The position numbers and the translations under genes were made by a program. 64,000 nucleotides of DNA from the NCBI GenBank assembly GCA_009773395.1, contig WRPI01000002.1, positions 48,413 through 112,412 on the forward strand, written 5' to 3'. Positions 1 through 64,000 of the stretch are shown one piece after another. Source of the stretch: Hyphomonadaceae bacterium. GTDB lineage: Bacteria > Pseudomonadota > Alphaproteobacteria > Caulobacterales > Aquidulcibacteraceae. Positions within the stretch are counted from its first letter, which is position 1; each line of letters opens with the position of its first letter. The notes beneath the pieces are model-generated. The model saw nothing but the letters and a program-made list of their open reading frames with translations. It did not search any database and was not told where the DNA came from.

Positions 1-50
1 CGCAAATCGAAGATTTGCAAGGGAGGATAAACCCATATGCGATTGCCCTG
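1..50. repeat. Partial copy of an extragenic palindromic repeat (same family as 25.7-25.9 kb)
   Basis: The first bases form a small hairpin (gcaaatc/gatttgc) followed by ggGAGGATaAACCCATATGCGATTGCCCT. The same roughly 30-base end, with a few differences, closes the repeat at 25.89-25.92 kb. The copy is cut by the window edge and lies just past the 3' end of the minus-strand gene ending at 74. A second small inverted pair (ggtgc...gcacc, about 51-75) sits between it and the stop codon. Confidence 0.75.
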
Positions 51-73
51 GTGCATTAGGGGGAGTCCAGCAC

Positions 74-625
74 CTAATCAGGAATATAACTCTGCACCCG
101 CAGTGCAAGGCCGTCTATGCTTTTGGTGCGTTTGCTTATTTTTGCTAATCGTTCTTCTTTATTCACGGCCGCATGGTTTCTCGAAAGCGTTTGGCGGTCT
201 TTCACAAAATCCATGAAAGGCACGCCCCAGCCGCAACTGGTTTGCACATTTTCAACTTCAAAAATGAAAATTTGCCGTGTGCCGGGCAGTCTTGGGAAAA
301 GCGGCGACATGGCTTCCCATTCGTCATCTTGCGGCAAAATTGCGCGTCCGCGCGTATAGAACCGCATGATAAGTGCTGGGCCATCAAACGCACAAAACAT
401 GATTGTCGCACGGCCATCTGCCGCGAGATGGGCTTGGGTTTCATTGCCCGACCCACCGACATCAAGATAGCCGACTTGGTTTTCACTTAAAATGCGAAAG
501 CAATCCATGCCTTTTGGGCTTAGATTTATTCGTCCATTCTTATGCGCCGTTGCGATGAAAAACACATGTTGTTTTGCGACAAAATCGCGATGCTCTTGGT
601 TGATTTTGTCAAAAAACTCAGCCAA
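74..625 (-). CDS. Pyridoxamine 5'-phosphate oxidase-family flavin-binding split-barrel protein
   Basis: A 183-residue protein matching the FMN-binding split-barrel fold. An early strand reads QHVFFIATAHKNGRINLSPKG (residues about 19-39), followed by YLDVGGSGNETQAHL and the strand block ATIMFCAFDGPALIMRFYTRGRA. This resembles the PNPOx-like group of small oxidoreductases, some of which act on F420 or heme-type cofactors; the substrate cannot be told from sequence. The frame opens with a TTG one base after the ctpA stop and no clear Shine-Dalgarno sequence is visible, so translation may be coupled to ctpA. It is the last gene of the rsfS-rlmH-envC-ctpA run. Confidence 0.8.
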   Translation of the reverse strand: MAEFFDKINQEHRDFVAKQHVFFIATAHKNGRINLSPKGMDCFRILSENQVGYLDVGGSGNETQAHLAADGRATIMFCAFDGPALIMRFYTRGRAILPQDDEWEAMSPLFPRLPGTRQIFIFEVENVQTSCGWGVPFMDFVKDRQTLSRNHAAVNKEERLAKISKRTKSIDGLALRVQSYIPD

Positions 626-626
626 T

Positions 627-2093
627 TTAATTCGCTTTTTTGGCTTTGGTTTTTGGCGTCGGCGTCACTGCTGCCACTGTCACTGGCGGTAATGGAATTG
701 CATTGGCTGCAGCTTGGGTTTTGGGCAAGCCAGCATTAACCAGCGCAATTGCGCGCTGCAATTGATAATCGTCAGTGTCTTTCCAGCTTTCTGGCGGCAT
801 ATCGGCAGGCATGTGCGGCGCTTTGCGTTTTGCGCCACTGTCATTGCCCAAAGCATTTGGCAAATCTTCTTCGCCACGGAATTCGGCACGTTGCCTTTCA
901 ACATCAGCAGCAGTTACTCGTCTTGCTGCAATTTCAATGTCAGGATCAATGCCTGCGCCTTGAATTGAACGACCCGAGGGCGTGTAATAACGCGCAGTTG
1001 TAAGCCTCAAAGCGCCATCACGGCCATTTGACAAAGGAATAATGGTTTGAACCGAGCCTTTGCCGAAAGTGGTTGTGCCAATAATCACCGCGCGGCCTCT
1101 ATCTTGTAGCGCCCCTGCGACAATTTCCGATGCCGAAGCGGTGCCGGAATTGATAAGAATTGCCAAAGGCACGCCTGCAAGTTTTTCGCCTGCAGTTCCA
1201 TATAGACGCTCAACTTCATCAGGGTTTCGGCCACGGGTTGAAACAACTTCGCCGCGATCCATAAATACATCGGTAACGCCAACAGCTTGATCCAACATGC
1301 CACCGCCATTATTGCGAAGGTCAAGCACAACCCCTTTAAGGCGGCCACCCAATTGCCTTTGAATATCGTCAATTGCGCGGTTAAGCTCGGTAGTGGTGTG
1401 GCGGTTCACAAAAGTTGAAACCCTTATGTAGCCAACATTGCCTTCAATGCGGTGGGTTACTGGGCGCAACACAATTATTTCGCGTGTAATACGAACAATT
1501 TTGCGATCTTCGCCGTCACGAATAACTGTAAGTTCAATGGTTGTGCCGGGGCGACCGCGCATTTTTTCAACTGCTTGATCCAAAGGTAAGCCAATAATAG
1601 TAACGCCATCAATTGCGATAATTTTATCGCCAGAGCGCATTCCAGCGCGTTCACCAGGGCTACCATCCATTGGCGAAATAACTTTAACCGCGCCGCCTTC
1701 GGACGAAACTTCCAAGCCAAGGCCGCCATATTCACCATTGGTCGATTGCTGCATATTGGAATATTCATTGCTCGACATAAAGCTTGAATGTGGATCAAGC
1801 GATGAAAGCATTCCATTAATCGCTGCTTCAATCATTTTGTCTTGTTTTGGCGGAACTACATAGTCGATAGTTGCGCGCGCCAAAACATCGGCAAAAATGT
1901 CCAATTGGTGCAAAGTGGCTTCACGATTGCCATCAATTTTCAATTCCGCATGGCTGGCAGACCAAGCCACCGCGCCACCGCCCAAAATCGCACCAAAGCA
2001 AACCGAGCCAGCGATTACTGGTGCAATCAACCAACCGCGCTTAGTCGGCTTTTGGGCATTATCTTCGCGAATATTGTTTGGTGCTTGTATCAT
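627..2093 (-). CDS. ctpA: Carboxyl-terminal processing protease, S41 family
   Basis: A 488-residue periplasmic, membrane-anchored serine protease. Residues about 19-46 form a single N-terminal membrane anchor. A PDZ domain covers about 120-200 (GGLGLEVSSEGG, SGDKIIAIDG), followed by the S41 catalytic core with VVLDLRNNGGG at about 255-265. The Ser/Lys dyad is visible as Ser320 in INSGTASASE and Lys345 in TTFGKGSVQT, with the 25-residue spacing usual for the family. A Pro/Lys-rich tail follows. Family members trim C-termini of envelope proteins and control murein hydrolases, which fits the envC gene directly upstream. An ATG with AGGAAG upstream sets the start. Confidence 0.96.
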   Translation of the reverse strand: MIQAPNNIREDNAQKPTKRGWLIAPVIAGSVCFGAILGGGAVAWSASHAELKIDGNREATLHQLDIFADVLARATIDYVVPPKQDKMIEAAINGMLSSLDPHSSFMSSNEYSNMQQSTNGEYGGLGLEVSSEGGAVKVISPMDGSPGERAGMRSGDKIIAIDGVTIIGLPLDQAVEKMRGRPGTTIELTVIRDGEDRKIVRITREIIVLRPVTHRIEGNVGYIRVSTFVNRHTTTELNRAIDDIQRQLGGRLKGVVLDLRNNGGGMLDQAVGVTDVFMDRGEVVSTRGRNPDEVERLYGTAGEKLAGVPLAILINSGTASASEIVAGALQDRGRAVIIGTTTFGKGSVQTIIPLSNGRDGALRLTTARYYTPSGRSIQGAGIDPDIEIAARRVTAADVERQRAEFRGEEDLPNALGNDSGAKRKAPHMPADMPPESWKDTDDYQLQRAIALVNAGLPKTQAAANAIPLPPVTVAAVTPTPKTKAKKAN

Positions 2094-2135
2094 TTAATTT
2101 TGCTTCCTGTTTCGTATTCAATCTTATCACAAATT

Positions 2136-2165
2136 TTGTCAATATTATGGTATAAATATTGACAA
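2136..2165 (-). promoter_or_regulatory. Inverted repeat and likely promoter upstream of ctpA
   Basis: An 11-bp perfect inverted repeat, TTGTCAATATT-N8-AATATTGACAA, sits between the envC stop and the ctpA start. On the minus strand its downstream arm contains TTGACA, which could act as a -35 element about 17 bases before GAATAC. The repeat could be an operator or a weak terminator for envC. The inverted repeat is seen directly; the regulatory role is inferred. Confidence 0.5.
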
Positions 2166-2186
2166 TTAACTATTGTCTCATGCAGT

Positions 2187-3362
2187 TCAAGTCCCCGCTA
2201 ACCATTGCGAAGGGTCTAAGGTAGCTTCGCCGCGCCTTATTTCGACATAAAGATCGGGAATAATGCTGGCATCGCTGGTCATTTCGCCCAATGGTTCGCC
2301 TGCCAACACTTCTTGCCCAGCCTGCACATAAGAATTGCCAAGCCCCGCCAAAACCAAGCGATAATCAGTGCCGACATTGATAATCAACACCCGCCCATAT
2401 GAGCGAAACGGCGCAGCAAACTCGATGCGGCCATCATAGGGCGAAACCACTTGCGCGCGCGCGCGGGTGCGAATTGTTATGCCACTGGCTTTGCCGCCTT
2501 CTGCGAGATCCGCGCCAAAATTGGTCACAACTTGCCCATTTGCTGGGCGTAATAATTTACCGCGCGCAATTTCAAATCCGCGCGCAAAACTTGGGCCTGA
2601 TTTGTTAGTGCTGCTAATTACGTCGCCCAATTGAGCAATTAAATCACGTAGGCTTGAAGCTCGGTTTGCAATTTGTGATATTATGGAACGCTCGGCCTGC
2701 GCATCGCGGCGCAGACGAACTTCTAATTCCTGCCGTTTGGCAATAAGGCCGCCAACGCTTGCTCTTGCCGTGATAAGGTTTTGCGTGGCTTCACGATAAT
2801 CGCGATTGCTCATAAGAATATCTTGCCGCACTTGGCGCAATTGCCCAATTTCGGCTGCGATTTCGCGGGCCTTTTTGTCTAATTGTGGGGCGACCAAACG
2901 CATTAAAATTGCAACTCTTGCCGCTTCGGTGGCATTGGTTGGGCGGATTGCCAAGGCGGGCGGGCGATCGCGTTCTACCGCGATAAGGGCGATGATTACG
3001 TCTTCAAGGGCTTGGCGCCTCGCCATAAACCGCGCATTTGCCATGCTTTCATTTCGGCGCAAAGTTTTTAACCTTGTTTCGGATCTCTCAACACTTTTTT
3101 CCATACGGTCGCGCACCAAAGCCGCATTAACGAGTTGATTTCTAAGATTTATGATTTCTGCTGCGGCTTGGTCGGCAGTTTTTTCCAAAACTTGCGCGCG
3201 TTTTTCACGGGTCTGTCTTTCGACTTCAAGTTTTTGCAATTCTTGTTTTTGCCGCGATTGTCCGTGAGTTTGTAACGGGATTAGCGAGCATAGGATTGCA
3301 CCAGCCAAAGCTACTTGAAGCTTTGATGTCTTGGTGCAAAAACTAGCGGCTCTAATTCCCAT
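2187..3362 (-). CDS. envC: EnvC-like murein hydrolase activator with degenerate LytM/M23 domain
   Basis: A roughly 391-residue periplasmic protein with an N-terminal hydrophobic signal, a long coiled coil (about 35-250, e.g. RQKQELQKLEVERQTREKR) and a C-terminal M23-like beta domain (about 280-390, VVSPYDGRIEFAAPFRSYGR and VEIRRG). The zinc-binding His residues of active M23 peptidases (HxxxD, HxH) are absent: the strand that normally ends LYGH reads RLVLAGLGN. That marks it as a non-catalytic activator like EnvC, which switches on amidases at the septum. The ORF track starts 39 bases upstream inside rlmH; I chose the ATG at 3362 because it has AGGG upstream and clears the rlmH stop. Confidence 0.88.
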   Translation of the reverse strand: MGIRAASFCTKTSKLQVALAGAILCSLIPLQTHGQSRQKQELQKLEVERQTREKRAQVLEKTADQAAAEIINLRNQLVNAALVRDRMEKSVERSETRLKTLRRNESMANARFMARRQALEDVIIALIAVERDRPPALAIRPTNATEAARVAILMRLVAPQLDKKAREIAAEIGQLRQVRQDILMSNRDYREATQNLITARASVGGLIAKRQELEVRLRRDAQAERSIISQIANRASSLRDLIAQLGDVISSTNKSGPSFARGFEIARGKLLRPANGQVVTNFGADLAEGGKASGITIRTRARAQVVSPYDGRIEFAAPFRSYGRVLIINVGTDYRLVLAGLGNSYVQAGQEVLAGEPLGEMTSDASIIPDLYVEIRRGEATLDPSQWLAGT

Positions 3363-3372
3363 TATCCCTGCT

Positions 3373-3849
3373 TCACTCGCGGTGATAAGGCGTGCCAGCA
3401 ATTATCGACACCGCCCGATATATTTGTTCGGCAGCCATTACGCGGCATAGCTTGTGAGGCCAAGTTAATTTACCGAAAGATAGCTGAAAATCTGCCCGAT
3501 TCTTTAGCGCAAGGCCATGGCCATCTGCGCCACCAAGCGCGAAAAACAGGGTTTTTGTGCCAATATCGCGAAGGCTTGCAATTTTTTGGCTTAATTCAAT
3601 CGAACCAAGATTTTGGCCATTTTCATCGAGGACAATTAAAAATGCGTTTTTGGGAATGTTATCAAGGAAAATTTGCGCTTCTTTGTCGGGATTTGGAGCA
3701 GCGTTTTTATTGTCGATTTCGTGCAATCTTATTGGGTTTAGCCCGAGATTGCGGCCAATGACTTGGGCACGTTCCAAATAATCCAGCGCCATTGCTTGTT
3801 CCGGCTCAGTCTTTTTGAATTTGCCAATTGTCGCGAGTGTTATGTCCAC
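3373..3849 (-). CDS. rlmH: 23S rRNA (pseudouridine1915-N3)-methyltransferase
   Basis: A 158-residue SPOUT-class methyltransferase of normal family length. The SAM-binding trefoil knot is at the C-terminal half: FFALGGADGHG (about 102-112) and LSFGKLTWPHKLCRVMAAEQIYRA (about 123-146), both RlmH signatures. It methylates the pseudouridine in helix 69 of 23S rRNA on assembled ribosomes. The start is GTG with GAGGG about ten bases upstream. It lies directly after rsfS, the usual alphaproteobacterial order. Confidence 0.96.
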   Translation of the reverse strand: MDITLATIGKFKKTEPEQAMALDYLERAQVIGRNLGLNPIRLHEIDNKNAAPNPDKEAQIFLDNIPKNAFLIVLDENGQNLGSIELSQKIASLRDIGTKTLFFALGGADGHGLALKNRADFQLSFGKLTWPHKLCRVMAAEQIYRAVSIIAGTPYHRE

Positions 3850-3870
3850 GCAACTACCCTCTTAGGCGCT

Positions 3871-4290
3871 CTATGCATTGCCCAAAAGATGCTTGCTTTC
3901 GCCTGTCCAAATCCGTTCAATCGCATAAAATTGCCGCACTTCGGGTTTGAATAAATGCGCAATCACATCGCCCGCATCAATTAATACCCAATCGGCATTT
4001 GTGAGGCCTTCAACCTTTATTTTGCCTGCGCCAGCATCTTTTAGTTTGGAAATTATGTGATCCGCCAATGCCGAAACATGGCGGCCCGAACGGCCTGAAG
4101 CGACAATCATAATGTCCGCAATCGAACTTTTGCCTTCCAAATCAATGGATATCACGTCTTCTGCTTGGTCTTCATCTAAAGATTTAGTGATAATATCACT
4201 TATTAGTTTCGCCGAAATCAGCCCAGTTTTTTTTGGCTTGCGCACTCGCTTTGCTGGTAGTTTTGGTGTTTCGATATTTTCTTCCGACAA
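3871..4290 (-). CDS. rsfS: Ribosomal silencing factor RsfS
   Basis: A 139-residue DUF143/Iojap protein that binds uL14 and blocks subunit joining in starvation. The conserved core is clear: DVISIDLEGKSSIADIMIVASGRS (about 45-68), then VEGLTNADWVLIDAGDVIAHLF (about 93-114) and FYAIERIW. A basic, lysine-rich 25-residue N-terminal extension precedes it. The start is a TTG with AAAGG upstream. It heads the rsfS-rlmH-envC-ctpA minus-strand run and is divergent from hrcA. Confidence 0.95.
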   Translation of the reverse strand: MSEENIETPKLPAKRVRKPKKTGLISAKLISDIITKSLDEDQAEDVISIDLEGKSSIADIMIVASGRSGRHVSALADHIISKLKDAGAGKIKVEGLTNADWVLIDAGDVIAHLFKPEVRQFYAIERIWTGESKHLLGNA

Positions 4291-4406
4291 TGGAAAACTG
4301 GCCTTTCATGCATCAATTGCTCTTGACAGAAAACCCATAGCGCAAAACACAAACTATTTCACCATAATTATCCATTGAACCAAAACCACTTGCGTCACAT
4401 GCAGAT

Positions 4407-5519
4407 TTGGGTGACAAAGCAAATCGAAAATATGAGCCAAAATTGTTAAGACCCCATATCACCCAATTAACTGAACTCGATATTCGTGCCCGTGAAATAT
4501 TTCGCGGCATTGTTGAGACCTATCTTGCGACGGGCGAACCCGTGGGATCGCGGACATTGAGTTTGCAGGGCATTGGCCTATCGCCCGCGACAATTCGCAA
4601 TACTATGTCGGATCTTGCCAATATGGGTTTGCTTGATGCCGCCCATATTTCGGCGGGCCGCGCGCCAACCCATCAAGGCATAAGGCTTTTTGTCGATGGC
4701 TTACTAGAAGTTAGCGAAATTGACGAAGCGCAAAAAAGTGAAATTGATGCCCGCATGGAAAGTGCTAGTGGCGACATTTCAAATGCTTTAAGTGAAGCTT
4801 CGAACATTGTTTCAACTATTGCTGGTGCGGCGGGCCTTGTCACAACCCCAAATCGTGAAGCCGCAATTCGCCAAGTCGAGTTTGTTGCTATTGGCCATGA
4901 AAAAGTATTGGTAATTTTGGTGTTTGATGATGGCCAAGTTGAAAACCGTTTCATTGATACGCCTAACGGAATAAGCGCTTCGCAGCTTCAAGAATCTAGC
5001 AATTTCATGAATTTTCATTTGCGCGGGCGCACATTATCCGAAGCTTTGAACGAAACCATTACTCAATTAAAATTGGCCGAAAGGGAATTGGACGAAGTTG
5101 CGCAACGCCTTATTCAAGACGGTTTTGCGCAATGGGCGGGTGTGCAAAACAATGAAAAGCGCAAATTGATTGTTCGTGGTCGTGCCAATTTGTTGAACAA
5201 TCCCGACTTGCATCTGGACCTGGAACGAGTTCGTATTCTATTTGATGAATTGGAAAAAAAGCAAGATTTAATCCAAATGCTCGATGCAGCCAAAGACGGC
5301 TCGGCGATTAAATTATTCATTGGCGCCGAAAGCCCTTTATTTGCGCTCTCGGGCTCGGCTTTAATTGCTGCGCCTTATATGGACAGCCGCAATCGTGTGG
5401 TTGGCGCTTTGGGGGTTATTGGCCCAACCCATATAAATTACGCAAGGGTTATTCCGATTGTTGATTATACTGCGCAGATGCTGACAAAGATGCTATCTAA
5501 TCGCGGATTTATTACATGA
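4407..5519 (+). CDS. hrcA: Heat-inducible transcription repressor HrcA
   Basis: A 370-residue repressor that binds CIRCE operators and controls chaperone genes. The N-terminal winged helix carries the family signature RAREIFRGIVETYLATGEPVGSRTLS (about 27-52) and LSPATIRNTMSDLANMGLL (about 58-76). The rest is the GAF-like and dimerisation region ending in the conserved GPTHINYARVIPIVDYTA. The only in-frame starts near the N-terminus are TTG codons; the first is used here. It sits 66 bp upstream of grpE on the same strand. I looked for a CIRCE element in the flanking spacers and did not see one. Confidence 0.95.
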   Translation: MGDKANRKYEPKLLRPHITQLTELDIRAREIFRGIVETYLATGEPVGSRTLSLQGIGLSPATIRNTMSDLANMGLLDAAHISAGRAPTHQGIRLFVDGLLEVSEIDEAQKSEIDARMESASGDISNALSEASNIVSTIAGAAGLVTTPNREAAIRQVEFVAIGHEKVLVILVFDDGQVENRFIDTPNGISASQLQESSNFMNFHLRGRTLSEALNETITQLKLAERELDEVAQRLIQDGFAQWAGVQNNEKRKLIVRGRANLLNNPDLHLDLERVRILFDELEKKQDLIQMLDAAKDGSAIKLFIGAESPLFALSGSALIAAPYMDSRNRVVGALGVIGPTHINYARVIPIVDYTAQMLTKMLSNRGFIT

Positions 5520-5585
5520 GCAAGGCTGGATTTTATGCGTGTAAGCACTATTTACCACTAGCTTGTTATTACAATTTAGGAAACC

Positions 5586-6155
5586 ATGATGCCCAATAAT
5601 GAAATTGAAACTTTAGACGATGAATTGCCCAATGATGTGGAAACTGAGGCGATGGCCAGCGAAACTGAAGTAGTGGCCGAAATGAGTGTCGAGGAAGAGC
5701 TTCTGGCTTGCCGTGCCGAAATCGAAAAGCTCAAAGATGCCGCTTTGCGCGCTATGGCAGAAGGCGAAAATATTCGCCGCAGATCCGAGCGTGATCGCAC
5801 TGATGCAAGGCTGTATGCAATCGACAAATTCGCGCGTGATTTATTGCCAATTGCCGATGTTTTGGCGCGCGCTTTGGGCGCGGTTACGCCAGAGCAACGC
5901 GCCGATGAAGGGTTTAATTCCTTTGTGGACGGCATGGAGCTTACCGAAAAAGAACTTTACGCGGCATTCGAACGCCATCATCTTTTACGAATTGGTATTC
6001 AAGGCGAAAAATTTGACCCCAATTTGCACCAAGCAGTAGCGCAAATCCCGTCCGCAATCCCCAAAGACCACATCGCCGAAGTGTTTCAACCAGGGTTCAC
6101 GCTTTCGGGGCGAGTCTTGCGGGCCGCAATGGTGGCGGTTAGCGCTGGGGATTAG
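5586..6155 (+). CDS. grpE: Nucleotide exchange factor GrpE
   Basis: A 189-residue DnaK nucleotide exchange factor. An acidic, low-complexity N-terminus (about 1-40) is followed by a long coiled coil (ALRAMAEGENIRRRSERDR, about 52-70) and the C-terminal beta wing ending VFQPGFTLSGRVLRAAMVAVS, the GrpE signature. The start is the first of two adjacent ATGs with AGGA upstream. It follows hrcA, an arrangement common in alphaproteobacteria; dnaK and dnaJ are not in this window. Confidence 0.96.
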   Translation: MMPNNEIETLDDELPNDVETEAMASETEVVAEMSVEEELLACRAEIEKLKDAALRAMAEGENIRRRSERDRTDARLYAIDKFARDLLPIADVLARALGAVTPEQRADEGFNSFVDGMELTEKELYAAFERHHLLRIGIQGEKFDPNLHQAVAQIPSAIPKDHIAEVFQPGFTLSGRVLRAAMVAVSAGD

Positions 6156-6167
6156 GAGAAAATTCCA

Positions 6168-8045
6168 ATGAAATTTGCTAAAGTTTGGATATTTATCGCT
6201 TCACTTTTTGGCCTTTTGGGCAATATCCCTGCTTTTGCACAAGCCGCCCCACCAATCGAACTTACCAACTCCCAATCTCGCAAAAGCCAAGACCTTTCGG
6301 GCGCTTGGCATTATTCTGTGGATCCTTATCGTGTGGGCGAAGTGGGGTTTCATGGCGGTGCTCCATCGCCAAATGCTCAGCGCTTTCGCGATGTTAATAT
6401 TGATGAGGCGCTAATTGCCAATCCGTTCACTTTTTTTGAACAAGACATGGACAAAGCACCCGAAATCACGCTCCCTGCTGCTTGGAATTCATCGCAAACC
6501 GAACTTAGATATTATGATGGCCTTATGTGGTATCGCCGCAATTTTGAGAATATTGGCGCGGCAAATGAAAGGGCATTTTTGCATTTTGATGCCGTAAATT
6601 ACAAAGTCTCGGCCTATGTAAATGGGCAATTGGTCGGTAGCCATGAAGGTGGGTTTACCGCATTTAATTTTGAAATCACTGATAAATTGCGGGCAGGGGA
6701 CAACCAAATTACGCTTGGTGTGGATTGCAAACACGATGAGCAATCAATCCCACCGCCAATAACCGATTGGGATCTTTATTGTGGCGTCACAAGGCCGATT
6801 AGCGTAATTTATACGCCGCAAACTTTTATTGATAGTGCGCGTATCAGGCTTGATGAAGGCGGCAAAATTATCGGATCGGCGCGCCTAAATGGTTCACAGG
6901 TCTCTGGGCAAAATGTCGAAGTTTCAATTGCTGAGTTGAACAAAACTGTTCGCGCATTGACCAATAATGAAGGCGTCGCGAGTTTCGAAATTCGCCCCCC
7001 GCGAACCCTTCAAAAATGGTCGCCCGATAGTCCGAAACTTTACGATGTTCGCTTCACAACCGCCCGCGACGAATTAAAGGACAAAGTCGGCTTTCGCACA
7101 ATAACCACGCGCGGCACGCAATTGCTGTTAAATGGGCGACCAATTTTCTTACGTGGCATGTCGATGCATGAAGAAGAATTGGGCGCAAACCCAAGTCGCA
7201 ATATGACGCCTGAAGCCGCCCGAGCCTTGTTTTCGCAATTGAAAAACGGCCTACACGGCAATTTTGTGCGCCTATCGCATTATACACATTCGGAAACAAC
7301 TTTGCGCATTGCCGATGAAATGGGGCTTTTGGTTTGGGGTGAAATCCCGGTTTATTGGACCGTGGACTTTAACTCCGCCCATTCAATGGAAATTGCCCAG
7401 CAAGCAATGCGCGAAAGCGTTAGCCGTGATTACAACCGCGCTAGTATAATTGTCTGGAGTGTCGGCAATGAAACCCCGATTGGCGATGCCCGCAACCTTT
7501 TTATGGGCAATCTGGTCAGGCATACGCGTAGTTTGGACGATAGCCGCTTGATAAGCGCCGCAATTATGGCGGGCCGCAAAACTGAAAACGGCGTGACTAC
7601 AATAACAGTCGATGATCCGCTTGGGGCGCAATTGGATTTATTGGCGGTAAACACCTATAATGGCTGGTATTCAGAAGACGAATTGGACGTTTTACCAAGT
7701 TTCAACTGGGCGTCAAATGCCAATAAGCCAATGATATTTTCCGAATTTGGTGCCGACGCCAAATTTGGTTTTCACGACCCCACAGGGCGAATTAAATTCT
7801 CCGAAGAATATCAGGCTCGTTATTATCAGCGAACCCTTGAAATGGCCGATAGAGTGCCATTTTTGGTCGGCCTGTCGCCGTGGATTTTGAAAGATTTCAG
7901 ATCCCCACGCCGCCAACACCCGATATATCAGGAAGGTTGGAACCGCAAAGGCCTATTGAGCGAAATTGGCGAACGAAAATTGGCGTTTGAAGTTTTGGCG
8001 CGCTTTTATCGCGACAAACAGCTGCAATATCAAACTTGGAGGTAG
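6168..8045 (+). CDS. Exported glycoside hydrolase family 2 enzyme, probable beta-glucuronidase
   Basis: A 625-residue protein with a signal peptide (cleavage near AFAQA, residue 26). GH2 domains follow in order: jelly-roll sugar-binding domain (about 40-220), Ig-like domain (about 220-305) and TIM barrel (about 310-610). The acid/base Glu is about residue 435 in WSVGNE and the nucleophile Glu about 526 in FSEFGADA. Asn592/Lys594 in GWNRKG match the NxK motif that binds the uronate carboxylate in beta-glucuronidases, which is why I favour that activity over galactosidase. AGGAG overlaps the grpE stop codon, so it may be read from the hrcA-grpE transcript, although its role is unrelated. It meets the next gene tail to tail with no spacer. 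Confidence 0.88.
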   Translation: MKFAKVWIFIASLFGLLGNIPAFAQAAPPIELTNSQSRKSQDLSGAWHYSVDPYRVGEVGFHGGAPSPNAQRFRDVNIDEALIANPFTFFEQDMDKAPEITLPAAWNSSQTELRYYDGLMWYRRNFENIGAANERAFLHFDAVNYKVSAYVNGQLVGSHEGGFTAFNFEITDKLRAGDNQITLGVDCKHDEQSIPPPITDWDLYCGVTRPISVIYTPQTFIDSARIRLDEGGKIIGSARLNGSQVSGQNVEVSIAELNKTVRALTNNEGVASFEIRPPRTLQKWSPDSPKLYDVRFTTARDELKDKVGFRTITTRGTQLLLNGRPIFLRGMSMHEEELGANPSRNMTPEAARALFSQLKNGLHGNFVRLSHYTHSETTLRIADEMGLLVWGEIPVYWTVDFNSAHSMEIAQQAMRESVSRDYNRASIIVWSVGNETPIGDARNLFMGNLVRHTRSLDDSRLISAAIMAGRKTENGVTTITVDDPLGAQLDLLAVNTYNGWYSEDELDVLPSFNWASNANKPMIFSEFGADAKFGFHDPTGRIKFSEEYQARYYQRTLEMADRVPFLVGLSPWILKDFRSPRRQHPIYQEGWNRKGLLSEIGERKLAFEVLARFYRDKQLQYQTWR

Positions 8046-8453
8046 CTATTTCGCTTCCAACCGCAAGGTTAAATTCCCGCCGCCATCGCCATTGCCCGCA
8101 TCCAGAGCAATCGCGCGCGATTTTACTGCGGGACCCGAAGTTTCGGCAATCACAAAGTCACGCTCATTGGTTATTGCAAAACGCTGGCCGTCAACAATAA
8201 GGCTTGCGCCTTCGGCAACGCCGCTGGTGCGTGCCACAAGCCGATAGCCACTGCGGGCATTGCATAATTCTTGCGCCACGCCAATTTCGGCAATGCCATT
8301 TGCGCCAATTGTGCCAAATGCTTGGCCCAATTCAACTTTGCATACCAAAGGCACATTGCCACCAAAAGCAACATTAGTTTGGCTGGCGCTAAAACCCATT
8401 GAGGCAAAAGCACCCAAGGCAGCGCTCGCCATAATAAATAGTTTGCTTTTCAT
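8046..8453 (-). CDS. Small secreted pilin-like (spore coat U-type) protein, orphan
   Basis: About 135 residues with a signal peptide (KSKLFIMASAALGAFASMGFSA). The mature part has the layout of spore-coat-U/usher pilin domains: an early Cys in VPLVCKVE, a second Cys in ELCNARSGYRLVARTSG, and a beta-rich end LTLRLEAK. Similar subunits lie in the pilus operon at 11.3-17.2 kb, so it may be an accessory subunit, but it lacks the full length of those proteins. The track starts at 8459; the ATG at 8453 is better placed from the TGGGG Shine-Dalgarno-like stretch. The family call is inference from the Cys pattern. Confidence 0.6.
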   Translation of the reverse strand: MKSKLFIMASAALGAFASMGFSASQTNVAFGGNVPLVCKVELGQAFGTIGANGIAEIGVAQELCNARSGYRLVARTSGVAEGASLIVDGQRFAITNERDFVIAETSGPAVKSRAIALDAGNGDGGGNLTLRLEAK

Positions 8454-8459
8454 AATCAT

Positions 8460-8480
8460 ACCCCAGAATTATTTTGGGGT
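8460..8480 (-). promoter_or_regulatory. Hairpin that would sequester the ribosome binding site of the orphan pilin-like gene
   Basis: On the minus strand ACCCCA-N9-TGGGGT forms a 6-bp stem. The 3' arm TGGGG is the only Shine-Dalgarno-like sequence, about seven bases before the ATG at 8453. Folding would hide the ribosome site. The hairpin is seen directly; translational control is inferred. Confidence 0.45.
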
Positions 8481-8643
8481 AGAATAGGATAAGAAGTCTA
8501 AGTTATGGCTAACTAAATCGATAAAATGCGATCTAATTTGGGGCTTAAGTGCTTGTTAATAAAGCGTAAACCAAGATAAAAATGCAAAAACAGAACTCAA
8601 AGATTATTTGAGCTACGAAAAATAATCGAAATATATTGCATAA
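8481..8643. other. AT-rich spacer with no gene
   Basis: This stretch lies between the orphan pilin-like gene and the long palindrome. It is AT-rich and should carry the promoter of the minus-strand gene at 8046-8453. I see no convincing -35/-10 pair, open frame or RNA. Confidence 0.5.
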
Positions 8644-8807
8644 TAGAGCGGTCTGCGTTTATCTAGAATCATTTACCCTCGCAATTTTGGGCAATCTTTT
8701 GCACCAATTTCTCCAGCAATATCCCGATATTGCTTGAGAAATTGATACAAAAACCTTTCCCAAAATTGCAGCGGTTAAATGAACCTATCTAAACGCAGAA
8801 CGCTCTA
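8644..8807. repeat. 164-bp near-perfect palindrome (long hairpin element, copy 1)
   Basis: The left arm TAGAGCGGTCTGCGTTTA... and the right arm ...TAAACGCAGAACGCTCTA are inverted copies with roughly 80 percent match along about 80 bp each, meeting at gcaatatc-cc-gatattgc. The right end is exactly the TAG stop codon of the LuxR-type gene on the minus strand. Copy 2 (18043-18206) has the same length, the same TAG-N-GCG ends and a shared inner motif CCGCWGCAATTTTG. There is no T-run, so it is not a standard terminator. Confidence 0.85.
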
Positions 8808-9926
8808 GCTCATGGTTGCCAATTCGAGTTGCGATTTGGCGCCAGTTTTCTTTCGAATGGATCGCAATTGCGTGCGAACGGTGGCGACGCTATTGCCGCG
8901 TTTTTGCGCAATTTGTGACGGGGCATTGCCGGCTCTAACTTCAAAGAGTATTTCAGCTTCGGCCTGCGACAAGCCATATCTATTTGCGATTAGATTGGGT
9001 TCGCCTTCTAATCCACGGCTTATTTCTTCAAAAACCAAGAGCAAATTGGTTCTACCATAATTAAACAGCCGCAAATTTTGGTTATTTTCATGCCTGTCAA
9101 TCGGTTTGAGTTTAATCGTCGCGAAAGCAGTTTCGAAAGTCGCAGAACCAAGGCGGACAGCTTGCCTTGCACAATTTTCCCAAGCTTCGCCATGAAAAGG
9201 GTAAGTGCCGTTTTGCGCCAATAATTTCTTTGCGTGACTATTAAGTGAAAGCATTTTGCCTACGCCATTGGCAATACCAAATGGCCCGTCTAAATTTTCG
9301 AGTGCTTTGTGATTTTGGGTTGGGTCGCGCGCGATTGCGGCACGAGTGTGAATTATGGTTCCGATGCGCCGTAAATCATCATAAATACTGCCAAATCTCT
9401 CGCAATCTTCATAAGTGAATGGTTCGCCATCATAGGGACGCATTATACCAATCACGTCCCAAAAGGGTTCTTCAGGCCTAATGAGCGCCAAAAAATGTGC
9501 GCTGTGCATGGGAAAGCCATCGCTTGAAATGCGGCGTTCCATGAATTTTTTTGAATAATGTAAATTGGAAGCCAAGGCGCATTTGGGAAAACTGAGCGCC
9601 AATACTTTCTTCATGCGGTTTACGATTAAATCTTCAAAAACGCTAATATCGCTGGCAGTGCAGCCATCGCCTTCAGTCAAGTAAATTTCAAAACCTTTAT
9701 TGGCAAAATTAACACAATAAAAATCGACACCAGTTCCGCGAAACTCAGCGCGTAAGCGCGCTAAAGCATGGTGCCATTTATCGTCATTGTTGCCCAAAGC
9801 GCATTGATAAAGCTCTGCCATAATATCGGCCAAAATCGGATCAATTTGGCTGGTTGAAGGCTTGGGTGCCGGCATATTGTCAGCAAAATCAGTCAAAGAA
9901 GCAATTGGGTAAAAATATTCTGGCAT
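8805..9926 (-). CDS. LuxR-type helix-turn-helix regulator (second of a tandem pair)
   Basis: A 373-residue protein with a C-terminal GerE/LuxR HTH: LSQAEAEILFEVRAGNAPSQIAQKRGNSVATVRTQLRSIRKKTGAKSQLELA (about 318-370). The centre has a PAS-like stretch (FGIANGVGKMLSLNSHAKKLL, about 218-238). There is no receiver or autoinducer domain, so the signal is unknown. It is a diverged paralogue of the gene directly upstream, and the two overlap by one base (TAATG), so they are co-translated. It lies beside the chaperone-usher pilus operon, which it may regulate (inference). Its stop codon is the end of the 164-bp palindrome. Confidence 0.82.
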   Translation of the reverse strand: MPEYFYPIASLTDFADNMPAPKPSTSQIDPILADIMAELYQCALGNNDDKWHHALARLRAEFRGTGVDFYCVNFANKGFEIYLTEGDGCTASDISVFEDLIVNRMKKVLALSFPKCALASNLHYSKKFMERRISSDGFPMHSAHFLALIRPEEPFWDVIGIMRPYDGEPFTYEDCERFGSIYDDLRRIGTIIHTRAAIARDPTQNHKALENLDGPFGIANGVGKMLSLNSHAKKLLAQNGTYPFHGEAWENCARQAVRLGSATFETAFATIKLKPIDRHENNQNLRLFNYGRTNLLLVFEEISRGLEGEPNLIANRYGLSQAEAEILFEVRAGNAPSQIAQKRGNSVATVRTQLRSIRKKTGAKSQLELATMS

Positions 9927-10939
9927 TATTTATTACGCACCAATGCAATTAGATCAATTTGGCTTTTAGTATTGGTTTTTTCCATAATTGTCCGCAATTG
10001 CCCCCTAACAGTGTCACGCGAACTACTGCGAATTTGTGCTATTTTGCTCGCGCTATGGCCTTCATTTAATTGTTCCAATATTTCGAGCTCAGCCTGGGTC
10101 AGGCCATATGCCAATTTGAATTTTGAAAAATTGCGGGAATTTTCTGCCTGCGCCCTTTGAAAATTTATCATAATTTTGGCAGAACTGGTTTCGAGAAATT
10201 CTGATGCCAAGCAATTAAGCCGCGCCACAAATTTTTCGCCATTTATCAGGAAATCATAAGTCATTTCTCCGTTCAAAACCGTTTGATTACACGCGCCGAT
10301 CCAAAAACCGTCTTTTTCGAAATCCTTTTCGCAATGCAATTTCAAAAAACTGAGACCAACACGATTTATGGCCAAAATTTCACCTTCTTTATTGGCAATA
10401 CCCAATGGCGCTTCAATCGCCTCAATTAGCTTGGTTAGTTTTTCGGCAGAATAATCTGCAAAGTTTAGATAGGCCGAAATATCTAGGCTGCGAGTAAAAT
10501 GTGGTTGTAATAATTCAAATTCATGCTTGGCGGCGTCATCAAAATCGTCACTTTGCCCACCGATAAACAAAATCAAGCTGCCAATAAGCACTTGATTGCT
10601 CGCTTTGCAATGAAGAAGTCGGCTTGGGTTGTTTTGGATTGTGGGTTGTAAATATTCAACTTCGCCAATTGCGCATTGAAAACACAATGATTGGTCGGCC
10701 CGATTTGAAATGGCCAGAAGAACGCCATCTGCGCCAAAATGTTCCTTGATTTTTTGCAAATATTGCTTGGCATTTTCCGGCGAAAAGGCGCAGCCATATA
10801 TTTGATCTACAATGCTGATAGGCTCAAAAACACTGATTTTGGTGGGTTTATTGACAGGCGTGTTTGTGTTTTGAACTTCTGACAAGTTCAAATTGGCGCT
10901 TGCAATTTGCGCGAAAATATTGCTGCCATTTTCGTCCAT
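9926..10939 (-). CDS. LuxR-type helix-turn-helix regulator (first of a tandem pair)
   Basis: A 337-residue paralogue of the following gene. The C-terminal LuxR HTH reads LTQAELEILEQLNEGHSASKIAQIRSSSRDTVRGQLRTIMEKTNTKSQIDLIALV. A central PAS-like segment, PLGIANKEGEILAINRVGLSFL (about 168-189), parallels the paralogue. There is no phospho-acceptor domain and no membrane segment. It is transcribed away from the pilus operon at 11.28 kb, with a 340-bp shared spacer that contains a CtrA-like box. A regulatory link to the pili is inferred from position only. Confidence 0.82.
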   Translation of the reverse strand: MDENGSNIFAQIASANLNLSEVQNTNTPVNKPTKISVFEPISIVDQIYGCAFSPENAKQYLQKIKEHFGADGVLLAISNRADQSLCFQCAIGEVEYLQPTIQNNPSRLLHCKASNQVLIGSLILFIGGQSDDFDDAAKHEFELLQPHFTRSLDISAYLNFADYSAEKLTKLIEAIEAPLGIANKEGEILAINRVGLSFLKLHCEKDFEKDGFWIGACNQTVLNGEMTYDFLINGEKFVARLNCLASEFLETSSAKIMINFQRAQAENSRNFSKFKLAYGLTQAELEILEQLNEGHSASKIAQIRSSSRDTVRGQLRTIMEKTNTKSQIDLIALVRNK

Positions 10940-11280
10940 TGCGCCCCGGCCCCGAAACTCAATTGCTATTACGAATTATCGCACAAAGCATATCATAAGC
11001 GACAAATCGACGCATACCGCAAATGAGGTATGACGTAAAGGTAAAGCGGCGATTTTTTGCCATTTCCAAGCCTTGGACTGCGTAATAATCGCAAAATCCA
11101 TCAAAATAAAATGCAGACCCATACCCAATTTGAGTGATGCGGTCGAATTAACCTGTTGTTAATAATCATTATCAAGCGATTCAGGGCCGCGGGATAGAAT
11201 TATTTTACCTCCAGAGTCCAATTGCGCGAAAATGCCGAAGAATGGCCAAATGGCCACGCGGCAAATTAGTGGTGGGTGTT
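10940..11280. other. Divergent regulatory spacer between the luxR pair and the pilus operon
   Basis: It contains no gene. Visible items are a CtrA-like box at 11148-11163 and a partial short direct repeat (gaggtatgacgtaaaggtaaag, about 11025-11046). It must hold the promoters of both the luxR pair and the pilus operon. Confidence 0.6.
11148..11163 (+). promoter_or_regulatory. CtrA-like binding site ahead of the pilus operon
   Basis: TTAACCTGTTGTTAAT matches TTAA-N7-TTAA, the CtrA recognition pattern, in both half-sites with exact spacing. It lies about 120-130 bp upstream of the first pilin. The match is seen; binding is inferred, supported by a ctrA gene in this window. Confidence 0.55.
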
Positions 11281-11865
11281 ATGGGGTGTTTGCTTAGAAA
11301 AGCAATTTTGAAAGTGGTTTGTGTCGGTGCGGCTTTCGCTTGTGCGACCAATGCCCATGCCCAAAGCGTCACAATTGATGTGCAAGGCACTTTGGCCGCC
11401 GCTTGTGAATTAAATATTCCTACCACTAGCTATAATAATTTGAATATTACGGCTGCGGGTAGCCAAGTCATTCCGTTTAGTGTTGATTGCAATGCGCCAT
11501 TTGCCTATGCTCTGGTTTCAGCCAATGGCGGGCTGTTAAATGCTGCGGGTCTTGCCAATGTGGTTCCAGGATCCATGCAATTTACTGGGAATATTCCCTA
11601 TAAAGTAACCACAAATTTCACCACCGATATTGGCACTTTCGGCGATGTAAGCCTTGATGCCGCTACATTGAGTGCGGCCAATGCTTCGCCATGTATTGCC
11701 GCCACATATTCATCGACTTGCCCATTTGCGCATTCGGGAAGCGGCGCAGCAGCACAGGGGCAAAGCGCAAGCATCACGATTAACTGGCAACAAAACACCG
11801 GCGCGCCTTTGGTGGCTGGGACTTATTCCGACACGCTAACGCTGACCGTGAGGGTGCGGACATGA
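11281..11865 (+). CDS. Spore coat U domain pilin subunit (chaperone-usher, archaic type) 1
   Basis: About 194 residues. The signal peptide ends at ATNAHAQS, followed by a spore-coat-U/SCPU domain: VDVQGTLAAACELNIP opens the mature chain, internal Cys residues pair in SPCIAATYSSTCPF, and the end reads GTYSDTLTLTVRVRT, the donor-strand-acceptor type C-terminal strand of these pilins. The ORF track starts at 11242, but the ATG at 11281 with GGTGGG upstream gives a normal 27-residue signal peptide. First gene of a Csu-like operon with chaperone, usher and tip subunit downstream. Confidence 0.85.
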   Translation: MGCLLRKAILKVVCVGAAFACATNAHAQSVTIDVQGTLAAACELNIPTTSYNNLNITAAGSQVIPFSVDCNAPFAYALVSANGGLLNAAGLANVVPGSMQFTGNIPYKVTTNFTTDIGTFGDVSLDAATLSAANASPCIAATYSSTCPFAHSGSGAAAQGQSASITINWQQNTGAPLVAGTYSDTLTLTVRVRT

Positions 11866-11993
11866 CAACAAGATTTTGCGGCTTCGGGCGCAAATGTGGG
11901 TTTGGCTTGTCGCCAACCCAAAAGCAGGAGGGGATTATTTTTAGATAATTCCAAATTGTAACAAAGGGACAAAATGTCCAAGAGGAGAACAAA

Positions 11994-12611
11994 ATGAAAC
12001 GAATAATTTTTGCCGCAACATCATTTGCGGCGATGGCAATGGCGGGAAGTGCTTTTGCTGCCAACAGCCAAACAACTACCGCGTTTATGCAAGGCAATGT
12101 GCCAGATACATGTGTCTTAACCGCCCCGACAGTAACTGCGTCAACTAATGCGACTAATGTATTGCTTGGTGGTAATGGTGGTCAATCGACCATGTTACTT
12201 ACCTTAGCTGACGCAAACACCGCTAAACTTAATGCAGTTAGCTTCACCCTTACTTATGCGGATTCCTATTGCAATTATAATCATTCAGTTGGAATTAAAG
12301 CGACCAATGGTGGCCTAATAGCGTCTGATTATGATCCAGTGGCGACCAGTGGCGCATTTATCCGCCGTATTGGCTATGACGCCGATATAAAATGGATGGG
12401 TCCAGCTTTCGCGCAAGGCCCAAACCCCGGAACTTCAACAACCACTGATTTGGGCGATACACTTTCGACAGCCGCAGTGAATTTTCCAGTTGCTGGGGCA
12501 AATCGGGCAGACTTAGTGATTCAAGTTACAATTGATAATTCTAACCAGACACCAGTGGTTTCCGGTACTTACACAGAGTATTTGACACTCAAAATTGGCG
12601 CAACTTTGTAA
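11994..12611 (+). CDS. Spore coat U domain pilin subunit 2
   Basis: A 205-residue secreted pilin-like subunit. The signal peptide is KRIIFAATSFAAMAMAGSAFA. The mature chain opens with FMQGNVPDTCVLTAPTV, the usual first-Cys strand of SCPU pilins, has a second Cys in YADSYCNYNHSVGIKATNGG, and ends GTYTEYLTLKIGATL. AGAGGAG sits just before the ATG and a small GGAC/GTCC hairpin lies a few bases further upstream. It is likely a shaft subunit polymerised by the usher below. Confidence 0.85.
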   Translation: MKRIIFAATSFAAMAMAGSAFAANSQTTTAFMQGNVPDTCVLTAPTVTASTNATNVLLGGNGGQSTMLLTLADANTAKLNAVSFTLTYADSYCNYNHSVGIKATNGGLIASDYDPVATSGAFIRRIGYDADIKWMGPAFAQGPNPGTSTTTDLGDTLSTAAVNFPVAGANRADLVIQVTIDNSNQTPVVSGTYTEYLTLKIGATL

Positions 12612-12773
12612 TTTAACTTGGGTTTATTTTGCTCCTCGGCGCAATTTCTTTTCCGTCATTCGGTTTTGATTGATTGGGAAAGGGATTGCGCAAGGACAAT
12701 GGTTTTGTGTCACCACTTCAACAAGCCACAAATTTCAACATATTTCACATCGAGGATTAAGGGCTAATCGATT

Positions 12774-13523
12774 ATGAAAAATCTAATAAACAAAATATTT
12801 TTGGGGTTGCTGGCAGTTTTTGCTACAACCCAAGCAATCGCAATGGGCGTTGCGCCAGTTGTAATTGATATGAAATCAAACGGGCGCGGTGCCAGAAGTG
12901 AAATCACCGCGTCCAATACTTCGGCTTCGCCATTGCCAATTGTAGTTTCAGTTTCTGAAGCGACTATTTCAAGCACCGGGGAAGTTACAACCACACCAGT
13001 GGAAGACCAGTTTATGATTTACCCTGCGCAAGCAATTGTTGGCGCGGGTGGTGTGCAACGCTTTCGTGTGCAGTGGATCGGTGACCCCGATATGCAGCGC
13101 GGGCGCACTTTTATTTTCTCAGTGGCGCAACAACCAGTGGCTTTGACCCCCGGCACTTCGGGCATACAAATCCTCTATAATTTTGAAACCGTGGTTAGTG
13201 TCTCGCCAGCTTCGGCGCAACCAAACTTAACCATTAGCAATTCGGACTTTCAAACCGTGGGTGGCAAACGTCGCGCAACCTTAACACTTTCCAATCCAAG
13301 TGCTGCTGTTGGCTATCTTTCGGGTAGCCGCGTCACTTTGCAAGGCAAGGATGCAAATGGTCGCGTGGTTTGGTCAAAAACCTTTGAACCAAACGAAATC
13401 ATGCAAAATATTGGCGTTGGAATTGTTTCACCTGGCGCCACCCGCCAATTTACATTGCCATTCGATCTGCCCGAAGGCGGTGAAACCTTAAACGCGAACA
13501 TCAGATATTATGGCCGTCAATAA
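12774..13523 (+). CDS. Periplasmic fimbrial chaperone (PapD/CsuC-like)
   Basis: A 249-residue periplasmic chaperone with a signal peptide (LLAVFATTQAIA). Two Ig-like domains follow. The N-terminal one begins GVAPVVIDMKSNGRGARSEITASN and contains the conserved strand DQFMIYPAQAIVGAGGVQRFRVQW, where basic residues hold the pilin carboxylate. The second covers about 145-249 and ends FDLPEGGETLNANIRYYGRQ. It stabilises the pilins by donor-strand complementation and hands them to the usher, whose start overlaps this gene's end by 14 bases. Confidence 0.9.
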   Translation: MKNLINKIFLGLLAVFATTQAIAMGVAPVVIDMKSNGRGARSEITASNTSASPLPIVVSVSEATISSTGEVTTTPVEDQFMIYPAQAIVGAGGVQRFRVQWIGDPDMQRGRTFIFSVAQQPVALTPGTSGIQILYNFETVVSVSPASAQPNLTISNSDFQTVGGKRRATLTLSNPSAAVGYLSGSRVTLQGKDANGRVVWSKTFEPNEIMQNIGVGIVSPGATRQFTLPFDLPEGGETLNANIRYYGRQ

Positions 13524-16248
13524 AAACCATAAACGGCAAACGAAATCCCGGCCCTGGGATACCCCCACTGCGGTAAAACGCAGTGGGGGGACACGGCGGC
13601 TGTTGATGGGGACGGCGGCTTGTGTTGCTAATTTCATGGTCTTTGATGCAGCAATGGCGGCATCCACTGCGGCAGTGGACGCGGCAATATTTGAAACAGC
13701 AGCGGCAGTAGGAACATCCGCTGCCGATATCGAAAACGCATATGCCAATAACCCGAACTTCACTTCGCGCGCCCAAGAGCGAGCACGGCAACGCAATGCC
13801 AATTCCGAAGGTTATGAATGGCTGAGCCGTAATATGGACGTGCCATTAAGTTATTTTGACCCAGTTCAACTGGCACAAACCACCACTACTTTGCCGTTGC
13901 GATCATCAACCGCCGCACCGCGCCCCAATGCCCCATTGGAAACCGAAATCAGCGTGCCATTATCCGAGCGCGGACGTTATTTGGGCGATGTTCCAATTAT
14001 TGTGCGGGTTGATATACCCTATTTTGAAGCGGCCCGTATCGCCGAATTATTGAAAGACGTAATTTCGCCAACCGCCGCCGAACGCCTAAAAGCCCTCGGC
14101 CAAAGGGGACGGATTTCGGTTGGTGATTTAAGAGCGCTTGGCATCTCTACAGTCTGGGATCCAGGGCTTTTGACTTTGGATGTTGTGGTAACTGCGAGCG
14201 ATAAAACTGCGCGCGATATTGAACTTGCCGAAAATGAACGCACCGAGCGCGGGACTTTCACAAGACCCGCAAAATTTGCGCTTTTCACTAATCTTCGCTC
14301 ATCGCTTGATTACAATCATTTGGGCGCGGCGCAGGGCCTTAATGACCCTTATGTCGATGCCTATGTTGGTGGCCGCATTTTGGGTGTGGCATTTGAAAAC
14401 GAGCTTTCTTATGATAGTTCTGGCTTTGGCTTTCGCCGTAATGCATCAAGAATTGTGCTGGATAATGAACGCACCGCGACCCGCACAATTATTGGCGATG
14501 TAAGGCCGCAAGTTCGCGGTTATCAATATGGCGGCGATGTTTTGGGGGTATCGATTTTTTCGGCCTACCAATCAATTCAGCCATTGCGTAATTTGCGCCC
14601 ACGCGGTGAAGGTTCATTTTCGCTCAATGATCCGTCTAATGTTGATATTGTGGTGAATGGCCAAGTTGTGCGGCGACTGCGCCTTGATTCTGGGACCTAT
14701 AATCTAAAGGATTTTTCATTTCTTGACGGTCAAAACCGCGTCTCATTTGTGGTCGAAGATAGAACTGGCCGCCGCGAATTGGCGAAATTCGATGTGTTTT
14801 TTACTCGTGAATTATTGGATCCCAAACTAAATGAATGGGCGCTGACCATAGGTTCGACAACGGCGCGTGGTTTGCGTGGCCCAATTTATGATAATGGCCA
14901 AGCCTATGCTGCTGGTTTCTTGCGGCGCGGCATGAGCCAAAGCATCACCATGGGCGGCAATTTATTGATTGAAGGCCATTCGGGGATTGCGGGATGGGAA
15001 GCAGTTTTTGGCACAAAACTTGGGATTTTGTCATGGGACGTGGCGCGGTCATTTTCACAAAATGGCAATGGTAATGCGCTAAATCTTTCGTTCCAACGAT
15101 CCAATAATAATCAAAGCGGCGAACAAGGCAGCACTTGGGGCCTTGCAGCGAGCGCCAAAACCATCAATTTTGGCACTACTGATGACCAAATCACCAATAA
15201 TCAAGATATTGGAACCGCATCGGCATTTTGGTCGCGCAATCTTAATAGCCGTTCCAACTTGTCACTTGATGCGAGTTATAATTTCGCGCGCGACCGCAAT
15301 TTGGATAATTGGACGCTTCGTATGGGTTATGGCCATCGCATGGGCAATAATATCGGGCTTAGTGCCGATGTTAGCTATAATGCCAATCGCTTCACTGATA
15401 ATGTTACGTTCAGGTTGCAATTGAGCAAGCAATTTGGCCGCAATGGCAATGCCTCCGCCGCTTATGAAAGCCGCGATAGTCGCTATAGTCTAAATGCCCA
15501 AAGGTCAGGGCAGGGGGGTTTTGGCGCTTGGTCGGTTAGCGGTAATGTTGATTGCTCGCGCAATGCAAGCGGCCTTAATGCGGGTGCGTTTTTGGCGGCA
15601 AATCGCGGGGAAGTTGGCTTGTCGCATTCAACCAGTTTTTCTTCTGATTTTCAAACCAAAACCGATGAGCGCAGCTCACTTCGCTTTGCCACGTCACTTG
15701 GTTTTGCCGATGGCGCTTTTGCTTGGGGCAAACCTGTAACTGGCGGATTTGCGATTGCAAGGCCACACTCGAGCTTAAGGGGGCGTAAAGTCGTGATTGA
15801 TGGCGCAAATGGTTCGAGCCGCTTTTTTGGCCCAGCTTTGGTTTCTAATTTGCCAAATTATTCGCGGCGCGATTTGGCAGTTGATGTTGAAAATCTGCCG
15901 GCTGGTTATGATTTAGGGGCTGGTTCAATATCGGTGCGTGCGCCATATAATGCGGGTTATCGTTTGGTGGTCGGCTCGGCGGATAATTTGACTGTTATCG
16001 GGCGGGCTTTGAATGAACTTGGCCTACCAATTAGTTTCGTATCCGCCAAAGCCAAACGCCGCAGCGATGGCAAAGAAGTTGAATTATTTACCAATGCCAA
16101 TGGCATTTTTGCCGCAAATGGCTTGGGCCCCGGCGCTTGGGATATTTCGTTTAATACGGAACCCGAGACAACAAAAATTTCATTTGATTTGAATAACATC
16201 GGCGATGCGACACGCCGCTTAGGGGATTTGCGGGGCACAGTGGAATGA
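13510..16248 (+). CDS. Outer-membrane fimbrial usher (CsuD-like)
   Basis: A 912-residue usher. A long N-terminus with a late hydrophobic signal (LLMGTAACVANFMVFDAAMAAS, about 31-52) is followed by an Ala-rich linker, the N-terminal chaperone-binding domain (about 130-260), the 24-strand beta barrel with plug (SFSLNDPSNVDIVVNGQVVRRLRLDSGTYNLKDFSFLDGQNRVSFVVED, about 375-423, a usher signature) and C-terminal domains (about 740-912). It secretes and assembles the fibre at the outer membrane. Codons about 18-27 encode a perfect 11-bp hairpin (see separate entry). The stop overlaps the next ATG (ATGA). Confidence 0.93.
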   Translation: MAVNKNHKRQTKSRPWDTPTAVKRSGGTRRLLMGTAACVANFMVFDAAMAASTAAVDAAIFETAAAVGTSAADIENAYANNPNFTSRAQERARQRNANSEGYEWLSRNMDVPLSYFDPVQLAQTTTTLPLRSSTAAPRPNAPLETEISVPLSERGRYLGDVPIIVRVDIPYFEAARIAELLKDVISPTAAERLKALGQRGRISVGDLRALGISTVWDPGLLTLDVVVTASDKTARDIELAENERTERGTFTRPAKFALFTNLRSSLDYNHLGAAQGLNDPYVDAYVGGRILGVAFENELSYDSSGFGFRRNASRIVLDNERTATRTIIGDVRPQVRGYQYGGDVLGVSIFSAYQSIQPLRNLRPRGEGSFSLNDPSNVDIVVNGQVVRRLRLDSGTYNLKDFSFLDGQNRVSFVVEDRTGRRELAKFDVFFTRELLDPKLNEWALTIGSTTARGLRGPIYDNGQAYAAGFLRRGMSQSITMGGNLLIEGHSGIAGWEAVFGTKLGILSWDVARSFSQNGNGNALNLSFQRSNNNQSGEQGSTWGLAASAKTINFGTTDDQITNNQDIGTASAFWSRNLNSRSNLSLDASYNFARDRNLDNWTLRMGYGHRMGNNIGLSADVSYNANRFTDNVTFRLQLSKQFGRNGNASAAYESRDSRYSLNAQRSGQGGFGAWSVSGNVDCSRNASGLNAGAFLAANRGEVGLSHSTSFSSDFQTKTDERSSLRFATSLGFADGAFAWGKPVTGGFAIARPHSSLRGRKVVIDGANGSSRFFGPALVSNLPNYSRRDLAVDVENLPAGYDLGAGSISVRAPYNAGYRLVVGSADNLTVIGRALNELGLPISFVSAKAKRRSDGKEVELFTNANGIFAANGLGPGAWDISFNTEPETTKISFDLNNIGDATRRLGDLRGTVE
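13562..13589 (+). promoter_or_regulatory. Perfect hairpin inside the 5' coding region of the usher gene
   Basis: CCCCCACTGCG-gtaaaa-CGCAGTGGGGG is an 11-bp perfect stem with a 6-base loop, 52 bases after the usher start codon. A second palindrome with the same core, TCCACTGC-G-GCAGTGGA, lies at 13663-13679. Such a stable early hairpin would slow ribosomes or lower expression of the downstream half of the operon (inference). Confidence 0.6.
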
Positions 16249-17219
16249 AGAAGTTCATAGCTATTTCAGCTTTTATGGTTTTGGCAATTCCAAATATTGC
16301 GTATGCAGTTGCTTGCCCCGGTGCGCCCGCAAGCACTTTGGGAACAATAAACTATGACCCACTTGCAACCACTGCGACAACCGCCAATTTCACGCTAACT
16401 ATTCTGCCTTCAAACCTTGCTATCTTCCCTTCAGACCTTGGCTTTGATCAAAGGTTGCGCGCTGTGACGGTAGTAAAACAAGTGGAGGGCGGTGAAGACG
16501 AGGGGATAAGGTTTAGTTTCGAATCAATGGCAAGTTCTTCATTTTCGATTTTTGGCGATGAGACTTTTAATGGTAATGCTTCGAGTTATTCAACATGGCG
16601 CATAAATGGGGCAAGGGATAGGGCTTTGGAACTTGGCTTTATATTAGCAACCCAAAGCGGCATCGGTTCATTTCAAATTTCGATTCCAGCGGGGCAAAAC
16701 CTATCCGCCGGTGCGCATGTGGTTGAATATCTTTCTAGGGGATATTGGGAAGAACTCTACAATACCCAAACTTGCCCATATGGTAGCGGCGGAGACACAG
16801 CTATAGAAGTGAAAACTTTTACCATAAATGTGCAATCGTCAATGTCATTGAATATGACTGGCGGCGGTGTTACGGGTCTTATTGATTTTGACAATCAAGG
16901 CGGATTGGCGACCAATGCTTCTCGCTCCACCAGTGTTCGGGCACGTTCAAGTGTGCCATATAAAATCACCATGGATAGCGCGTATAATGGCTATTTGAAC
17001 TTAGATAATTCGCCCACTGCAATCGAAAAAATCGCTTACACCGCTAAATTAGGCAATGTGGCGATTTCGGAGGCCGCGCCATATATTGTGAACACGGCAA
17101 CTGGCACAAATGGGCTGGATCTTGATTTGCCATTTGAAGTCACAATCGGCAATACCGCAAACGCGCGGGCAGGATTTTACAAAGACATCATCACCCTTAC
17201 AATTGGCACGCCGCCATAA
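16245..17219 (+). CDS. Pilus tip subunit / SCPU-domain protein (CsuE-like)
   Basis: A 324-residue secreted protein with a signal peptide (ISAFMVLAIPNIAYA). It is longer than the shaft pilins and appears two-domain. The N-terminal part has Cys in VACPGAPAS and TQTCPYGSGG; the C-terminal SCPU domain (about 190-324) starts FTINVQSSMSLNMTGGGV and ends GFYKDIITLTIGTPP. Last gene of the operon, with a 4-bp overlap with the usher. In archaic pili the two-domain last subunit caps the tip and mediates surface adhesion. Its 3' end overlaps the convergent deacetylase gene by 23 bp. Confidence 0.82.
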   Translation: MKKFIAISAFMVLAIPNIAYAVACPGAPASTLGTINYDPLATTATTANFTLTILPSNLAIFPSDLGFDQRLRAVTVVKQVEGGEDEGIRFSFESMASSSFSIFGDETFNGNASSYSTWRINGARDRALELGFILATQSGIGSFQISIPAGQNLSAGAHVVEYLSRGYWEELYNTQTCPYGSGGDTAIEVKTFTINVQSSMSLNMTGGGVTGLIDFDNQGGLATNASRSTSVRARSSVPYKITMDSAYNGYLNLDNSPTAIEKIAYTAKLGNVAISEAAPYIVNTATGTNGLDLDLPFEVTIGNTANARAGFYKDIITLTIGTPP

Positions 17220-17997
17220 TCTTGCTGGCCGCTTCATTTACGTTAAGGATTTCAATATCTGCCACTTTTACGGCTTCAATGGCCTCGAGCAAAATCGCAG
17301 TGGTGGAGCCATAATCGCTGCAATCTTCGGCGACATCATGGGTGAAGAAAATTATCCAACCATTGGTTCTAATTGCTTCTTCAATATATTTATCCAAATA
17401 TTGTTTTGAATATCGGCGGTTTTCAAGTGGCACGGTTTTGAGATTGGCAAAATCCATCACAGTTTTATTCACACCGCGATAAACCCCGCGCGCAGTTTGA
17501 AATTTTTTACCCATAATTTTGCGGCTAAAAGCGTCAAATTCGCCATAGGGATAGGCAAAGCTCTGAAATTGAAAATCTGGGCCGAGAAGTTTTTGCGCGA
17601 ACACAAGGTTTTGCGATAAATCGGCTTCAATTTCACTTTGCGTCCTGCCTCTTAAGCGCGGGTGGGCATAAGAGTGGCAGGCGATTTCATGGCCAGCATC
17701 ATGCAGTCGTTCAATGTCTTCGGCGTCAAATTGCGCAATATTTTCAAAGTTTTTTTGGCAATTTGAACCTGTCAAATAATATGTCGCGCTTATTCCCGCA
17801 TCTTGCATTATTTTGGCGCCAATTGTTGCGGCTGATTTCGGAAAATCATCAAAACTAAAGCTCACAATGGGGGATTTCAATTTCGACGCAATTGGTTTTT
17901 CAGTGAAGAAATTAAGCATAGCCATTTTTGCCCGCGCAATTGCATTTGCGGGTGGCAGGTTTGGCATTTCACTAAGATTTGTCGGCTCTAATTGCAT
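17197..17997 (-). CDS. Polysaccharide deacetylase (NodB homology, CE4)
   Basis: A 266-residue CE4 deacetylase with motif 1 in PIVSFSFDDFPKSAA (metal and catalytic Asp, about 43-57), motif 2 in HEIACHSYAHPRLRGR (HSxxH metal ligands, about 107-122), motif 3-like RGVYRGVNK, and WIIFFTHDV near the C-terminus. No signal peptide is evident, so it may act on a cytoplasmic or inner-membrane exopolysaccharide or lipid-linked intermediate. No polysaccharide locus is nearby; pilus and matrix functions could be linked, but that is inference. Confidence 0.88.
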   Translation of the reverse strand: MQLEPTNLSEMPNLPPANAIARAKMAMLNFFTEKPIASKLKSPIVSFSFDDFPKSAATIGAKIMQDAGISATYYLTGSNCQKNFENIAQFDAEDIERLHDAGHEIACHSYAHPRLRGRTQSEIEADLSQNLVFAQKLLGPDFQFQSFAYPYGEFDAFSRKIMGKKFQTARGVYRGVNKTVMDFANLKTVPLENRRYSKQYLDKYIEEAIRTNGWIIFFTHDVAEDCSDYGSTTAILLEAIEAVKVADIEILNVNEAASKIMAACQL

Positions 17998-18042
17998 AAA
18001 TCACTAATAATTGATTTTAGTTATTTTTGTGCAAACAGGAAC

Positions 18043-18206
18043 TAGCGCGCCTAACGCTCAAGTTGCACAGTTTTGCCGCGCCCTTTTGCACGATTTTCGG
18101 CAACAAATATTTAGCGAATACTCCAGTATTCACCGCATATTTGTCACCAAAACTCGCACAAAATTGCTGCGGCAAATTCTATGCAACTTGAACGTTAGGC
18201 GCGCTA
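18043..18206. repeat. 164-bp near-perfect palindrome (long hairpin element, copy 2)
   Basis: The left arm TAGCGCGCCTAACGCTCAAG... mirrors the right arm ...CTTGAACGTTAGGCGCGCTA, about 80 percent matched over about 82 bp per arm, centred at gaatactccagtattc. The right end is the TAG stop codon of the DUF4167 gene on the minus strand. Same length, ends and inner CCGCAGCAATTTTG motif as copy 1 at 8644-8807. No T-run follows. Confidence 0.85.
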
Positions 18207-19046
18207 TTCCGCTTCGGCGATATTCGGGGTAGGGGCCTTCAAAAATGCTGGAGCCTCGTCACCAAAGCCTGGGGCAGTGGAGACTGCGTCATTAGAATTG
18301 CGTGGGCCGCGCGGTGGCCGCGAACGCGGTGGACGGCGGCTTGGTTCGCGATTTTCGTTTGAAGTTGCTTCATTACGAGGCTCTGAACCTTGCTCCACAA
18401 CCAAATCTGATTGCGGCGCAAATGATTGTTGTTCTTGGGGCCGATAATTTTCGCCGCGCCCATTGTCATTTTCCTGGCCATTTTCGCCATTATTGCGATA
18501 ATCGGAACGAAAACGATTGCGATTGCGGTTATTGCGGTCACGGTTATTATAGCGGCCATTATTGCCATCATCAGGGCCACGTTCGCCATTATTGCGCTCG
18601 CCATTGTTGCGCTCGCCACGATCATTACGATCATAATTACGATTGCGATTGTCGCGCATTTCGTTTTGCGGACGAGGCTCGCGCGGTTCACGGGCTTGGC
18701 CTTCGCCGGCATCATCACCCGCTTCTTCAGCTTCGTTTTCGCCGCCTTCAAAATCATCATCTTCATCATAATCAGATGGCAGGCCAGCAATTGCCAGTTC
18801 CGAACGCGGTATGAAATTGGGCATTATGCTTTTGATGAGGCGCAAATAATGCTCGGCATGTTGCAAATAATTTTCCGCTAAAACCCTATCACCCGAACCC
18901 ATCGCATCACGACCAGCTTGTTGGTAACGCTCCAAAATCGTTTGTGCTGAGCCACGGACTTTCATGTCTGGACCAACGGATTCATATGCTCGATTTGGAT
19001 TATTATTTAAGGGCTTACCGCGCCCACGACTGCGTTGTCGCTTCAT
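18204..19046 (-). CDS. DUF4167 domain protein with disordered Asn/Arg/Gly-rich tail
   Basis: A 280-residue protein. The N-terminal 75 residues are the alphaproteobacterial DUF4167 domain: RPGKPLNNNPNRAYESVGPD-type start, then AQTILERYQQAGRDAMGSGD and LAENYLQHAEHYLRLI. The remainder is low complexity, first acidic (DDFEGGENEAEEAG) and then rich in RNN/RDR repeats, ending in an RPPRSRPPRGPR patch. The composition suggests an RNA-associated protein (inference). It sits downstream of prmC on the same strand, the usual gene order. Confidence 0.85.
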   Translation of the reverse strand: MKRQRSRGRGKPLNNNPNRAYESVGPDMKVRGSAQTILERYQQAGRDAMGSGDRVLAENYLQHAEHYLRLIKSIMPNFIPRSELAIAGLPSDYDEDDDFEGGENEAEEAGDDAGEGQAREPREPRPQNEMRDNRNRNYDRNDRGERNNGERNNGERGPDDGNNGRYNNRDRNNRNRNRFRSDYRNNGENGQENDNGRGENYRPQEQQSFAPQSDLVVEQGSEPRNEATSNENREPSRRPPRSRPPRGPRNSNDAVSTAPGFGDEAPAFLKAPTPNIAEAE

Positions 19047-19324
19047 TTCTTATTCCCATTTTAGTTGCCCTACCGCTTCGCTGCTTGAGGGCGGTTATTA
19101 GCCCTATGATATCGCAGTGCGACCAAATCCAGTTGATGTAACCTTAATTTTTGAGTTAGGGCAGGCGTTGCTTTTATTGATGCGCCATCGATGCCAAATA
19201 TTTCAGGGGATACCCGAACAACAGCACCGCGATTTTGAAATTACACAATTCACTTGAATCATGCCTCAATTTCAAGACAACCCCTATTACCGCGCAATGA
19301 TTAAGGAATAAAGCCCTTCACTGT
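19047..19324. other. Spacer between prmC and the DUF4167 gene, nothing recognised
   Basis: 278 bp that must hold the promoter of the DUF4167 gene. A 16-codon ATG frame on the plus strand at 19261-19311 has no recognisable ribosome site or similarity. I see no RNA or terminator. Confidence 0.4.
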
Positions 19325-20176
19325 TTATTTTTCGGCCAATTGGCCAATAATAACCCGCTCTTTATCTGCAAGGTCTTTGATAATTGCCAAATTGGCAAAA
19401 TGGTTGCTGGATTTCGCAATTGCCATAATCGCATTCGCCTGGCCAATGCCAAATTCAAATGCAAATTTGCCATTTGGTTTCAACAAATTTGGCAATTGCG
19501 CAAATAAAATGTGATAAGGTTCAAGGCCGTCAGCGCCGCCATCAAGTGCCTGATGGGGATCATACTCCCTTACGTCTTTGTCGAGTGTGGCAATTATATT
19601 GGTTGGGATATAAGGCGGGTTTGAAGTAACAATATTAAATTTTTCGGTAATATTTTCTGCCCAATTGCCGATTTGAAAATGCGCACGTTCACTGAGGCTA
19701 TGCATTTTCGCATTTTCGCGCGCTAAATCAAGCGCTTCGCTTGAAATATCTATTCCCAAGCCTGTCCAATTTGGCCTTTCTGCCAAAAGTGCCAACAATA
19801 TCGCGCCAGTGCCAGTCCCCAAATCCAACACGGTCTGCGCGCTTTCGGGGCTGGATTTCAAAACATAATCGACAATGACTTCGGTTTCGGGGCGCGGCAC
19901 GAGGGCTCTTGCGTCGCACAATAATTCGAGATTCCAAAAGCCTTTTTTTCCGACAATATGCGCGACTGGTTCACGCAATTCACGGCGCGCCAAAAACTCG
20001 TTTAATTTGTCAATATCAGCCCGCGCAACTTCGCGGTAGGGATCGGTAATTAAATCATTGCGGCCAATGTTAAGGGCGCAAACCAATAGTATCCGCGCAT
20101 CAATTGTCGGGCTATCTATGCCTGCGGCCTCAAGCCGTTTTTTGGCATAAGTCCAAGTTTTAACGAGTGTGGTCAT
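19325..20176 (-). CDS. prmC: Peptide chain release factor N5-glutamine methyltransferase
   Basis: A 283-residue SAM methyltransferase that modifies the GGQ glutamine of RF1/RF2. It has an N-terminal helical domain (about 1-75), the SAM motif VLDLGTGTGAILLALLAERP (about 117-136), and the substrate-binding NPPY motif in VTSNPPYIPT (about 188-197). Family length is normal. In most relatives prmC follows prfA; here it overlaps the stop of a ParE-like toxin gene by four bases (ATGA), so its translation may depend on the toxin-antitoxin transcript. Confidence 0.95.
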   Translation of the reverse strand: MTTLVKTWTYAKKRLEAAGIDSPTIDARILLVCALNIGRNDLITDPYREVARADIDKLNEFLARRELREPVAHIVGKKGFWNLELLCDARALVPRPETEVIVDYVLKSSPESAQTVLDLGTGTGAILLALLAERPNWTGLGIDISSEALDLARENAKMHSLSERAHFQIGNWAENITEKFNIVTSNPPYIPTNIIATLDKDVREYDPHQALDGGADGLEPYHILFAQLPNLLKPNGKFAFEFGIGQANAIMAIAKSSNHFANLAIIKDLADKERVIIGQLAEK

Positions 20177-20517
20177 TTTTCGGATTTCACTTTTTCAAGT
20201 AACCGAGGAATGTCCATCGCGCTGTGCAATACGCGAACAACATCAATTCCGTCGTCTTGAGGCAGATAAAATACAATATGATTTCGGACTGGGCATTTGC
20301 GAATACCTTTAGTCTTTGTACTTCTCGAAAAATACGCCTCTGCCGCAAATGGGTTTTGAGATAAGAATTCAAGCGTTTCTTCAAGGTCAATCAAATACTG
20401 ATCGGCCGCCGCGCGGTTTTTTTCAGCAATGTATGACCATATACCAATCAGATCTTCCTGCGCTTGCGGGCGCTTGTTGCACACGGCCAAGTTTATGCCC
20501 CGAGGCGTTCTAGGCAA
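20173..20517 (-). CDS. RelE/ParE-superfamily toxin
   Basis: A 114-residue ParE-like toxin. The fold signature is clear: NKRPQAQEDLIGIWSYIAEKNRAAADQYLIDLEETLEFLSQNPFA (about 14-58), then KTKGIRKCPVRNHIVFYLPQDDGIDVVRVLHSAMD (about 68-103), matching the Y-x-YI...F..L...P...G...Y.I.Y....I.I.RVLH pattern. ParE toxins usually poison DNA gyrase; RelE members cut mRNA. The start could be the ATG used here (25-base overlap with the antitoxin) or a GTG at 20484 just after the antitoxin stop. Confidence 0.85.
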   Translation of the reverse strand: MPRTPRGINLAVCNKRPQAQEDLIGIWSYIAEKNRAAADQYLIDLEETLEFLSQNPFAAEAYFSRSTKTKGIRKCPVRNHIVFYLPQDDGIDVVRVLHSAMDIPRLLEKVKSEK

Positions 20518-20774
20518 ATTCGCTTGATTTCGGCAAAATTTAATGGAGTTGATGCGCCGCTTTCAAGCCCTTCAATCAAAGCCGCTTCAAGTCGATCTGC
20601 TTTCCAATCCTCAATTATTTGATCCATCAAGCCGTCATTGGAGGCGACCAAATTGAGTATATCGGCGATGACTGCATCTTTTGACACAAATTGACCATTT
20701 GCTACATACTCATCAGCAATGATTTCAAGTTTTTGCGTGATTGGTTTCAGCAATTCATTACTCCTTGCGAGCAT
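20493..20774 (-). CDS. ParD-like antitoxin
   Basis: About 93 residues. The stretch ELLKPITQKLEIIADEYVANGQFVSKDAVIADILNLVASND matches the ribbon-helix-helix ParD pattern (domain ending in an S.SEV-type helix), and the acidic/helical tail LEAALIEGLESGASTPLNFAEIK resembles the part that wraps the toxin. The track start at 20849 adds a hydrophobic stretch in an AT-rich leader that I consider untranslated; ATG 20774 is preferred, and a TTG after AAGGAG slightly downstream is also possible. Confidence 0.75.
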   Translation of the reverse strand: MLARSNELLKPITQKLEIIADEYVANGQFVSKDAVIADILNLVASNDGLMDQIIEDWKADRLEAALIEGLESGASTPLNFAEIKRICLERLGA

Positions 20775-20835
20775 TATCAGTAAAAAAGAAAAAATGTCAA
20801 TCAATAGCAAATGGAGCGAGAAATCTGTTCCAAGC

Positions 20836-21066
20836 CTAATTGAAGGCATTCATATCATTTTCATCGACAATATATTCCAAAATATCACTAGGTTGGCACT
20901 CCAAAATAAAGCAGATTTTACTTATGGTTTCAAAACGCACGCCTTTTACTTTGCCGTTGCGCAATTGCGACATTTGGGTTTCGGAGAGGCCAATTTGTTC
21001 GGCCAAATCTTTGGCCCGCTTTTTGCGTTTTGCGAGCATTACATCGAGGGTTACATTGATGGGCAT
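20836..21066 (-). CDS. Small XRE-family DNA-binding protein (YozG type)
   Basis: A 76-residue Cro/C1-type HTH: VTLDVMLAKRKKRAKDLAEQIGLSETQMSQLRNGKVKGVRFETISKICFILECQPSDILEYI. It is one HTH domain with a short acidic tail. Its ATG overlaps the stop of the DUF2975-like membrane gene by one base (TAATG). Tiny XRE genes next to DUF2975 membrane proteins are a recurrent pair; the HTH is thought to autoregulate the pair, but the function is unknown. Confidence 0.88.
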   Translation of the reverse strand: MPINVTLDVMLAKRKKRAKDLAEQIGLSETQMSQLRNGKVKGVRFETISKICFILECQPSDILEYIVDENDMNAFN

Positions 21067-21578
21067 TAGACAATCTCGTCAAGTTCACGCTTAAGTTTTC
21101 GCGCAATAAAATTAGTAAAGATTAATGTTCCACCTATCACTCCGATGGTTAGAGACTCAATTGTGAAATTGAAAATGATTCGAGGCTCTGGGCTCGTCCA
21201 ACTAATTAGATTTGGCTCCAAAAATATTGCTGCAAAAGCTCCGAACCCGACGCATAACCCAATTTTCTCAAGGCTGTCATTTACAGTGTCGTCAAATTCT
21301 ACACCCTCACTAAACTTGCCGAACATATCCGCTGCGATAAAAACTGCTGAAATATAAGATATAGGCGAAAGTAGTGAAAACCAAAATTCCAAACGGTAAA
21401 TCGAATCCATTAGCCATAAAAACTGAAACACATTAACTTGATTGTTCGGCGCATTGTAAGTAACGCTAGATTTTTCAATGACAAGAAAAGCAATTAGCAA
21501 TAAAGCGATAATAATTGTTTTTATACGAGCAATTTTGGCGAGGTTTTTAATTCCAATTGTTTCGATTTGCTTTAACAT
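21066..21578 (-). CDS. DUF2975-like four-helix membrane protein
   Basis: A 170-residue integral membrane protein with about four predicted helices (TIIIALLLIAFLVI, FWFSLLSPISYISAVFIAADMF, IGLCVGFGAFAAIFL, TIGVIGGTLIFTNFIA). The loop GKFSEGVEFDDTVNDSLEKIG and the end ARKLKRELDEIV are typical of DUF2975 proteins, which often terminate in an acidic DEIV-like tail. Co-translated with the XRE gene. A paralogue with the same end (RQEIDEIV) lies just upstream. Confidence 0.7.
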   Translation of the reverse strand: MLKQIETIGIKNLAKIARIKTIIIALLLIAFLVIEKSSVTYNAPNNQVNVFQFLWLMDSIYRLEFWFSLLSPISYISAVFIAADMFGKFSEGVEFDDTVNDSLEKIGLCVGFGAFAAIFLEPNLISWTSPEPRIIFNFTIESLTIGVIGGTLIFTNFIARKLKRELDEIV

Positions 21579-21625
21579 TTTAATTTTCTTTCTAAAGTAA
21601 TTTGTTTCAACTTTTGCCGAAATTG

Positions 21626-22132
21626 CTACACTATCTCATCAATTTCCTGGCGCATTTTTTTTCCTATTTGCGCAATAAAATAAAGCGCACCGCCGACTAT
21701 GAGAATTATGAAGCTTTCGGTAGATGTGTGAAACTTAAAACCGCCTCTAAAATGCAACCATTCGACGAGCGTCGGGGTTAGAAACATTGTTGCGCAGGCA
21801 CCAAACATCAGGTTTGAGCCCATGTCATTCAGACCCTTGATCATGGCCTCACTAAAATCATCACCTTTGGCGATGCGGCCAAACACTTGTGATGCGGCAA
21901 TTGCCACCGACAAATAACACACAGGCGCAATTATATTCACCCAAAATATCGGGCTTAGCATTGAAAGGAAAAATACCGATAATTGCTGGACCAAATCCAT
22001 TTGTGGAAAAATGCCCGCGGTTTCTTCGAACCTATCGCGTATTAAATATAATATGAGCAAGAAGGCAACCATGGTGCTTAATGCTTGCCATGTATATGCT
22101 TGTTTGCGAATGTCGAATGTTCTTGTTGGCAT
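21626..22132 (-). CDS. DUF2975-like membrane protein, paralogue
   Basis: A 168-residue membrane protein with the same layout as the next gene: helices WQALSTMVAFLLILYLI, FFLSMLSPIFWVNIIAPVCYLSVAIAA, NLMFGACATMFL and FIILIVGGALYFIAQI. The loop GRIAKGDDFSEAMIKGLNDMG parallels GKFSEGVEFDDTVNDSLEKIG, and the end KKMRQEIDEIV is nearly the same. The pair looks like a tandem duplication that has diverged. There are 47 bp between the two copies, so they are probably co-transcribed. Confidence 0.7.
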   Translation of the reverse strand: MPTRTFDIRKQAYTWQALSTMVAFLLILYLIRDRFEETAGIFPQMDLVQQLSVFFLSMLSPIFWVNIIAPVCYLSVAIAASQVFGRIAKGDDFSEAMIKGLNDMGSNLMFGACATMFLTPTLVEWLHFRGGFKFHTSTESFIILIVGGALYFIAQIGKKMRQEIDEIV

Positions 22133-22232
22133 TTTTGTTCCCTTAAATGAATTAACGTAAAACCGCTAATAATTTAAGTAAAACATAAAGTCAAGTGCAA
22201 AATTATTGGAAATTGGGAATTTGAAGCCGAGA

Positions 22233-22772
22233 CTAAAAACGAAGATATTTAGCCTCAACTTGCTTGGCCAACCACACGCCATTTTCCGCGCGAAAAAACT
22301 CATGGCCATCTTGCGCCATTTGCGCTGCGGCCACTCTTATTATTATTGGCTTACCGTGGCGGCTACCGACTTTTAACGCCGTTTCCTCATCGCTTGATAA
22401 ATGAACCATGTCTCGAGACATTGGCAACAATCCAAGTTGGGCAATTGCGTTTAGGTTTTTGCTTGCCGTTCCGTGATAAAGCATATCTGGTGGCGCGGAC
22501 GGTTTAAGCCCCAAATCAATATTTATCGAATGGCCCTGCGCTGCCCGAATTTTGCGTTTGTCATCGGATAGCGTGAACCGTTTTTTATCGTTGTTTCTAA
22601 CCACTTCAGAAATCATTTCGCGGGTCAGGTGTTTATTGTGCGATTTGGCCAATCGGCACAATTCATCAATTTCTACCCAGCCGTTTTCGTCTAGTTCAAT
22701 ACCAATTGCATCAGGGTTATGCCGCAATATATACGAAAGAAATTTGCTGTTTTTATGCTCTTCATTATTCAT
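22233..22772 (-). CDS. kptA: RNA 2'-phosphotransferase (Tpt1/KptA)
   Basis: A 179-residue NAD-dependent RNA 2'-phosphotransferase. The N-terminal winged-helix lobe begins SKFLSYILRHNPDAIGIELDENGWVEIDEL (about 9-38). The ADP-ribosyl-transferase-like lobe carries YHGTASKNLNAIAQLGLLPMSRDMVHLS (about 99-126) and GKPIIIRV. It strips a 2'-phosphate from RNA, making ADP-ribose 1'',2''-cyclic phosphate. In eukaryotes it completes tRNA splicing; bacterial substrates are not established. It is monocistronic by spacing. Confidence 0.92.
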   Translation of the reverse strand: MNNEEHKNSKFLSYILRHNPDAIGIELDENGWVEIDELCRLAKSHNKHLTREMISEVVRNNDKKRFTLSDDKRKIRAAQGHSINIDLGLKPSAPPDMLYHGTASKNLNAIAQLGLLPMSRDMVHLSSDEETALKVGSRHGKPIIIRVAAAQMAQDGHEFFRAENGVWLAKQVEAKYLRF

Positions 22773-22825
22773 AGCGCCGAATTATCACGGCAATTGGCAA
22801 ACCAAAAGCCAAAAACGCCATATTT

Positions 22826-22854
22826 GAAAAAAACGCCCCGCAATTGCAGGGCGC
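22826..22854 (-). terminator. Rho-independent terminator of ctrA
   Basis: On the minus strand, CGCCCTGCAATTGCGGGGCG followed by TTTTTTT forms a strong GC stem with a T-run, 44 bp beyond the ctrA stop codon. Confidence 0.85.
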
Positions 22855-22897
22855 ATTTTATTGTAAATCGACGACTTATCGCCAATAATATCTTATT

Positions 22898-23593
22898 TTA
22901 AGCAGCTTTTTCCTGCGGTGTTGGGTCGCGTAGCACATAACCGCGGCCCCAAACAGTTTCGATATAATTCGCGCCATCAGCAGCGGCGGCAAGTTTTTTG
23001 CGCAATTTGCAAATGAACACGTCGATGATTTTCAGTTCAGGCTCATCAAGGCCGCCATAAAGGTGGTTTAGGAACATTTCCTTGGTTAATGTCGTGCCTT
23101 TACGCAGCGAAAGCAATTCCAACATTTGGTATTCTTTGCCGGTCAAATGCACGCGCATTTGATTAACTTCAACCGTTTTTTGATCCAAGTTTACGACGAT
23201 TTCACCAGTAGTAATGGTTGCTTGGGCGTGGCCTTTTGAGCGGCGGACAACGGCATTGATGCGTGCAACTAATTCGTCTTTGTGGAAAGGTTTGGTGACA
23301 TAATCATCAGCGCCAACCCCAAATCCACGGACTTTGGTATCAATATCGGCAGAGCCAGTGAGAATTAGAATAGGAGTTCCAACGCGGCTGTTGCGCAATT
23401 GGCGCAAAACGTCAAAACCGTTCATATCTGGTAAGTTTAGGTCAAGCAAAATGATGTCATAGTCAAAATGTTTGCCCAAATCGATGCCTTCTTCACCTAA
23501 ATCGGTGGTATAGACGTTGAAACCTTCGGACTTTAACATAAGCTCAATTGCTTGTGCTGTGGCTCGATCATCCTCAATCAAGAGTACGCGCAT
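22898..23593 (-). CDS. ctrA: Cell-cycle response regulator CtrA
   Basis: A 231-residue OmpR-type response regulator that is the master cell-cycle regulator of alphaproteobacteria. The receiver opens [20 protein letters not shown]; the phospho-acceptor Asp51 is in [15 protein letters not shown], with Thr in [10 protein letters not shown] and Lys in [13 protein letters not shown]. The C-terminal winged helix carries the CtrA-type recognition region ([31 protein letters not shown]) and the [11 protein letters not shown] end. Phosphorylated CtrA controls flagellar class II, pili and division genes and blocks replication initiation. An AGGGGGT ribosome site precedes ATG. Confidence 0.97.
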
Positions 23594-23856
23594 TTCTACC
23601 CCCTAAAACGTCCCCAATTGGGGAAATATTCTCTAGAATCAGTTTGTAAACTGATTTGCTAATAATTAGTTAACGTGATTTCATCGGTTAACTACATTTT
23701 TTTACTTTTCGCTTGCTGTGGTTTAAGAAAAGTTAACGAAAGTGTCGAAAATGTAAGTATTCTGTTTATTTTTATTAAGAATCGGCTGGTAGATTACGAT
23801 TCACACTAAAAACTGAAAATTTCGGCAGTTTCGCCTTTTGGGAACGACAAAATCTT
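23594..23856. promoter_or_regulatory. ctrA/fliI divergent regulatory region with CtrA-like boxes and GANTC sites
   Basis: Seen here: three GTTAAC palindromes (23669-23674, 23687-23692, 23732-23737), a CtrA-like CTAA-N7-TTAAC at 23659-23674, a TTAA-N6-TTAAC at about 23723-23737, three GANTC (CcrM-type) sites at 23636, 23779 and 23798, and a perfect CCCCAATTGGGG palindrome at 23612-23623 in the ctrA leader. In Caulobacter, ctrA is autoregulated by CtrA and controlled by CcrM methylation; the same logic here is inferred from these sites. Confidence 0.65.
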
Positions 23857-25185
23857 ATGCGGCTTTCAAGTCTTGCCAAAACAATTAGCAATTTGGAGAC
23901 CGCAAGGTTTGAGGGGCGCATTGCGGCGGTTAGTGGCTTGGTGGTCGAAGCAATTGGGCCAATGGCCGCCATGAGCCTTGGATCCCGCGCTTATGTCGAT
24001 GCCAGCCAAGGCATAGCCCGCCTTGAGGTGGTGGGATACCGCGATGGCCGCGCTCTTTTAATGCCATTTGATTCCGTCGAAGGTCTGCGCTCTGGTTCGC
24101 AATTAGTGTTCGAGCCTGCTGCCCCAACAATTTCCCCCGCGATGTCATGGCTTGGGCGAGTGGTTGATGCCTTTGGCAATGAAATTGACAATGGTCCGCC
24201 TTTGGCAAAAGGCGATGCGCCAATTTTGATAAAGGCAACACCACCGCCAGCGCAAACCCGCGTTCGCGTCGGTGAGCGTATGGAAACTGGCATTCGCGCG
24301 ATTGATGCGTTTTGTGCGATTTGCACGGGTCAGCGCATGGGCATTTTTGCAGGCTCTGGCGTTGGTAAGTCAGTGTTAATGTCAATGCTTGCCAAAGGTG
24401 CTAATGCCGATGTTGTGGTTATTGGGCTTATTGGTGAGCGTGGGCGCGAAGTGCGCGAATTTATTGAAGATACTTTGGGCGAAGAGGGGCTAAAGCGTGC
24501 AGTTTTATGCGTCGCGACTTCGGATGAATCCTCACTTAAACGCCGCCAAGCCGCTTATACTACTTTGGCAATAGCCGAATATTTTAGGGATCAAGGCAAG
24601 CATGTTTTGTGTTTGCTCGATTCTGTCACGCGTTTCGCAATGGCGCAAAGGGAAATTGGCCTCGCAACTGGCGAGCCGCCAACCACCAAAGGCTATACTC
24701 CAACCGTATTTGCGGAATTGCCAAAATTATTGGAGCGCGCAGGGCCGGGTGCCCCGCTTGAAAATGGCGCTGTTGGGGCGATAACTGGATTGTTCACGGT
24801 TTTGGTGGACGGCGGCGACCATGATGAGCCAATTGCCGATGCTGTGCGCGGTATTTTGGACGGCCATTTGGTTTTGGAACGCGCAATTGCCGATAGGGGG
24901 CGCTATCCCGCCATAAATATCCTCAAATCAGTATCGCGTTTGATGCCCGAATGTCATGCACCAGACGAGCGCAAATTAATTGCTGGTGCGAAGCGCGCAC
25001 TCGCAAATTATTCTGATATGGAAGAATTAATTCGCCTTGGCGCTTACCGCAAAGGTGCCGATGCCAATGTTGATCTCGCGATTGAATTGAATGAACCCTT
25101 GGAGAGTTTTTTGTCGCAAGCCAAAGACGAACGGTCGACATTTGAAAGCACATTTCAAAGTCTGGAGAGGATTTTGTCGCATTAA
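23857..25185 (+). CDS. fliI: Flagellar export ATPase FliI
   Basis: A 442-residue F1-beta-like ATPase that powers type III export of flagellar subunits. Walker A is IFAGSGVGKSVLM (about 165-177), Walker B is HVLCLLDSVTRFAMAQREIG (about 249-268), and GYTPTVFAELPKLLERAG is the conserved flagellar/type III ATPase motif. Length is normal. It is divergent from ctrA, separated by a region of CtrA-like boxes, and followed by the fliJ-like gene after 98 bp. Confidence 0.96.
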   Translation: MRLSSLAKTISNLETARFEGRIAAVSGLVVEAIGPMAAMSLGSRAYVDASQGIARLEVVGYRDGRALLMPFDSVEGLRSGSQLVFEPAAPTISPAMSWLGRVVDAFGNEIDNGPPLAKGDAPILIKATPPPAQTRVRVGERMETGIRAIDAFCAICTGQRMGIFAGSGVGKSVLMSMLAKGANADVVVIGLIGERGREVREFIEDTLGEEGLKRAVLCVATSDESSLKRRQAAYTTLAIAEYFRDQGKHVLCLLDSVTRFAMAQREIGLATGEPPTTKGYTPTVFAELPKLLERAGPGAPLENGAVGAITGLFTVLVDGGDHDEPIADAVRGILDGHLVLERAIADRGRYPAINILKSVSRLMPECHAPDERKLIAGAKRALANYSDMEELIRLGAYRKGADANVDLAIELNEPLESFLSQAKDERSTFESTFQSLERILSH

Positions 25186-25283
25186 TTCTAAATATTTTTG
25201 AAATTGCGCGTTTGATTAACCCTTATGTGTTAGGTTTAATGAAATAAGGGCAAATGCCCATTTCAAAAATCGGGGTTGGGTAA

Positions 25284-25697
25284 ATGAGATCTGGTGAAAC
25301 ACTAATAAAACTGGCGAAATATAAAGTCGATTCTGTGCAGAAACTTATATCGGCGGCCGAGCGAACCCATTCGGATCTAAACAAAAAATTGGAATCGCTC
25401 GATTGCGCCAAAGCCAAAGAGCTTGAATTGGTGTCTCATAACCCTGAACTTTGCGCGAACTATAACGCATTTCTCAAAGGCTGGAACATGCAACGTGCCA
25501 ATGTTGAGGCATCACTCGCGGGCGTGGAAGACCAATTGCGTGCTTTGGCAATTGATTTGGCCGAAGCATTTGAAGAACAAAAGAAATTCGAAACCATTGA
25601 AGAACGTAGGCAAGCCCGCGCTGCCGAGCAGGCCAAAAAGCGTGAACTTGCGCAAATGGACGAATTCGCAATAACCCGCGCGGCGAGGGCGAGTTAG
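25284..25697 (+). CDS. fliJ: FliJ-like flagellar export chaperone
   Basis: A 137-residue, almost entirely helical coiled-coil protein (LIKLAKYKVDSVQKLISAAERTHSDLNKKLESL; FEEQKKFETIEERRQARAAEQAKKRE). The heptads, the length and the place directly behind fliI identify it as the FliJ stalk/chaperone, whose sequence is poorly conserved. FliJ binds the FliI ring and FlhA. The TAG stop is immediately followed by the palindromic repeat cluster. Confidence 0.8.
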   Translation: MRSGETLIKLAKYKVDSVQKLISAAERTHSDLNKKLESLDCAKAKELELVSHNPELCANYNAFLKGWNMQRANVEASLAGVEDQLRALAIDLAEAFEEQKKFETIEERRQARAAEQAKKRELAQMDEFAITRAARAS

Positions 25698-25920
25698 CAA
25701 GGAAATCGCATGTGACTTTGTCCTCCCTTGCAAATCTTCGATTTGCGGGGGAGGTGGCAGCACGAAGTGCTGACGGAGGGGGCATTAGGACACGAATTTG
25801 CGCAGCAAAAACAATAGCGTAAGCTCGCTACGCTCGCGCCCCCTCCGTCTCGCTACGCGAGCCACCTCCCCCGTAACGCTTCGCGTGACAGGGGAGGATT
25901 AACCCATATGCGATTGCCCT
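25698..25920. repeat. Cluster of palindromic extragenic repeats between convergent fliJ and flhF
   Basis: About 220 bp of nested hairpins: gcaaatc/gatttgc, cagcac/gtgctg, ctcgc/gcgag and acgc/gcgt, separated by cctccc/gggagg and gagggggc/gccccctc blocks. The whole is roughly symmetric: its ends caaggaaatcgcat...tcctccc and ggggagga...atgcgattgccct are inverted copies. A partial copy opens the window (1-50). The ends abut the TAG stops of fliJ and flhF. The layout is typical of alphaproteobacterial intergenic repeats and may end transcription from both sides. Confidence 0.8.
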
Positions 25921-27031
25921 ACACTTCCCAAGCTTCCAAAATAAGCTGCGCTAGCCGCTTCGGCGTTGCTGGCACTATGCCGCCGGAAATATAAGGGCTT
26001 GGCGCAAGTTGAGCAATTGCCATTTCGTGCTTGTGAAGGCCAACCAAGGGCCCAGCGCGGCGCAATGTTAAATCCATACGGGTAAGTATGGCGCGCTTGA
26101 CCCCGACTTCCTTAAATTCGCCAAATAAATCCGATAAATCATCACTTCGGCTATCGGTGGTGGCGCACAAAATAGGCTCGGCGCCAGTTTCATCAATCAA
26201 GCGCGCCAAAATCCGCATAGAAGATGGGTCAAACTGGCTGCTGGCTGCGGTGTCGATAAATACTGTCTTGCCGTCCGCCACAGCCTCAAGCGCGATTTCT
26301 TTTGCCATTTTTACGCTATCGGCGGAAGCGAATTGTGCGCCTAATTTATGGACCAAATTGCGCAATTGTTCCATTCCGCCTTGGCGCTCACAATCGGTGG
26401 AAAGCGCCATGACTTCACCGCCTTTAGCGATAGCGCGCGCCACCAATTTCGCCGTAGTAGTTGTTTTCCCGCAGCCCGAAGGGCCCGCAAGCAATATTAT
26501 GCCATCTGGCACTTGGGCAATTGGGCTATAATTAAATTCTTTTTCCAATATTTTGATGAAGGTGCGCGCGACGTCGGCATCGTCAAAATATTTGGCAAAA
26601 GGTTTTATTTGCGGCAAGCTCAATCCAGATTTTGCCAATATGCCAACCAAAGGATGGATTTTGGGCCTGGCGGCAGGCTTATTCGCCAAAATTGCCGCCT
26701 TTTTGGCCAAGATTTGTTCAGGCGGGATTTTGGTATTTACCACGCCTTTTACTAAGGCTTTGGTGCCTTTTTGCGGTGTCGGTTTTATAATCGGTGCGCT
26801 GGTTCTGGTTTGTGCAATTTCTTCCTCAGCCGCAAAAATATCATAGCGTGGCGCTTTATTTGCGCCCGTCGCGGTTTGCGGCTGGCTCCTATTTTTTCGC
26901 GCAGTCGCAGTAACTTCAATGCCAGTGCCCATATTGCGCCAAGAAATTATGGTCGCATCTGCCCCCAATTTGGAGCGGACTTTAACAACAGCGTCTTGCA
27001 GAGTATCGCCACTAAACCGAAATTGTTCCAT
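25919..27031 (-). CDS. flhF: Flagellar SRP-like GTPase FlhF
   Basis: A 370-residue SRP54-type GTPase. The N-terminal B domain begins MEQFRFSGDTLQDAVVKVRSKLGADATIIS, a basic/Pro-rich linker follows, then the NG domain: P-loop ILLAGPSGCGKTTTTAKL (about 178-195), ALSTDCERQGGMEQLR (D-R motif) and VFIDTAASS (DTA motif, the usual DTAG being altered). FlhF places the first flagellar structures at the pole. The start is directly adjacent to the flhA stop, and it is the last gene of the fliF operon. Confidence 0.9.
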   Translation of the reverse strand: MEQFRFSGDTLQDAVVKVRSKLGADATIISWRNMGTGIEVTATARKNRSQPQTATGANKAPRYDIFAAEEEIAQTRTSAPIIKPTPQKGTKALVKGVVNTKIPPEQILAKKAAILANKPAARPKIHPLVGILAKSGLSLPQIKPFAKYFDDADVARTFIKILEKEFNYSPIAQVPDGIILLAGPSGCGKTTTTAKLVARAIAKGGEVMALSTDCERQGGMEQLRNLVHKLGAQFASADSVKMAKEIALEAVADGKTVFIDTAASSQFDPSSMRILARLIDETGAEPILCATTDSRSDDLSDLFGEFKEVGVKRAILTRMDLTLRRAGPLVGLHKHEMAIAQLAPSPYISGGIVPATPKRLAQLILEAWEV

Positions 27032-29149
27032 TTACACCGTTCCAAGCGTCTTAAGTCTGGCTTTGGGGTGGATTTCATTTTGGCTCATAACCACAGTCTG
27101 CGCGCGGAAGCGTTCGACTAATGAGCGAACATAGGGCCGAATTGCGCCCGATGTGAGAACAACTGGAACTTCGCCCAATTGCGCGGCTCTATCAAGGGCG
27201 GTACGGACTGCGGCAACAAATTCATGCACTTGGGAAGGCGCGAGCGCGAGTTGGCGATCACCTTTTTCGCCAATAATTGCTTCACTAAACGCCTGCTCCC
27301 ATTGCGGTGAAAGCGCCAAAATTGGTAGCGAGCCATCACCAGCACGATTTTGCCAACAAATTTGCCGCGCCAATCTTGCGCGCACATGCTCGACCAATGA
27401 AACCGCGTCAAGCCCAGTGCCCTCCATAATCGCTTCAACAATTGTCGCCAAATCGCGAACCGAAATGCGCTCTTTAAGTAGGTTTTGCAATACGCGTTGG
27501 AACAGCGCCCATGAAACTTGGGCTGGAACCATATCTTCAACCAATTTTTGATGCTCTGGTGAAAGTTGTTTCACCAATTTCTGCACTTCGGCAATTGAAA
27601 GCAATTCGGACATATTGTCTTTAATTACTTCGGTTAAATGGGTGGTCAAAACGGTTGCAGGGTCAACTACGGTATAGCCGCGAAATACTGCTTCTTCGCG
27701 ATTGGCTTCGGCCACCCAGGCCGCTTGCAAACCGAACGCAGGTTCAGTGCATGGCTCACCCGGTAGGGACGGCGCATTGCCAGATGGATCCATCACCAAA
27801 AGCTGGCCTATGCGAAGTTCGCCTTCGCCAGCCTCCATTTCCTTGACCCGAATAGCATAGCCATTATTTGCCAAAGCCATATTATCAAGAATGCGAACTG
27901 CGGGCATAATAAAGCCCAAATCTTGCGCCAATTGCCGCCGCAGTGCTTTGATTTGATCTGTAACGCGCTTGCCTTGCACATCATTGACAAGGCCCAATAA
28001 GCCATATCCAAGTTCGATTTTCAATTCATCGATATTCATTATTTCATTGATTGGTTCTTCGACATCGCTTGTATCGGGCGGCGCGGCGGCAGCAAGCGCG
28101 GCTGCGGCTTCATCTAAATTTGCTTTTGTGGTTTTTTGCCAAGTCCTGAAAGCCAAATAGCCAGCGGCGATACCAATCGACCAAAACGCAAATTTTGGCA
28201 TTCCCGGCAATAAACCAGTAACAATCGCAGTCGCCGCGACCATTCCAAGCGCCTGTGGTGAGCCTGCTAATTGCCGCACTAATGCAACATCCACGGATTC
28301 TTCAACTCCAGCTTTAGAAACCAATAGGCCTGCAGCCACCGATATTACCAAAGCCGGAATTTGCGACACCAAGCCGTCGCCAACAGTTAATTGAGTATAA
28401 GTTGCGCCAGCTTCGGCAAAACCAAGGCCATTTTGCGCAACGCCAATTATGATACCGCCAATCATATTGATTGCGGTAATTAACAGCCCAGCTATTGCGT
28501 CACCGCGCACGAATTTGGACGCACCGTCCATGGCACCAAAGAAATTGCTTTCGCCCTCAAGTTCTTTGCGTTTTTTCTTGGCCTGATCTTCGGTCAATAG
28601 GCCCGATGATAAATCACTATCAATGGCCATTTGTTTGCCGGGCATCGCATCCAAACTGAAACGGGCAGCAACTTCGGCAATACGGGTTGAGCCTTTGGTG
28701 ATAACAATGAAGTTCACAATCACCAAAATGAAAAACACAATCAGGCCAATAACGAAATTGCCTTGCATTATGAATTGTCCGAAAGCCGCGATTATTTCAC
28801 CCGCGGACGATAGTCCTTCGTGCCCATGCCCCAATATCAAACGGGTTGATGCAATGTTCAGACCCAATCTGAACAAAGTTGCGACCAAGAGAATTGCAGG
28901 AAAAGCCGAAAATTCCAAAGGTTTGCGGATAAACAGCGCCGTCATCAAAATAAGCACTGATGACGTCACCGAAATTGCCAAAAAGAAATCGAGCAAAAAC
29001 GCAGGAAGCGGGATAATAAGCAGAACAATAAGGCCAACAGCGCCTATGCCAACCAAAACATCGCCGCGCAATACTCCGTTCAACACTTTGCCTAGATTAA
29101 AAGCTAAAGGGTCGGCAATATTAGATGGATTGGCGGCAGTTTCGGTCAT
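27032..29149 (-). CDS. flhA: Flagellar export apparatus protein FlhA
   Basis: A 705-residue inner-membrane export gate with about eight N-terminal helices (residues about 25-330), the conserved FHIPEP-type cytoplasmic loop (TKGSTRIAEVAARFSLDAMPGKQMAIDSDL, about 150-180), and a large C-terminal cytosolic domain binding chaperone-substrate complexes (from about 370, with ISVRDLATIVEAIM). Full length. It is 9 bp downstream of flbD and directly adjacent to flhF in the class II operon. Confidence 0.97.
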   Translation of the reverse strand: MTETAANPSNIADPLAFNLGKVLNGVLRGDVLVGIGAVGLIVLLIIPLPAFLLDFFLAISVTSSVLILMTALFIRKPLEFSAFPAILLVATLFRLGLNIASTRLILGHGHEGLSSAGEIIAAFGQFIMQGNFVIGLIVFFILVIVNFIVITKGSTRIAEVAARFSLDAMPGKQMAIDSDLSSGLLTEDQAKKKRKELEGESNFFGAMDGASKFVRGDAIAGLLITAINMIGGIIIGVAQNGLGFAEAGATYTQLTVGDGLVSQIPALVISVAAGLLVSKAGVEESVDVALVRQLAGSPQALGMVAATAIVTGLLPGMPKFAFWSIGIAAGYLAFRTWQKTTKANLDEAAAALAAAAPPDTSDVEEPINEIMNIDELKIELGYGLLGLVNDVQGKRVTDQIKALRRQLAQDLGFIMPAVRILDNMALANNGYAIRVKEMEAGEGELRIGQLLVMDPSGNAPSLPGEPCTEPAFGLQAAWVAEANREEAVFRGYTVVDPATVLTTHLTEVIKDNMSELLSIAEVQKLVKQLSPEHQKLVEDMVPAQVSWALFQRVLQNLLKERISVRDLATIVEAIMEGTGLDAVSLVEHVRARLARQICWQNRAGDGSLPILALSPQWEQAFSEAIIGEKGDRQLALAPSQVHEFVAAVRTALDRAAQLGEVPVVLTSGAIRPYVRSLVERFRAQTVVMSQNEIHPKARLKTLGTV

Positions 29150-29158
29150 TTATTGCAA

Positions 29159-30541
29159 TTATCCAATCGCAAATCTTGGTTCATTTGAATTGGGCGCAGG
29201 AACCGCAATTCCTTCGTCAGTATATTGCTTTAATTTATTGCGCAAAGTGCGAATTGAAATACCCAAAATCACTGCGGCATGGGTGCGATTGCCAAAACAA
29301 TGTTTCAATGTTTCCAAAATCATTTCTTGCTCAACATTTTCAATTGTGCGGCCTATAAGTGAAGCTGCTTTAACCGCACCAGCAGCCAAACTCGCTTGGG
29401 TAACTGCATCTTGGCCAAAAATTGGCCCAGCCGAAACTGGCCCTGAAACCACTCCGCCAAGATCATCCGTCTCAATTTGCGCACCGCGAGATAATAAAAC
29501 TGCGCGGTGAACAGCGTTTTCAAGTTCGCGCACATTTCCACGCCATGGGTTTTGCAAAATCGCGCTTTTGGCGTCATCGCTTAGGGTTTTTGCACTTGTG
29601 CCATTTGCAGCAGCGTATTTCTTGATGAAGAAATCTGCCAAAGGCACAATATCGGCTTTGCGGGCGCGAAGTGGCGGTAATTCCAAATTAATGACATTAA
29701 GGCGGTAAAATAAATCTTCACGAAAAGTGCCAGATTTTACCAATTCCATCAAATCGCGGTTTGATGTCGCGATTATGCGAATATCCACCGGCACTGATTT
29801 GGAACCGCCAACCCGATCAATTACCCGCTCTTGGATGGCGCGCAATAATTTGGCTTGCAAGCGCAAATCCATTTCGCTGATTTCGTCCAATAACAAAGTT
29901 CCGCCATTGGCTTCTTCAAACTTACCAATTCGCCGCGCAACTGCGCCAGTAAACGCACCTTTTTCGTGACCGAATAATTCGGATTCGAGCAAATTATCGG
30001 GAATAGCAGCGCAATTGACGCTGATGAAGGCTTTGTCGGCGCGGCGCGATTTGGAGTGAAGATATTTTGCCATCACTTCTTTACCAACGCCACTTTCGCC
30101 CGCAATCATAATTGATGCGTTTGATGGTGCGACTTGCTCAGCCAATGCAATTGCTGCCAACATACTGGCATCTTTTGCAATCATTGGCCTTGCGTCATCA
30201 ACCACCGCCGCGATAACTGCGGCAATTAGTTCAGGGTCAGGCGGCAATGGCACAAATTCACGCGCGCCAGCCCTTATTGCATCCGCCGCAATCCGTGGGT
30301 CGGTGGAAATGCCACAAGCAACCACTGGCACAATTATGTGCTCGCGCTCATTTTGCTCAATCAGTTTGGCGATGTCATGCGCGGTATCTACCATCAATAA
30401 ATCTGCACCGCGACCTGAACGCAATGCCGCAGTTGCAAGGTCGATATTATCGACTTGCATCACTTTGGCGCCTCTATCCATCGCAATTTTTGAAGCCACC
30501 GCCAGAGGCCCACTCATGGAGCCAACAATCATCAAGCGCAT
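29159..30541 (-). CDS. flbD: Sigma-54 activator FlbD
   Basis: A 460-residue NtrC-like activator. The receiver-like N-terminus (1-115) keeps an Asp in LLMVDTAHD but lacks the acidic pair near residues 8-9, as expected for FlbD, which works without a conventional cognate kinase. The AAA+ domain has Walker A in GESGVGKE (about 148-155) and the sigma-54 contact loop GAFTGA (195-200). A Fis-type HTH closes the protein (THAAVILGISIRTLRNKLKQY). In Caulobacter FlbD turns on class III/IV genes and represses fliF; sigma-54 promoters for such genes occur in this window. Confidence 0.95.
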   Translation of the reverse strand: MRLMIVGSMSGPLAVASKIAMDRGAKVMQVDNIDLATAALRSGRGADLLMVDTAHDIAKLIEQNEREHIIVPVVACGISTDPRIAADAIRAGAREFVPLPPDPELIAAVIAAVVDDARPMIAKDASMLAAIALAEQVAPSNASIMIAGESGVGKEVMAKYLHSKSRRADKAFISVNCAAIPDNLLESELFGHEKGAFTGAVARRIGKFEEANGGTLLLDEISEMDLRLQAKLLRAIQERVIDRVGGSKSVPVDIRIIATSNRDLMELVKSGTFREDLFYRLNVINLELPPLRARKADIVPLADFFIKKYAAANGTSAKTLSDDAKSAILQNPWRGNVRELENAVHRAVLLSRGAQIETDDLGGVVSGPVSAGPIFGQDAVTQASLAAGAVKAASLIGRTIENVEQEMILETLKHCFGNRTHAAVILGISIRTLRNKLKQYTDEGIAVPAPNSNEPRFAIG

Positions 30542-30562
30542 TTTATTTTACTCCATATAATT

Positions 30563-30931
30563 CTAATTTGCCGCATCGCCGTCTTTAATAATTTCGGTCA
30601 TGGTCACACCAAGGTGATTATCGACCACCACTAATTCGCCGCGCGCGACCAATCTATCATTGATAAAAATATCAATCGCTTCGCCGACTTTTCTATCGAG
30701 TTCAATCAAGGAGCCAGTTGTAAGTTCCAAAAGTGCCGCGACATCCATTGATGCGCGCCCCAATATTGCTTTCACATGGACTGGCACGTCAAAAACTGGT
30801 GCCAAATCCGACGCGGATCTGCCAAGACCTGCGGCTTCGCCAATCGAAATATTGGCCGCTGGCGCGCCTTCGGCTTCGAGATCCGGTAAGTCTAAAGTAT
30901 CAGTTTCTTCACTCATTTTGTTTGCTTTCAA
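30563..30931 (-). CDS. fliN: Flagellar motor switch protein FliN
   Basis: A 122-residue C-ring protein. A short acidic N-terminus (DTLDLPDLEAEG) precedes the SpoA domain: VFDVPVHVKAILGRASMDVAALLELTTGSLIELDRKVGEAIDIFINDRLVARGELVVVDNHLGVTMTEII, with the standard G.-I.L.....E.VD....G....GE.V....G..I.E. pattern. The start could be Met1 or Met6 (30916). It lies between fliH and flbD in the class II operon. Confidence 0.94.
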   Translation of the reverse strand: MKANKMSEETDTLDLPDLEAEGAPAANISIGEAAGLGRSASDLAPVFDVPVHVKAILGRASMDVAALLELTTGSLIELDRKVGEAIDIFINDRLVARGELVVVDNHLGVTMTEIIKDGDAAN

Positions 30932-30942
30932 ATGGTTTTTGT

Positions 30943-31578
30943 TTAGGGTTCGAATAAATCTAATTGCATTTCAGTTGAGTCGGCGGCGTGCAACCATTCA
31001 GTCGCGGCTTGTTCAATAGCGGCAATTGTCGCAGCTTTATTGTGACTGATTGCCCCGCCTTGCCATTCAATTGCGCAATCATAATTTTGGGTTTCGGCAT
31101 CACTTTTGACGACCAATTTGCCATCATAACCCGCGTCTTTGGCAGCTTGTTCCAATTGCTCGCTTATTGACGCTGCAATTTCTGGCGAAGTTTTGACAAT
31201 GATTTTTGCGCTATCGGGCAAGTTTTTCGTCGCATCATGCAAATATTGTTTGATGGTTTCTTCACCGCATTTGGCAAGCGCCGCATCGGCGATTGCAAAA
31301 GCTGCGGCCATTGCAACATCAAGGGCGTCAGTGCGCAATTGCGTGGCTTCGGAATGCAATTTTCCCAATAATAATTGCATCATATGGGCGATCGAGCGCA
31401 AAGCATCGGCACTTTGTTTTGCGGCTGCGGCAATTGCTGATTGTTCACCTTCGGCAAAACCTTCGCCGCGCGCAGTATCAATGTCGGCTTGGGTGAGGAC
31501 AATTTTGCGACGCTTGGGGTCCGTTTGCACATTGCCATCAATGATAGGTTCAAAAGCGACGCGTTGGTATTTTTGCAT
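30943..31578 (-). CDS. fliH: FliH-like flagellar assembly protein (FlbE position)
   Basis: A 211-residue protein. The Ala-rich coiled coil (EGFAEGEQSAIAAAAKQSADALRS, about 33-57) and the C-terminal domain (DSAKIIVKTSPEIAASISEQLEQAAKDAGYDGKLVVKSD) match the FliH/type III HrpE-like family, which tethers FliI to the C-ring. It is placed between fliG and fliN, the position called flbE in Caulobacter. There is a 9-bp gap from fliG and 11 bp to fliN. Confidence 0.85.
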   Translation of the reverse strand: MQKYQRVAFEPIIDGNVQTDPKRRKIVLTQADIDTARGEGFAEGEQSAIAAAAKQSADALRSIAHMMQLLLGKLHSEATQLRTDALDVAMAAAFAIADAALAKCGEETIKQYLHDATKNLPDSAKIIVKTSPEIAASISEQLEQAAKDAGYDGKLVVKSDAETQNYDCAIEWQGGAISHNKAATIAAIEQAATEWLHAADSTEMQLDLFEP

Positions 31579-31587
31579 GCCGCTCCC

Positions 31588-32595
31588 CTAATAAACCAAC
31601 TCATCATCAGCGCCGCCAGTGCTGAGGATAATTTCGCCATTTTGTGCCAAATCTTTGGCGACTTGAACCATGCCAAATTGGGCAACATCGACGTCTTTAA
31701 GGCGAACTGGCCCCATTGATGCCATGTCGTCCTTGAGGATTTTTGCCGCGCGTTCGGACATATTGGAGAAAAATAATTGCCGCAATTCATCGGACGCGCC
31801 TTTAAGCGCAAGCCCTAATTGGTCTTTATCAACCGCACGAAGTAGTGTTTGAACCCCGCCCGGATCCAATTTTTTCAAATCTTCAAACACAAACATCAAA
31901 GCGCGAATTTTTTCGGCGGATTCGCGGTTTCTTTCTTCAAGTGATGACAAGAAGCGGTTTTCAGTTGCGCGGTCAAAATTATTGAAAATATCGGCCATTA
32001 ATTCATGGCTATCGCGCTTTGAAGTGCGCGCGAGATTAGACATAAATTCAACCCGCAAAGTGTCTTCAATTTTTTCCAAAATTTCACGCTGAACCGGTTC
32101 CATATTCAACATACGGTTTATGCACTCAAGTGAAAACTCCTCGGGCAGCGAACCTAAAACCCTTGCTGCATGGTCGGCTTTTACTTTTGTGAGAATAACT
32201 GCGACAGTTTGTGGATACTCATTCTTGAGATAATTGGCCAAAGTTTGCTCGGACACATTACCAAGCTTGTCCCACATGGTGCGGCCCGCAGGGCCACGGA
32301 TTTCTTCCATAATCGCATCGACTTTGTCTTGCGGCAAAATCGAATTAAGCAATCTTTGGGTTTGTTCATAAGAACCCATAACCGCGCCAGTTGTTGACAT
32401 TCGGCTAATAAAATCGACAACCAATTCTTCAACTGTGGTTGATTGAACTGTTCCCAAACTTGACATTGCCTGCGAGATTTCTTTGATTTCCTCATCATCA
32501 AAATGTTCCCAAACATTTGAATGATTTTCGCCCAAAGCGAGCAAGAAAATTGCGGCTTTTTCGGCACCAGACATTTCATTATAGGAAGCGACCAT
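31588..32595 (-). CDS. fliG: Flagellar motor switch protein FliG
   Basis: About 335 residues, standard length. The N-terminal domain begins [34 protein letters not shown]; the middle domain contains [28 protein letters not shown] (EHPQ-type motif); the C-terminal torque domain holds [41 protein letters not shown] with the charged residues that face the stator. The track starts at 32619, but the ATG at 32595 overlaps the fliF stop by one base (TAATG) and gives the usual N-terminus. Confidence 0.96.
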
Positions 32596-34223
32596 TATGC
32601 GCGCCTCTCTTGTAACCAAGCCCTAACCACTGAGACAGTTTGTTCGGGGTTTTCTCTTACAACGTCTGTGACTTGCTTCATCGCATTGGCATTCACCGAG
32701 CCTTGAATCCTTGCAATATCGACTGTCGCATTGGAACCACTATCGTCGCCACTTGATGGCAGCGCATCAATGCTGGCGCTTTGCGGCAATTGCATGTTCA
32801 TTGGTCCGCCAGCGAGCGCTTTATTCTTGCCGCCGCCACCCATAGAATCGCCAAAAATCCCACTTACTAATGGCTTGGCAACGAAGAAAATCATGCCCAT
32901 TGCAATTATGGTAAGCGCCAATAATTGAACGCCATAAATGATGTCATTTTTGTCAAAATCAAATTTTGAAGGCGCTTTGGAACCAGCCTCCATTGCGGCC
33001 TTCGCAAACCGTATGTTGGTTACTTCTAATTCGTCGCCGCGCTCATCACTTATACCAGCAGCAGCACGGACAAGCGCAGTAATGCGCGTCATTTCATCGG
33101 CAGGTCTGGGTGCCCATGTCGGTTGTCCGCCTGCTTTCGCCGCTGGCGTTGACACACCATCGACCGCAACAGAAACAGACAAGCGAGTCACAGTTCCCGG
33201 CGCAGTCAATTGTGTTTTTGTGGTTTTGGATATTTCGTAATTTACCGTTTCATCGGTGCGATTATTATTTGATTGGTTGCCGCTTGCCGCAGCTTGCGCG
33301 CCATCAGGCACATTTTGGCCTTGGGTTACTGCATTATCGCCATTGGTTTCGGCGCCAGTTTCTTCAATTGAGCGAGTTGAGCGCGGCACAACTTTGTCGG
33401 GGTCAAAACTTTCTTCGGTTTGGCTAATCTGCGACATGTCCATTTCCGCAGTCACTTGAACTCTGGCCGCGCCCGGGCCAACCAGCCCCTCAAGCATTTC
33501 TTGAATTCTTTGACGGGTTCTTTCTTCATATTGCGCACGGCGATCATCCATCGCACCGCTGGTCGCGTCCGCGCCAACTTGGGCATTTGCCAACATTTCG
33601 CCGCGTTCATCAGTTAAAGTGACTTTTTCGGCGGTAAGGCCGGGAACTGCGGCTGCGGCCAAATTGCGAATCGCCTGAATTTGCCGTGCCGACAAAGTGC
33701 CGCGTTCAAGGCCAATCACGATTGATGCTGTTGGCGGAGTTTGGTTTTCGCTGAATAATTGGCGTTCGGGGATAACCAAATGCACTCGCGCGTTATTTAC
33801 TGTGTCCAAACTATCAATCGAGCGCGCCAATTCACCTTCGAGGGCGCGAATGCGGTTGATGTTCTGCACAAAACTGGTTGAACCCAGCGCGTCTTGATTG
33901 TCAAAAATTTCATAGCCAACCGAACCTTGGCCTGGGACGCCTTCGGCAGCAAGTTTCATACGGGCTTCAGCGACTTTGGAACGGGGAACGAAAACAGATG
34001 AGCCATCGGGCGAAACTTGATATTTCACCGCAGCAACGTCGAGGGCTTCGGTAACTGATGACGCGTCTTTTGGTGAAAGACCTGAATAAAGCAGGGACTT
34101 CTCTTCGCCGCCCATGCGAAACATAATCGCGAATAAAGCGGCTGCGACAAGCCCGGTTACGCCCAAAGCCGCCAAAAGGCGGCTAGGCCCGATTGAGCCC
34201 AAAGAGGATAAAAAACGCTCCAA
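32595..34223 (-). CDS. fliF: Flagellar MS-ring protein FliF
   Basis: A 542-residue MS-ring protein with two membrane segments ([16 protein letters not shown] near residue 25; [21 protein letters not shown] near 440). Ring-building motifs follow in the N-terminal half ([70 protein letters not shown]). The C-terminal tail binds FliG. First gene of the fliF-fliG-fliH-fliN-flbD-flhA-flhF operon. No canonical CtrA box is evident in the 118 bp upstream. Confidence 0.97.
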
Positions 34224-34341
34224 ACCAAATCTCCACCAAGCGCAAATCGTGAATTAAGGTTTCACGTTTTGACAACTAGGCAGCTTTTTCCCACCTGAAG
34301 CGTAAAGTTCTGATTAATTTTATGAATTAGAGCTGCAAAAA

Positions 34342-34626
34342 TTACCGATATGACTGCAAACGGGTAACCCTAAGGCCGCGCAAACCATGCCTATCGACCT
34401 GCCTTTGCCAGGAAAGAAATTCTTCCATCGACAAATTATAGCGATTGCAAACGTCTTCAAGACTAAGCAACCCACCGCGAACCGCCGCAACTAATTCCGC
34501 TTTGCGCCTTGCAACCCAACGCCCCGTATTTGGCGGTGGTAAAGTTGCCAAAGTCAAAGGTATCCCTTCGGGACCGATAACTGAAGGCTCGCGTGACAAT
34601 GTGTGATCCATATACCCATACTCCAT
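34342..34626 (-). CDS. sciP: CtrA inhibitor SciP (DUF1153)
   Basis: A 94-residue small helix-turn-helix protein. The SciP/DUF1153 core is unmistakable: LPPPNTGRWVARRKAELVAAVRGGLLSLEDVCNRYNLSMEEFLSWQRQVDRHGLRGLRVTR. In Caulobacter SciP binds CtrA and blocks recruitment of RNA polymerase, shutting CtrA-dependent genes during the stalked phase. It stands between flgE and fliF on the same strand, the same neighbourhood as I recall for Caulobacter. The start may be Met1 or Met6. Confidence 0.95.
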   Translation of the reverse strand: MEYGYMDHTLSREPSVIGPEGIPLTLATLPPPNTGRWVARRKAELVAAVRGGLLSLEDVCNRYNLSMEEFLSWQRQVDRHGLRGLRVTRLQSYR

Positions 34627-34753
34627 ATCTTCTTATTTGGGAGAAGATACGCGAAACTTTTTAAGTTCAGCCTAAAAGACAGACTTAAATATTAGTAAGT
34701 AACAATTACGCAATTCTAGCGGCTTTGATGAAAATAAGAATTAAATCAGCCTA

Positions 34754-36166
34754 TTAGCGTTTCATTCTTATAAGTTCGTCCAACATTTCGTCAGCCGTTG
34801 TAATGATTTTTGACGAGGCACTATAAGCGCGCTGTGTGATAATCATGTTTGAAAACTCTTGCGCCAAATCGACATTTGATGCTTCGAGTGCGCCGCCGCT
34901 TATTGTGCCAGCGCCACTTGCGCCCGATGCTTTCAAAGTTGGGCTCCCTGAATTCGAAGTCATGCGATAATTGCCCGCAGTTTCGACTTGCAAATCATCG
35001 CCATTAACAAATGTTGCCAAAGGAACTTTGAACACTTTTTTGGTAAGGCCCGAATTGAAACTTGCAATTACAAAACCTTCTTTGTCGATTTGCAAATCAG
35101 CAAGATCGCCTGATGGCGAGCCGTCTGATGAAGTTGAGTTTAACGCAGTATCGGCGTCAAATTGGGTAATCGCACCAGTGCTGGTTGCGCTTTGGCCGAT
35201 TTGCAAACCAAATGTTTGCGCAGCCAAACCTGCCGATGTTGCCCATTTAGCAGTGCCAGCAGCCGGCGCGCCTGCGCTTGAAGCGCCAATCGCAAAAGGT
35301 GCAATCAATGCAGGTGTTGTCAAAGCAGTATCAATCGCGCCAGTTGGTGTGAAGGCCATTGTGCCAGTGGCAATTTGGCCATTCGCAAGCGGTGCGCCAC
35401 TTGTTATGTTTGAAGAAGGTGATGCATAAACTTCAGCATACCATTGGTTTGGCGTGCCAGATTTTAAGAAAGAAACCGTGAAATTTTTACGGCCGCCAAG
35501 GCTGTCAATTACTTGGTATTGCCAACTTGCATCGGGCTGAACTGCCCCCGAAGCCATATTATTTGTTGCTGCATTATATGCGCCGGGGCTTGCAGTTAGA
35601 ACCGCTGCCGCCGCCGCAGAAACTGCAGTGCTGGATTTCAAATTGCCAGTAATTGACGCGGAAGTTGTTGGCGATGCGGTATCGGCAATTGAATTAACAT
35701 TGATAGAAGTTAGCGAATTAATATCCGACGAATTACCAATAACCGCGCCACTTGAATCAACTTGCCAGCCGCGCAAAGCATAACCAGCATGATTGACTAA
35801 ATAGCCATCATCATTTGGTTTGAAAGTTCCGACTCGCGTGAATAATGTTTCGGGTGTTGAGTTCGCAACTTGGGCCGCTGGCGTTACTACAAAGAAGCCA
35901 TTGCCTTGCACCGCTAAATCAGTTGAAAGCGATGTCGAATTAACGCTGCCTTGTGCGCCAACCAACTGACGGGTTGATGCACTGGCACCGCCTGCATTAT
36001 AAGTGGTGCTTGCGCTTTGCGAGTTGACCAAGCGACTAAAGTCAGCACGGTTACGTTTGAATGCAATTGTATTTACGTTTGAGATATTATCGGAAATCAC
36101 CGCCATTGCAGAAGAATTTGCAACGAGACCTGATACTCCAGCTAGCATAGCGCTGTTGATTGACAT
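34754..36166 (-). CDS. flgE: Flagellar hook protein FlgE
   Basis: A 470-residue hook subunit. The N-terminal rod motif SAMLAGVSGLVANSSAMAVISDNISNVNTIAFKRNRADFSRLV and C-terminal coiled coil EASNVDLAQEFSNMIITQRAYSASSKIITTADEMLDELIRMKR are characteristic, and GNGFFVV marks the flagellar basal/hook fold (about 103-109). The centre is Ala/Ser/Thr-rich surface domain. The promoter is sigma-54-like (36202-36217). It is the last of the fliK-flgD-flgE group. Confidence 0.96.
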   Translation of the reverse strand: MSINSAMLAGVSGLVANSSAMAVISDNISNVNTIAFKRNRADFSRLVNSQSASTTYNAGGASASTRQLVGAQGSVNSTSLSTDLAVQGNGFFVVTPAAQVANSTPETLFTRVGTFKPNDDGYLVNHAGYALRGWQVDSSGAVIGNSSDINSLTSINVNSIADTASPTTSASITGNLKSSTAVSAAAAAVLTASPGAYNAATNNMASGAVQPDASWQYQVIDSLGGRKNFTVSFLKSGTPNQWYAEVYASPSSNITSGAPLANGQIATGTMAFTPTGAIDTALTTPALIAPFAIGASSAGAPAAGTAKWATSAGLAAQTFGLQIGQSATSTGAITQFDADTALNSTSSDGSPSGDLADLQIDKEGFVIASFNSGLTKKVFKVPLATFVNGDDLQVETAGNYRMTSNSGSPTLKASGASGAGTISGGALEASNVDLAQEFSNMIITQRAYSASSKIITTADEMLDELIRMKR

Positions 36167-36201
36167 TTTTTGCTCCTAATTTATTTCTTGTTTTATTAAG
36201 A

Positions 36202-36217
36202 AGCATTCTGCCCACCA
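36202..36217 (-). promoter_or_regulatory. Sigma-54-type promoter of flgE
   Basis: On the minus strand TGGTGGGCAGAATGCT has the essential GG and GC with the exact 12-base spacing of TGGCACG-N4-TTGCW, plus several other matches. Transcription would start about 25 bases before the ATG region. FlbD would be the expected activator (inference). Confidence 0.6.
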
Positions 36218-36297
36218 TATTACCCGTTCCTTATATTGGAACATTGTTGATTATTCGTAATTTTTTTGACTATAAATAGTTAAAATACAGCACTTTA

Positions 36298-36963
36298 TCA
36301 GTTAGCCACAAGCGCAATTTTAGTTATCGCGCTAAGTGCGACGCTAGTTCCGCCGATTTTCACTTTTGGTTCGTCCCCTGACAAATCGACATCCGAAATT
36401 ATGCCAGTTTGGGAAATCGGAACAGCAATTGTGGATCCAGTAGCGTTTTTGGCTTCCACCACTAATTTATATTGGCCATCAACTGCGCGACCACCACTAT
36501 TAGTTACGCCGTCCCAATTGAAATCATGGCCACCCTGCGCCAAATTGCCTGACACACTTCTTACCAAACGATTATTGGCGTCGAAAACTTTTAGCGTCAC
36601 TTCTGATGCGCTGGTCGGCAAATTATATGTCCATTTTGCTGCGCCATTATTAAGTGCCGCCAAATCTGTTGTCGCAGTGGCTTGTTTGCCCAAATAAGAA
36701 ACCGCCATTGAACCTGCATTAAGCGAAAAATTCTGCGCCAAAGAACTTAGCAAATCATTGGTTTTCATTTGTTGCTCGACACCAGTGAACTGCACCAATT
36801 GGTTGGTGAAATCTTTGGTATCGAGTGGCGACAAGGGGTCTTGTGCCCGCAATTGCGCAGTCAGCAAAGTAATGAAAGTTTCAAAATTCGCGGCAAGGCC
36901 AGTCGCCGATTTACTTGCGGTGGCGGTTGAATTTGCGGCGGCTACTGCATTGACTGTAGGCAT
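36298..36963 (-). CDS. flgD: Flagellar hook assembly/capping protein FlgD
   Basis: A 221-residue hook cap. The N-terminal motif FITLLTAQLRAQDPLSPLDTKDFTNQLVQFTGVEQQMKTNDLL is the FlgD signature, followed by a Tudor/Fn3-like beta domain (VTLKVFDANNRLVRSVSGNLAQGGHDFNWDGVTNSGGRAVDGQYKLVVEA). It directs hook polymerisation and is replaced by the junction proteins when the hook is complete. It lies 12 bp behind fliK and 131 bp ahead of flgE. Confidence 0.96.
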   Translation of the reverse strand: MPTVNAVAAANSTATASKSATGLAANFETFITLLTAQLRAQDPLSPLDTKDFTNQLVQFTGVEQQMKTNDLLSSLAQNFSLNAGSMAVSYLGKQATATTDLAALNNGAAKWTYNLPTSASEVTLKVFDANNRLVRSVSGNLAQGGHDFNWDGVTNSGGRAVDGQYKLVVEAKNATGSTIAVPISQTGIISDVDLSGDEPKVKIGGTSVALSAITKIALVAN

Positions 36964-36975
36964 GTTTTCTTTCCT

Positions 36976-38400
36976 TTAAGCGACTAAAGACACGCGAATT
37001 CTTTGCCAAACTTGTGAGTGTGGCGAAAGAGTGCGCATTAAGTCATTGTTTTCATTTGCGGCTTTTGGTGCGGCTTGGATCGCGTCGGTTGATTTTGCGG
37101 TGCGGCGTTCTTGCTGTTGGTTTTCATTGGCGGCAAAACCAGTGAAATTATTTTTTTGATCGCTGGAATTTTCGAGGTTGAAACTAATGCCGTTTTCAGC
37201 AAGTTCCATACCAGCGTCAGCCAAACTCGCGGCCAAATTATCAAGCGATTGCGAAAGCTCAGTTAGGGTTTCAGGTTTCTCAACCGCAATTACAGCGCGT
37301 AGTTTTTTGTCTAAGCCCATTTTTAGCTCAATATTTATCGCGCCAAGTTCAGCGGGGTCGAGCCTTATGAAAAAGCTCTTCTCGCCATTTTGGAATTTGC
37401 GCATCATGGTTGCCGCCAAAGCTGGCGCATCAATAAAGCGCGGGGTTTCGATTGCTGTTGCATTTTGCTCAGGCTGGTTTGGCGTTTCGGTTAGTTGCAC
37501 CAATTCAAATTCGACGCTTTCAAATGCGTTGAAATCTTGGGCTAAAGTTTGTGGCGAGGTTTCTTCGTAGGGCTTATTGCCGAGGTTTGCATTGGTTTGG
37601 TTTTCATTGCTCACGACCGATGGTTTTGCAACTTCAATGCCCACTTCAGGATTTGCAACAAGTTCGTTTTGTTCTGACTCTGTCTCCACTTGCGCGGCAT
37701 TAGTCGGTGTGCGGACTTTATTTTGCGCGGGGATTTGGCTGATTACTTGACGTTCGGCAATTGCGGGCGCGCTATTTAATTGAACATCAGCAGTTCGCGA
37801 AACACCAATCGCCTCTAGCGCTTTAATGGCTGCTGGTTCCAAAACGTCAGAAGCGTTTTGGTTTTGAACGGTGGGATAGATTTCGTTGTTTGAATTTTCC
37901 GCCATGGCGACAGATGGTGACTGAAGATTAGCCAATTCAAGTTCAATGATATTTGCAACAATTGGCGGAGATTCAATTACGACATTATTCTTAGGATTAT
38001 TCGCGGAACTTGAAGTTATTTCATTTACCGTAAATTCAATTGGTGCCGCCTCTTGCGCGACATGAAACATGCCTATATCAAAATTTGCGGTGGCGGATTT
38101 CGCAAATTGCGAAATATCTTGAATTATTATTGGCGCAATTTGCGGTGAACTTGCATTAGCATCGCTTTCAACATTCGCGATTTTTGGTTTGGAAATCTCA
38201 TTATGATTTGGAGTATTGGGCGTATGGGCCTCGGCACATATTTGGCTTTCGTTCGCACAAACTTCAGCGGCGCCGATATTTACCAATATCGACATAAAAT
38301 CTTCAATTCCATTTGTGGAAGCCTGTGGCTTCTTCATTGCATTTCCTTTTGCCAAAATTGCTGACAATGGGCTTATTGCGGCCCCTAACAAATTTTCCAT
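36976..38400 (-). CDS. fliK: Flagellar hook-length control protein FliK
   Basis: A 474-residue protein. The long N-terminal part (1-330) is Asn/Ala/Glu-rich and unstructured, fitting the molecular-ruler half. The conserved C-terminal Flg_hook domain is FFIRLDPAELGAINIELKMGLDKKLRAVIAVEKPETLTELSQSLDNLAASLADAGM (about 345-405), which switches export specificity by binding FlhB. A near-consensus sigma-54 promoter lies 56-71 bp upstream, so fliK-flgD belong to the late class. Confidence 0.88.
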   Translation of the reverse strand: MENLLGAAISPLSAILAKGNAMKKPQASTNGIEDFMSILVNIGAAEVCANESQICAEAHTPNTPNHNEISKPKIANVESDANASSPQIAPIIIQDISQFAKSATANFDIGMFHVAQEAAPIEFTVNEITSSSANNPKNNVVIESPPIVANIIELELANLQSPSVAMAENSNNEIYPTVQNQNASDVLEPAAIKALEAIGVSRTADVQLNSAPAIAERQVISQIPAQNKVRTPTNAAQVETESEQNELVANPEVGIEVAKPSVVSNENQTNANLGNKPYEETSPQTLAQDFNAFESVEFELVQLTETPNQPEQNATAIETPRFIDAPALAATMMRKFQNGEKSFFIRLDPAELGAINIELKMGLDKKLRAVIAVEKPETLTELSQSLDNLAASLADAGMELAENGISFNLENSSDQKNNFTGFAANENQQQERRTAKSTDAIQAAPKAANENNDLMRTLSPHSQVWQRIRVSLVA

Positions 38401-38455
38401 TCAAATACCCAATTTTTGCCGCCACTTTGTCGGGCGACTTATATGCGGATTTAGA

Positions 38456-38471
38456 AGCAAGGAGCGTGCCG
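38456..38471 (-). promoter_or_regulatory. Sigma-54 promoter of fliK
   Basis: On the minus strand CGGCACGCTCCTTGCT matches TGGCACG-N4-TTGCW at every defined position but the first. It sits 56-71 bp before the fliK ATG. Confidence 0.85.
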
Positions 38472-38507
38472 CCCAATTATTGCAGTTAAGTTATTGAAAA
38501 ATAACGA

Positions 38508-38523
38508 TTAAGTGGGCGTTAAC
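38508..38523 (+). promoter_or_regulatory. CtrA binding site in the fliK-flgK spacer
   Basis: TTAAGTGGGCGTTAAC is a perfect TTAA-N7-TTAAC CtrA box, about 40 bp upstream of the fliK sigma-54 site and 390 bp from flgK. Direct CtrA control of this late-class region would be unusual, since these genes are normally FlbD/sigma-54 dependent. Confidence 0.6.
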
Positions 38524-38834
38524 TATAGCATTTTAAGTAAATTCTACCACCCATTAGGCACAGATTGCCGAGCAGACATCTGAGAAAGCAAATGCGCGTA
38601 AGTCCTTCCCTCAAGGGAAGCACGTATTTCAATCACCAACCCCATTAATTTCTCGCACATATTTCATGGCTTAGAATTTGCAACTATTTTTGAGGAAAAA
38701 TGATTAAGCACTAAACTCACTCCAGCAAGTTGGAAAAAAGTTAAATATATCAATGAAGTAAAGGAAGTATAATTTCTGTTGCGACATGAATCGGCAATCA
38801 TTGCACGCCAAAATTGACCGCTTCTCGGCATATT

Positions 38835-38850
38835 TGGCCTATCAACTGCC
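38835..38850 (+). promoter_or_regulatory. Sigma-54-like promoter of flgK
   Basis: TGGCCTATCAACTGCC has TGGC and TGC at the exact sigma-54 spacing but a weak middle. It lies about 60 bp before the flgK start codon. Confidence 0.5.
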
Positions 38851-38910
38851 CAAGTATTAAAGTCACAGGATTTTCGTCCATAAGGTTTTGAAAGCCAAAA
38901 GGTAAAATAA

Positions 38911-41037
38911 ATGTCGATAAACTCAATTCTGAATATTGCGACCTCTGGCCTATTTGCCAGTCAATCTGGCATTAAAACAGTTTCGCAAAATATCGCCAAT
39001 GTTAATACCAAAGGCTATGTCAGAGTGGAGCAGCAGCAGGAAGCACTAAACCTTGCGAACAAAAATGCGGGCGTGCAGGTTTCGAGTTTGCGCCGTGCCG
39101 CCAATCGCTTTTTGCAGGCTGCGAGCATCAATGCCACGGGGGATTCGGGCAACCAAGCCGCAAAGTCACAATATTTAAGCGATTTGCAATCATTTTTCGG
39201 CGATCCAACCAGTGCAAGTTCGCTTTTTTCCAAAGTAAACACTTCGCTTGCGGTTTTTGAAACCGCAGTTTCCAACCCGGGTTCAGTGTCGGTTCGCCGC
39301 GACATAATTTCCAATATGCAAAGCCTCTTGTCGCAATTGGGGCAAACTTCGGTGCAAATTCAAAATTTGCGCACCCAAGCTGATAGTGAAATAGGTTCAA
39401 CCATTTCGCAAATCAATAAATTATTAGCCGATGTTGCTGCGATAAACGGCGAAATAACTCGTGGCACAATTCAAGGCGACGCGACTGGCGCGCAGGAACG
39501 GCAATCGCAAATTATCGACGAATTATCGCAACTAATCGATATACGCGTAGATTTTTCTGACGATGGTGTTGGCAAGATTTACACCTCCGATGGTCTGTTT
39601 TTGGCCGGCTTCGAAGCCAGCCAGCTTAATTATACGCCATCAAGCAGTGGCCAAACTTTTTACGACACAATCGGCATAACTTATGGCACCGACCCATTGC
39701 AACGCACAATGGAAACTGCGATCCAAAGCGGTAAGTTACGCGGGCTATTGGATGTAAGAAATCACGATTTGCCTGATATGGCCGAATATTTGGGTGAATT
39801 TGCCGCCAAATTCGCCGATGCAGTAAATGCGGTTCACAATGTTTCGGCGTCATTACCAGCTTTGGTAAACGCGCAAGGTGTTGATACCGGCCTTTTGTCG
39901 GGCGATGCTTTGGGCTTCACTGGGCAAACTGCGCTGGGGATTGTCGCAACCGATGGATCGTTGCAACGCAAAATAAATATTGATTTTGACCTTGGCACAA
40001 TAAGTGTCAATGGTGGCCCCACTTCGCCAATCGGCGCAAGCATCGGCTCCTTTGTAACCGCATTGAATACCGCGCTTGGCGGTGTCGGTAGCGCGAGCTT
40101 TTCGGGTGGCGCATTGCGTATAACCAACAGCGTTGCTGGCAATGGCGTGGTTTTTGATGAGCCTTTGGCCAACCAATCCTTGCGCGGTGACAAAGCTTTT
40201 GCGCATTTCTTTGGCTTAAATAATTTGGTCAATTCAAGCCAACAAACATCGTTTTCAACGGGTCTCAAATCAACTGACGCCCACGGTTTTACAGTTGGTG
40301 ATACATTTGAAATGCGCTTGGTTTCGCCCAATGGCGCAATTATGACCGATAAAACCATCACAATTCCTGCTGGCAATATTGGCAATATTATTACCAGCCT
40401 CAATAATGGCGCGACGGGTTTTGGTCTTTACGGCAGTTTTGGCCTCGATAACGGCGGTGCAATTCGTTGGACGCCAAATAGCGGCAATGAAGCCATGAAA
40501 TTGGAAATGACCAAAGACACTGCCCCACGAACTGGCTCGACACTGGCATTTGGGCAATTATTTGGCTTTTCGCAAGGCGCAAGAATGGCGCGCGGTTCGG
40601 CACTTAGCGTTAATAGCCAAATCGCAGCAGATCCGCGCAAATTGGGCTTGGCGATGCCAGATCTTACAAGCGTCGCAATTGGCGCAATTGCCTTGGGATT
40701 GGGCGATTCACGTGGCGCGCAAGCAATTTTTGATGTCACCAAATCGCGGTTAAATTTTTATTCGGGCCTTGGTGTGCAGGGCCGCAGCATGACTTTAGGT
40801 GAATTTGTTTCATCAATTGCCGGTGATTTGGGAACGCGCACTGCAAGTGCCGAAGCCAATATGAACTCGGCACAAAATATCAAAACCGAAGCCGACACGC
40901 GAAGGTCCAATATTGAAGGCGTCAATCTTGATGAGGAATTGATAAAACTAACAGCATTCCAACAAGCATATTCTGCATCAGCGCGGATGATTAAGGCCGC
41001 AGATGAAATGTATGCAGCACTATTGGCGGCAGTATAA
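38911..41037 (+). CDS. flgK: Flagellar hook-associated protein 1 (FlgK)
   Basis: A 708-residue hook-filament junction protein. The N-terminal rod motif ATSGLFASQSGIKTVSQNIANVNTKGYVRVEQQ and the C-terminal helix GVNLDEELIKLTAFQQAYSASARMIKAADEMYAALLAA identify it; the centre is an expanded surface domain, a little longer than the enteric protein. AAAAGG precedes the ATG. It is followed by flgL after 24 bp, forming the flgKL unit on the plus strand. Confidence 0.96.
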   Translation: MSINSILNIATSGLFASQSGIKTVSQNIANVNTKGYVRVEQQQEALNLANKNAGVQVSSLRRAANRFLQAASINATGDSGNQAAKSQYLSDLQSFFGDPTSASSLFSKVNTSLAVFETAVSNPGSVSVRRDIISNMQSLLSQLGQTSVQIQNLRTQADSEIGSTISQINKLLADVAAINGEITRGTIQGDATGAQERQSQIIDELSQLIDIRVDFSDDGVGKIYTSDGLFLAGFEASQLNYTPSSSGQTFYDTIGITYGTDPLQRTMETAIQSGKLRGLLDVRNHDLPDMAEYLGEFAAKFADAVNAVHNVSASLPALVNAQGVDTGLLSGDALGFTGQTALGIVATDGSLQRKINIDFDLGTISVNGGPTSPIGASIGSFVTALNTALGGVGSASFSGGALRITNSVAGNGVVFDEPLANQSLRGDKAFAHFFGLNNLVNSSQQTSFSTGLKSTDAHGFTVGDTFEMRLVSPNGAIMTDKTITIPAGNIGNIITSLNNGATGFGLYGSFGLDNGGAIRWTPNSGNEAMKLEMTKDTAPRTGSTLAFGQLFGFSQGARMARGSALSVNSQIAADPRKLGLAMPDLTSVAIGAIALGLGDSRGAQAIFDVTKSRLNFYSGLGVQGRSMTLGEFVSSIAGDLGTRTASAEANMNSAQNIKTEADTRRSNIEGVNLDEELIKLTAFQQAYSASARMIKAADEMYAALLAAV

Positions 41038-41061
41038 ACAAGAATTGTAAAAGGCAGTAAA

Positions 41062-41985
41062 ATGACAAGAATATCCACTTATAATAATTTTATGTCGGGC
41101 ACTTCCGGTATTTTGGATGGGCAAACCAAAATGGCGAAGGCACAGGATCAAGCATCAAGCCAAAAAGTCGCCTCCGATTTGAAAGGCTATGGCACTGACG
41201 CAAAACGCCTTATCAATGCCAAAAACATGTCCGATAAATTGCAGACTAGAACCGACGAACTAAAAGCGATCGAGGCTCGCGCGTCAGTTGAAGCTACAGC
41301 TTTCACGCAATTTACAGATGCAGTCGATAGTTTGCGCCAAAGCATAAATGGTGCACTTGCCAACCAAAATGGTGCCGGCTTTGGCCCCGCCCTTGAAAGC
41401 GCACTGCAAGCAGCGATTAGTGCGGCGAATGTTGAATTTGCGGGGCAAAATATTTTTGGCGGCACAAGAGCTTATGATGAGCCGTTTGTGAATGCAGACC
41501 TAAATACTTTGGCTGGGCAAGTTACGACAGATGCCAATTGGATTGATACTGGCGAAAATCGTGCAATCACAATTGATGATGGCCGCACAGTTGAACTTAG
41601 CAAGTCCGCGAAAGAAGTTTTTCGCCCCTTTATTGACATGGTTGTGAACATCAGGAAATGGGAAAACTCCAATACGGCTCTTACGGGCAGGCTTAATGCG
41701 GCGCAAATCGCGTTTTTGCAAACTCAATCGGCGGCAATTGCCCCTATTCAACAAGTAGCGCTTGAAGACGAAGCCAAAGCTGGCATATTGGCCGCCGAAA
41801 TCACAAATATTCGTGACATGAACGAAACCAAAATCGCGGCGTTCGATAATATTGTTGGTGACATTCAAAATGTCGATTTGGCCGAAGTCGCCGCAAGACT
41901 TTCCGCAGCCCAAACCCAATATCAAGCCAGTGCAGCAATATTCAGCCAGCTAAAAGACCTTAACTTATTGGCGTATCTAAGATAA
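41062..41985 (+). CDS. flgL: Flagellar hook-associated protein 3 (FlgL)
   Basis: A 307-residue flagellin-like junction protein. The N-terminal helix (YNNFMSGTSGILDGQTKMAKAQDQASSQKVASDLKGYGTDAKRLINAKNM) and C-terminal helix (VDLAEVAARLSAAQTQYQASAAIFSQLKDLNLLAYLR) form the flagellin D0/D1 core, and NVEFAGQNIFGGTRAYDEPFV is the FlgL-type central strand. It joins FlgK to the filament. Downstream lies the palindromic repeat at 42.08-42.25 kb. Confidence 0.92.
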   Translation: MTRISTYNNFMSGTSGILDGQTKMAKAQDQASSQKVASDLKGYGTDAKRLINAKNMSDKLQTRTDELKAIEARASVEATAFTQFTDAVDSLRQSINGALANQNGAGFGPALESALQAAISAANVEFAGQNIFGGTRAYDEPFVNADLNTLAGQVTTDANWIDTGENRAITIDDGRTVELSKSAKEVFRPFIDMVVNIRKWENSNTALTGRLNAAQIAFLQTQSAAIAPIQQVALEDEAKAGILAAEITNIRDMNETKIAAFDNIVGDIQNVDLAEVAARLSAAQTQYQASAAIFSQLKDLNLLAYLR

Positions 41986-42074
41986 GGGACCATTTCGACA
42001 TATTTCGTTGCGAGCCTTGACCTCGCGAGGGAGAAGAAATGATGAGCGCAACAACCAACGCGACACAGCCATTG

Positions 42075-42247
42075 CCTTGCATAGCCTCCCCCCTATTCAT
42101 AGGGGGGTGCCGAGCTTCTGCGAAGGCGGGGGGTAGCGTCGGAAGACAGGTTTCTAAAAATCACCAAATAAACTGGCTATCGCCGCTACCCCCCAGTCTC
42201 GTTTCACTCGACAGCCCCCCTATTAATAGGGGGGCGGCTAAGCAAGG
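42075..42247. repeat. Palindromic intergenic repeat with paired C6/G6 hairpins
   Basis: The outer arms ccttgcatagcc and ggctaagcaagg are inverted copies. Inside each lies a CCCCCCTAT/ATAGGGGGG hairpin (42088-42107 and 42215-42234), then ggggggtagcg / cgctacccccc as a further inverted pair around a roughly 50-base centre. The architecture resembles the 25.7-kb repeat, but the sequence is different. It separates flgL from mnmA and overlaps the spurious frame 42039-42284. Confidence 0.8.
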
Positions 42248-42270
42248 TTTGCTTGTGGCGGAGTTGGCTA

Positions 42271-43431
42271 ATGACAATCCCTGACATCGACCTTGGTTTC
42301 ACCAAACCGCGTGCGCAAACCCGTGTTGTGGTTGCAATGTCGGGCGGGGTTGATTCCAGCGTTTGTGCGGCTTTGGTTCATGCAGCGGGCTATGAAGTCA
42401 TTGGTATTACGTTGCAGCTTTATGATCACGGCGCTGCAATTGCCAAGAAAAACGCGTGTTGCGCTGGGCAAGATATTTATGACGCCAAGAATATTGCTGA
42501 TGTTCTGGGCTTTCCGCATTACACATTGGATTATGAAAGCCGTTTTCGGCAAAGTGTAATGGAAGATTTTGCCGATACTTATGTGCAAGGCGCAACGCCA
42601 ATTCCCTGTGTCCGTTGCAACCAATCGGTAAAATTTACTGATTTGCTCGAACTGGCGCGCGGACTTGGCGCGGATTGCATGGTAACCGGCCATTATGTCG
42701 CGCGGGTGGGCTTTGAGGCCGACGCAAAAATGCACATCGCCAAAGACAAAAACCGTGACCAATCATATTTTCTGTTCGCCACCACCCAAAAACAACTGGA
42801 CTTTTTGCGCTTTCCATTGGCTGAAATTGGCAAGGATGATGTGCGCAAAATCGCCCTAGATTTTGGCCTAAATGTCGCCGATAAGCCCGATAGCCAGGAC
42901 ATTTGCTTTGTCCCCGATGGCAAATATCAGGACATTGTAGTTCGTCTAAGGCCGCAAGCTGGAAAAGCTGGCGAAATTGTTCATATTGACGGGCGCATTC
43001 TCGGTAAACACCAAGGCATAATCAATTATACTGTGGGCCAACGTCGTGGTTTGGGGATTGCTGTTGGCGACCCGCTTTTCGTGGTGGCGCTAGATGCCGA
43101 AGATGCGCGGGTGATTGTTGGGCCGAAAGAGGCGCTTAAAGTTAAATCACTCACCCTCAAAGAAGTGAATTGGCTTGGCGAAAAATTGGCAAATGAAGAC
43201 GAATTAGAGGGGCGTAAAGTTTTGGCACGGGTGCGCTCTACTCGCCCGCCAATTCCTGCCACTTTATCAACCAATCTCGGTTGGCGCATAATTTTTGACG
43301 AAGCCGAAGAAGGCGTGGCCCCTGGGCAGGCTTGCGTGCTCTATGACCCTGAGAGCGCAATGGGCGATTTGGGCGAACGGGTTTTGGGCGGCGGGTTTAT
43401 TGCTTCGACGCAGAAGTTATTTGAAACATAA
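42271..43431 (+). CDS. mnmA: tRNA-specific 2-thiouridylase MnmA
   Basis: About 386 residues. It thiolates U34 of tRNA Lys/Glu/Gln. The PP-loop VVVAMSGGVDSSVCAALVHAAGYEVIGITLQLYD is at about 17-50, the first catalytic Cys is in PIPCVRCNQSVKF, and the second is in DSQDICFVPDGKY. The C-terminal beta-barrel follows. The track start at 42253 is a TTG; the ATG at 42271 with GGAG upstream gives the normal N-terminus (MTIPDIDLG). The repeat cluster ends 23 bp before it. Confidence 0.95.
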   Translation: MTIPDIDLGFTKPRAQTRVVVAMSGGVDSSVCAALVHAAGYEVIGITLQLYDHGAAIAKKNACCAGQDIYDAKNIADVLGFPHYTLDYESRFRQSVMEDFADTYVQGATPIPCVRCNQSVKFTDLLELARGLGADCMVTGHYVARVGFEADAKMHIAKDKNRDQSYFLFATTQKQLDFLRFPLAEIGKDDVRKIALDFGLNVADKPDSQDICFVPDGKYQDIVVRLRPQAGKAGEIVHIDGRILGKHQGIINYTVGQRRGLGIAVGDPLFVVALDAEDARVIVGPKEALKVKSLTLKEVNWLGEKLANEDELEGRKVLARVRSTRPPIPATLSTNLGWRIIFDEAEEGVAPGQACVLYDPESAMGDLGERVLGGGFIASTQKLFET

Positions 43432-43531
43432 AAGGCAAAAAAACACTTTCTTTGAAGCTTGGAATGAATTAGTTTCTGTTCTTAAGCTCGATTGGCCACT
43501 TTGGTAGGTTGATGAGAAATGGAGATTTTTC

Positions 43532-43870
43532 ATGAAAAAGTTTTTATTATTAGGTTTTTTGGCAATCGGCGCAATTGCCGCCACAACTGACGTAAAGGCG
43601 GCATCACGCACTGTGCAATGTTGGGTGACAGATGTCGGCGCATATCCATGCACCTTCACGCCACTTTACCGCGACGGTAGTTTCAAAATCAGTGCGCGTG
43701 GACATGACACATATATTGTCGAAATGAATGGCAGCGGCACGGCGCACGTTTTCCTGCAAATCCGCGGCCAAGGCAGAAACATTTCACTGCCCGGCATTTA
43801 TTATCGCGATAGAGCCGACCGCGCCTGCTGGGCCAATTACGACCCCGCATTCAGGATTTGCGCGCGTTAA
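43532..43870 (+). CDS. Small secreted protein of unknown function
   Basis: 112 residues. The signal peptide ends at about residue 24 (FLAIGAIAATTDVKAA). The mature part has four Cys (QCWVTDVGAYPC, RACWANYDPAFRIC), suggesting two disulfides in a small beta-rich domain (FKISARGHDTYIVEMNGSGTAHVFLQIRGQG). I do not recognise the family. GGAG precedes the ATG. Its stop overlaps the convergent 504-residue gene's stop inside TTAA. Confidence 0.75.
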   Translation: MKKFLLLGFLAIGAIAATTDVKAASRTVQCWVTDVGAYPCTFTPLYRDGSFKISARGHDTYIVEMNGSGTAHVFLQIRGQGRNISLPGIYYRDRADRACWANYDPAFRICAR

Positions 43871-45381
43871 TTCCCCTTCGGCTGCGCTGGTGGTGGTTGG
43901 CAATTTGCGGTTTGCCCTGCTGCTGCCGTGCCGGCTGCACCGCCAATTGCATTGCCAGTAATTCGGCCCAATGTGCCGCCCCGATATTGCCCAATACCGC
44001 GCCCTATCGCTGCGCCAAGGCCGCCGCCAGTTTGCCGTGCATTTTCGCAGGCTGCATTATTATTTGGGTTAGTTTGTCCAGCTTGCGGGTTCGCATTGCT
44101 CGGCGCATCAGCTGGCTCATCACTTTCGTATGCGCTAGGATTGCCACGACCACCACTCATATCGCCCATACCAGGCATGCCGAGCATTAAGGTCGCCATA
44201 GTTTTATTGCGAAAACGCGCCGTCCATTCTTGTATCCAAGGAATATTTACGTCCGCTGGCCTTGCGGGATATACCAAATTGGTTTCGTCGCCATAGCCAA
44301 TGCCGCGCACCATTACCATTTGTGTATTGGCAAAAATCCCGCGTGGAATTTGGCAGCTTGTTTGCGTTGGCGGCAAAATCGCGCGCTCTTGCAAAAAGCG
44401 GGTGATGTTTGAAGGCCGCAAATAATTGACCAAGCCACTGCCCATATCGGGAACTTCGGATGCTGACCACATGATCATTTCGCCGTCATTTTGACCCACT
44501 CCGCGCATACCAAAAGCATTGAAGAAATAGGCTTTTGCACCCGAAACCGAATTCCAATTAAGGGTTATCACATCACTGGTAGCGCCGCTTGAGCGTAAAC
44601 CTAAATCGCCCATGAAATCTTGTGCCGCGCTGATTGCAAAATTAAGGCTTGCCGGGACATTGGCGCCGCTTAAAGTGTGATTGCCAAATAATGACGCATC
44701 AGTGGCAAAATCGCGCTTATCGCGGGCATTGGGCCAATTCGAATCCAGTTCATTGCTTCGATAACGCTCACTTTCACCGCGCGATTGCATGGCGGCCAAA
44801 GTTGAAGCCATTTGTCCGTTGCGTATTTCAAAAATCCTCGGTTGCCCTTGGCGGACAGTTGGGCCACAACCCCAATAAATGCTCATTTTGAAATTTGGCA
44901 TTTCGGCTGGTGCACGTGGCGTTTCGTCCTCATGCCTTGGCGCAGGCGCAGTGGCAGGAGTTGGAATCAAATTCAATGAATTGCCCAATTTTACACCTTT
45001 GGGGAGTGCTTGAACCGCATTGATTTGGCGCGGAAAATCCTTGTGCAATATTGACATATCGGCGTGTTTACCAGCACCGCCATTATATGCCTCACCAAAC
45101 ATATTATTATCACCGCCGCGCCCGAAACCAAATGGCATGGCTGGCATCATACTGGCACCGCCATTAGAAACATCCATCCAATAACTGACGGGAGCTGGCA
45201 CAACGCGCTGGGTAACCGCCTTCTTCTTCGCCGCCTGGCCAATTGCGGGGGACGCTACAAATGCCTGCGCCAAAATCAAGCCAAAGGCGCCAATTGCGGC
45301 AATTCCAAGAGCAGTATTGGTAAAAAGTCTGGCTTTTTGGTTTTTAGTAAAATCGCGCATTTGCTTAGCCTCCGAAATCAA
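43867..45381 (-). CDS. Exported protein with C-terminal glycine-zipper, unknown function
   Basis: A 504-residue protein with an N-terminal signal/anchor (TALGIAAIGAFGLILAQAFVASP, about 25-47). The large central domain (about 165-400) is unrecognised but contains conserved-looking stretches such as SIYWGCGPTVRQGQPR and SLNFAISAAQDFMGDLG. The tail is low complexity and ends in a glycine zipper (GLGAAIGRGIGQYRGGTLGRITGNAIGGAAGTAAAGQ), the motif of small outer-membrane surface antigens that packs two helices into a membrane. An alternative start is Met8 (45360). Confidence 0.7.
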   Translation of the reverse strand: MISEAKQMRDFTKNQKARLFTNTALGIAAIGAFGLILAQAFVASPAIGQAAKKKAVTQRVVPAPVSYWMDVSNGGASMMPAMPFGFGRGGDNNMFGEAYNGGAGKHADMSILHKDFPRQINAVQALPKGVKLGNSLNLIPTPATAPAPRHEDETPRAPAEMPNFKMSIYWGCGPTVRQGQPRIFEIRNGQMASTLAAMQSRGESERYRSNELDSNWPNARDKRDFATDASLFGNHTLSGANVPASLNFAISAAQDFMGDLGLRSSGATSDVITLNWNSVSGAKAYFFNAFGMRGVGQNDGEMIMWSASEVPDMGSGLVNYLRPSNITRFLQERAILPPTQTSCQIPRGIFANTQMVMVRGIGYGDETNLVYPARPADVNIPWIQEWTARFRNKTMATLMLGMPGMGDMSGGRGNPSAYESDEPADAPSNANPQAGQTNPNNNAACENARQTGGGLGAAIGRGIGQYRGGTLGRITGNAIGGAAGTAAAGQTANCQPPPAQPKGN

Positions 45382-45617
45382 ATTTCAATATTCGCAAAAC
45401 TAGCAAACAAATCCACCCTAATAAAGCGAAAAAATTGTGACGGATAATATGTCGCGGCACCCACCCATGCAAAGTGCCGACTCACAAGTCACAGTATTTC
45501 TTGCTTTTGAACTGGCGCGCCATTATCAATTAGCAATCGTCCGAAAAGACTTCACCGTAGAAACGCAAAATGTATCAACAATTAAGATTCGCAGGTAGCT
45601 TCCAAACCAAGTTCCCA
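45382..45617. other. Spacer, no gene recognised
   Basis: 236 bp upstream of the small membrane gene and of the divergent exported-protein gene. It must hold promoters for both. I see no clear repeat, RNA or box. Confidence 0.4.
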
Positions 45618-46028
45618 ATGCCCAAATCGCGCAAGGAACAAGCGCAAGCAATTATTATGATCGCCATTGCCATTATTGCCGCGGGCCTTTTTGATCCGAT
45701 TCGTGAATTCACTACGATGGCTTTTGGTGACAGTGCCGATGCCCAATATATTGAACATTTTGAATATCGTAACCAAGGTCCACATTCTCTTGTTGGGGTT
45801 TATGCGTTCAAAACTGACGATGGCGGGACATATGCTGCAACCAGCAAAGTAAAACATAAATCCGAAGCCGCGATCCCCAAGACCGCAAAAGTTGCCTGGA
45901 AAATCGGAGAACCACAAAAGGCAATTGTTTTGCGCCAAGGGCCAAAAAATTATTGGACGGCTTTTGTTGGTATTTTATTATTGGCCAGTGGAATATGGCT
46001 TTTCAAAACCAAGGCTAAAATTGCTTGA
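45618..46028 (+). CDS. Small two-helix membrane protein (DUF3592-like topology)
   Basis: About 136 residues. N- and C-terminal hydrophobic helices (QAIIMIAIAIIAAGLF and YWTAFVGILLLASGIWLF) flank a soluble beta domain (about 40-105: YIEHFEYRNQGPHSLVGVYAFKTDDGGTYAATSKV). The layout resembles DUF3592-type proteins; I am not certain of the family. The track starts at 45570, but ATG 45618 (MPKSRKEQAQ) removes an untypical leader. Its stop overlaps the rlmJ start (TTGA). Confidence 0.65.
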   Translation: MPKSRKEQAQAIIMIAIAIIAAGLFDPIREFTTMAFGDSADAQYIEHFEYRNQGPHSLVGVYAFKTDDGGTYAATSKVKHKSEAAIPKTAKVAWKIGEPQKAIVLRQGPKNYWTAFVGILLLASGIWLFKTKAKIA

Positions 46029-46876
46029 ATTATCGGCACTCATTTCACGCAGGTAATTTCGCCGATGTGTTAAAACACATTGTATTGGTCGCGGCGCTCG
46101 GAGCCATGCAAAAAAAGGACGCTGGCCTTTTTGTGCTCGACGCTTTTGCTGGTTGCGGGGTCTATGATTTGCACAGCGAGCAAGCGGCGCGAAGCCCAGA
46201 GTTTCTTGAGGGCATCAATAAAATATGGGACGCAAAAGCGGCCTTACCCGCTGCAATAAAAAATTATCTCAATGTCCTTGATGAAGCAACCGAGGGTAAA
46301 GAGCGCTTTTATCCAGGCTCGCCATTTTTTGTGGGTCAGATGTTGCGGGATCAAGACCGCGCAGTTTTTAACGAACTTCACCCACTTGAAAAATTGGAAT
46401 TGGATAAAAATCTAAGTGACTTACAAACCCGAAATGGCAAAAGGCGTGTCAAAACTACCCAAATTGACGGATATCTGGCAATTAAGGCCAATTTACCGCC
46501 GCCCGAGCGTCGCGGCCTGATTATTATTGACCCGCCATTTGAAATTGCTGGCGAGTTTGAGCGTATGGCCCTAGCCTTGCAGCAGGGCCTTAAGCGCTTT
46601 GCCACTGGGGTTTTTATGTTGTGGCATGCAGATAAGGATGAAAATGCAGTCAGGAAATATCGCCAGGCAATCAAAAGTATTGGCAAAGAAGCTTTGATTA
46701 TTGATTTGCGGATTGCGAAGGAGGATGGAACAACCGGCCTAAAAGCCAATGGCCTAACCATAATAAATCCGCCGTTTGGCTTGGAAGCGCAGATAGAAGC
46801 CACCAAATCCGTGATTTGTAAATTGCTCGGTAAAGACGAAAGCGCAAAAATGGTCATAAAACTCTTAAATTCATAA
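46025..46876 (+). CDS. rlmJ: 23S rRNA (adenine2030-N6)-methyltransferase RlmJ
   Basis: A 283-residue SAM methyltransferase of normal length. The signature N-terminus NYRHSFHAGNFADVLKHIVLVAAL, the motif LDAFAGCGVYDLHSEQAARSPE and the catalytic LIIIDPPFEI (DPPF, about 161-170) are typical. It methylates A2030 of 23S rRNA. The start codon is TTG, overlapping the previous stop. Confidence 0.95.
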   Translation: MNYRHSFHAGNFADVLKHIVLVAALGAMQKKDAGLFVLDAFAGCGVYDLHSEQAARSPEFLEGINKIWDAKAALPAAIKNYLNVLDEATEGKERFYPGSPFFVGQMLRDQDRAVFNELHPLEKLELDKNLSDLQTRNGKRRVKTTQIDGYLAIKANLPPPERRGLIIIDPPFEIAGEFERMALALQQGLKRFATGVFMLWHADKDENAVRKYRQAIKSIGKEALIIDLRIAKEDGTTGLKANGLTIINPPFGLEAQIEATKSVICKLLGKDESAKMVIKLLNS

Positions 46877-47137
46877 ATTAGAAGCTTCAAATAAATGTGT
46901 AAAACATGCCACAGTTGCTTTTGTGCGCAGGGTTTGCCATAGTTAATTGTCTGCTTGGGAATATTTGAGTGAATTTAATTGGATTTTGATAAGAAACGAA
47001 AATGAGGATAGAGCAATTATTTGCAATATCTGTGTTTTAGCATGTGGCAGATGAGAAGGGACCTTGCCAAAAGCGGGGTTTGAGTTGCAATCGGTGAAGC
47101 ACTATTGACGCGTTGCGCGATAGTTTTGGGGAAGTAA
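46877..47137. other. Spacer and probable long 5' leader of the cold-shock-domain gene
   Basis: 261 bp without a gene, ending in GGGGAAG before the ATG. A long leader is common for cold-shock genes, where it can fold as an RNA thermosensor; I cannot identify a specific structure or promoter by eye. Confidence 0.4.
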
Positions 47138-47860
47138 ATGAATTTCGACGACGATGATGGTGATTTTAAGCCAGAAGATAAGAAAAAGAAAAGCCGCGAG
47201 CGTGGCGGTAAAGAAGGATTTGATCCAAACGTAGAAGCGCCACCAAGTTTTGGTGACAGACCCCCTCGGCGCGATTTTGGCGGCGGCGGCGGTGGTAATT
47301 TTGGCGACAGACCCCCAAGGCGTGATTTTGGCGGCGGTGGCGGCGGCGGCGGCAACTTTGGCGATAGACCACCAAGGCGCGATTTTGGCGGCGGCGGCGG
47401 CGGCGGCGGCAATTTTGGTGACAGACCCCCAAGGCGCGATTTCGGCGGCGGTGGCGGTGGCGGCAATTATGGCGATAGACCCCCAAGGCGTGATTTTGGC
47501 GGTGGCGGCGGAGGCGGCAATTATGGTGATCGTCCACCGAGGCGTGATTTTGGCGATAGGCCACCAAGGCGCGATTTTGGCGGCGGCAATGAGCAAAATG
47601 CCAATCTTGAAACCATCAATGGCGTTGTGAAATTTTTTAACGGCGAACGCGGTTTTGGCTTTGTTTCACCTGAAGGCGGCGGCGCCGACGTGTTCGTGCA
47701 TATTTCGGCAGTGCAACGGGCGGGCCTAGAAGCGCTTGAGCCAAATCAAAAAATCACTTTCCAAATGTTGCCAGATAAATTCGGTAAAGGTCCAAAAGCG
47801 ATTAATATTGGTTTGATTGCTGAAGATGGCGGAACTGAAGCAGCTGCTGCGGAAGAATAA
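47138..47860 (+). CDS. Cold-shock-domain protein with N-terminal RPPRRDFG/poly-Gly repeats
   Basis: 240 residues. A charged start (NFDDDDGDFKPEDKKKKSRERGG) is followed by seven copies of FGDRPPRRDFG separated by runs of 6-8 Gly (about 45-150), an RGG-like disordered RNA-binding region. The C-terminal cold-shock domain (about 158-228) is INGVVKFFNGERGFGFVSPEGG with RNP1 GFGFV, RNP2 VFVHIS and a KGPKAINI end. Most bacterial cold-shock proteins are about 70 residues with no such arm. It has its own terminator. Likely role: RNA chaperone. Confidence 0.88.
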   Translation: MNFDDDDGDFKPEDKKKKSRERGGKEGFDPNVEAPPSFGDRPPRRDFGGGGGGNFGDRPPRRDFGGGGGGGGNFGDRPPRRDFGGGGGGGGNFGDRPPRRDFGGGGGGGNYGDRPPRRDFGGGGGGGNYGDRPPRRDFGDRPPRRDFGGGNEQNANLETINGVVKFFNGERGFGFVSPEGGGADVFVHISAVQRAGLEALEPNQKITFQMLPDKFGKGPKAINIGLIAEDGGTEAAAAEE

Positions 47861-47882
47861 TCTGTTCCACAGCGCAATAATT

Positions 47883-47910
47883 AAAGGCCTCCCTCGGGGG
47901 GCCTTTTATT
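47883..47910 (+). terminator. Rho-independent terminator of the cold-shock-domain gene
   Basis: AAAGGCCTCCCTCGGGGGGCCTTTTATTTT is a GC-rich stem with a T-rich tail starting 23 bp after the stop codon. It slightly overlaps the 3' end of the convergent gene at 47906. Confidence 0.85.
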
Positions 47911-48637
47911 TTGCCCGTGGTGCTTCAAGCCGATAGCCGCGCCTCGATACCAAGACATTCGGGAGCCTATGATTGCTCTCAAAAGCCCGATAAATCGGCG
48001 TTAATTGTTCAATAATTTGCCGATTGCTTTTAGTTCGTGGCTGCATTGAGTTGATGGCGTTTAGCTCATAAGGAAAAATATGAAGCGGCACCGCATTGTG
48101 ACGGTTTGCGAGTGCGGCATAAACTAAAACATAAAGCTCCTCTAAATCCGTGTCGGTTAATGAAATGCCTCCACCCTGGACGCAGGTCGCGCCAATAAAA
48201 AGCGGATTTTGCCCGCGCCCGCGTGCAGCATCAAAGGCGTTGGGATAATTTGTCCTTAACCGCAAAAAATTGTCCGAAGTAGTTTGCAATCCCGTACGCG
48301 CAATTGCATAAATGCCAATTGGGATATTGGTCCTCGCGTTTTTGCCTGATGGCGAGCAAAGCCGATAAGTGCGAACTAGACGATAAACTGATGCATTATT
48401 CGCCACCCAAACTTCGAGTTTTCGCCCTTGGGTGAATACCCGCAAAAAAGTTTTGCTGCCAAGCACGCGTCTTTGCCCGCGCACCATAAATTCCAAGCGA
48501 GAATAATTGCGCAAAATTGCTTGCCGAGCGACTTGGGAATTTGCCGTGCGTGCAGGCTGGGAAATAGAAGGGCTGGCAATTCCAATAAATATTGCCAAGA
48601 AAATAAGCCAAAAAATATGTTTCACACTGCGGTTCAT
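47906..48637 (-). CDS. YafK-family L,D-transpeptidase-like protein, apparently lacking its catalytic motif
   Basis: A 243-residue secreted protein (signal peptide about 1-27). The YafK-type L,D-transpeptidase fold is traceable: [17 protein letters not shown], then IPIGIYAIA (about 105-113), [15 protein letters not shown] (about 128-141), and [28 protein letters not shown]. Where active relatives have a His and the S-x-G-C catalytic Cys, this protein reads [16 protein letters not shown] (about 147-162), so the nucleophile is missing. It could be a binding or regulatory pseudoenzyme. It overlaps the ispH stop region by four bases (ATGA). Confidence 0.72.
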
Positions 48638-49590
48638 GTGTTATTTGCGCCCGTTAAAATCTTTGGCAATTTGAAAACAATATCTTCGCGCTTCACTTCG
48701 ACTTCCTGTAAACTAACATCAAATCGCGCACGACATGCCTGCAATACTTCAAAAACCAGCGATTCAGGTGCGCTCGCGCCCGCAGTTAATGCCAGCACTT
48801 TGACATTGTCAAACCAGGCCCAATCAATTTGCCCCGCATCGTCAATCAGTTGCGAAATTGGCACGCCCTCTCTTTGCCCAACTTCCTTGAGCCGTAATGA
48901 GTTTGAGGAGGTTTGCGAACCAATAACAAGGAGCAAATCAGCAGTGCGGCTTAGCGCTTTTACTGCTTCTTGGCGATTGGTTGTGGCATAGCAAATGTCC
49001 TCTTTATGCGGCTTGGAGATATTGGGGAACCGCCGTTCCAAAATCGTCACAATCCCTTTAGTATCGTCAATCGACAAAGTAGTTTGCGTTACATAGGCCA
49101 AATTATCGGGCGAATTGGGCGTAAGGTTTTCGGCGTCCTCAGGAGTTTGAATAAGTTTAACTTGCCCTTCTGGCAATTGCCCCATTGTGCCAATTACTTC
49201 AGGGTGGCCAGCATGGCCAATAAGCAGTATTTCGCGCCCAGCGGAGTGATGGTGCGCGGCCTCCACATGCACTTTGGAAACCAAAGGGCAGGTGGCGTCC
49301 ACGAAAATCATATTGCGCGATTTGGCGTCTTCGGGCACAGATTTTGGCACGCCGTGCGCCGAAAAAATCACCGGCCTATCAACGGGGCATTCGTCCAATT
49401 CTTCAACAAAAACTGCGCCCATTTTGGACAATTTATCAACTACATATTTATTGTGGACAATTTCATGGCGCACATAAACTGGCGGCCCCCAACGAAGCAG
49501 TGCGCGTTCGACAATTTGAATTGCCCTATCAACCCCCGCACAAAAACCGCGAGGTGCTGCTAATAGGATGGTTAATGCCTTTCTTGCCAA
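48634..49590 (-). CDS. ispH: 4-hydroxy-3-methylbut-2-enyl diphosphate reductase IspH
   Basis: A 318-residue [4Fe-4S] enzyme that makes IPP and DMAPP in the MEP isoprenoid pathway. The three cluster Cys are in [13 protein letters not shown] (Cys17), [13 protein letters not shown] (about 100) and [14 protein letters not shown] (about 200). His residues and the Glu of the active site ([16 protein letters not shown]) are present. Full length. It shares a four-base overlap with the downstream YafK-like gene. Confidence 0.96.
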
Positions 49591-49734
49591 GAATTAATCT
49601 CCCAATTGCGCTTCGGTCTTGTGGTAAAGCGGTCTTGCTTATAATGGATGATTTAGTTTACATTGTTTGTATAAAGTCCGCGTCATTATTATGCATAATA
49701 AGATGCGGTTTGTTTTCTGCACTGGTTGATATTA

Positions 49735-50451
49735 ATGCGTAAGTTTGCCCTTTATTCGATTTTGGCGTCAGTTTTGCTGATTTCTTCGTGCTCGTCCTTT
49801 GGAAAAAGGGACAGGGCTGCGCAAGCTCCCGAGGCTGAAGAAGCTCTGCCAGCGCCATCTACCGCACCTGCCGATGGCACGGAACGGATTGATCATCACA
49901 AATTACCACCACCTAAAAAGCGTGGCTTTTTTTCGCGCGCTGCTAGGGCAATGGGCGGTGACAGCAATACCGCAAATGTGGGTCCATGTCCGGCAGTTCG
50001 TGTGCTTTATGACGCTTCAAGGTTTGTCGAAATTGATGGGCCCGAAGTTTTCGCCAATGTCGGCTTCACTGGTGAAATTCAAGATGTGGTTTCGTCATGC
50101 CGCTATATTGGCTCTGACCCGATTGAAATTGGGCTTTATGTCGATATGGCGCTGGGCCGTGGCCCAAAAGCGCAAGGTAATCAACGTGATGTTGGTTATT
50201 GGGTGGTTGTGACGCGTAAAGATCTTGCACCAATTACCAAACAGTCTTTCGTCGGTAGAGTGGTCTTCCCTGAAGGCTCAGACAGAGTGCGCCTTGTTAC
50301 GCCCGAAATCGCAATCAATATTCCGCGCGCCAATGCCGAAATTTCAGGCGCCAACTTCGAGGTTTTGGTAGGTTTTGATTTAACCCCGCAACAACTTGAA
50401 TTTAATCGTGATGGCAAAAGATTCCGCGTTGATGCGGGCTTCACCCAATGA
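49735..50451 (+). CDS. Conserved lipoprotein upstream of argS, unknown function
   Basis: About 238 residues. The lipoprotein signal ends in the lipobox ISSCSS (Cys near residue 20), followed by an acidic/Pro-rich linker and a beta-rich domain (about 85-238: VRVLYDASRFVEIDGPEVFANVGFTGEIQDVVSSCRY and FEVLVGFDLTPQQLEFNRDGKRFRVDAGFT). ATG 49735 is preferred over the TTG at 49726. It lies 14 bp before argS; the envelope role is inferred from the lipobox. The family is not recognised. Confidence 0.72.
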   Translation: MRKFALYSILASVLLISSCSSFGKRDRAAQAPEAEEALPAPSTAPADGTERIDHHKLPPPKKRGFFSRAARAMGGDSNTANVGPCPAVRVLYDASRFVEIDGPEVFANVGFTGEIQDVVSSCRYIGSDPIEIGLYVDMALGRGPKAQGNQRDVGYWVVVTRKDLAPITKQSFVGRVVFPEGSDRVRLVTPEIAINIPRANAEISGANFEVLVGFDLTPQQLEFNRDGKRFRVDAGFTQ

Positions 50452-50465
50452 TTTTGAATTGAGCA

Positions 50466-52262
50466 ATGCAATTACAGCAAGGCCAATTGGCCAAAATTAT
50501 CGGCCTTAGCCTTGGCAATGCTTTTGTTGCCATTGGCTTGCCATATGAATTGGGCCAATCGGGCCGCGCAACAAAACGAGAATTTGGTGATTTTCAATGC
50601 AATGGCGCAATGGCTGGCGGCAAAACCTTGGGTAAAAACCCGCGCGAAATAGCAACCCAAATAGCGGCAATGATTGCGGGGCAGGCGGGAATCGAAAAAA
50701 TAGAAGTCGCTGGCCCTGGGTTTTTGAATATTTTCCTTGAACCAACCCTGCTTAATAATCGCGCCAATGAAATTCTCGATGATGACCGCGCTGGCGCTGA
50801 AATTGTGCCAGTTCCGCGCAAAATAATTGTCGATTACGCTGGTCCAAATGTTGCCAAATCCATGCATGTAGGTCATTTGCGAGCGACAATTATTGGTGAT
50901 AGCTTAAAACGCATATTCCGTTTTCGCGGCGATGAAGTGTTGGGTGATGCGCATTTTGGCGATTGGGGCTTTCAAATGGGGCTTTTGATTGCCAGTTTGG
51001 CGCAAGAACAGCCTGATTTGCCCTATTTTGATGAAAACCATACGGATGCGTATCCAGAAATTTCGCCAGTCACACTCGCGGATTTGGAGCGGATATATCC
51101 GCAAGCCGCCGCAAAAGTAAAAGTCGATGAAAATTACCGCGACAAGGCGCGTAAAGCGACTGCGGAGCTTCAAGCGGGTAGGGCAGGTTATCGCGCACTT
51201 TGGGCACATTTCGTAACTGTTTCGCGAGAGGCATTAAAACGCGAATTTGCAGCTTTGGGCGTAGAGTTTGACCTTTGGCTCGGCGAATCCGATGTTGACC
51301 ACCTTATCGCCGATATGGTTGAAGATTTGGCCAAAAAGGGCATTTTGGTTGATGATCAAGGCGCAAAAGTTGTGTTTGTCCATGATAAAATGGTGCCCGC
51401 CAAAGATGGTGGTGAGCGCCCAAATGTGCCGCCATTATTGGTGATTTCCTCCGAAGGCTCGGCGATGTATGGCACGACAGATTTGGCAACGATTTTGGAT
51501 AGAAAAAACCGTTTCCAAGCCGAATTAGTGCTTTATTGCGTGGATCAACGCCAATCGGAACATTTTGAAACTGTATTTCGCGCGTCAGACAAAGCAGGCT
51601 ATTTGCGGCGCGACCAATTGGAACATATTGGCTTTGGCACCATGAATGGCAAAGATGGCAAGCCATTCAAAACCCGCGAAGGCGGTGTGTTGAAATTGCA
51701 TGACCTTATCACAATGGTGCGCACTAAAGCTGCAGATAAATTGCAAGAAGCGGGTGTCGCCAAGGATTTGCCGGCCGAAGAACGCGCGCAAATCGGCGAT
51801 ATGGTCGGCATTGCCGCGCTTAAATTTGCCGATTTGCAGAATTTTCGTGGCACGTCCTATGTTTTTGATTTGGATAAGTTTTTATCTTTCGAAGGCAAGA
51901 CTGGGCCATATTTGCTTTATGCCTGTGTGCGCATAAAAGCGATTTTGCGCAAAGCTGCGGAGCAGGGCGTGATTGCGGGCGAAATTATGATTGCCGAGGA
52001 AGCCGAGCGAGAATTGCTGCTGACGCTGGACGGCTTTGAATTGGCATTATCGGGCGCATATGAAAAACGCTCACCCCATATTTTGGCGGATCACGCCTAT
52101 AATTTGGCCGGTGCATTTTCAGCATTTTATGCCAATTGCCCAATTTTGGCGGCAAGCGATGGCGCGGTTCGGGCTTCACGTCTTGCACTTGCAAGCGCAA
52201 CTTTGAAACAGCTTGAAATTGCTTTGGATTTGCTTGGGATACAAGCGCCTGAGCGAATGTAA
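50466..52262 (+). CDS. argS: Arginyl-tRNA synthetase
   Basis: A 598-residue class I synthetase. The N-terminal Add1 domain (about 1-110) is followed by the HIGH-type motif in [16 protein letters not shown] (about 136-151), the KMSKS-equivalent [13 protein letters not shown] (about 398-410) and the DALR anticodon-binding domain ([20 protein letters not shown]-like start, [17 protein letters not shown], about 475-490, to the end QAPERM). Complete. A long imperfect hairpin begins at its stop codon. Confidence 0.96.
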
Positions 52263-52408
52263 ATTCGCGTGAAAATGGGCGACTAGTGCGTCAGTGTCGC
52301 TTTGCTGTATGTCCAATACAGCCTGCGCTAGCTTCCTGCTATTCCCCTCATTTTGGCGCGAATTGTTGAAGCCTGTGAAAATGGGCGCCTAGTGCGTCAG
52401 CATCGCTT
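52262..52408. repeat. Imperfect long hairpin plus 34-bp direct repeat behind argS
   Basis: AATTCGCGTGAAAATGGG at 52262 pairs with cctcattttggcgcgaatt near 52344-52362, enclosing gctgtat/atacagc (52304-52322), so about 100 bp can fold. The left arm GTGAAAATGGGCGACTAGTGCGTCAGTGTCGCTT (52269-52302) recurs at 52375-52408 with three differences (106-bp period). It looks like a degenerate repeat element with a partial second copy. Confidence 0.6.
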
Positions 52409-52440
52409 GCAAACTTCTCAATTGCGCATGTTCTAACGAG

Positions 52441-52926
52441 ATGTCAGAGCTAAACACGAGTATTGCGGACGAAAAAACTACCATACGCCACGGGCAAAAA
52501 ATGCCATGGTCACAGGTATTCATGCTGGCGTTCTTTTTGCTATTAATTTGTATTGATTTCATTTTTTCCAATCCAACTTCATTTGACGATGCAATCCGTA
52601 TCGCAATTTTCTTAGTCGTAGCAATTGCTTACGCGATTATTATTTTTCAAAGACTTAAGTTGACGAAGGAATTTGGCGCTTCGCGGTTCCTCGTAGAAGA
52701 TAAGGCTTCGAGGCAATTCAAAGAATCGAATGGCTGTGCACTAATGGTAGCTTGGATAGCGTTTTTCTTTTTCGCTAGCTTTTTTCTTGCGCCAAAAATT
52801 GATTTGGATTTACCGGACTATTCTGCGTTTCTGTTTATTTTGGTAATTGTCTATGGCGAATTTGTTGTTTTAGCGAAGGAAAAAAAGCGCTCGAAAGCCT
52901 CTCAGACGAAGATAAAGGGTTTTTGA
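52441..52926 (+). CDS. Small integral membrane protein, unknown function
   Basis: 161 residues with about four hydrophobic helices (VFMLAFFLLLICIDFIF, AIFLVVAIAYAIIIF, MVAWIAFFFFASFFLAP, FLFILVIVYGEFVVL) and hydrophilic termini. No motif is recognised. It lies 180 bp after argS, following the hairpin repeat, with no clear operon partner. Base composition is AT-rich compared with argS. Confidence 0.6.
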   Translation: MSELNTSIADEKTTIRHGQKMPWSQVFMLAFFLLLICIDFIFSNPTSFDDAIRIAIFLVVAIAYAIIIFQRLKLTKEFGASRFLVEDKASRQFKESNGCALMVAWIAFFFFASFFLAPKIDLDLPDYSAFLFILVIVYGEFVVLAKEKKRSKASQTKIKGF

Positions 52927-53028
52927 AAGCTGGAAATAGCATTATTTTCTAATCAATCGCGCCAATAAACCGCATTTGAATTGTCATCATTCCGCGCTAT
53001 GATTCCCCACCATAGCGAGAGGTCTCTT

Positions 53029-54039
53029 ATGCAAAATATCGAAAAGTTCATCAAAGGCTTGCCAAAGGCCGAATTGCATTTGCATTTAGAAGGCTCGCTT
53101 GAGCCTGAAATGATGTTCGAATTGGCCGCGCGTAATAATATCAAAATCCCGTTCAAAACACCCGATGAAGTGCGTGCTGCTTACAAGTTTTCAAACCTTC
53201 AAGAATTTTTGGACATTTATTACCAAGGCGCGTCGGTGCTGGTCACCGAGCAGGATTTTTATGATCTAACTTTTGCCTATTTAACCCGCATGAAGGCCGA
53301 TAATTGCAAACATATCGAGGTTTTCTTCGACCCGCAAACCCATACCGATAGGGGCATTGGTTTTGATGTGGTGGTGGGTGGTATTTCGCGCGCTTTGGCC
53401 GATGGCAAGGCAAAATATGGCATTACTTCGCGCCTCATCATGTGCTTTTTGCGCCATTTGCCAGAAGACGCCGCTTTCAAGACATTGGAACAAGCCAAGC
53501 CCTACTTGGACAAAATTATTGGCGTTGGGCTTGATTCTGGCGAAGTGGGCCATCCACCTTCAAAATTCGCGCGGGTTTTTGCGGCTGCGCGCGAACTTGG
53601 GCTTAAAATCGTTGCCCATGCTGGCGAAGAAGGCCCGCCCGAATATATTTATGAAGCGCTCGATTTATTGCATGTGGACCGCATAGATCATGGCAATCGT
53701 TGTATGGAAGACAACGCATTGGTGGCTCGGATTGCGAGTGCGGGTTTAACGCTTACGGTTTGCCCATTGTCCAATTTGGCATTGTGCGTTGTTAAAGATT
53801 TGAAAAAGCACCCTCTGCGCGAAATGATGGCGGCAGGGCTTAAAGTCACAATAAACAGCGATGATCCCGCCTATTTTGGCGGCTATCTAAACCAAAACTA
53901 TATTGAAACCGCACAAGCACTTGATCTAAGCCGCGATGAAATAATTACCTGCGCCAAAAACTCTTTTTTGGGTTCTTTCTTGCCCGATGATGAAATAGCC
54001 AAGCATTTAAGCGACATTGAGGTATATTGTTTTAGTTAA
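53029..54039 (+). CDS. Adenine deaminase of the adenosine deaminase superfamily
   Basis: About 336 residues. Metal and catalytic motifs of the ADA fold are complete: KAELHLHLEGSLEP (His17, His19), VAHAGEEGPPEYI (zinc His and Glu), DRIDHGNRCMED (His) and KVTINSDDPAYFGGY (Asp pair). The DDPAYFGGYL-N-Y block is characteristic of the adenine deaminase branch rather than true adenosine deaminases, so hydrolysis of adenine to hypoxanthine is the likely reaction. The track start at 52981 is replaced by ATG 53029, which has GAGAGG upstream. Confidence 0.88.
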   Translation: MQNIEKFIKGLPKAELHLHLEGSLEPEMMFELAARNNIKIPFKTPDEVRAAYKFSNLQEFLDIYYQGASVLVTEQDFYDLTFAYLTRMKADNCKHIEVFFDPQTHTDRGIGFDVVVGGISRALADGKAKYGITSRLIMCFLRHLPEDAAFKTLEQAKPYLDKIIGVGLDSGEVGHPPSKFARVFAAARELGLKIVAHAGEEGPPEYIYEALDLLHVDRIDHGNRCMEDNALVARIASAGLTLTVCPLSNLALCVVKDLKKHPLREMMAAGLKVTINSDDPAYFGGYLNQNYIETAQALDLSRDEIITCAKNSFLGSFLPDDEIAKHLSDIEVYCFS

Positions 54040-54045
54040 ATTAGT

Positions 54046-54720
54046 TCATTTAGGTTTTTGCCGGATTAACATAGGCACTCGGCATAGTTTCTTGGCCCAA
54101 TCGGCTGTCGGTGGGCAAAGCCAGTAATTGGTTTTCATTACTCTCGAATAATGCTCATGCAAGTTATCTTGAAAAATTGGTTCGTGGTGGGAAATTTTAT
54201 TTCTCAATGCTACTATTTTTGTTATTTCTTGACGAAGTTTCTTTCTATCAAATTTTCCCGTTGATTCGGTGAATATATTCACGAAATGTTTGCTCCAAAT
54301 GTATTGGTTATATCTATCGCCGAGCATTGCTGACCAAAAACCAAAACTTAGACCAGCCACGATACGGCGATTGTTAATTTGTTTATTTGAATTCATTATC
54401 CTTTGGATAGTGATTTCAAGGTCGCGCAACCGCTCGGATTCGATTGCCTTTCTGAATCTTGGATGCTCCCACCAATTTTCGCCAAAACTCGAGACAAGCC
54501 CAGCATTTATCTTGTTTCTTAAGTTGACTTCAACTGTTTGAATTATTATGTAGAAAGCCTCGCATAATAACGTGTTCCACATATAAAGTTTTAGTGCCCT
54601 CTGCTTATCTTGGGCGGCCACATAGAGGTATTTGGACAGCCTACCTTCGCTGATAGATTGGATTATTTGGTTAAGGTTATCCTCATCAGGTTCTTCGTAG
54701 CGTATCATGAAGTACCACAC
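54046..54720 (-). CDS. Abi-like HEPN protein (abortive infection family)
   Basis: A 224-residue protein resembling the Abi_2/AbiD-F family. LYMWNTLLCEAFYIIIQTVEVNLRNKI (about 45-71) is the family's conserved helix, FGFWSAMLGDRYNQYIW (about 126-142) the central motif, and RNKISHHEPIF (R173, H178) is the R-x4-H HEPN ribonuclease signature. Such genes often give phage resistance by cutting RNA. It is alone, convergent with the deaminase, with no other defence gene nearby. A structured 416-bp region lies upstream. Confidence 0.78.
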   Translation of the reverse strand: MWYFMIRYEEPDEDNLNQIIQSISEGRLSKYLYVAAQDKQRALKLYMWNTLLCEAFYIIIQTVEVNLRNKINAGLVSSFGENWWEHPRFRKAIESERLRDLEITIQRIMNSNKQINNRRIVAGLSFGFWSAMLGDRYNQYIWSKHFVNIFTESTGKFDRKKLRQEITKIVALRNKISHHEPIFQDNLHEHYSRVMKTNYWLCPPTADWAKKLCRVPMLIRQKPK

Positions 54721-54804
54721 ATCTGCAGTCAGTTAATTAATTGTAATACCCTTATTATGACTTTTTTAATTGACAAGTGTTATTGATGTTATTAGGAATA
54801 GTTT

Positions 54805-54893
54805 CGTGAGCTGGAAGTTGTCACTGTTTCATACGACCCCAGACTGAATAGATCCCCCGGACAGCGTAAGCCCTCCGGGGGTTTCGCTTTTGG
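54805..54893 (+). ncRNA. Candidate small RNA with rho-independent terminator
   Basis: TTGACA (54770-54775) is followed after 17 bases by a weak -10 (TAGGAA), giving a predicted start near 54805. The transcript would end at CCCCCGGA-N12-TCCGGGGG-tttcgctttt (54854-54890), an 8-bp GC stem with a T-rich tail. No plus-strand protein gene ends nearby that would need this terminator. No known RNA family was recognised; this is a candidate only. Confidence 0.4.
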
Positions 54894-54973
54894 ATAAAGT
54901 TGCAACTAGTAAGTATCCGCAAACCCTGTATTCTCAACATCAATCGCCAAGAGTTTGATTGCTTATTCTCACT

Positions 54974-55044
54974 TAGGTTAATCAGGATTAACCTAGGAAC
55001 CACTCTTACTGAGCATTGCCGTGAGGTTAATCTAGGATTAACCT
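54974..55044. promoter_or_regulatory. Paired operator-like palindromes (GGTTAATC..GATTAACC)
   Basis: TAGGTTAATC-AG-GATTAACCTA (54974-54995) and AGGTTAATC-TAG-GATTAACCT (55024-55044) are perfect palindromes, each followed by AGnAACCACT, with starts about 50 bp apart. The second also reads TTAA-N7-TTAAC, the CtrA pattern. They could be operators for the Abi-like gene or a multi-site regulator-binding region. Confidence 0.6.
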
Positions 55045-55136
55045 AGTAACCACTTTAACACTGCACGGCCATCGTCCAGTTGCTCTTTCAATAGCTTAAG
55101 ATAAGTATTAAACGTATCAACAATATCGGTTTATGG

Positions 55137-56270
55137 TTAAACCACCAATTCCCTAGTAATTTCACTAATATTTTTCGCACCGCAGAGTGCCATGTCGCGC
55201 AAAAGTTCGGATTTCAAGATTTCCAAAGCGCGTTCAACGCCAATCTGCCCAGCCGCGCCAAGGCCGTATAAATAAGCACGGCCAATTGCCACCGATGTTG
55301 CGCCCATGGCCAATGCTTTAACAATATCGGTGCCGCGCCTTATGCCGCCATCAAGGATTATCTCGGCGCGGCCTTTCACTTGTTCGGCAATTGCGGGTAA
55401 AGTGTCAATTGTTGCGGGGGAAGTGTCCAATTGCCGCCCACCGTGGTTGGAAATCCAAACTGCGTCCGTGCCAATATCGAGGCAATTTTGCGCGTCTTTG
55501 GCGGTTGAAATACCTTTAATTGCAAAATTGCCGCCCCATTCTTTGCGCATCCATTCTGCGTCTTTCCAAGTCACAGTGCGGTCAAATTGATTATTGATGA
55601 ATTCTATTATTCCACCACCATCGGTCTTAATATGTTTGAAATTCGCGGCATCGATTTTGCCGCTGCTGACCATATCCATCAAATAGGCAGGCCGTGACAA
55701 CATCTGGGTTATCACACTTAAGTTTGGTTTTGGTGGGATTGTGAACTTATTGCGGGGGTCACGCTCGCGATTGCCAGCAACTGGCACGTCGACAGTGAGG
55801 ATTATGCCGTCAAAGCCAGCGGCCTTTACGCGCGCTATGATGTCCTTCACCACGCCCCTATCTTTCCATACATAAATCTGGAAAAATTTTGGCCCCTTTG
55901 TTGCCGCCGCTACATCTTCAATCGAAGTTGAACCAATGGTCGAAATTGAATAAGGAATGCCGAATTTTTCGGCGGCTTTGGCGACCGCAATTTCGCCGCC
56001 TTTGGGGCTAAAAAGCCTTGAACTTGCGGTAGGCGATATAAAAAACGGCAATGCCGATTGCGCACCCATTACCTTGGCATTGGTATCAATTACCGAAATA
56101 TCGGTTAGCGCGCGCCACACCAGCGAGCGGTCCCGAAAACGAGAAATATTTCTCGCCAATGTGATTTCATCATCGGCCCCACCATCAATATAATCAAACA
56201 CCATTTTTGGCAGACGCTTTTTTGCCAATATGCGTAAATCGGCAATTGAAATTGCATTTTCTATAGACAT
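55137..56270 (-). CDS. FMN-dependent alpha-hydroxy-acid dehydrogenase (LldD-like)
   Basis: A 377-residue TIM-barrel flavoenzyme oxidising an L-alpha-hydroxy acid such as lactate. FMN and substrate motifs: DYIDGGADDEITL near the N-terminus, ISTIGSTSIEDVA, IILTVDVPVAGNRERD, and the active-site block WISNHGGRQLDTSPATIDTLP with the catalytic His (about 270-290), then IILDGGIRRGTDIVKALAMGATSVAIGR. Full length for the family. It is divergent from the dipeptidase gene, with a shared 86-bp promoter region. The precise substrate is uncertain. Confidence 0.92.
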   Translation of the reverse strand: MSIENAISIADLRILAKKRLPKMVFDYIDGGADDEITLARNISRFRDRSLVWRALTDISVIDTNAKVMGAQSALPFFISPTASSRLFSPKGGEIAVAKAAEKFGIPYSISTIGSTSIEDVAAATKGPKFFQIYVWKDRGVVKDIIARVKAAGFDGIILTVDVPVAGNRERDPRNKFTIPPKPNLSVITQMLSRPAYLMDMVSSGKIDAANFKHIKTDGGGIIEFINNQFDRTVTWKDAEWMRKEWGGNFAIKGISTAKDAQNCLDIGTDAVWISNHGGRQLDTSPATIDTLPAIAEQVKGRAEIILDGGIRRGTDIVKALAMGATSVAIGRAYLYGLGAAGQIGVERALEILKSELLRDMALCGAKNISEITRELVV

Positions 56271-56356
56271 GACAATATAAGTCTTTCAATAGGAACTGAA
56301 GTTGGCAACACATTATGCTAAACGATCTAGTGAATACAAGTGCAAAGGGCAAAAAT

Positions 56357-57520
56357 ATGAACAAGCGTAATTTGTTAATTGGCGGCGCGGCAACAATTGC
56401 GGCGCTTGCAATTGGCGGCGGCATTTACATAAAAAAGAAAACCGCGCCACCGCCAATTGGTTTTGAGCCAGATCCTGAATATGTCGCCAAGGCGCAGGCG
56501 CTGATTGCCGCTAACCCGATGATTGATACCCATGCCCACCCGGGTCGCACTTTTATTCGCGATAATGAAAATACTTCGCTGCCGCTTTTATTGCGCCTTT
56601 TGTCTGGCAATCGGACTAGCGAAGATAAATCAGTTGCGGACATGAATGGCGCGGGCATGGCGGCGGTTGCATTTGCTGGTGTTGCCGATTTTAACGTCAT
56701 TGGCTTCCAAAAAGGCGGTGGGCTTGTATCCGCGCGCGAATTTAGAGAAGGCGAGGCCATCGCCAGCTATCGACGCCAAATTGATAATCTTCGTGATGCA
56801 ATGGGTGCGAATGGAGTTGATATTGCGCTAACGCCTGCTGACATTCGCGCAGCAACTGCGGGCGATAAAGTCAAAGCGATATTAACAATGGAGGGCGCGG
56901 ATTTCCTCGAAGGCAAATTGGAACGCCTGAAAGAAATATATGATGACGGTATTCGCTCGGTGACAATCGTGCATTACCGCGCCAGCGAAGTTGGCGATAT
57001 CCAAACCCAAGCCCCAGTGCGCGGCGGCTTAACTGCGTTTGGCATTGAAGCTGTGAAAGAAATGCAGCGCTTGGGCATGATAATTGATCTCGCCCACGCA
57101 TCGGAGCCAACTGCATTCAAAGCGCTTGAAAATATCTCGGTGCCAGTAATGCTCTCGCACACCCATTTGAAAGGCGGCCCTGCGGGGGATTTCCCACGCT
57201 TTGTCACTAATGAACTCGCGCAGGCAGTTGTCAAAAACGGCGGCATTATTGGCGCTTGGCCTACTGGTGTTGGCATTACCACGCTAAAAGGCTTTGTCGA
57301 TAGGGTTTTTGAACTTGCCGAACGGGTTGGCATTGACGGCATTGCAATTGGCACCGATATGGACGCAAATTACAAACCTGTTTTGACCAAATATGCTGAT
57401 TTGGTGTTAGTGGTATCCGAGCTGTTACGCCGTGGCTTGAGTGAAATTGACGTTGCCAAATTCATGGGCGGCAATTTCTTGCGGGTATTTGATAAAGTTG
57501 TAGCAGCTGCGGCGAAATAA
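56357..57520 (+). CDS. Exported M19 membrane dipeptidase-like hydrolase
   Basis: About 387 residues. An N-terminal hydrophobic signal/anchor (KRNLLIGGAATIAALAIGGGIYI) is followed by the renal-dipeptidase-like TIM barrel: metal motif MIDTHAHPGRTF (His-x-His in place of the usual H-x-D), metal Glu in TMEGADFLEG, LIDLAHAS-type IIDLAHAS, MLSHTHLKGG, and IGTDMDAN. M19 enzymes hydrolyse dipeptides; the family also includes other amide hydrolases. The track starts at 56315; ATG 56357 is preferred. Its stop overlaps the CoA-transferase start (TAATG). Confidence 0.85.
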   Translation: MNKRNLLIGGAATIAALAIGGGIYIKKKTAPPPIGFEPDPEYVAKAQALIAANPMIDTHAHPGRTFIRDNENTSLPLLLRLLSGNRTSEDKSVADMNGAGMAAVAFAGVADFNVIGFQKGGGLVSAREFREGEAIASYRRQIDNLRDAMGANGVDIALTPADIRAATAGDKVKAILTMEGADFLEGKLERLKEIYDDGIRSVTIVHYRASEVGDIQTQAPVRGGLTAFGIEAVKEMQRLGMIIDLAHASEPTAFKALENISVPVMLSHTHLKGGPAGDFPRFVTNELAQAVVKNGGIIGAWPTGVGITTLKGFVDRVFELAERVGIDGIAIGTDMDANYKPVLTKYADLVLVVSELLRRGLSEIDVAKFMGGNFLRVFDKVVAAAAK

Positions 57521-58677
57521 TGCTGGCGACACAGAACCAAGGTGCATTGGCGGGCATAAAGGTCGTGGAAATGGGGCAGTTAATTGCTGGCCCATTTTGC
57601 GGACAATTATTGGGCGATATGGGCGCTGAAATTGCCAAAATTGAACCGCCATCGGGTGACCCAATGCGCGAATGGGGCCAAGGCGATGTGCCGACTTGGT
57701 TTCGGGTTTTGGGGCGCAATAAATATTCGGTGATGCTCGATTTGCGCACGAAAGAAGGCCAAGAAACTGCGCGCGATTTGATACTCAAAGCCGATGTATT
57801 GATTGAAAACTTTCGCCCTGGCACTTTGGAAAAATGGGGTCTTGCGCCCGAAGCTTTAATGAAAGCCAACCCAAAATTAATTGTCGCGCGTATTTCTGGC
57901 TATGGGCAAACTGGCCCTTACAAAGACGGCACTGGCTTTGGTGGGGTAGCTGAATGTATGGGCGGCTGGCGCAAAATTGTTGGTGATCCGGATGGCCCAC
58001 CAGCACGAATGGGGGTCTCAATCGGTGACAGCTTGGCTGCGTCTTATAGCGCTATGGGCGTTTTGGCGGCGCTTCATGTGCGAAATCAAACTGGTTTGGG
58101 GCAAATAATTGACACCGCACTTTATGAAAGCGTGCTGCAAGTCATGGAAGCAATGATTCCCGAATATGCCGTGACAGGGCATAAACGCACCCGCACGGGC
58201 GCAATATTGCCAAAAATCGCGCCTTCAAGTGTTTATCCATGTTTGGACGGTGAGTATATGATTGGCGGCAATGGCGATGCGATTTTTGCGCGGCTTTGCG
58301 ATGCCATGAATATGTCCGAACTTGCGCAAAATGCCCGCTATAAAACCCATTTGGCACGCGGCGAAAACCAATTGGAGCTTGACGAAATAATCGCAAGCTG
58401 GACCAAAACCAAAACCCTAGACGAATTATCGCAATTGATGCAGCAACATGGCGTTCCCGCAAGTCGGCTGTTTGATGCCGAAGATATGCTGGCCGACCCG
58501 CATTTTGCTGCACGAGAAGCCATCATCAGTGTGCCTGATGAAATATTGGGCGAAACCAAAATGCAAGGCACTTTCCCCAAATTATCGCGCAATCCAAGCT
58601 CAGTGCGCCGAGCGGCTCCCCGCGAAATTGGGCAAGACACTGAGGAGATTTTGGCGCGCTGGTTGGGGCAGGGCTAA
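57520..58677 (+). CDS. Class III CoA-transferase (CaiB/BaiF family)
   Basis: A 385-residue family III CoA-transferase. The N-terminal signature LAGIKVVEMGQLIAGPFCGQLLGDMGAEIAKIEPPSGDPMREWG and the knot-forming core ending LIENFRPGTLEKWGL are typical; the catalytic Asp lies in the D-L-R-T-K-E-G region, LDLRTKEGQ, to VGDPDGPPARMG. It moves CoA between organic acids, the pair being unknown. Translationally coupled to the dipeptidase gene, so the two may act on one catabolic substrate. Confidence 0.9.
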   Translation: MLATQNQGALAGIKVVEMGQLIAGPFCGQLLGDMGAEIAKIEPPSGDPMREWGQGDVPTWFRVLGRNKYSVMLDLRTKEGQETARDLILKADVLIENFRPGTLEKWGLAPEALMKANPKLIVARISGYGQTGPYKDGTGFGGVAECMGGWRKIVGDPDGPPARMGVSIGDSLAASYSAMGVLAALHVRNQTGLGQIIDTALYESVLQVMEAMIPEYAVTGHKRTRTGAILPKIAPSSVYPCLDGEYMIGGNGDAIFARLCDAMNMSELAQNARYKTHLARGENQLELDEIIASWTKTKTLDELSQLMQQHGVPASRLFDAEDMLADPHFAAREAIISVPDEILGETKMQGTFPKLSRNPSSVRRAAPREIGQDTEEILARWLGQG

Positions 58678-58714
58678 TAACTCCGATATGTTCGCCAAAA
58701 ATCAAGGAAATCTC

Positions 58715-59389
58715 TTACTCAGGTCTTTCACTATAAATCGGTTTTACTGCTTCGCATTTGACTCTATGCCTGCGCGAACCAATTGGAATAGCAAAATCAA
58801 TAATATGGCAATCAGAAAATGCGCCGATCGTTCCATTTAGAATGAAAATGTCGTCAAAATATCTGTGCTTGTCAAACACGGGAGTGCCCTCACTGTCGTT
58901 GAGGAACTTCCCATAGGCCAAAAGCCCCACACCTTCACAAAAAATGGCCCATTGTGTTTCATGCACAATGTCACCACCTTCTCTGCCGTCAGTTATGTCA
59001 TTGAACATCCGTACACACTGCTTCATAGTGGAAATTTCGATTCGAGCCGTTGAAACGTCGGATTTGATTGTCGGAGCCCAATCGTTGGGATCGAAAGACA
59101 AAATTGGCCTCCGCATTGAACTTTGACAAATTGAAAGTTCTTTCGATATAGAACAATATCCAATATTATTTGTTACAGACGGAAGCGTATCATTCTCACC
59201 AAACTCCATCATAAGCGGTCCAGTAACCATGATTTTTTCGTCTGCCGAAAAGCGAGCTGCTAATACGCGCATGACGCTAGTATATTTAATTGTGTCTAAG
59301 TGGGCTTCATTGACTTGTGCAGTATTACTACCCGAACATCCCAACATGAATCCTAGGGTTATTAGGGATGAGAAACGAGTAATCCGCAT
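58715..59389 (-). CDS. Predicted lipoprotein, unknown function
   Basis: 224 residues with a lipoprotein signal (SLITLGFMLGCSGS; lipobox Cys about 18). The mature domain has no recognised motif; Cys occur in NNIGYCSISKELSICQSS, MKQCVRMF and FSDCHII. The region 58.7-60.2 kb is AT-richer than its neighbours and holds only this and the next unknown gene, which suggests acquired or fast-evolving DNA (inference). Confidence 0.6.
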   Translation of the reverse strand: MRITRFSSLITLGFMLGCSGSNTAQVNEAHLDTIKYTSVMRVLAARFSADEKIMVTGPLMMEFGENDTLPSVTNNIGYCSISKELSICQSSMRRPILSFDPNDWAPTIKSDVSTARIEISTMKQCVRMFNDITDGREGGDIVHETQWAIFCEGVGLLAYGKFLNDSEGTPVFDKHRYFDDIFILNGTIGAFSDCHIIDFAIPIGSRRHRVKCEAVKPIYSERPE

Positions 59390-59649
59390 TTTATCGCAAT
59401 TCTTTTCGGTGACATTTCGATGGCATGAAGTGAAATATAGCTAAATTTCTTTCCTTTCTTATTAGGGCTAGACACGCTGATATTCAAGTCGAATTGATAC
59501 TTAAGGAATTATTTCTCTACCGAGTTGCGATTTAAGAATTATGCAATTGCTAATGCTTCGTGTTAGCGAAAAATGAGATTTTTTGGCGACTTTGGTTACG
59601 CGCGACTTATCTCAACAACCGCCTCGCATTGGTTTTCGGAGAGGAATTT
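59390..59649. other. AT-rich spacer, nothing recognised
   Basis: 260 bp between two unknown minus-strand genes. The plus-strand frame 59560-59769 has no coding character. It probably holds the promoter of the predicted lipoprotein gene. Confidence 0.4.
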
Positions 59650-60237
59650 TCACTTTTGGAAATTTCTGCCTCCATAATTCCTGTTAGAAGGCAATTTTTC
59701 TATTTCAGGGCAATATCTTTCGATATATTTGATTTTTGCAGGATTAGTATTAAGTATGCGGGATACTAAATCACATTTTCCGCTTTCATCATTTTCGCTA
59801 TCGAATGAATTCATTGTTCTTAAAATTACCTCGTTGTCATTGCTATTCGCGATGATCTGACGCGACCATGCTGGCAGCGGCTCCATGTAAGAATTTGCGT
59901 CGTAAATAGTTTGCATATGAACCCCTGTGAACTTATTCAAATCACCAGCATGAAAATTAAGGCTATCTCCATGCTCTTGGTCATAAAGGAGCATTTCAAT
60001 TGTCTTAAGTTTGACCCTCGAGCCACTAAATATAGTCTCCTTCTCTGCAAGAATAAAACTAAAAAACCTGATTTGCGTTTTCGCTGGCAATATTGAAACA
60101 ACCGCTACCCGATGTTTAGGTAATACATAAATAAAAAATGATGAGTAAAATACAACACTTAACAGAAACGACCCGATTAAACTCGTAACTGCAACAAGCA
60201 TTCGTTTCATAATTTTGCGGTTAGATTTGAAGGACAT
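59650..60237 (-). CDS. Membrane-anchored protein of unknown function
   Basis: 195 residues. One N-terminal transmembrane segment (MLVAVTSLIGSFLLSVVFYSSFFIYVLP, about 12-39) is followed by a soluble domain (VVSILPAKTQIRFFSFILAEKETIFSGSRVKLKTIEMLLY...). No catalytic motif is seen. The domain probably faces the periplasm. AT-rich codon use, like the preceding lipoprotein gene. Confidence 0.6.
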   Translation of the reverse strand: MSFKSNRKIMKRMLVAVTSLIGSFLLSVVFYSSFFIYVLPKHRVAVVSILPAKTQIRFFSFILAEKETIFSGSRVKLKTIEMLLYDQEHGDSLNFHAGDLNKFTGVHMQTIYDANSYMEPLPAWSRQIIANSNDNEVILRTMNSFDSENDESGKCDLVSRILNTNPAKIKYIERYCPEIEKLPSNRNYGGRNFQK

Positions 60238-60315
60238 GACTTTGGTATTGTTTCTAAACTAAGAACCCAAAAACTCCATTTGAAAATGTCTAATTCCAAT
60301 TGAAATCAAAGCGCT

Positions 60316-63300
60316 CTAATCCCCCACCCTGAACTGTCCAATTTCCACCCCTGCGCCGCGGCCCCTTTGGGTTACTTCAACTACAAAACTTTGTGAGCTT
60401 TCATTGGGCATTCCCCAATTGCGGAACAAGTGAACGGTTACCGAAGTTGGGCCATTGGGATCTAATCTATCTGCGGCAAAAACATTGGCCAATACTTTGT
60501 AATTGCCGTCGGGTGCGTTACGCAGCAAATATTCTTCGGGGCCATAACCACGGGTCATGTCATTTGACAAGCGCCCACCCAAAGCAGTGCGCGGGTTAGA
60601 ATATATTGCGCGCTCACCACTTGGTTCATCAACCCACAAGTCCATGTCGGTTTTATCGGTATTCCATTCCAAAATCACCCGAATATCAACGGCCAAAAGC
60701 GCGGTGAGCCTTGGGTCAAGTTTTTGCGCCAAATCTGCATTGCTAACGCCAAGTTCATGCATGCGCGCAATAATGTGGTTGGCCTCCATCAAAGATATCA
60801 ATTCGATGCCATCATAATCGCCACTTGTTGGTGTGAGGACAATGCGTTTTAGTAAGCCAAGTGCATATTCCAATTGGGCAATTGCGACTTCCTTATTGAT
60901 GCTGCGTGAAGCATATTTTGCGTCGGTTGCGGTGGCGATCGCCAAGGCCAAATTGCGCAAAGATTGCGGTTTATTGGGAGTGATTTGCAGGATTTGCTCA
61001 TTCAACCATATTGCATCATCATAAGCACCATAGCGCAATAAGCGCGCGGCAAGAATTATTTTGGTGTCGATTGTCGCGGATGAAAGTTCAAGTGCATTGC
61101 GTGCCATGGCTGCTGCGCCTGTTTTCATATTATTGCGCCACATCCATTCGGCGACATCGAAATAAAAGGCAGGTGCGTCGCCGTATTCGCGTTCTTGTGA
61201 CAGGAATGCAGCCCTGAACGCAGCACCATTTGTGCCCGATAGCGCCCGCAAATAGGGCCGATCGGGATTCCAAGTCGCGGTGCTTACCGCAATATTTGAG
61301 GTTTGGTTTCGCGGCGCAGCTCCACCGACACGGCTTACATCTCGAACGTCACTTTCGCCACGCGCTGGATTGGTTTGCGGCGCTGTCGCGCGTTGTTCCC
61401 TTGCGCTTTCGCCGCGTATCGTGCCGTCAATTGCGGAAGGCGATGGAGGAGGAGGCGGCGCTGGTGGCGGAGGCGGAGGAGGCGGAGGCGGCGGAGGAGG
61501 CGGAGGAGCTATTGCTTCTGGCGGAACCGGACTTGGACGCGGCGTATCATGCCTTGTGCCAGTCACAACAACGCTGTCTTCATCGCTGCTCGTCCGCCCA
61601 CGCCCAAGCGCATCTTCGGCGGAATTTGCTGGTTCGTTGCCACGATTTTTGCGAATTGTCGCAAGGTTCGGAAAATCACTATTCCACCAAATTTTTTGCT
61701 CATTCCAAGCGCTCAAAATTCGCCCAAAACGCGCATCAATTGCAATTTGCTCTCGTCGCGCAATTTGACCCTGTTCAATCACATAAGAGTCCCAAATTGC
61801 TTTGCTTATTGAGCGTGGGGGTTCGATTTTGTTTATCGCATAATCGCGGCCAGTTTCCAAAACGATAAAACTATAATCTGGCGTGGCGACATTATAGCGC
61901 CGTGCCAAAGCGAGCGTTCTTTCGCGGTCTGGGTTATCGCTGGCCATTTGTCTGTCAATTTGTTCGGCCCCCCAAATCGCGCCCGCGCCATTATTTTCAG
62001 ATGCGCGAATATTTGCCAAATCAAATGGTAATCTGCTGTCATTGATATTCACAACCAAGCGATTGGCTTGCGGTTTGGGGCCAATAATTCGATATTGATC
62101 ATCGCCAATTGGGGTAATCATATAATCGACTTCATCGCCAGCTTCAGTTTCGATTGAATAAAGCCGCAATGGCCTTGCAATTAGCCGTGCCAAAGCATCT
62201 TCAAGGCTTGTTGTGCGCAAATCAATGAAGCCGCCGCCATTGCGACCAGCAAGCCCATTCAATAGCCCGCCATTGGCACGCGCCGATGAGCTTATAGTTT
62301 GCACTCGGCAGGGCCAATGGCGCACGTTAAATTGATCAATATTTATTTGACCATCAGACACCAAAAGACAAATATCGGCGCGGGCAGGCAAAAGCCTATC
62401 AAGGCCGCGAAGCCGTGAAGCGCCTTGATATTCGACATTCGCCAATGCGCTTAATATTGTTTGCCCTGATGGCTTTTCAAAATGGGCAATTCGTGGTTCC
62501 CCATCGGAAAACAAAATCAAATCGAGGTTTTCAGGTTTCGCGCTGTCAATATAATTGGCGATTAATTGCGCTTCTTTTTGTCTGTCATCGTCGCGGCGTG
62601 ACCTCGATGCGTCCCAAAACACCCGAACGCTTCGCACATTTGCTGTTACGGCGGGTTCGGCGGACATAGTGAAGTCAAAAAATTCTTCGCTATTTTCGTG
62701 TTTTGAAATTGCGATTTGGTTGTTATTTGCAAGGCCACCAATAACCAAATTGCCCTCAAGTTTAATGTCGCTTTCGCGCACTAAATTTGTGGATGCGCGT
62801 GAGGTGGGTTCAGTTGAGCGGCGAATTACAAAAGCCATAGGCATATGCAATTTACGGGTATTTCTCGCGTCCACTCGTGCATTCAATGGAATTGCCTGTC
62901 CTCTATCCGATGTCAGTTCAACATTAACCGCGCCAACTTGGGCGGCAGTGGTTAGTGGCAATCTGTAAATTCCATCGGCACCAATTGGCGTAACATAAGA
63001 AAGCGTGATTTTGCGGCCATTATGCGGGAAAATTGGAAATACTCGTGCGCGAAATTGGTTGGCTGCGTTTACTTCGCCAAGGCTTGGATCCACGCCGCGC
63101 CTTAGGTTTTCTTCATAAGCTTCTTGGGCTTGCAATTTGGGCTGCAATACACCGTCAGTCATAACGCCGTTTACATCAAGGCCATAACCGATTACCCGGG
63201 CGCCAACTGGCAAATCAATTGTGAAATCGCCTTCAAGAGTTTGGCCAGTTGGGTTGGCGAAATCAATGACAAAAGTGGTTGTCGCCAAGCTGCCGCTGAT

Positions 63301-63531
63301 GTTGATTTTGATATCGAGGCTGCGAATTTGCAGCGAATTTGCAATATCGACTTGCCTATCGGAGGCAATATTATGCGCCTTCAAATCAAGGGCAGGGCGG
63401 GTGGGCGCGGTTTCATCGCGACTGGGCGCAGTCTCGGCTGCGGCATTTGCGGTAATTGGCGCGCCAATGCCGATTGCGACAAACAAGCCCAATGCGAGAA
63501 TAAGGTTCTTGTTTTTTATCGATTTAGGCAT
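60316..63531 (-). CDS. Large exported VIT / von Willebrand A / DUF2135 protein
   Basis: A 1071-residue protein with signal peptide (LILALGLFVAIGIGAPITANAAA). A VIT domain (about 55-185: SLDIKINISGSLATTTFVIDFANPTGQTLEGDFTIDLP) is followed by a vWA-like domain (about 300-470) with a DxSxS start in FWDASRSR, a disordered linker with a 15-Pro run (about 675-700), a helical repeat region (about 780-940), and a C-terminal DUF2135 domain (ILEWNTDKTDMDLWVDEPSGERAIYSN). VIT-vWA proteins are surface or adhesive, metal-ion dependent; the function is otherwise unknown. No operon partner. Confidence 0.85.
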   Translation of the reverse strand: MPKSIKNKNLILALGLFVAIGIGAPITANAAAETAPSRDETAPTRPALDLKAHNIASDRQVDIANSLQIRSLDIKINISGSLATTTFVIDFANPTGQTLEGDFTIDLPVGARVIGYGLDVNGVMTDGVLQPKLQAQEAYEENLRRGVDPSLGEVNAANQFRARVFPIFPHNGRKITLSYVTPIGADGIYRLPLTTAAQVGAVNVELTSDRGQAIPLNARVDARNTRKLHMPMAFVIRRSTEPTSRASTNLVRESDIKLEGNLVIGGLANNNQIAISKHENSEEFFDFTMSAEPAVTANVRSVRVFWDASRSRRDDDRQKEAQLIANYIDSAKPENLDLILFSDGEPRIAHFEKPSGQTILSALANVEYQGASRLRGLDRLLPARADICLLVSDGQINIDQFNVRHWPCRVQTISSSARANGGLLNGLAGRNGGGFIDLRTTSLEDALARLIARPLRLYSIETEAGDEVDYMITPIGDDQYRIIGPKPQANRLVVNINDSRLPFDLANIRASENNGAGAIWGAEQIDRQMASDNPDRERTLALARRYNVATPDYSFIVLETGRDYAINKIEPPRSISKAIWDSYVIEQGQIARREQIAIDARFGRILSAWNEQKIWWNSDFPNLATIRKNRGNEPANSAEDALGRGRTSSDEDSVVVTGTRHDTPRPSPVPPEAIAPPPPPPPPPPPPPPPAPPPPPSPSAIDGTIRGESAREQRATAPQTNPARGESDVRDVSRVGGAAPRNQTSNIAVSTATWNPDRPYLRALSGTNGAAFRAAFLSQEREYGDAPAFYFDVAEWMWRNNMKTGAAAMARNALELSSATIDTKIILAARLLRYGAYDDAIWLNEQILQITPNKPQSLRNLALAIATATDAKYASRSINKEVAIAQLEYALGLLKRIVLTPTSGDYDGIELISLMEANHIIARMHELGVSNADLAQKLDPRLTALLAVDIRVILEWNTDKTDMDLWVDEPSGERAIYSNPRTALGGRLSNDMTRGYGPEEYLLRNAPDGNYKVLANVFAADRLDPNGPTSVTVHLFRNWGMPNESSQSFVVEVTQRGRGAGVEIGQFRVGD

Positions 63532-63631
63532 TTTGGGCTCCCGAACAAAATATTTAATAGCCGAACATCGCGCCCAATTTTGTCAAGAATAAGTCACCTT
63601 TAGGGCAATTTCGGTCAAGGTCAGCTTCAAC

Positions 63632-63646
63632 ACCAAATTATTTGGT
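63632..63646. other. Small hairpin between the VIT/vWA gene and the amylase fragment
   Basis: ACCAAA-tta-TTTGGT, followed on the plus strand by TTTT, lies within three bases of the amylase stop codon. The T-run is on the plus strand, so it does not fit as the terminator of the minus-strand amylase gene. Its function is unclear. Confidence 0.3.
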
Positions 63647-63648
63647 TT

Positions 63649-64000
63649 TTAAGAAGCCGAATATATTTTGAAAGCCCATGGTGCCAAGGTGTGAGTGTCA
63701 TCTGCACGAAATTCCACTTCGTCACCATTTTCAAAGTCCTTATATTTTCCATTCACGAATGCATCAGTCATTTTGAAGCTTACTGGCGAACGGGAAAAAT
63801 TGAAAACCGCAACGACCTTATTATTGCCTTTCATGCGTAAAAAGCTGAAAATTTGCTCTGGTTTATCATTTTCAATTTTTATCATACGCGCACCCCAAGC
63901 CCCATTATGCAAGGCAGGGTTTGCGGTTTTGAAGGCGGCGAGTTTTGTAAATAATGGTGCTAAATCGCAGTCTTTCCAGATAATTTCGTCTTTTTCAAAA
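63649..64000 (-). CDS. C-terminal fragment of a GH13 alpha-amylase/alpha-glucosidase (runs off the window)
   Basis: The track shows 87 residues from an internal TTG, but the frame stays open to the window edge: reading leftward from 63999 gives FEKDEIIWKDCDLAPLFTKLAAFK. That is the helix preceding the C-terminal beta domain of GH13 enzymes, followed by GAWGARMIKIENDKPEQIFSFLRMKGNNKVVAVFNFSRSPVSF and WAFKIYSAS. The catalytic barrel lies beyond the window, so the exact specificity is unknown. The gene is partial, not broken. Confidence 0.75.
   Translation of the reverse strand, partial: FEKDEIIWKDCDLAPLFTKLAAFKTANPALHNGAWGARMIKIENDKPEQIFSFLRMKGNNKVVAVFNFSRSPVSFKMTDAFVNGKYKDFENGDEVEFRADDTHTLAPWAFKIYSAS

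Follow-up and report, generated by a model that had tools for sequence, protein, structure and literature searches.

A family of TA-flanked palindromes in a Hyphomonadaceae genome that probably spreads as the folded hairpin of one strand

Two 164-nt palindromes in the 64,000-nt stretch of Hyphomonadaceae DNA analyzed here (the window) belong to a family dispersed throughout the genome. We consider it likely that both represent one non-autonomous mobile hairpin element, found at Y-TA-R sites and mobilized in trans as a folded strand. Copies of graded age are numerous enough in this family to tell two questions apart, whether the hairpin was needed for spread and whether it is kept afterwards: that of one strand was needed, and after landing it is mostly not kept.

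The earlier note on this DNA described both stretches as palindromic over their full length, and folding bears this out. The minus-strand RNA of 8644-8807 (copy 1) folds at −90.9 kcal/mol and that of 18043-18206 (copy 2) at −112.4 kcal/mol, in each case matched by 0 of 200 shuffles (z-scores in Table 1). Each fold is one unbranched hairpin spanning all 164 nt. The arm match of about 80 percent agrees with the 81% match of copy 1 to its own reverse complement, and the TAG-N-GCG starts, the equal length and the shared CCGCWGCAATTTTG, which lies on the minus strand, were all correctly reported for both copies. A window-wide ungapped palindrome scan returned both copies and, at 42075-42247, a GC-rich repeat unrelated to them; Rfam 15 gave no match for the window palindromes at the gathering score. 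Copy 1 is 54% identical to the family consensus and keeps 82% of the consensus pairs, compared with at most 62% in random-substitution simulations, while copy 2 is 86% identical and retains 100% of the pairs. The two are distant relatives within the family.

Table 1. Features of the two window palindromes and of the genes that end on them (window coordinates).
Feature	Coordinates	Strand	Basis or remark
Copy 1, diverged full-length element with both end TAs	8644..8807	-	fold z −14.6; covariance model E 1.7e-30
Left TA of copy 1 (target duplication)	8644..8645	.	sequence; family-wide ends
Right TA of copy 1	8806..8807	.	with element base C8805, TAG stop of the minus-strand LuxR-type gene
LuxR/GerE-type regulator gene, ends on copy 1	8805..9926	-	PF00196 E 3e-5
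Copy 2, full-length element of the TAGCGCG subgroup, both end TAs included	18043..18206	-	fold z −19.4; covariance model E 7.4e-45
Left TA of copy 2	18043..18044	.	sequence
Right TA of copy 2	18205..18206	.	within the TAG that ends the DUF4167 gene
Hairpin 5' arm of copy 2, contains CCGCAGCAATTTTG	18126..18206	-	fold, alignment
Apical loop of copy 2	18122..18125	-	fold
Hairpin 3' arm of copy 2	18043..18121	-	fold, alignment
DUF4167 gene, ends on copy 2	18204..19046	-	PF13763 E 4e-27

Searching the genome for CCGCWGCAATTTTG with at most one mismatch gave 47 matches, while its reversed control gave 2. Around the first 20 CCGCWGCAATTTTG sites, folding yielded about ten more hairpins of 160–210 nt with the same design. 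With one member as query, blastn recovered about 29 copies in the element's own genome and, across 60 relatives, matched that genome only. A covariance-model search of the genome and its relatives had been proposed in the earlier note, which named a lack of further copies as grounds for refutation. Our model R1 (164 positions, 72 pairs) instead placed the element at about 33 sites in its own 2.63-Mb genome, mostly full-length, and found 2 diverged copies in the congener G001 (E 1e-25 and 3e-18); these counts are lower bounds, with 116 first-look candidates scored per genome. The same model detected no copy in the congeners G002–G004 and none that was convincing in 20 more distant relatives, where there was one 95-nt match (G011, E 3e-5). 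Exact-pattern scans of GTDB genomes and IMG/VR returned none and two spurious matches, and matches to the pattern TAGMGCG...CGCKCTA in relatives arose mostly by chance. Genome G005 carries different palindromes of ~53 bp that bear these same ends.

Agreement among the aligned copies ceases exactly outside TAG.GCG...CGC.CTA. These terminal inverted repeats occur in nearly all copies, with TA on both sides, as in MITEs; the left TA is preceded by Y in 26 of 32 copies and the right TA followed by R in 23 of 32. The sharp ends and the YTAR flank bases thus define the element proper as 160 bp, running from G to C, with a TA on each side and lying at YTAR sites. A duplication of the target TA is indistinguishable from an element carrying TA at one end that inserts beside a TA. 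The absence of a T-run had been pointed out before: the ends read CGCTCTA or CGCGCTA, then run into variable sequence with no consistent T-run. An intrinsic terminator was accordingly rejected as a candidate, there being no short GC-rich stem with an immediate 3' T-run, and the small terminator-scan matches near copy 2 correspond to its apical hairpin and one terminal arm rather than to a dedicated terminator. An integron attC site, considered for the core-site-like GTTGGAT/ATCCAAC, was also rejected; the two halves stand in inside-out order, and subgroups have lost the motif.

The suggestion of a MITE-like mobile hairpin stands: the many copies are dispersed in unrelated flanks with defined ends and TA termini, and the unoccupied arrangement, for which a look in relatives had been advised, is present in congeners. 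The element at C15:310143 lies between two convergent genes, one membrane-protein-like and without a Pfam match, the other for a TPP enzyme, and each has its stop codon in a TAG end of the element. The orthologous pair adjoins without the element in all four congeners, with protein identities of 49–52% and 59–62% over long alignments; at the partial G003 locus the first, membrane-protein-like gene is only 34% identical. In both G001 and G003 the overlapping stops of the convergent pair share one TA (GAT TAA and ATT TAA, on opposite strands). Similarly, the window's DUF4167 gene finishes with ...AEAE-TAG on the element, while its counterparts in G001–G004 end in ...AEAE or ...SE/TE followed by TAA or TAG, with no element. 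Joining the flanks of copy 2 gives TAG, and joining those of copy 1 gives TAT (Tyr). The insertion of copy 1 may have supplied a new stop for the LuxR-type gene, as far as can be read from the joined sequence; no LuxR orthologue was found near the DUF4167 region in three congeners.

Both window copies had been described as ending on the TAG stop of a minus-strand gene. The position is correct, but the TAG is not purely a feature of the gene: TAG at an element end consists of the TA target, duplicated, followed by G, with which the element opens. Across the family, 12 gene ends at 11 of 32 copies have their stop on the element's TAG, and joining the flanks restores TAA or TAG at 9 of these 12 ends. 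Copies lie on stops more often (11/32) than do nearby non-coding YTAR sites within 600 bp (9/95; Fisher p 0.002). The duplicated TA and the terminal G always spell TAG, whichever strand is read. A TAA or TAG codon whose TA takes the insertion therefore reads TAG afterwards and the stop is preserved, and no stop-specific machinery is needed. Additionally, the YTAR motif itself contains TAA/TAG. Thus, of the proposal that such hairpins target stop codons, the enrichment holds while the dedicated targeting is not required; the preferred site is YTAR, and target preference together with tolerance explains the excess. This TA+G=TAG design offers a simple reason for tolerance exactly at gene ends, including at the single TA of overlapping stops.

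Covariation between the paired positions is strong. Across 22 divergent copies, paired cells make up 94.9%, and 45 of the 72 pairs have changed on both sides. Doubly changed cells number 147, compared with 35 ± 6 after shuffling (reached in 0 of 500 shuffles), and sliding the partners by 1–3 columns abolishes the covariation signal. One copy that is only 71% identical to the consensus keeps 99% of its pairs, where random substitution leaves 76% at most. In each of the 27 copies compared, the fold of the oriented strand exceeds that of the complementary strand in stability, by 12–42 kcal/mol. The 21-copy main group has 79 geometric pairs, of which 16 segregate between Watson-Crick and G.U and 0 between Watson-Crick and A.C (p 3e-5). 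The G.U states arise through C-to-T and also through A-to-G changes, so one mutation bias does not account for them. Together, the stability of the oriented strand and the occurrence of G.U without A.C indicate a constraint on one strand, folded as a single strand. Tolerance of G.U is RNA-like behavior, with G.T in single-stranded DNA as the weaker alternative.

When this constraint acts can be read from the distribution of pair states among copies. States common to two or more copies preserve pairing 30:5, compared with 26:32 for states private to one copy (Fisher p 8e-5), in a tree-free test that takes each distinct pair state as one event and whose private changes could include assembly errors. 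One-sided departures from Watson-Crick pairing in shared states are G.U in 10 cases, A.C in 0 and other in 3, and those in private states are G.U in 11, A.C in 9 and other in 15. Since pairing is kept in shared but not in private states, the hairpin of one strand appears to be needed for spread, with copies decaying after landing.

A pathway consistent with these observations would begin with a source copy and an enzyme that mobilizes it in trans; this enzyme would require a given strand to be folded as a hairpin, either as single-stranded DNA or as RNA. The product would join at a TA, leaving TA on both sides. Where that TA belonged to a TAA or TAG stop, the terminal G would make it TAG, one or both convergent genes would keep their ends and the insertion would be tolerated. 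Landed copies would then decay without constraint. Our transposase search covered three families, PF13358, PF01609 and PF01797. IS630 (PF13358; controls positive in three genomes), IS4/IS5-type transposases (PF01609, DDE_Tnp_1) and Y1/IS200-REP enzymes (PF01797), RAYT, were all absent from the element's own genome, a 17-contig draft; for Y1, five congeneric genomes gave none (controls positive in five genomes). In a limited scan, no autonomous coding element with the same ends was seen. We put forward only tentatively the fuller description of a TA-inserting palindrome which spreads via a strand-specific, single-stranded (possibly RNA) hairpin, with a mobilizer that is neither IS630, IS4/IS5-type nor Y1/RAYT and with ends suited to harmless landing on stops.

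The strongest competing explanation, though we judge it rather unlikely, is a conventional double-stranded DNA MITE, in which a transposase of the IS630/Tc1-mariner type (or the IS5/IS427 type, with YTAR) reads only the terminal repeats and the long hairpin came about as a side effect of the element's origin. The YTAR preference of the insertion sites would fit such an enzyme. Additionally, ERIC, Correia and RUP elements as a rule have TA at each end (PMC2229807), and IS630-Spn1 is the presumed mobilizer of RUP. However, a transposase of this kind gives no account of selection for whole-arm pairing among the propagated variants, with G.U tolerated and A.C not, and the genome carries neither an IS630 nor an IS4/IS5-type transposase.

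Pairing could also be kept by arm-to-arm correction, through template switching within the palindrome, with no selection at all. Correction of quasi-palindromes is among the known mutational processes, and it would produce double changes. It cannot, however, yield the 16-to-0 bias of G.U over A.C, nor the lack of compensation among the recent private changes, making this explanation improbable.

Another possibility is that the host keeps the copies as functional RNAs or mRNA 3'-end hairpins which stabilize, process or terminate the upstream mRNA, a role also raised in the earlier note. Very stable hairpins at gene ends, an RNA-like constraint that allows G.U and the exact use of the element's TAG as the stop of 12 gene ends would all suit such a function. 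The genomic setting argues against it as a general role: between tandem genes the element lies in the same orientation in 6 cases and the opposite in 4, 8 copies sit between divergent genes, no consistent T-run marks the ends, and the element is absent at the congener orthologues. The private mutations, moreover, fall among G.U, A.C and other states as expected without constraint and do not preserve pairs. We therefore regard upkeep by the host as quite improbable. Least probable is a protein-coding palindrome like the Rickettsia RPE, kept for a read-through frame in host proteins: one consensus frame stays open for 54 codons, with slightly more variation at its third codon position, but 16 of 27 copies have a stop in that frame, there are stops at the element ends, and the copies lie between genes rather than inside them.

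The mobile hairpin described here bears on the spread of ERIC and other palindromic repeats with TA ends; the shared-versus-private pair test can be applied to ERIC, YPAL and QMITE. ERIC (IRU/RU-1) of enterobacteria is a 127-bp, full-length imperfect palindrome with TA termini, intergenic and of unknown mobilizer (PMC2229807). The present family shares its full-length imperfect palindrome, its TA at both termini and its dispersal between genes, but differs in sequence, length and host class; the strand-specific constraint on propagation described above is a result for the present family. YPAL/RU-2 of Yersinia (~168 bp, with known unoccupied sites; PMC2229807) is similar in length, long-hairpin anatomy and unoccupied sites; it lacks TA termini, however, and makes duplications of 3–26 bp, where the present family has TA termini and a 2-bp TA. 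The small TA-ended or inverted-repeat elements QMITE (Coxiella), RUP and Correia/NEMIS, compared by description, resemble it in having transcripts which fold into long hairpins (PMC5896051, PMC10969869, PMC2229807), although RUP has a candidate IS630 partner and the present family has none. Similar to the Rickettsia palindromic elements, which measure 105–146 bp (PMC2229807), the copies are alphaproteobacterial palindromes, but RPEs insert in reading frames and are translated, whereas these lie at gene ends or between genes. In REPINs the hairpin is the replicating unit and compensatory changes are common (PMC3116915), and TnpA-REP processes single strands in a strand-specific manner (PMC8266576). 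Compensatory changes that preserve the hairpin of one strand are the likeness to the REPIN and REP-RAYT systems; the differences are a TA-flanked 160-bp hairpin and the lack of a GTAG-tagged REP pair or a Y1 enzyme (RAYT). Membership in REPIN, YPAL or RPE fails on the tested features; the family works as ERIC-type palindromic MITEs with TA ends do, and its evolution is REPIN-like.

The ends of the 160-bp element also carry stop codons 10–11 nt inside, in other frames (GCGTTAG, GCGTAA and GCATGA, in the stretches around loci L060, L113, L046, L049, L045 and L141), and thus additional genes terminate just within the element. At two other loci only half elements are present, which are apparently degraded copies.

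Three element copies contain a 42-bp nested insert, ACTTTCGCTTCGCT(G/A)CAGGTCT(C/T)CGCGCT(A/T)CGCGCTACGGCT, found at two distinct positions among them and always flanked by TTT and GT. This insert is a second, smaller repeat jumping into the 160-bp palindromic element.

Features associated with the element and other palindromes (L, stretches around loci; C, contigs)
Feature	Location	Description
Half element	L056 2467-2504	one end only; adjoins gene end
Half element	L057 2142-2169	one end only; adjoins gene end
Element copy with insert	L049 1501-1706	
Element copy with insert	L053 1501-1706	
Element copy with insert	L054 1488-1693	
Two LuxR/GerE-type genes	window 8805-10939, -	tandem, overlapping
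Imperfect palindrome, 173 bp	window 42075-42247	arms 33 bp, 91% complementary; ends GGGGGG/CCCCCC
Inverted repeat, 218 bp	window 25701-25918	arms 58 bp, 71% complementary; GGGGGAGG motifs
~53-bp palindromes, G005	C67:7076-7469	
~53-bp palindromes, G005	C47:53-229	
~53-bp palindromes, G005	C78:9887-10054	

The LuxR/GerE-type genes beside the copy at 8644-8807 share only 24% identity with each other, and no orthologues were found in the examined stretches of three congeners.

Elsewhere in the window, the 173-bp palindrome represents a different repeat family from the element. The 218-bp inverted repeat resembles in style the GC-rich intergenic repeats of a congener locus, L097.

The same-family genome G005 contains different palindromes of about 53 bp, some in tandem, with ends (TAGAGCG...CGCTCTA) as in the element; perhaps the same type of machinery moves both.
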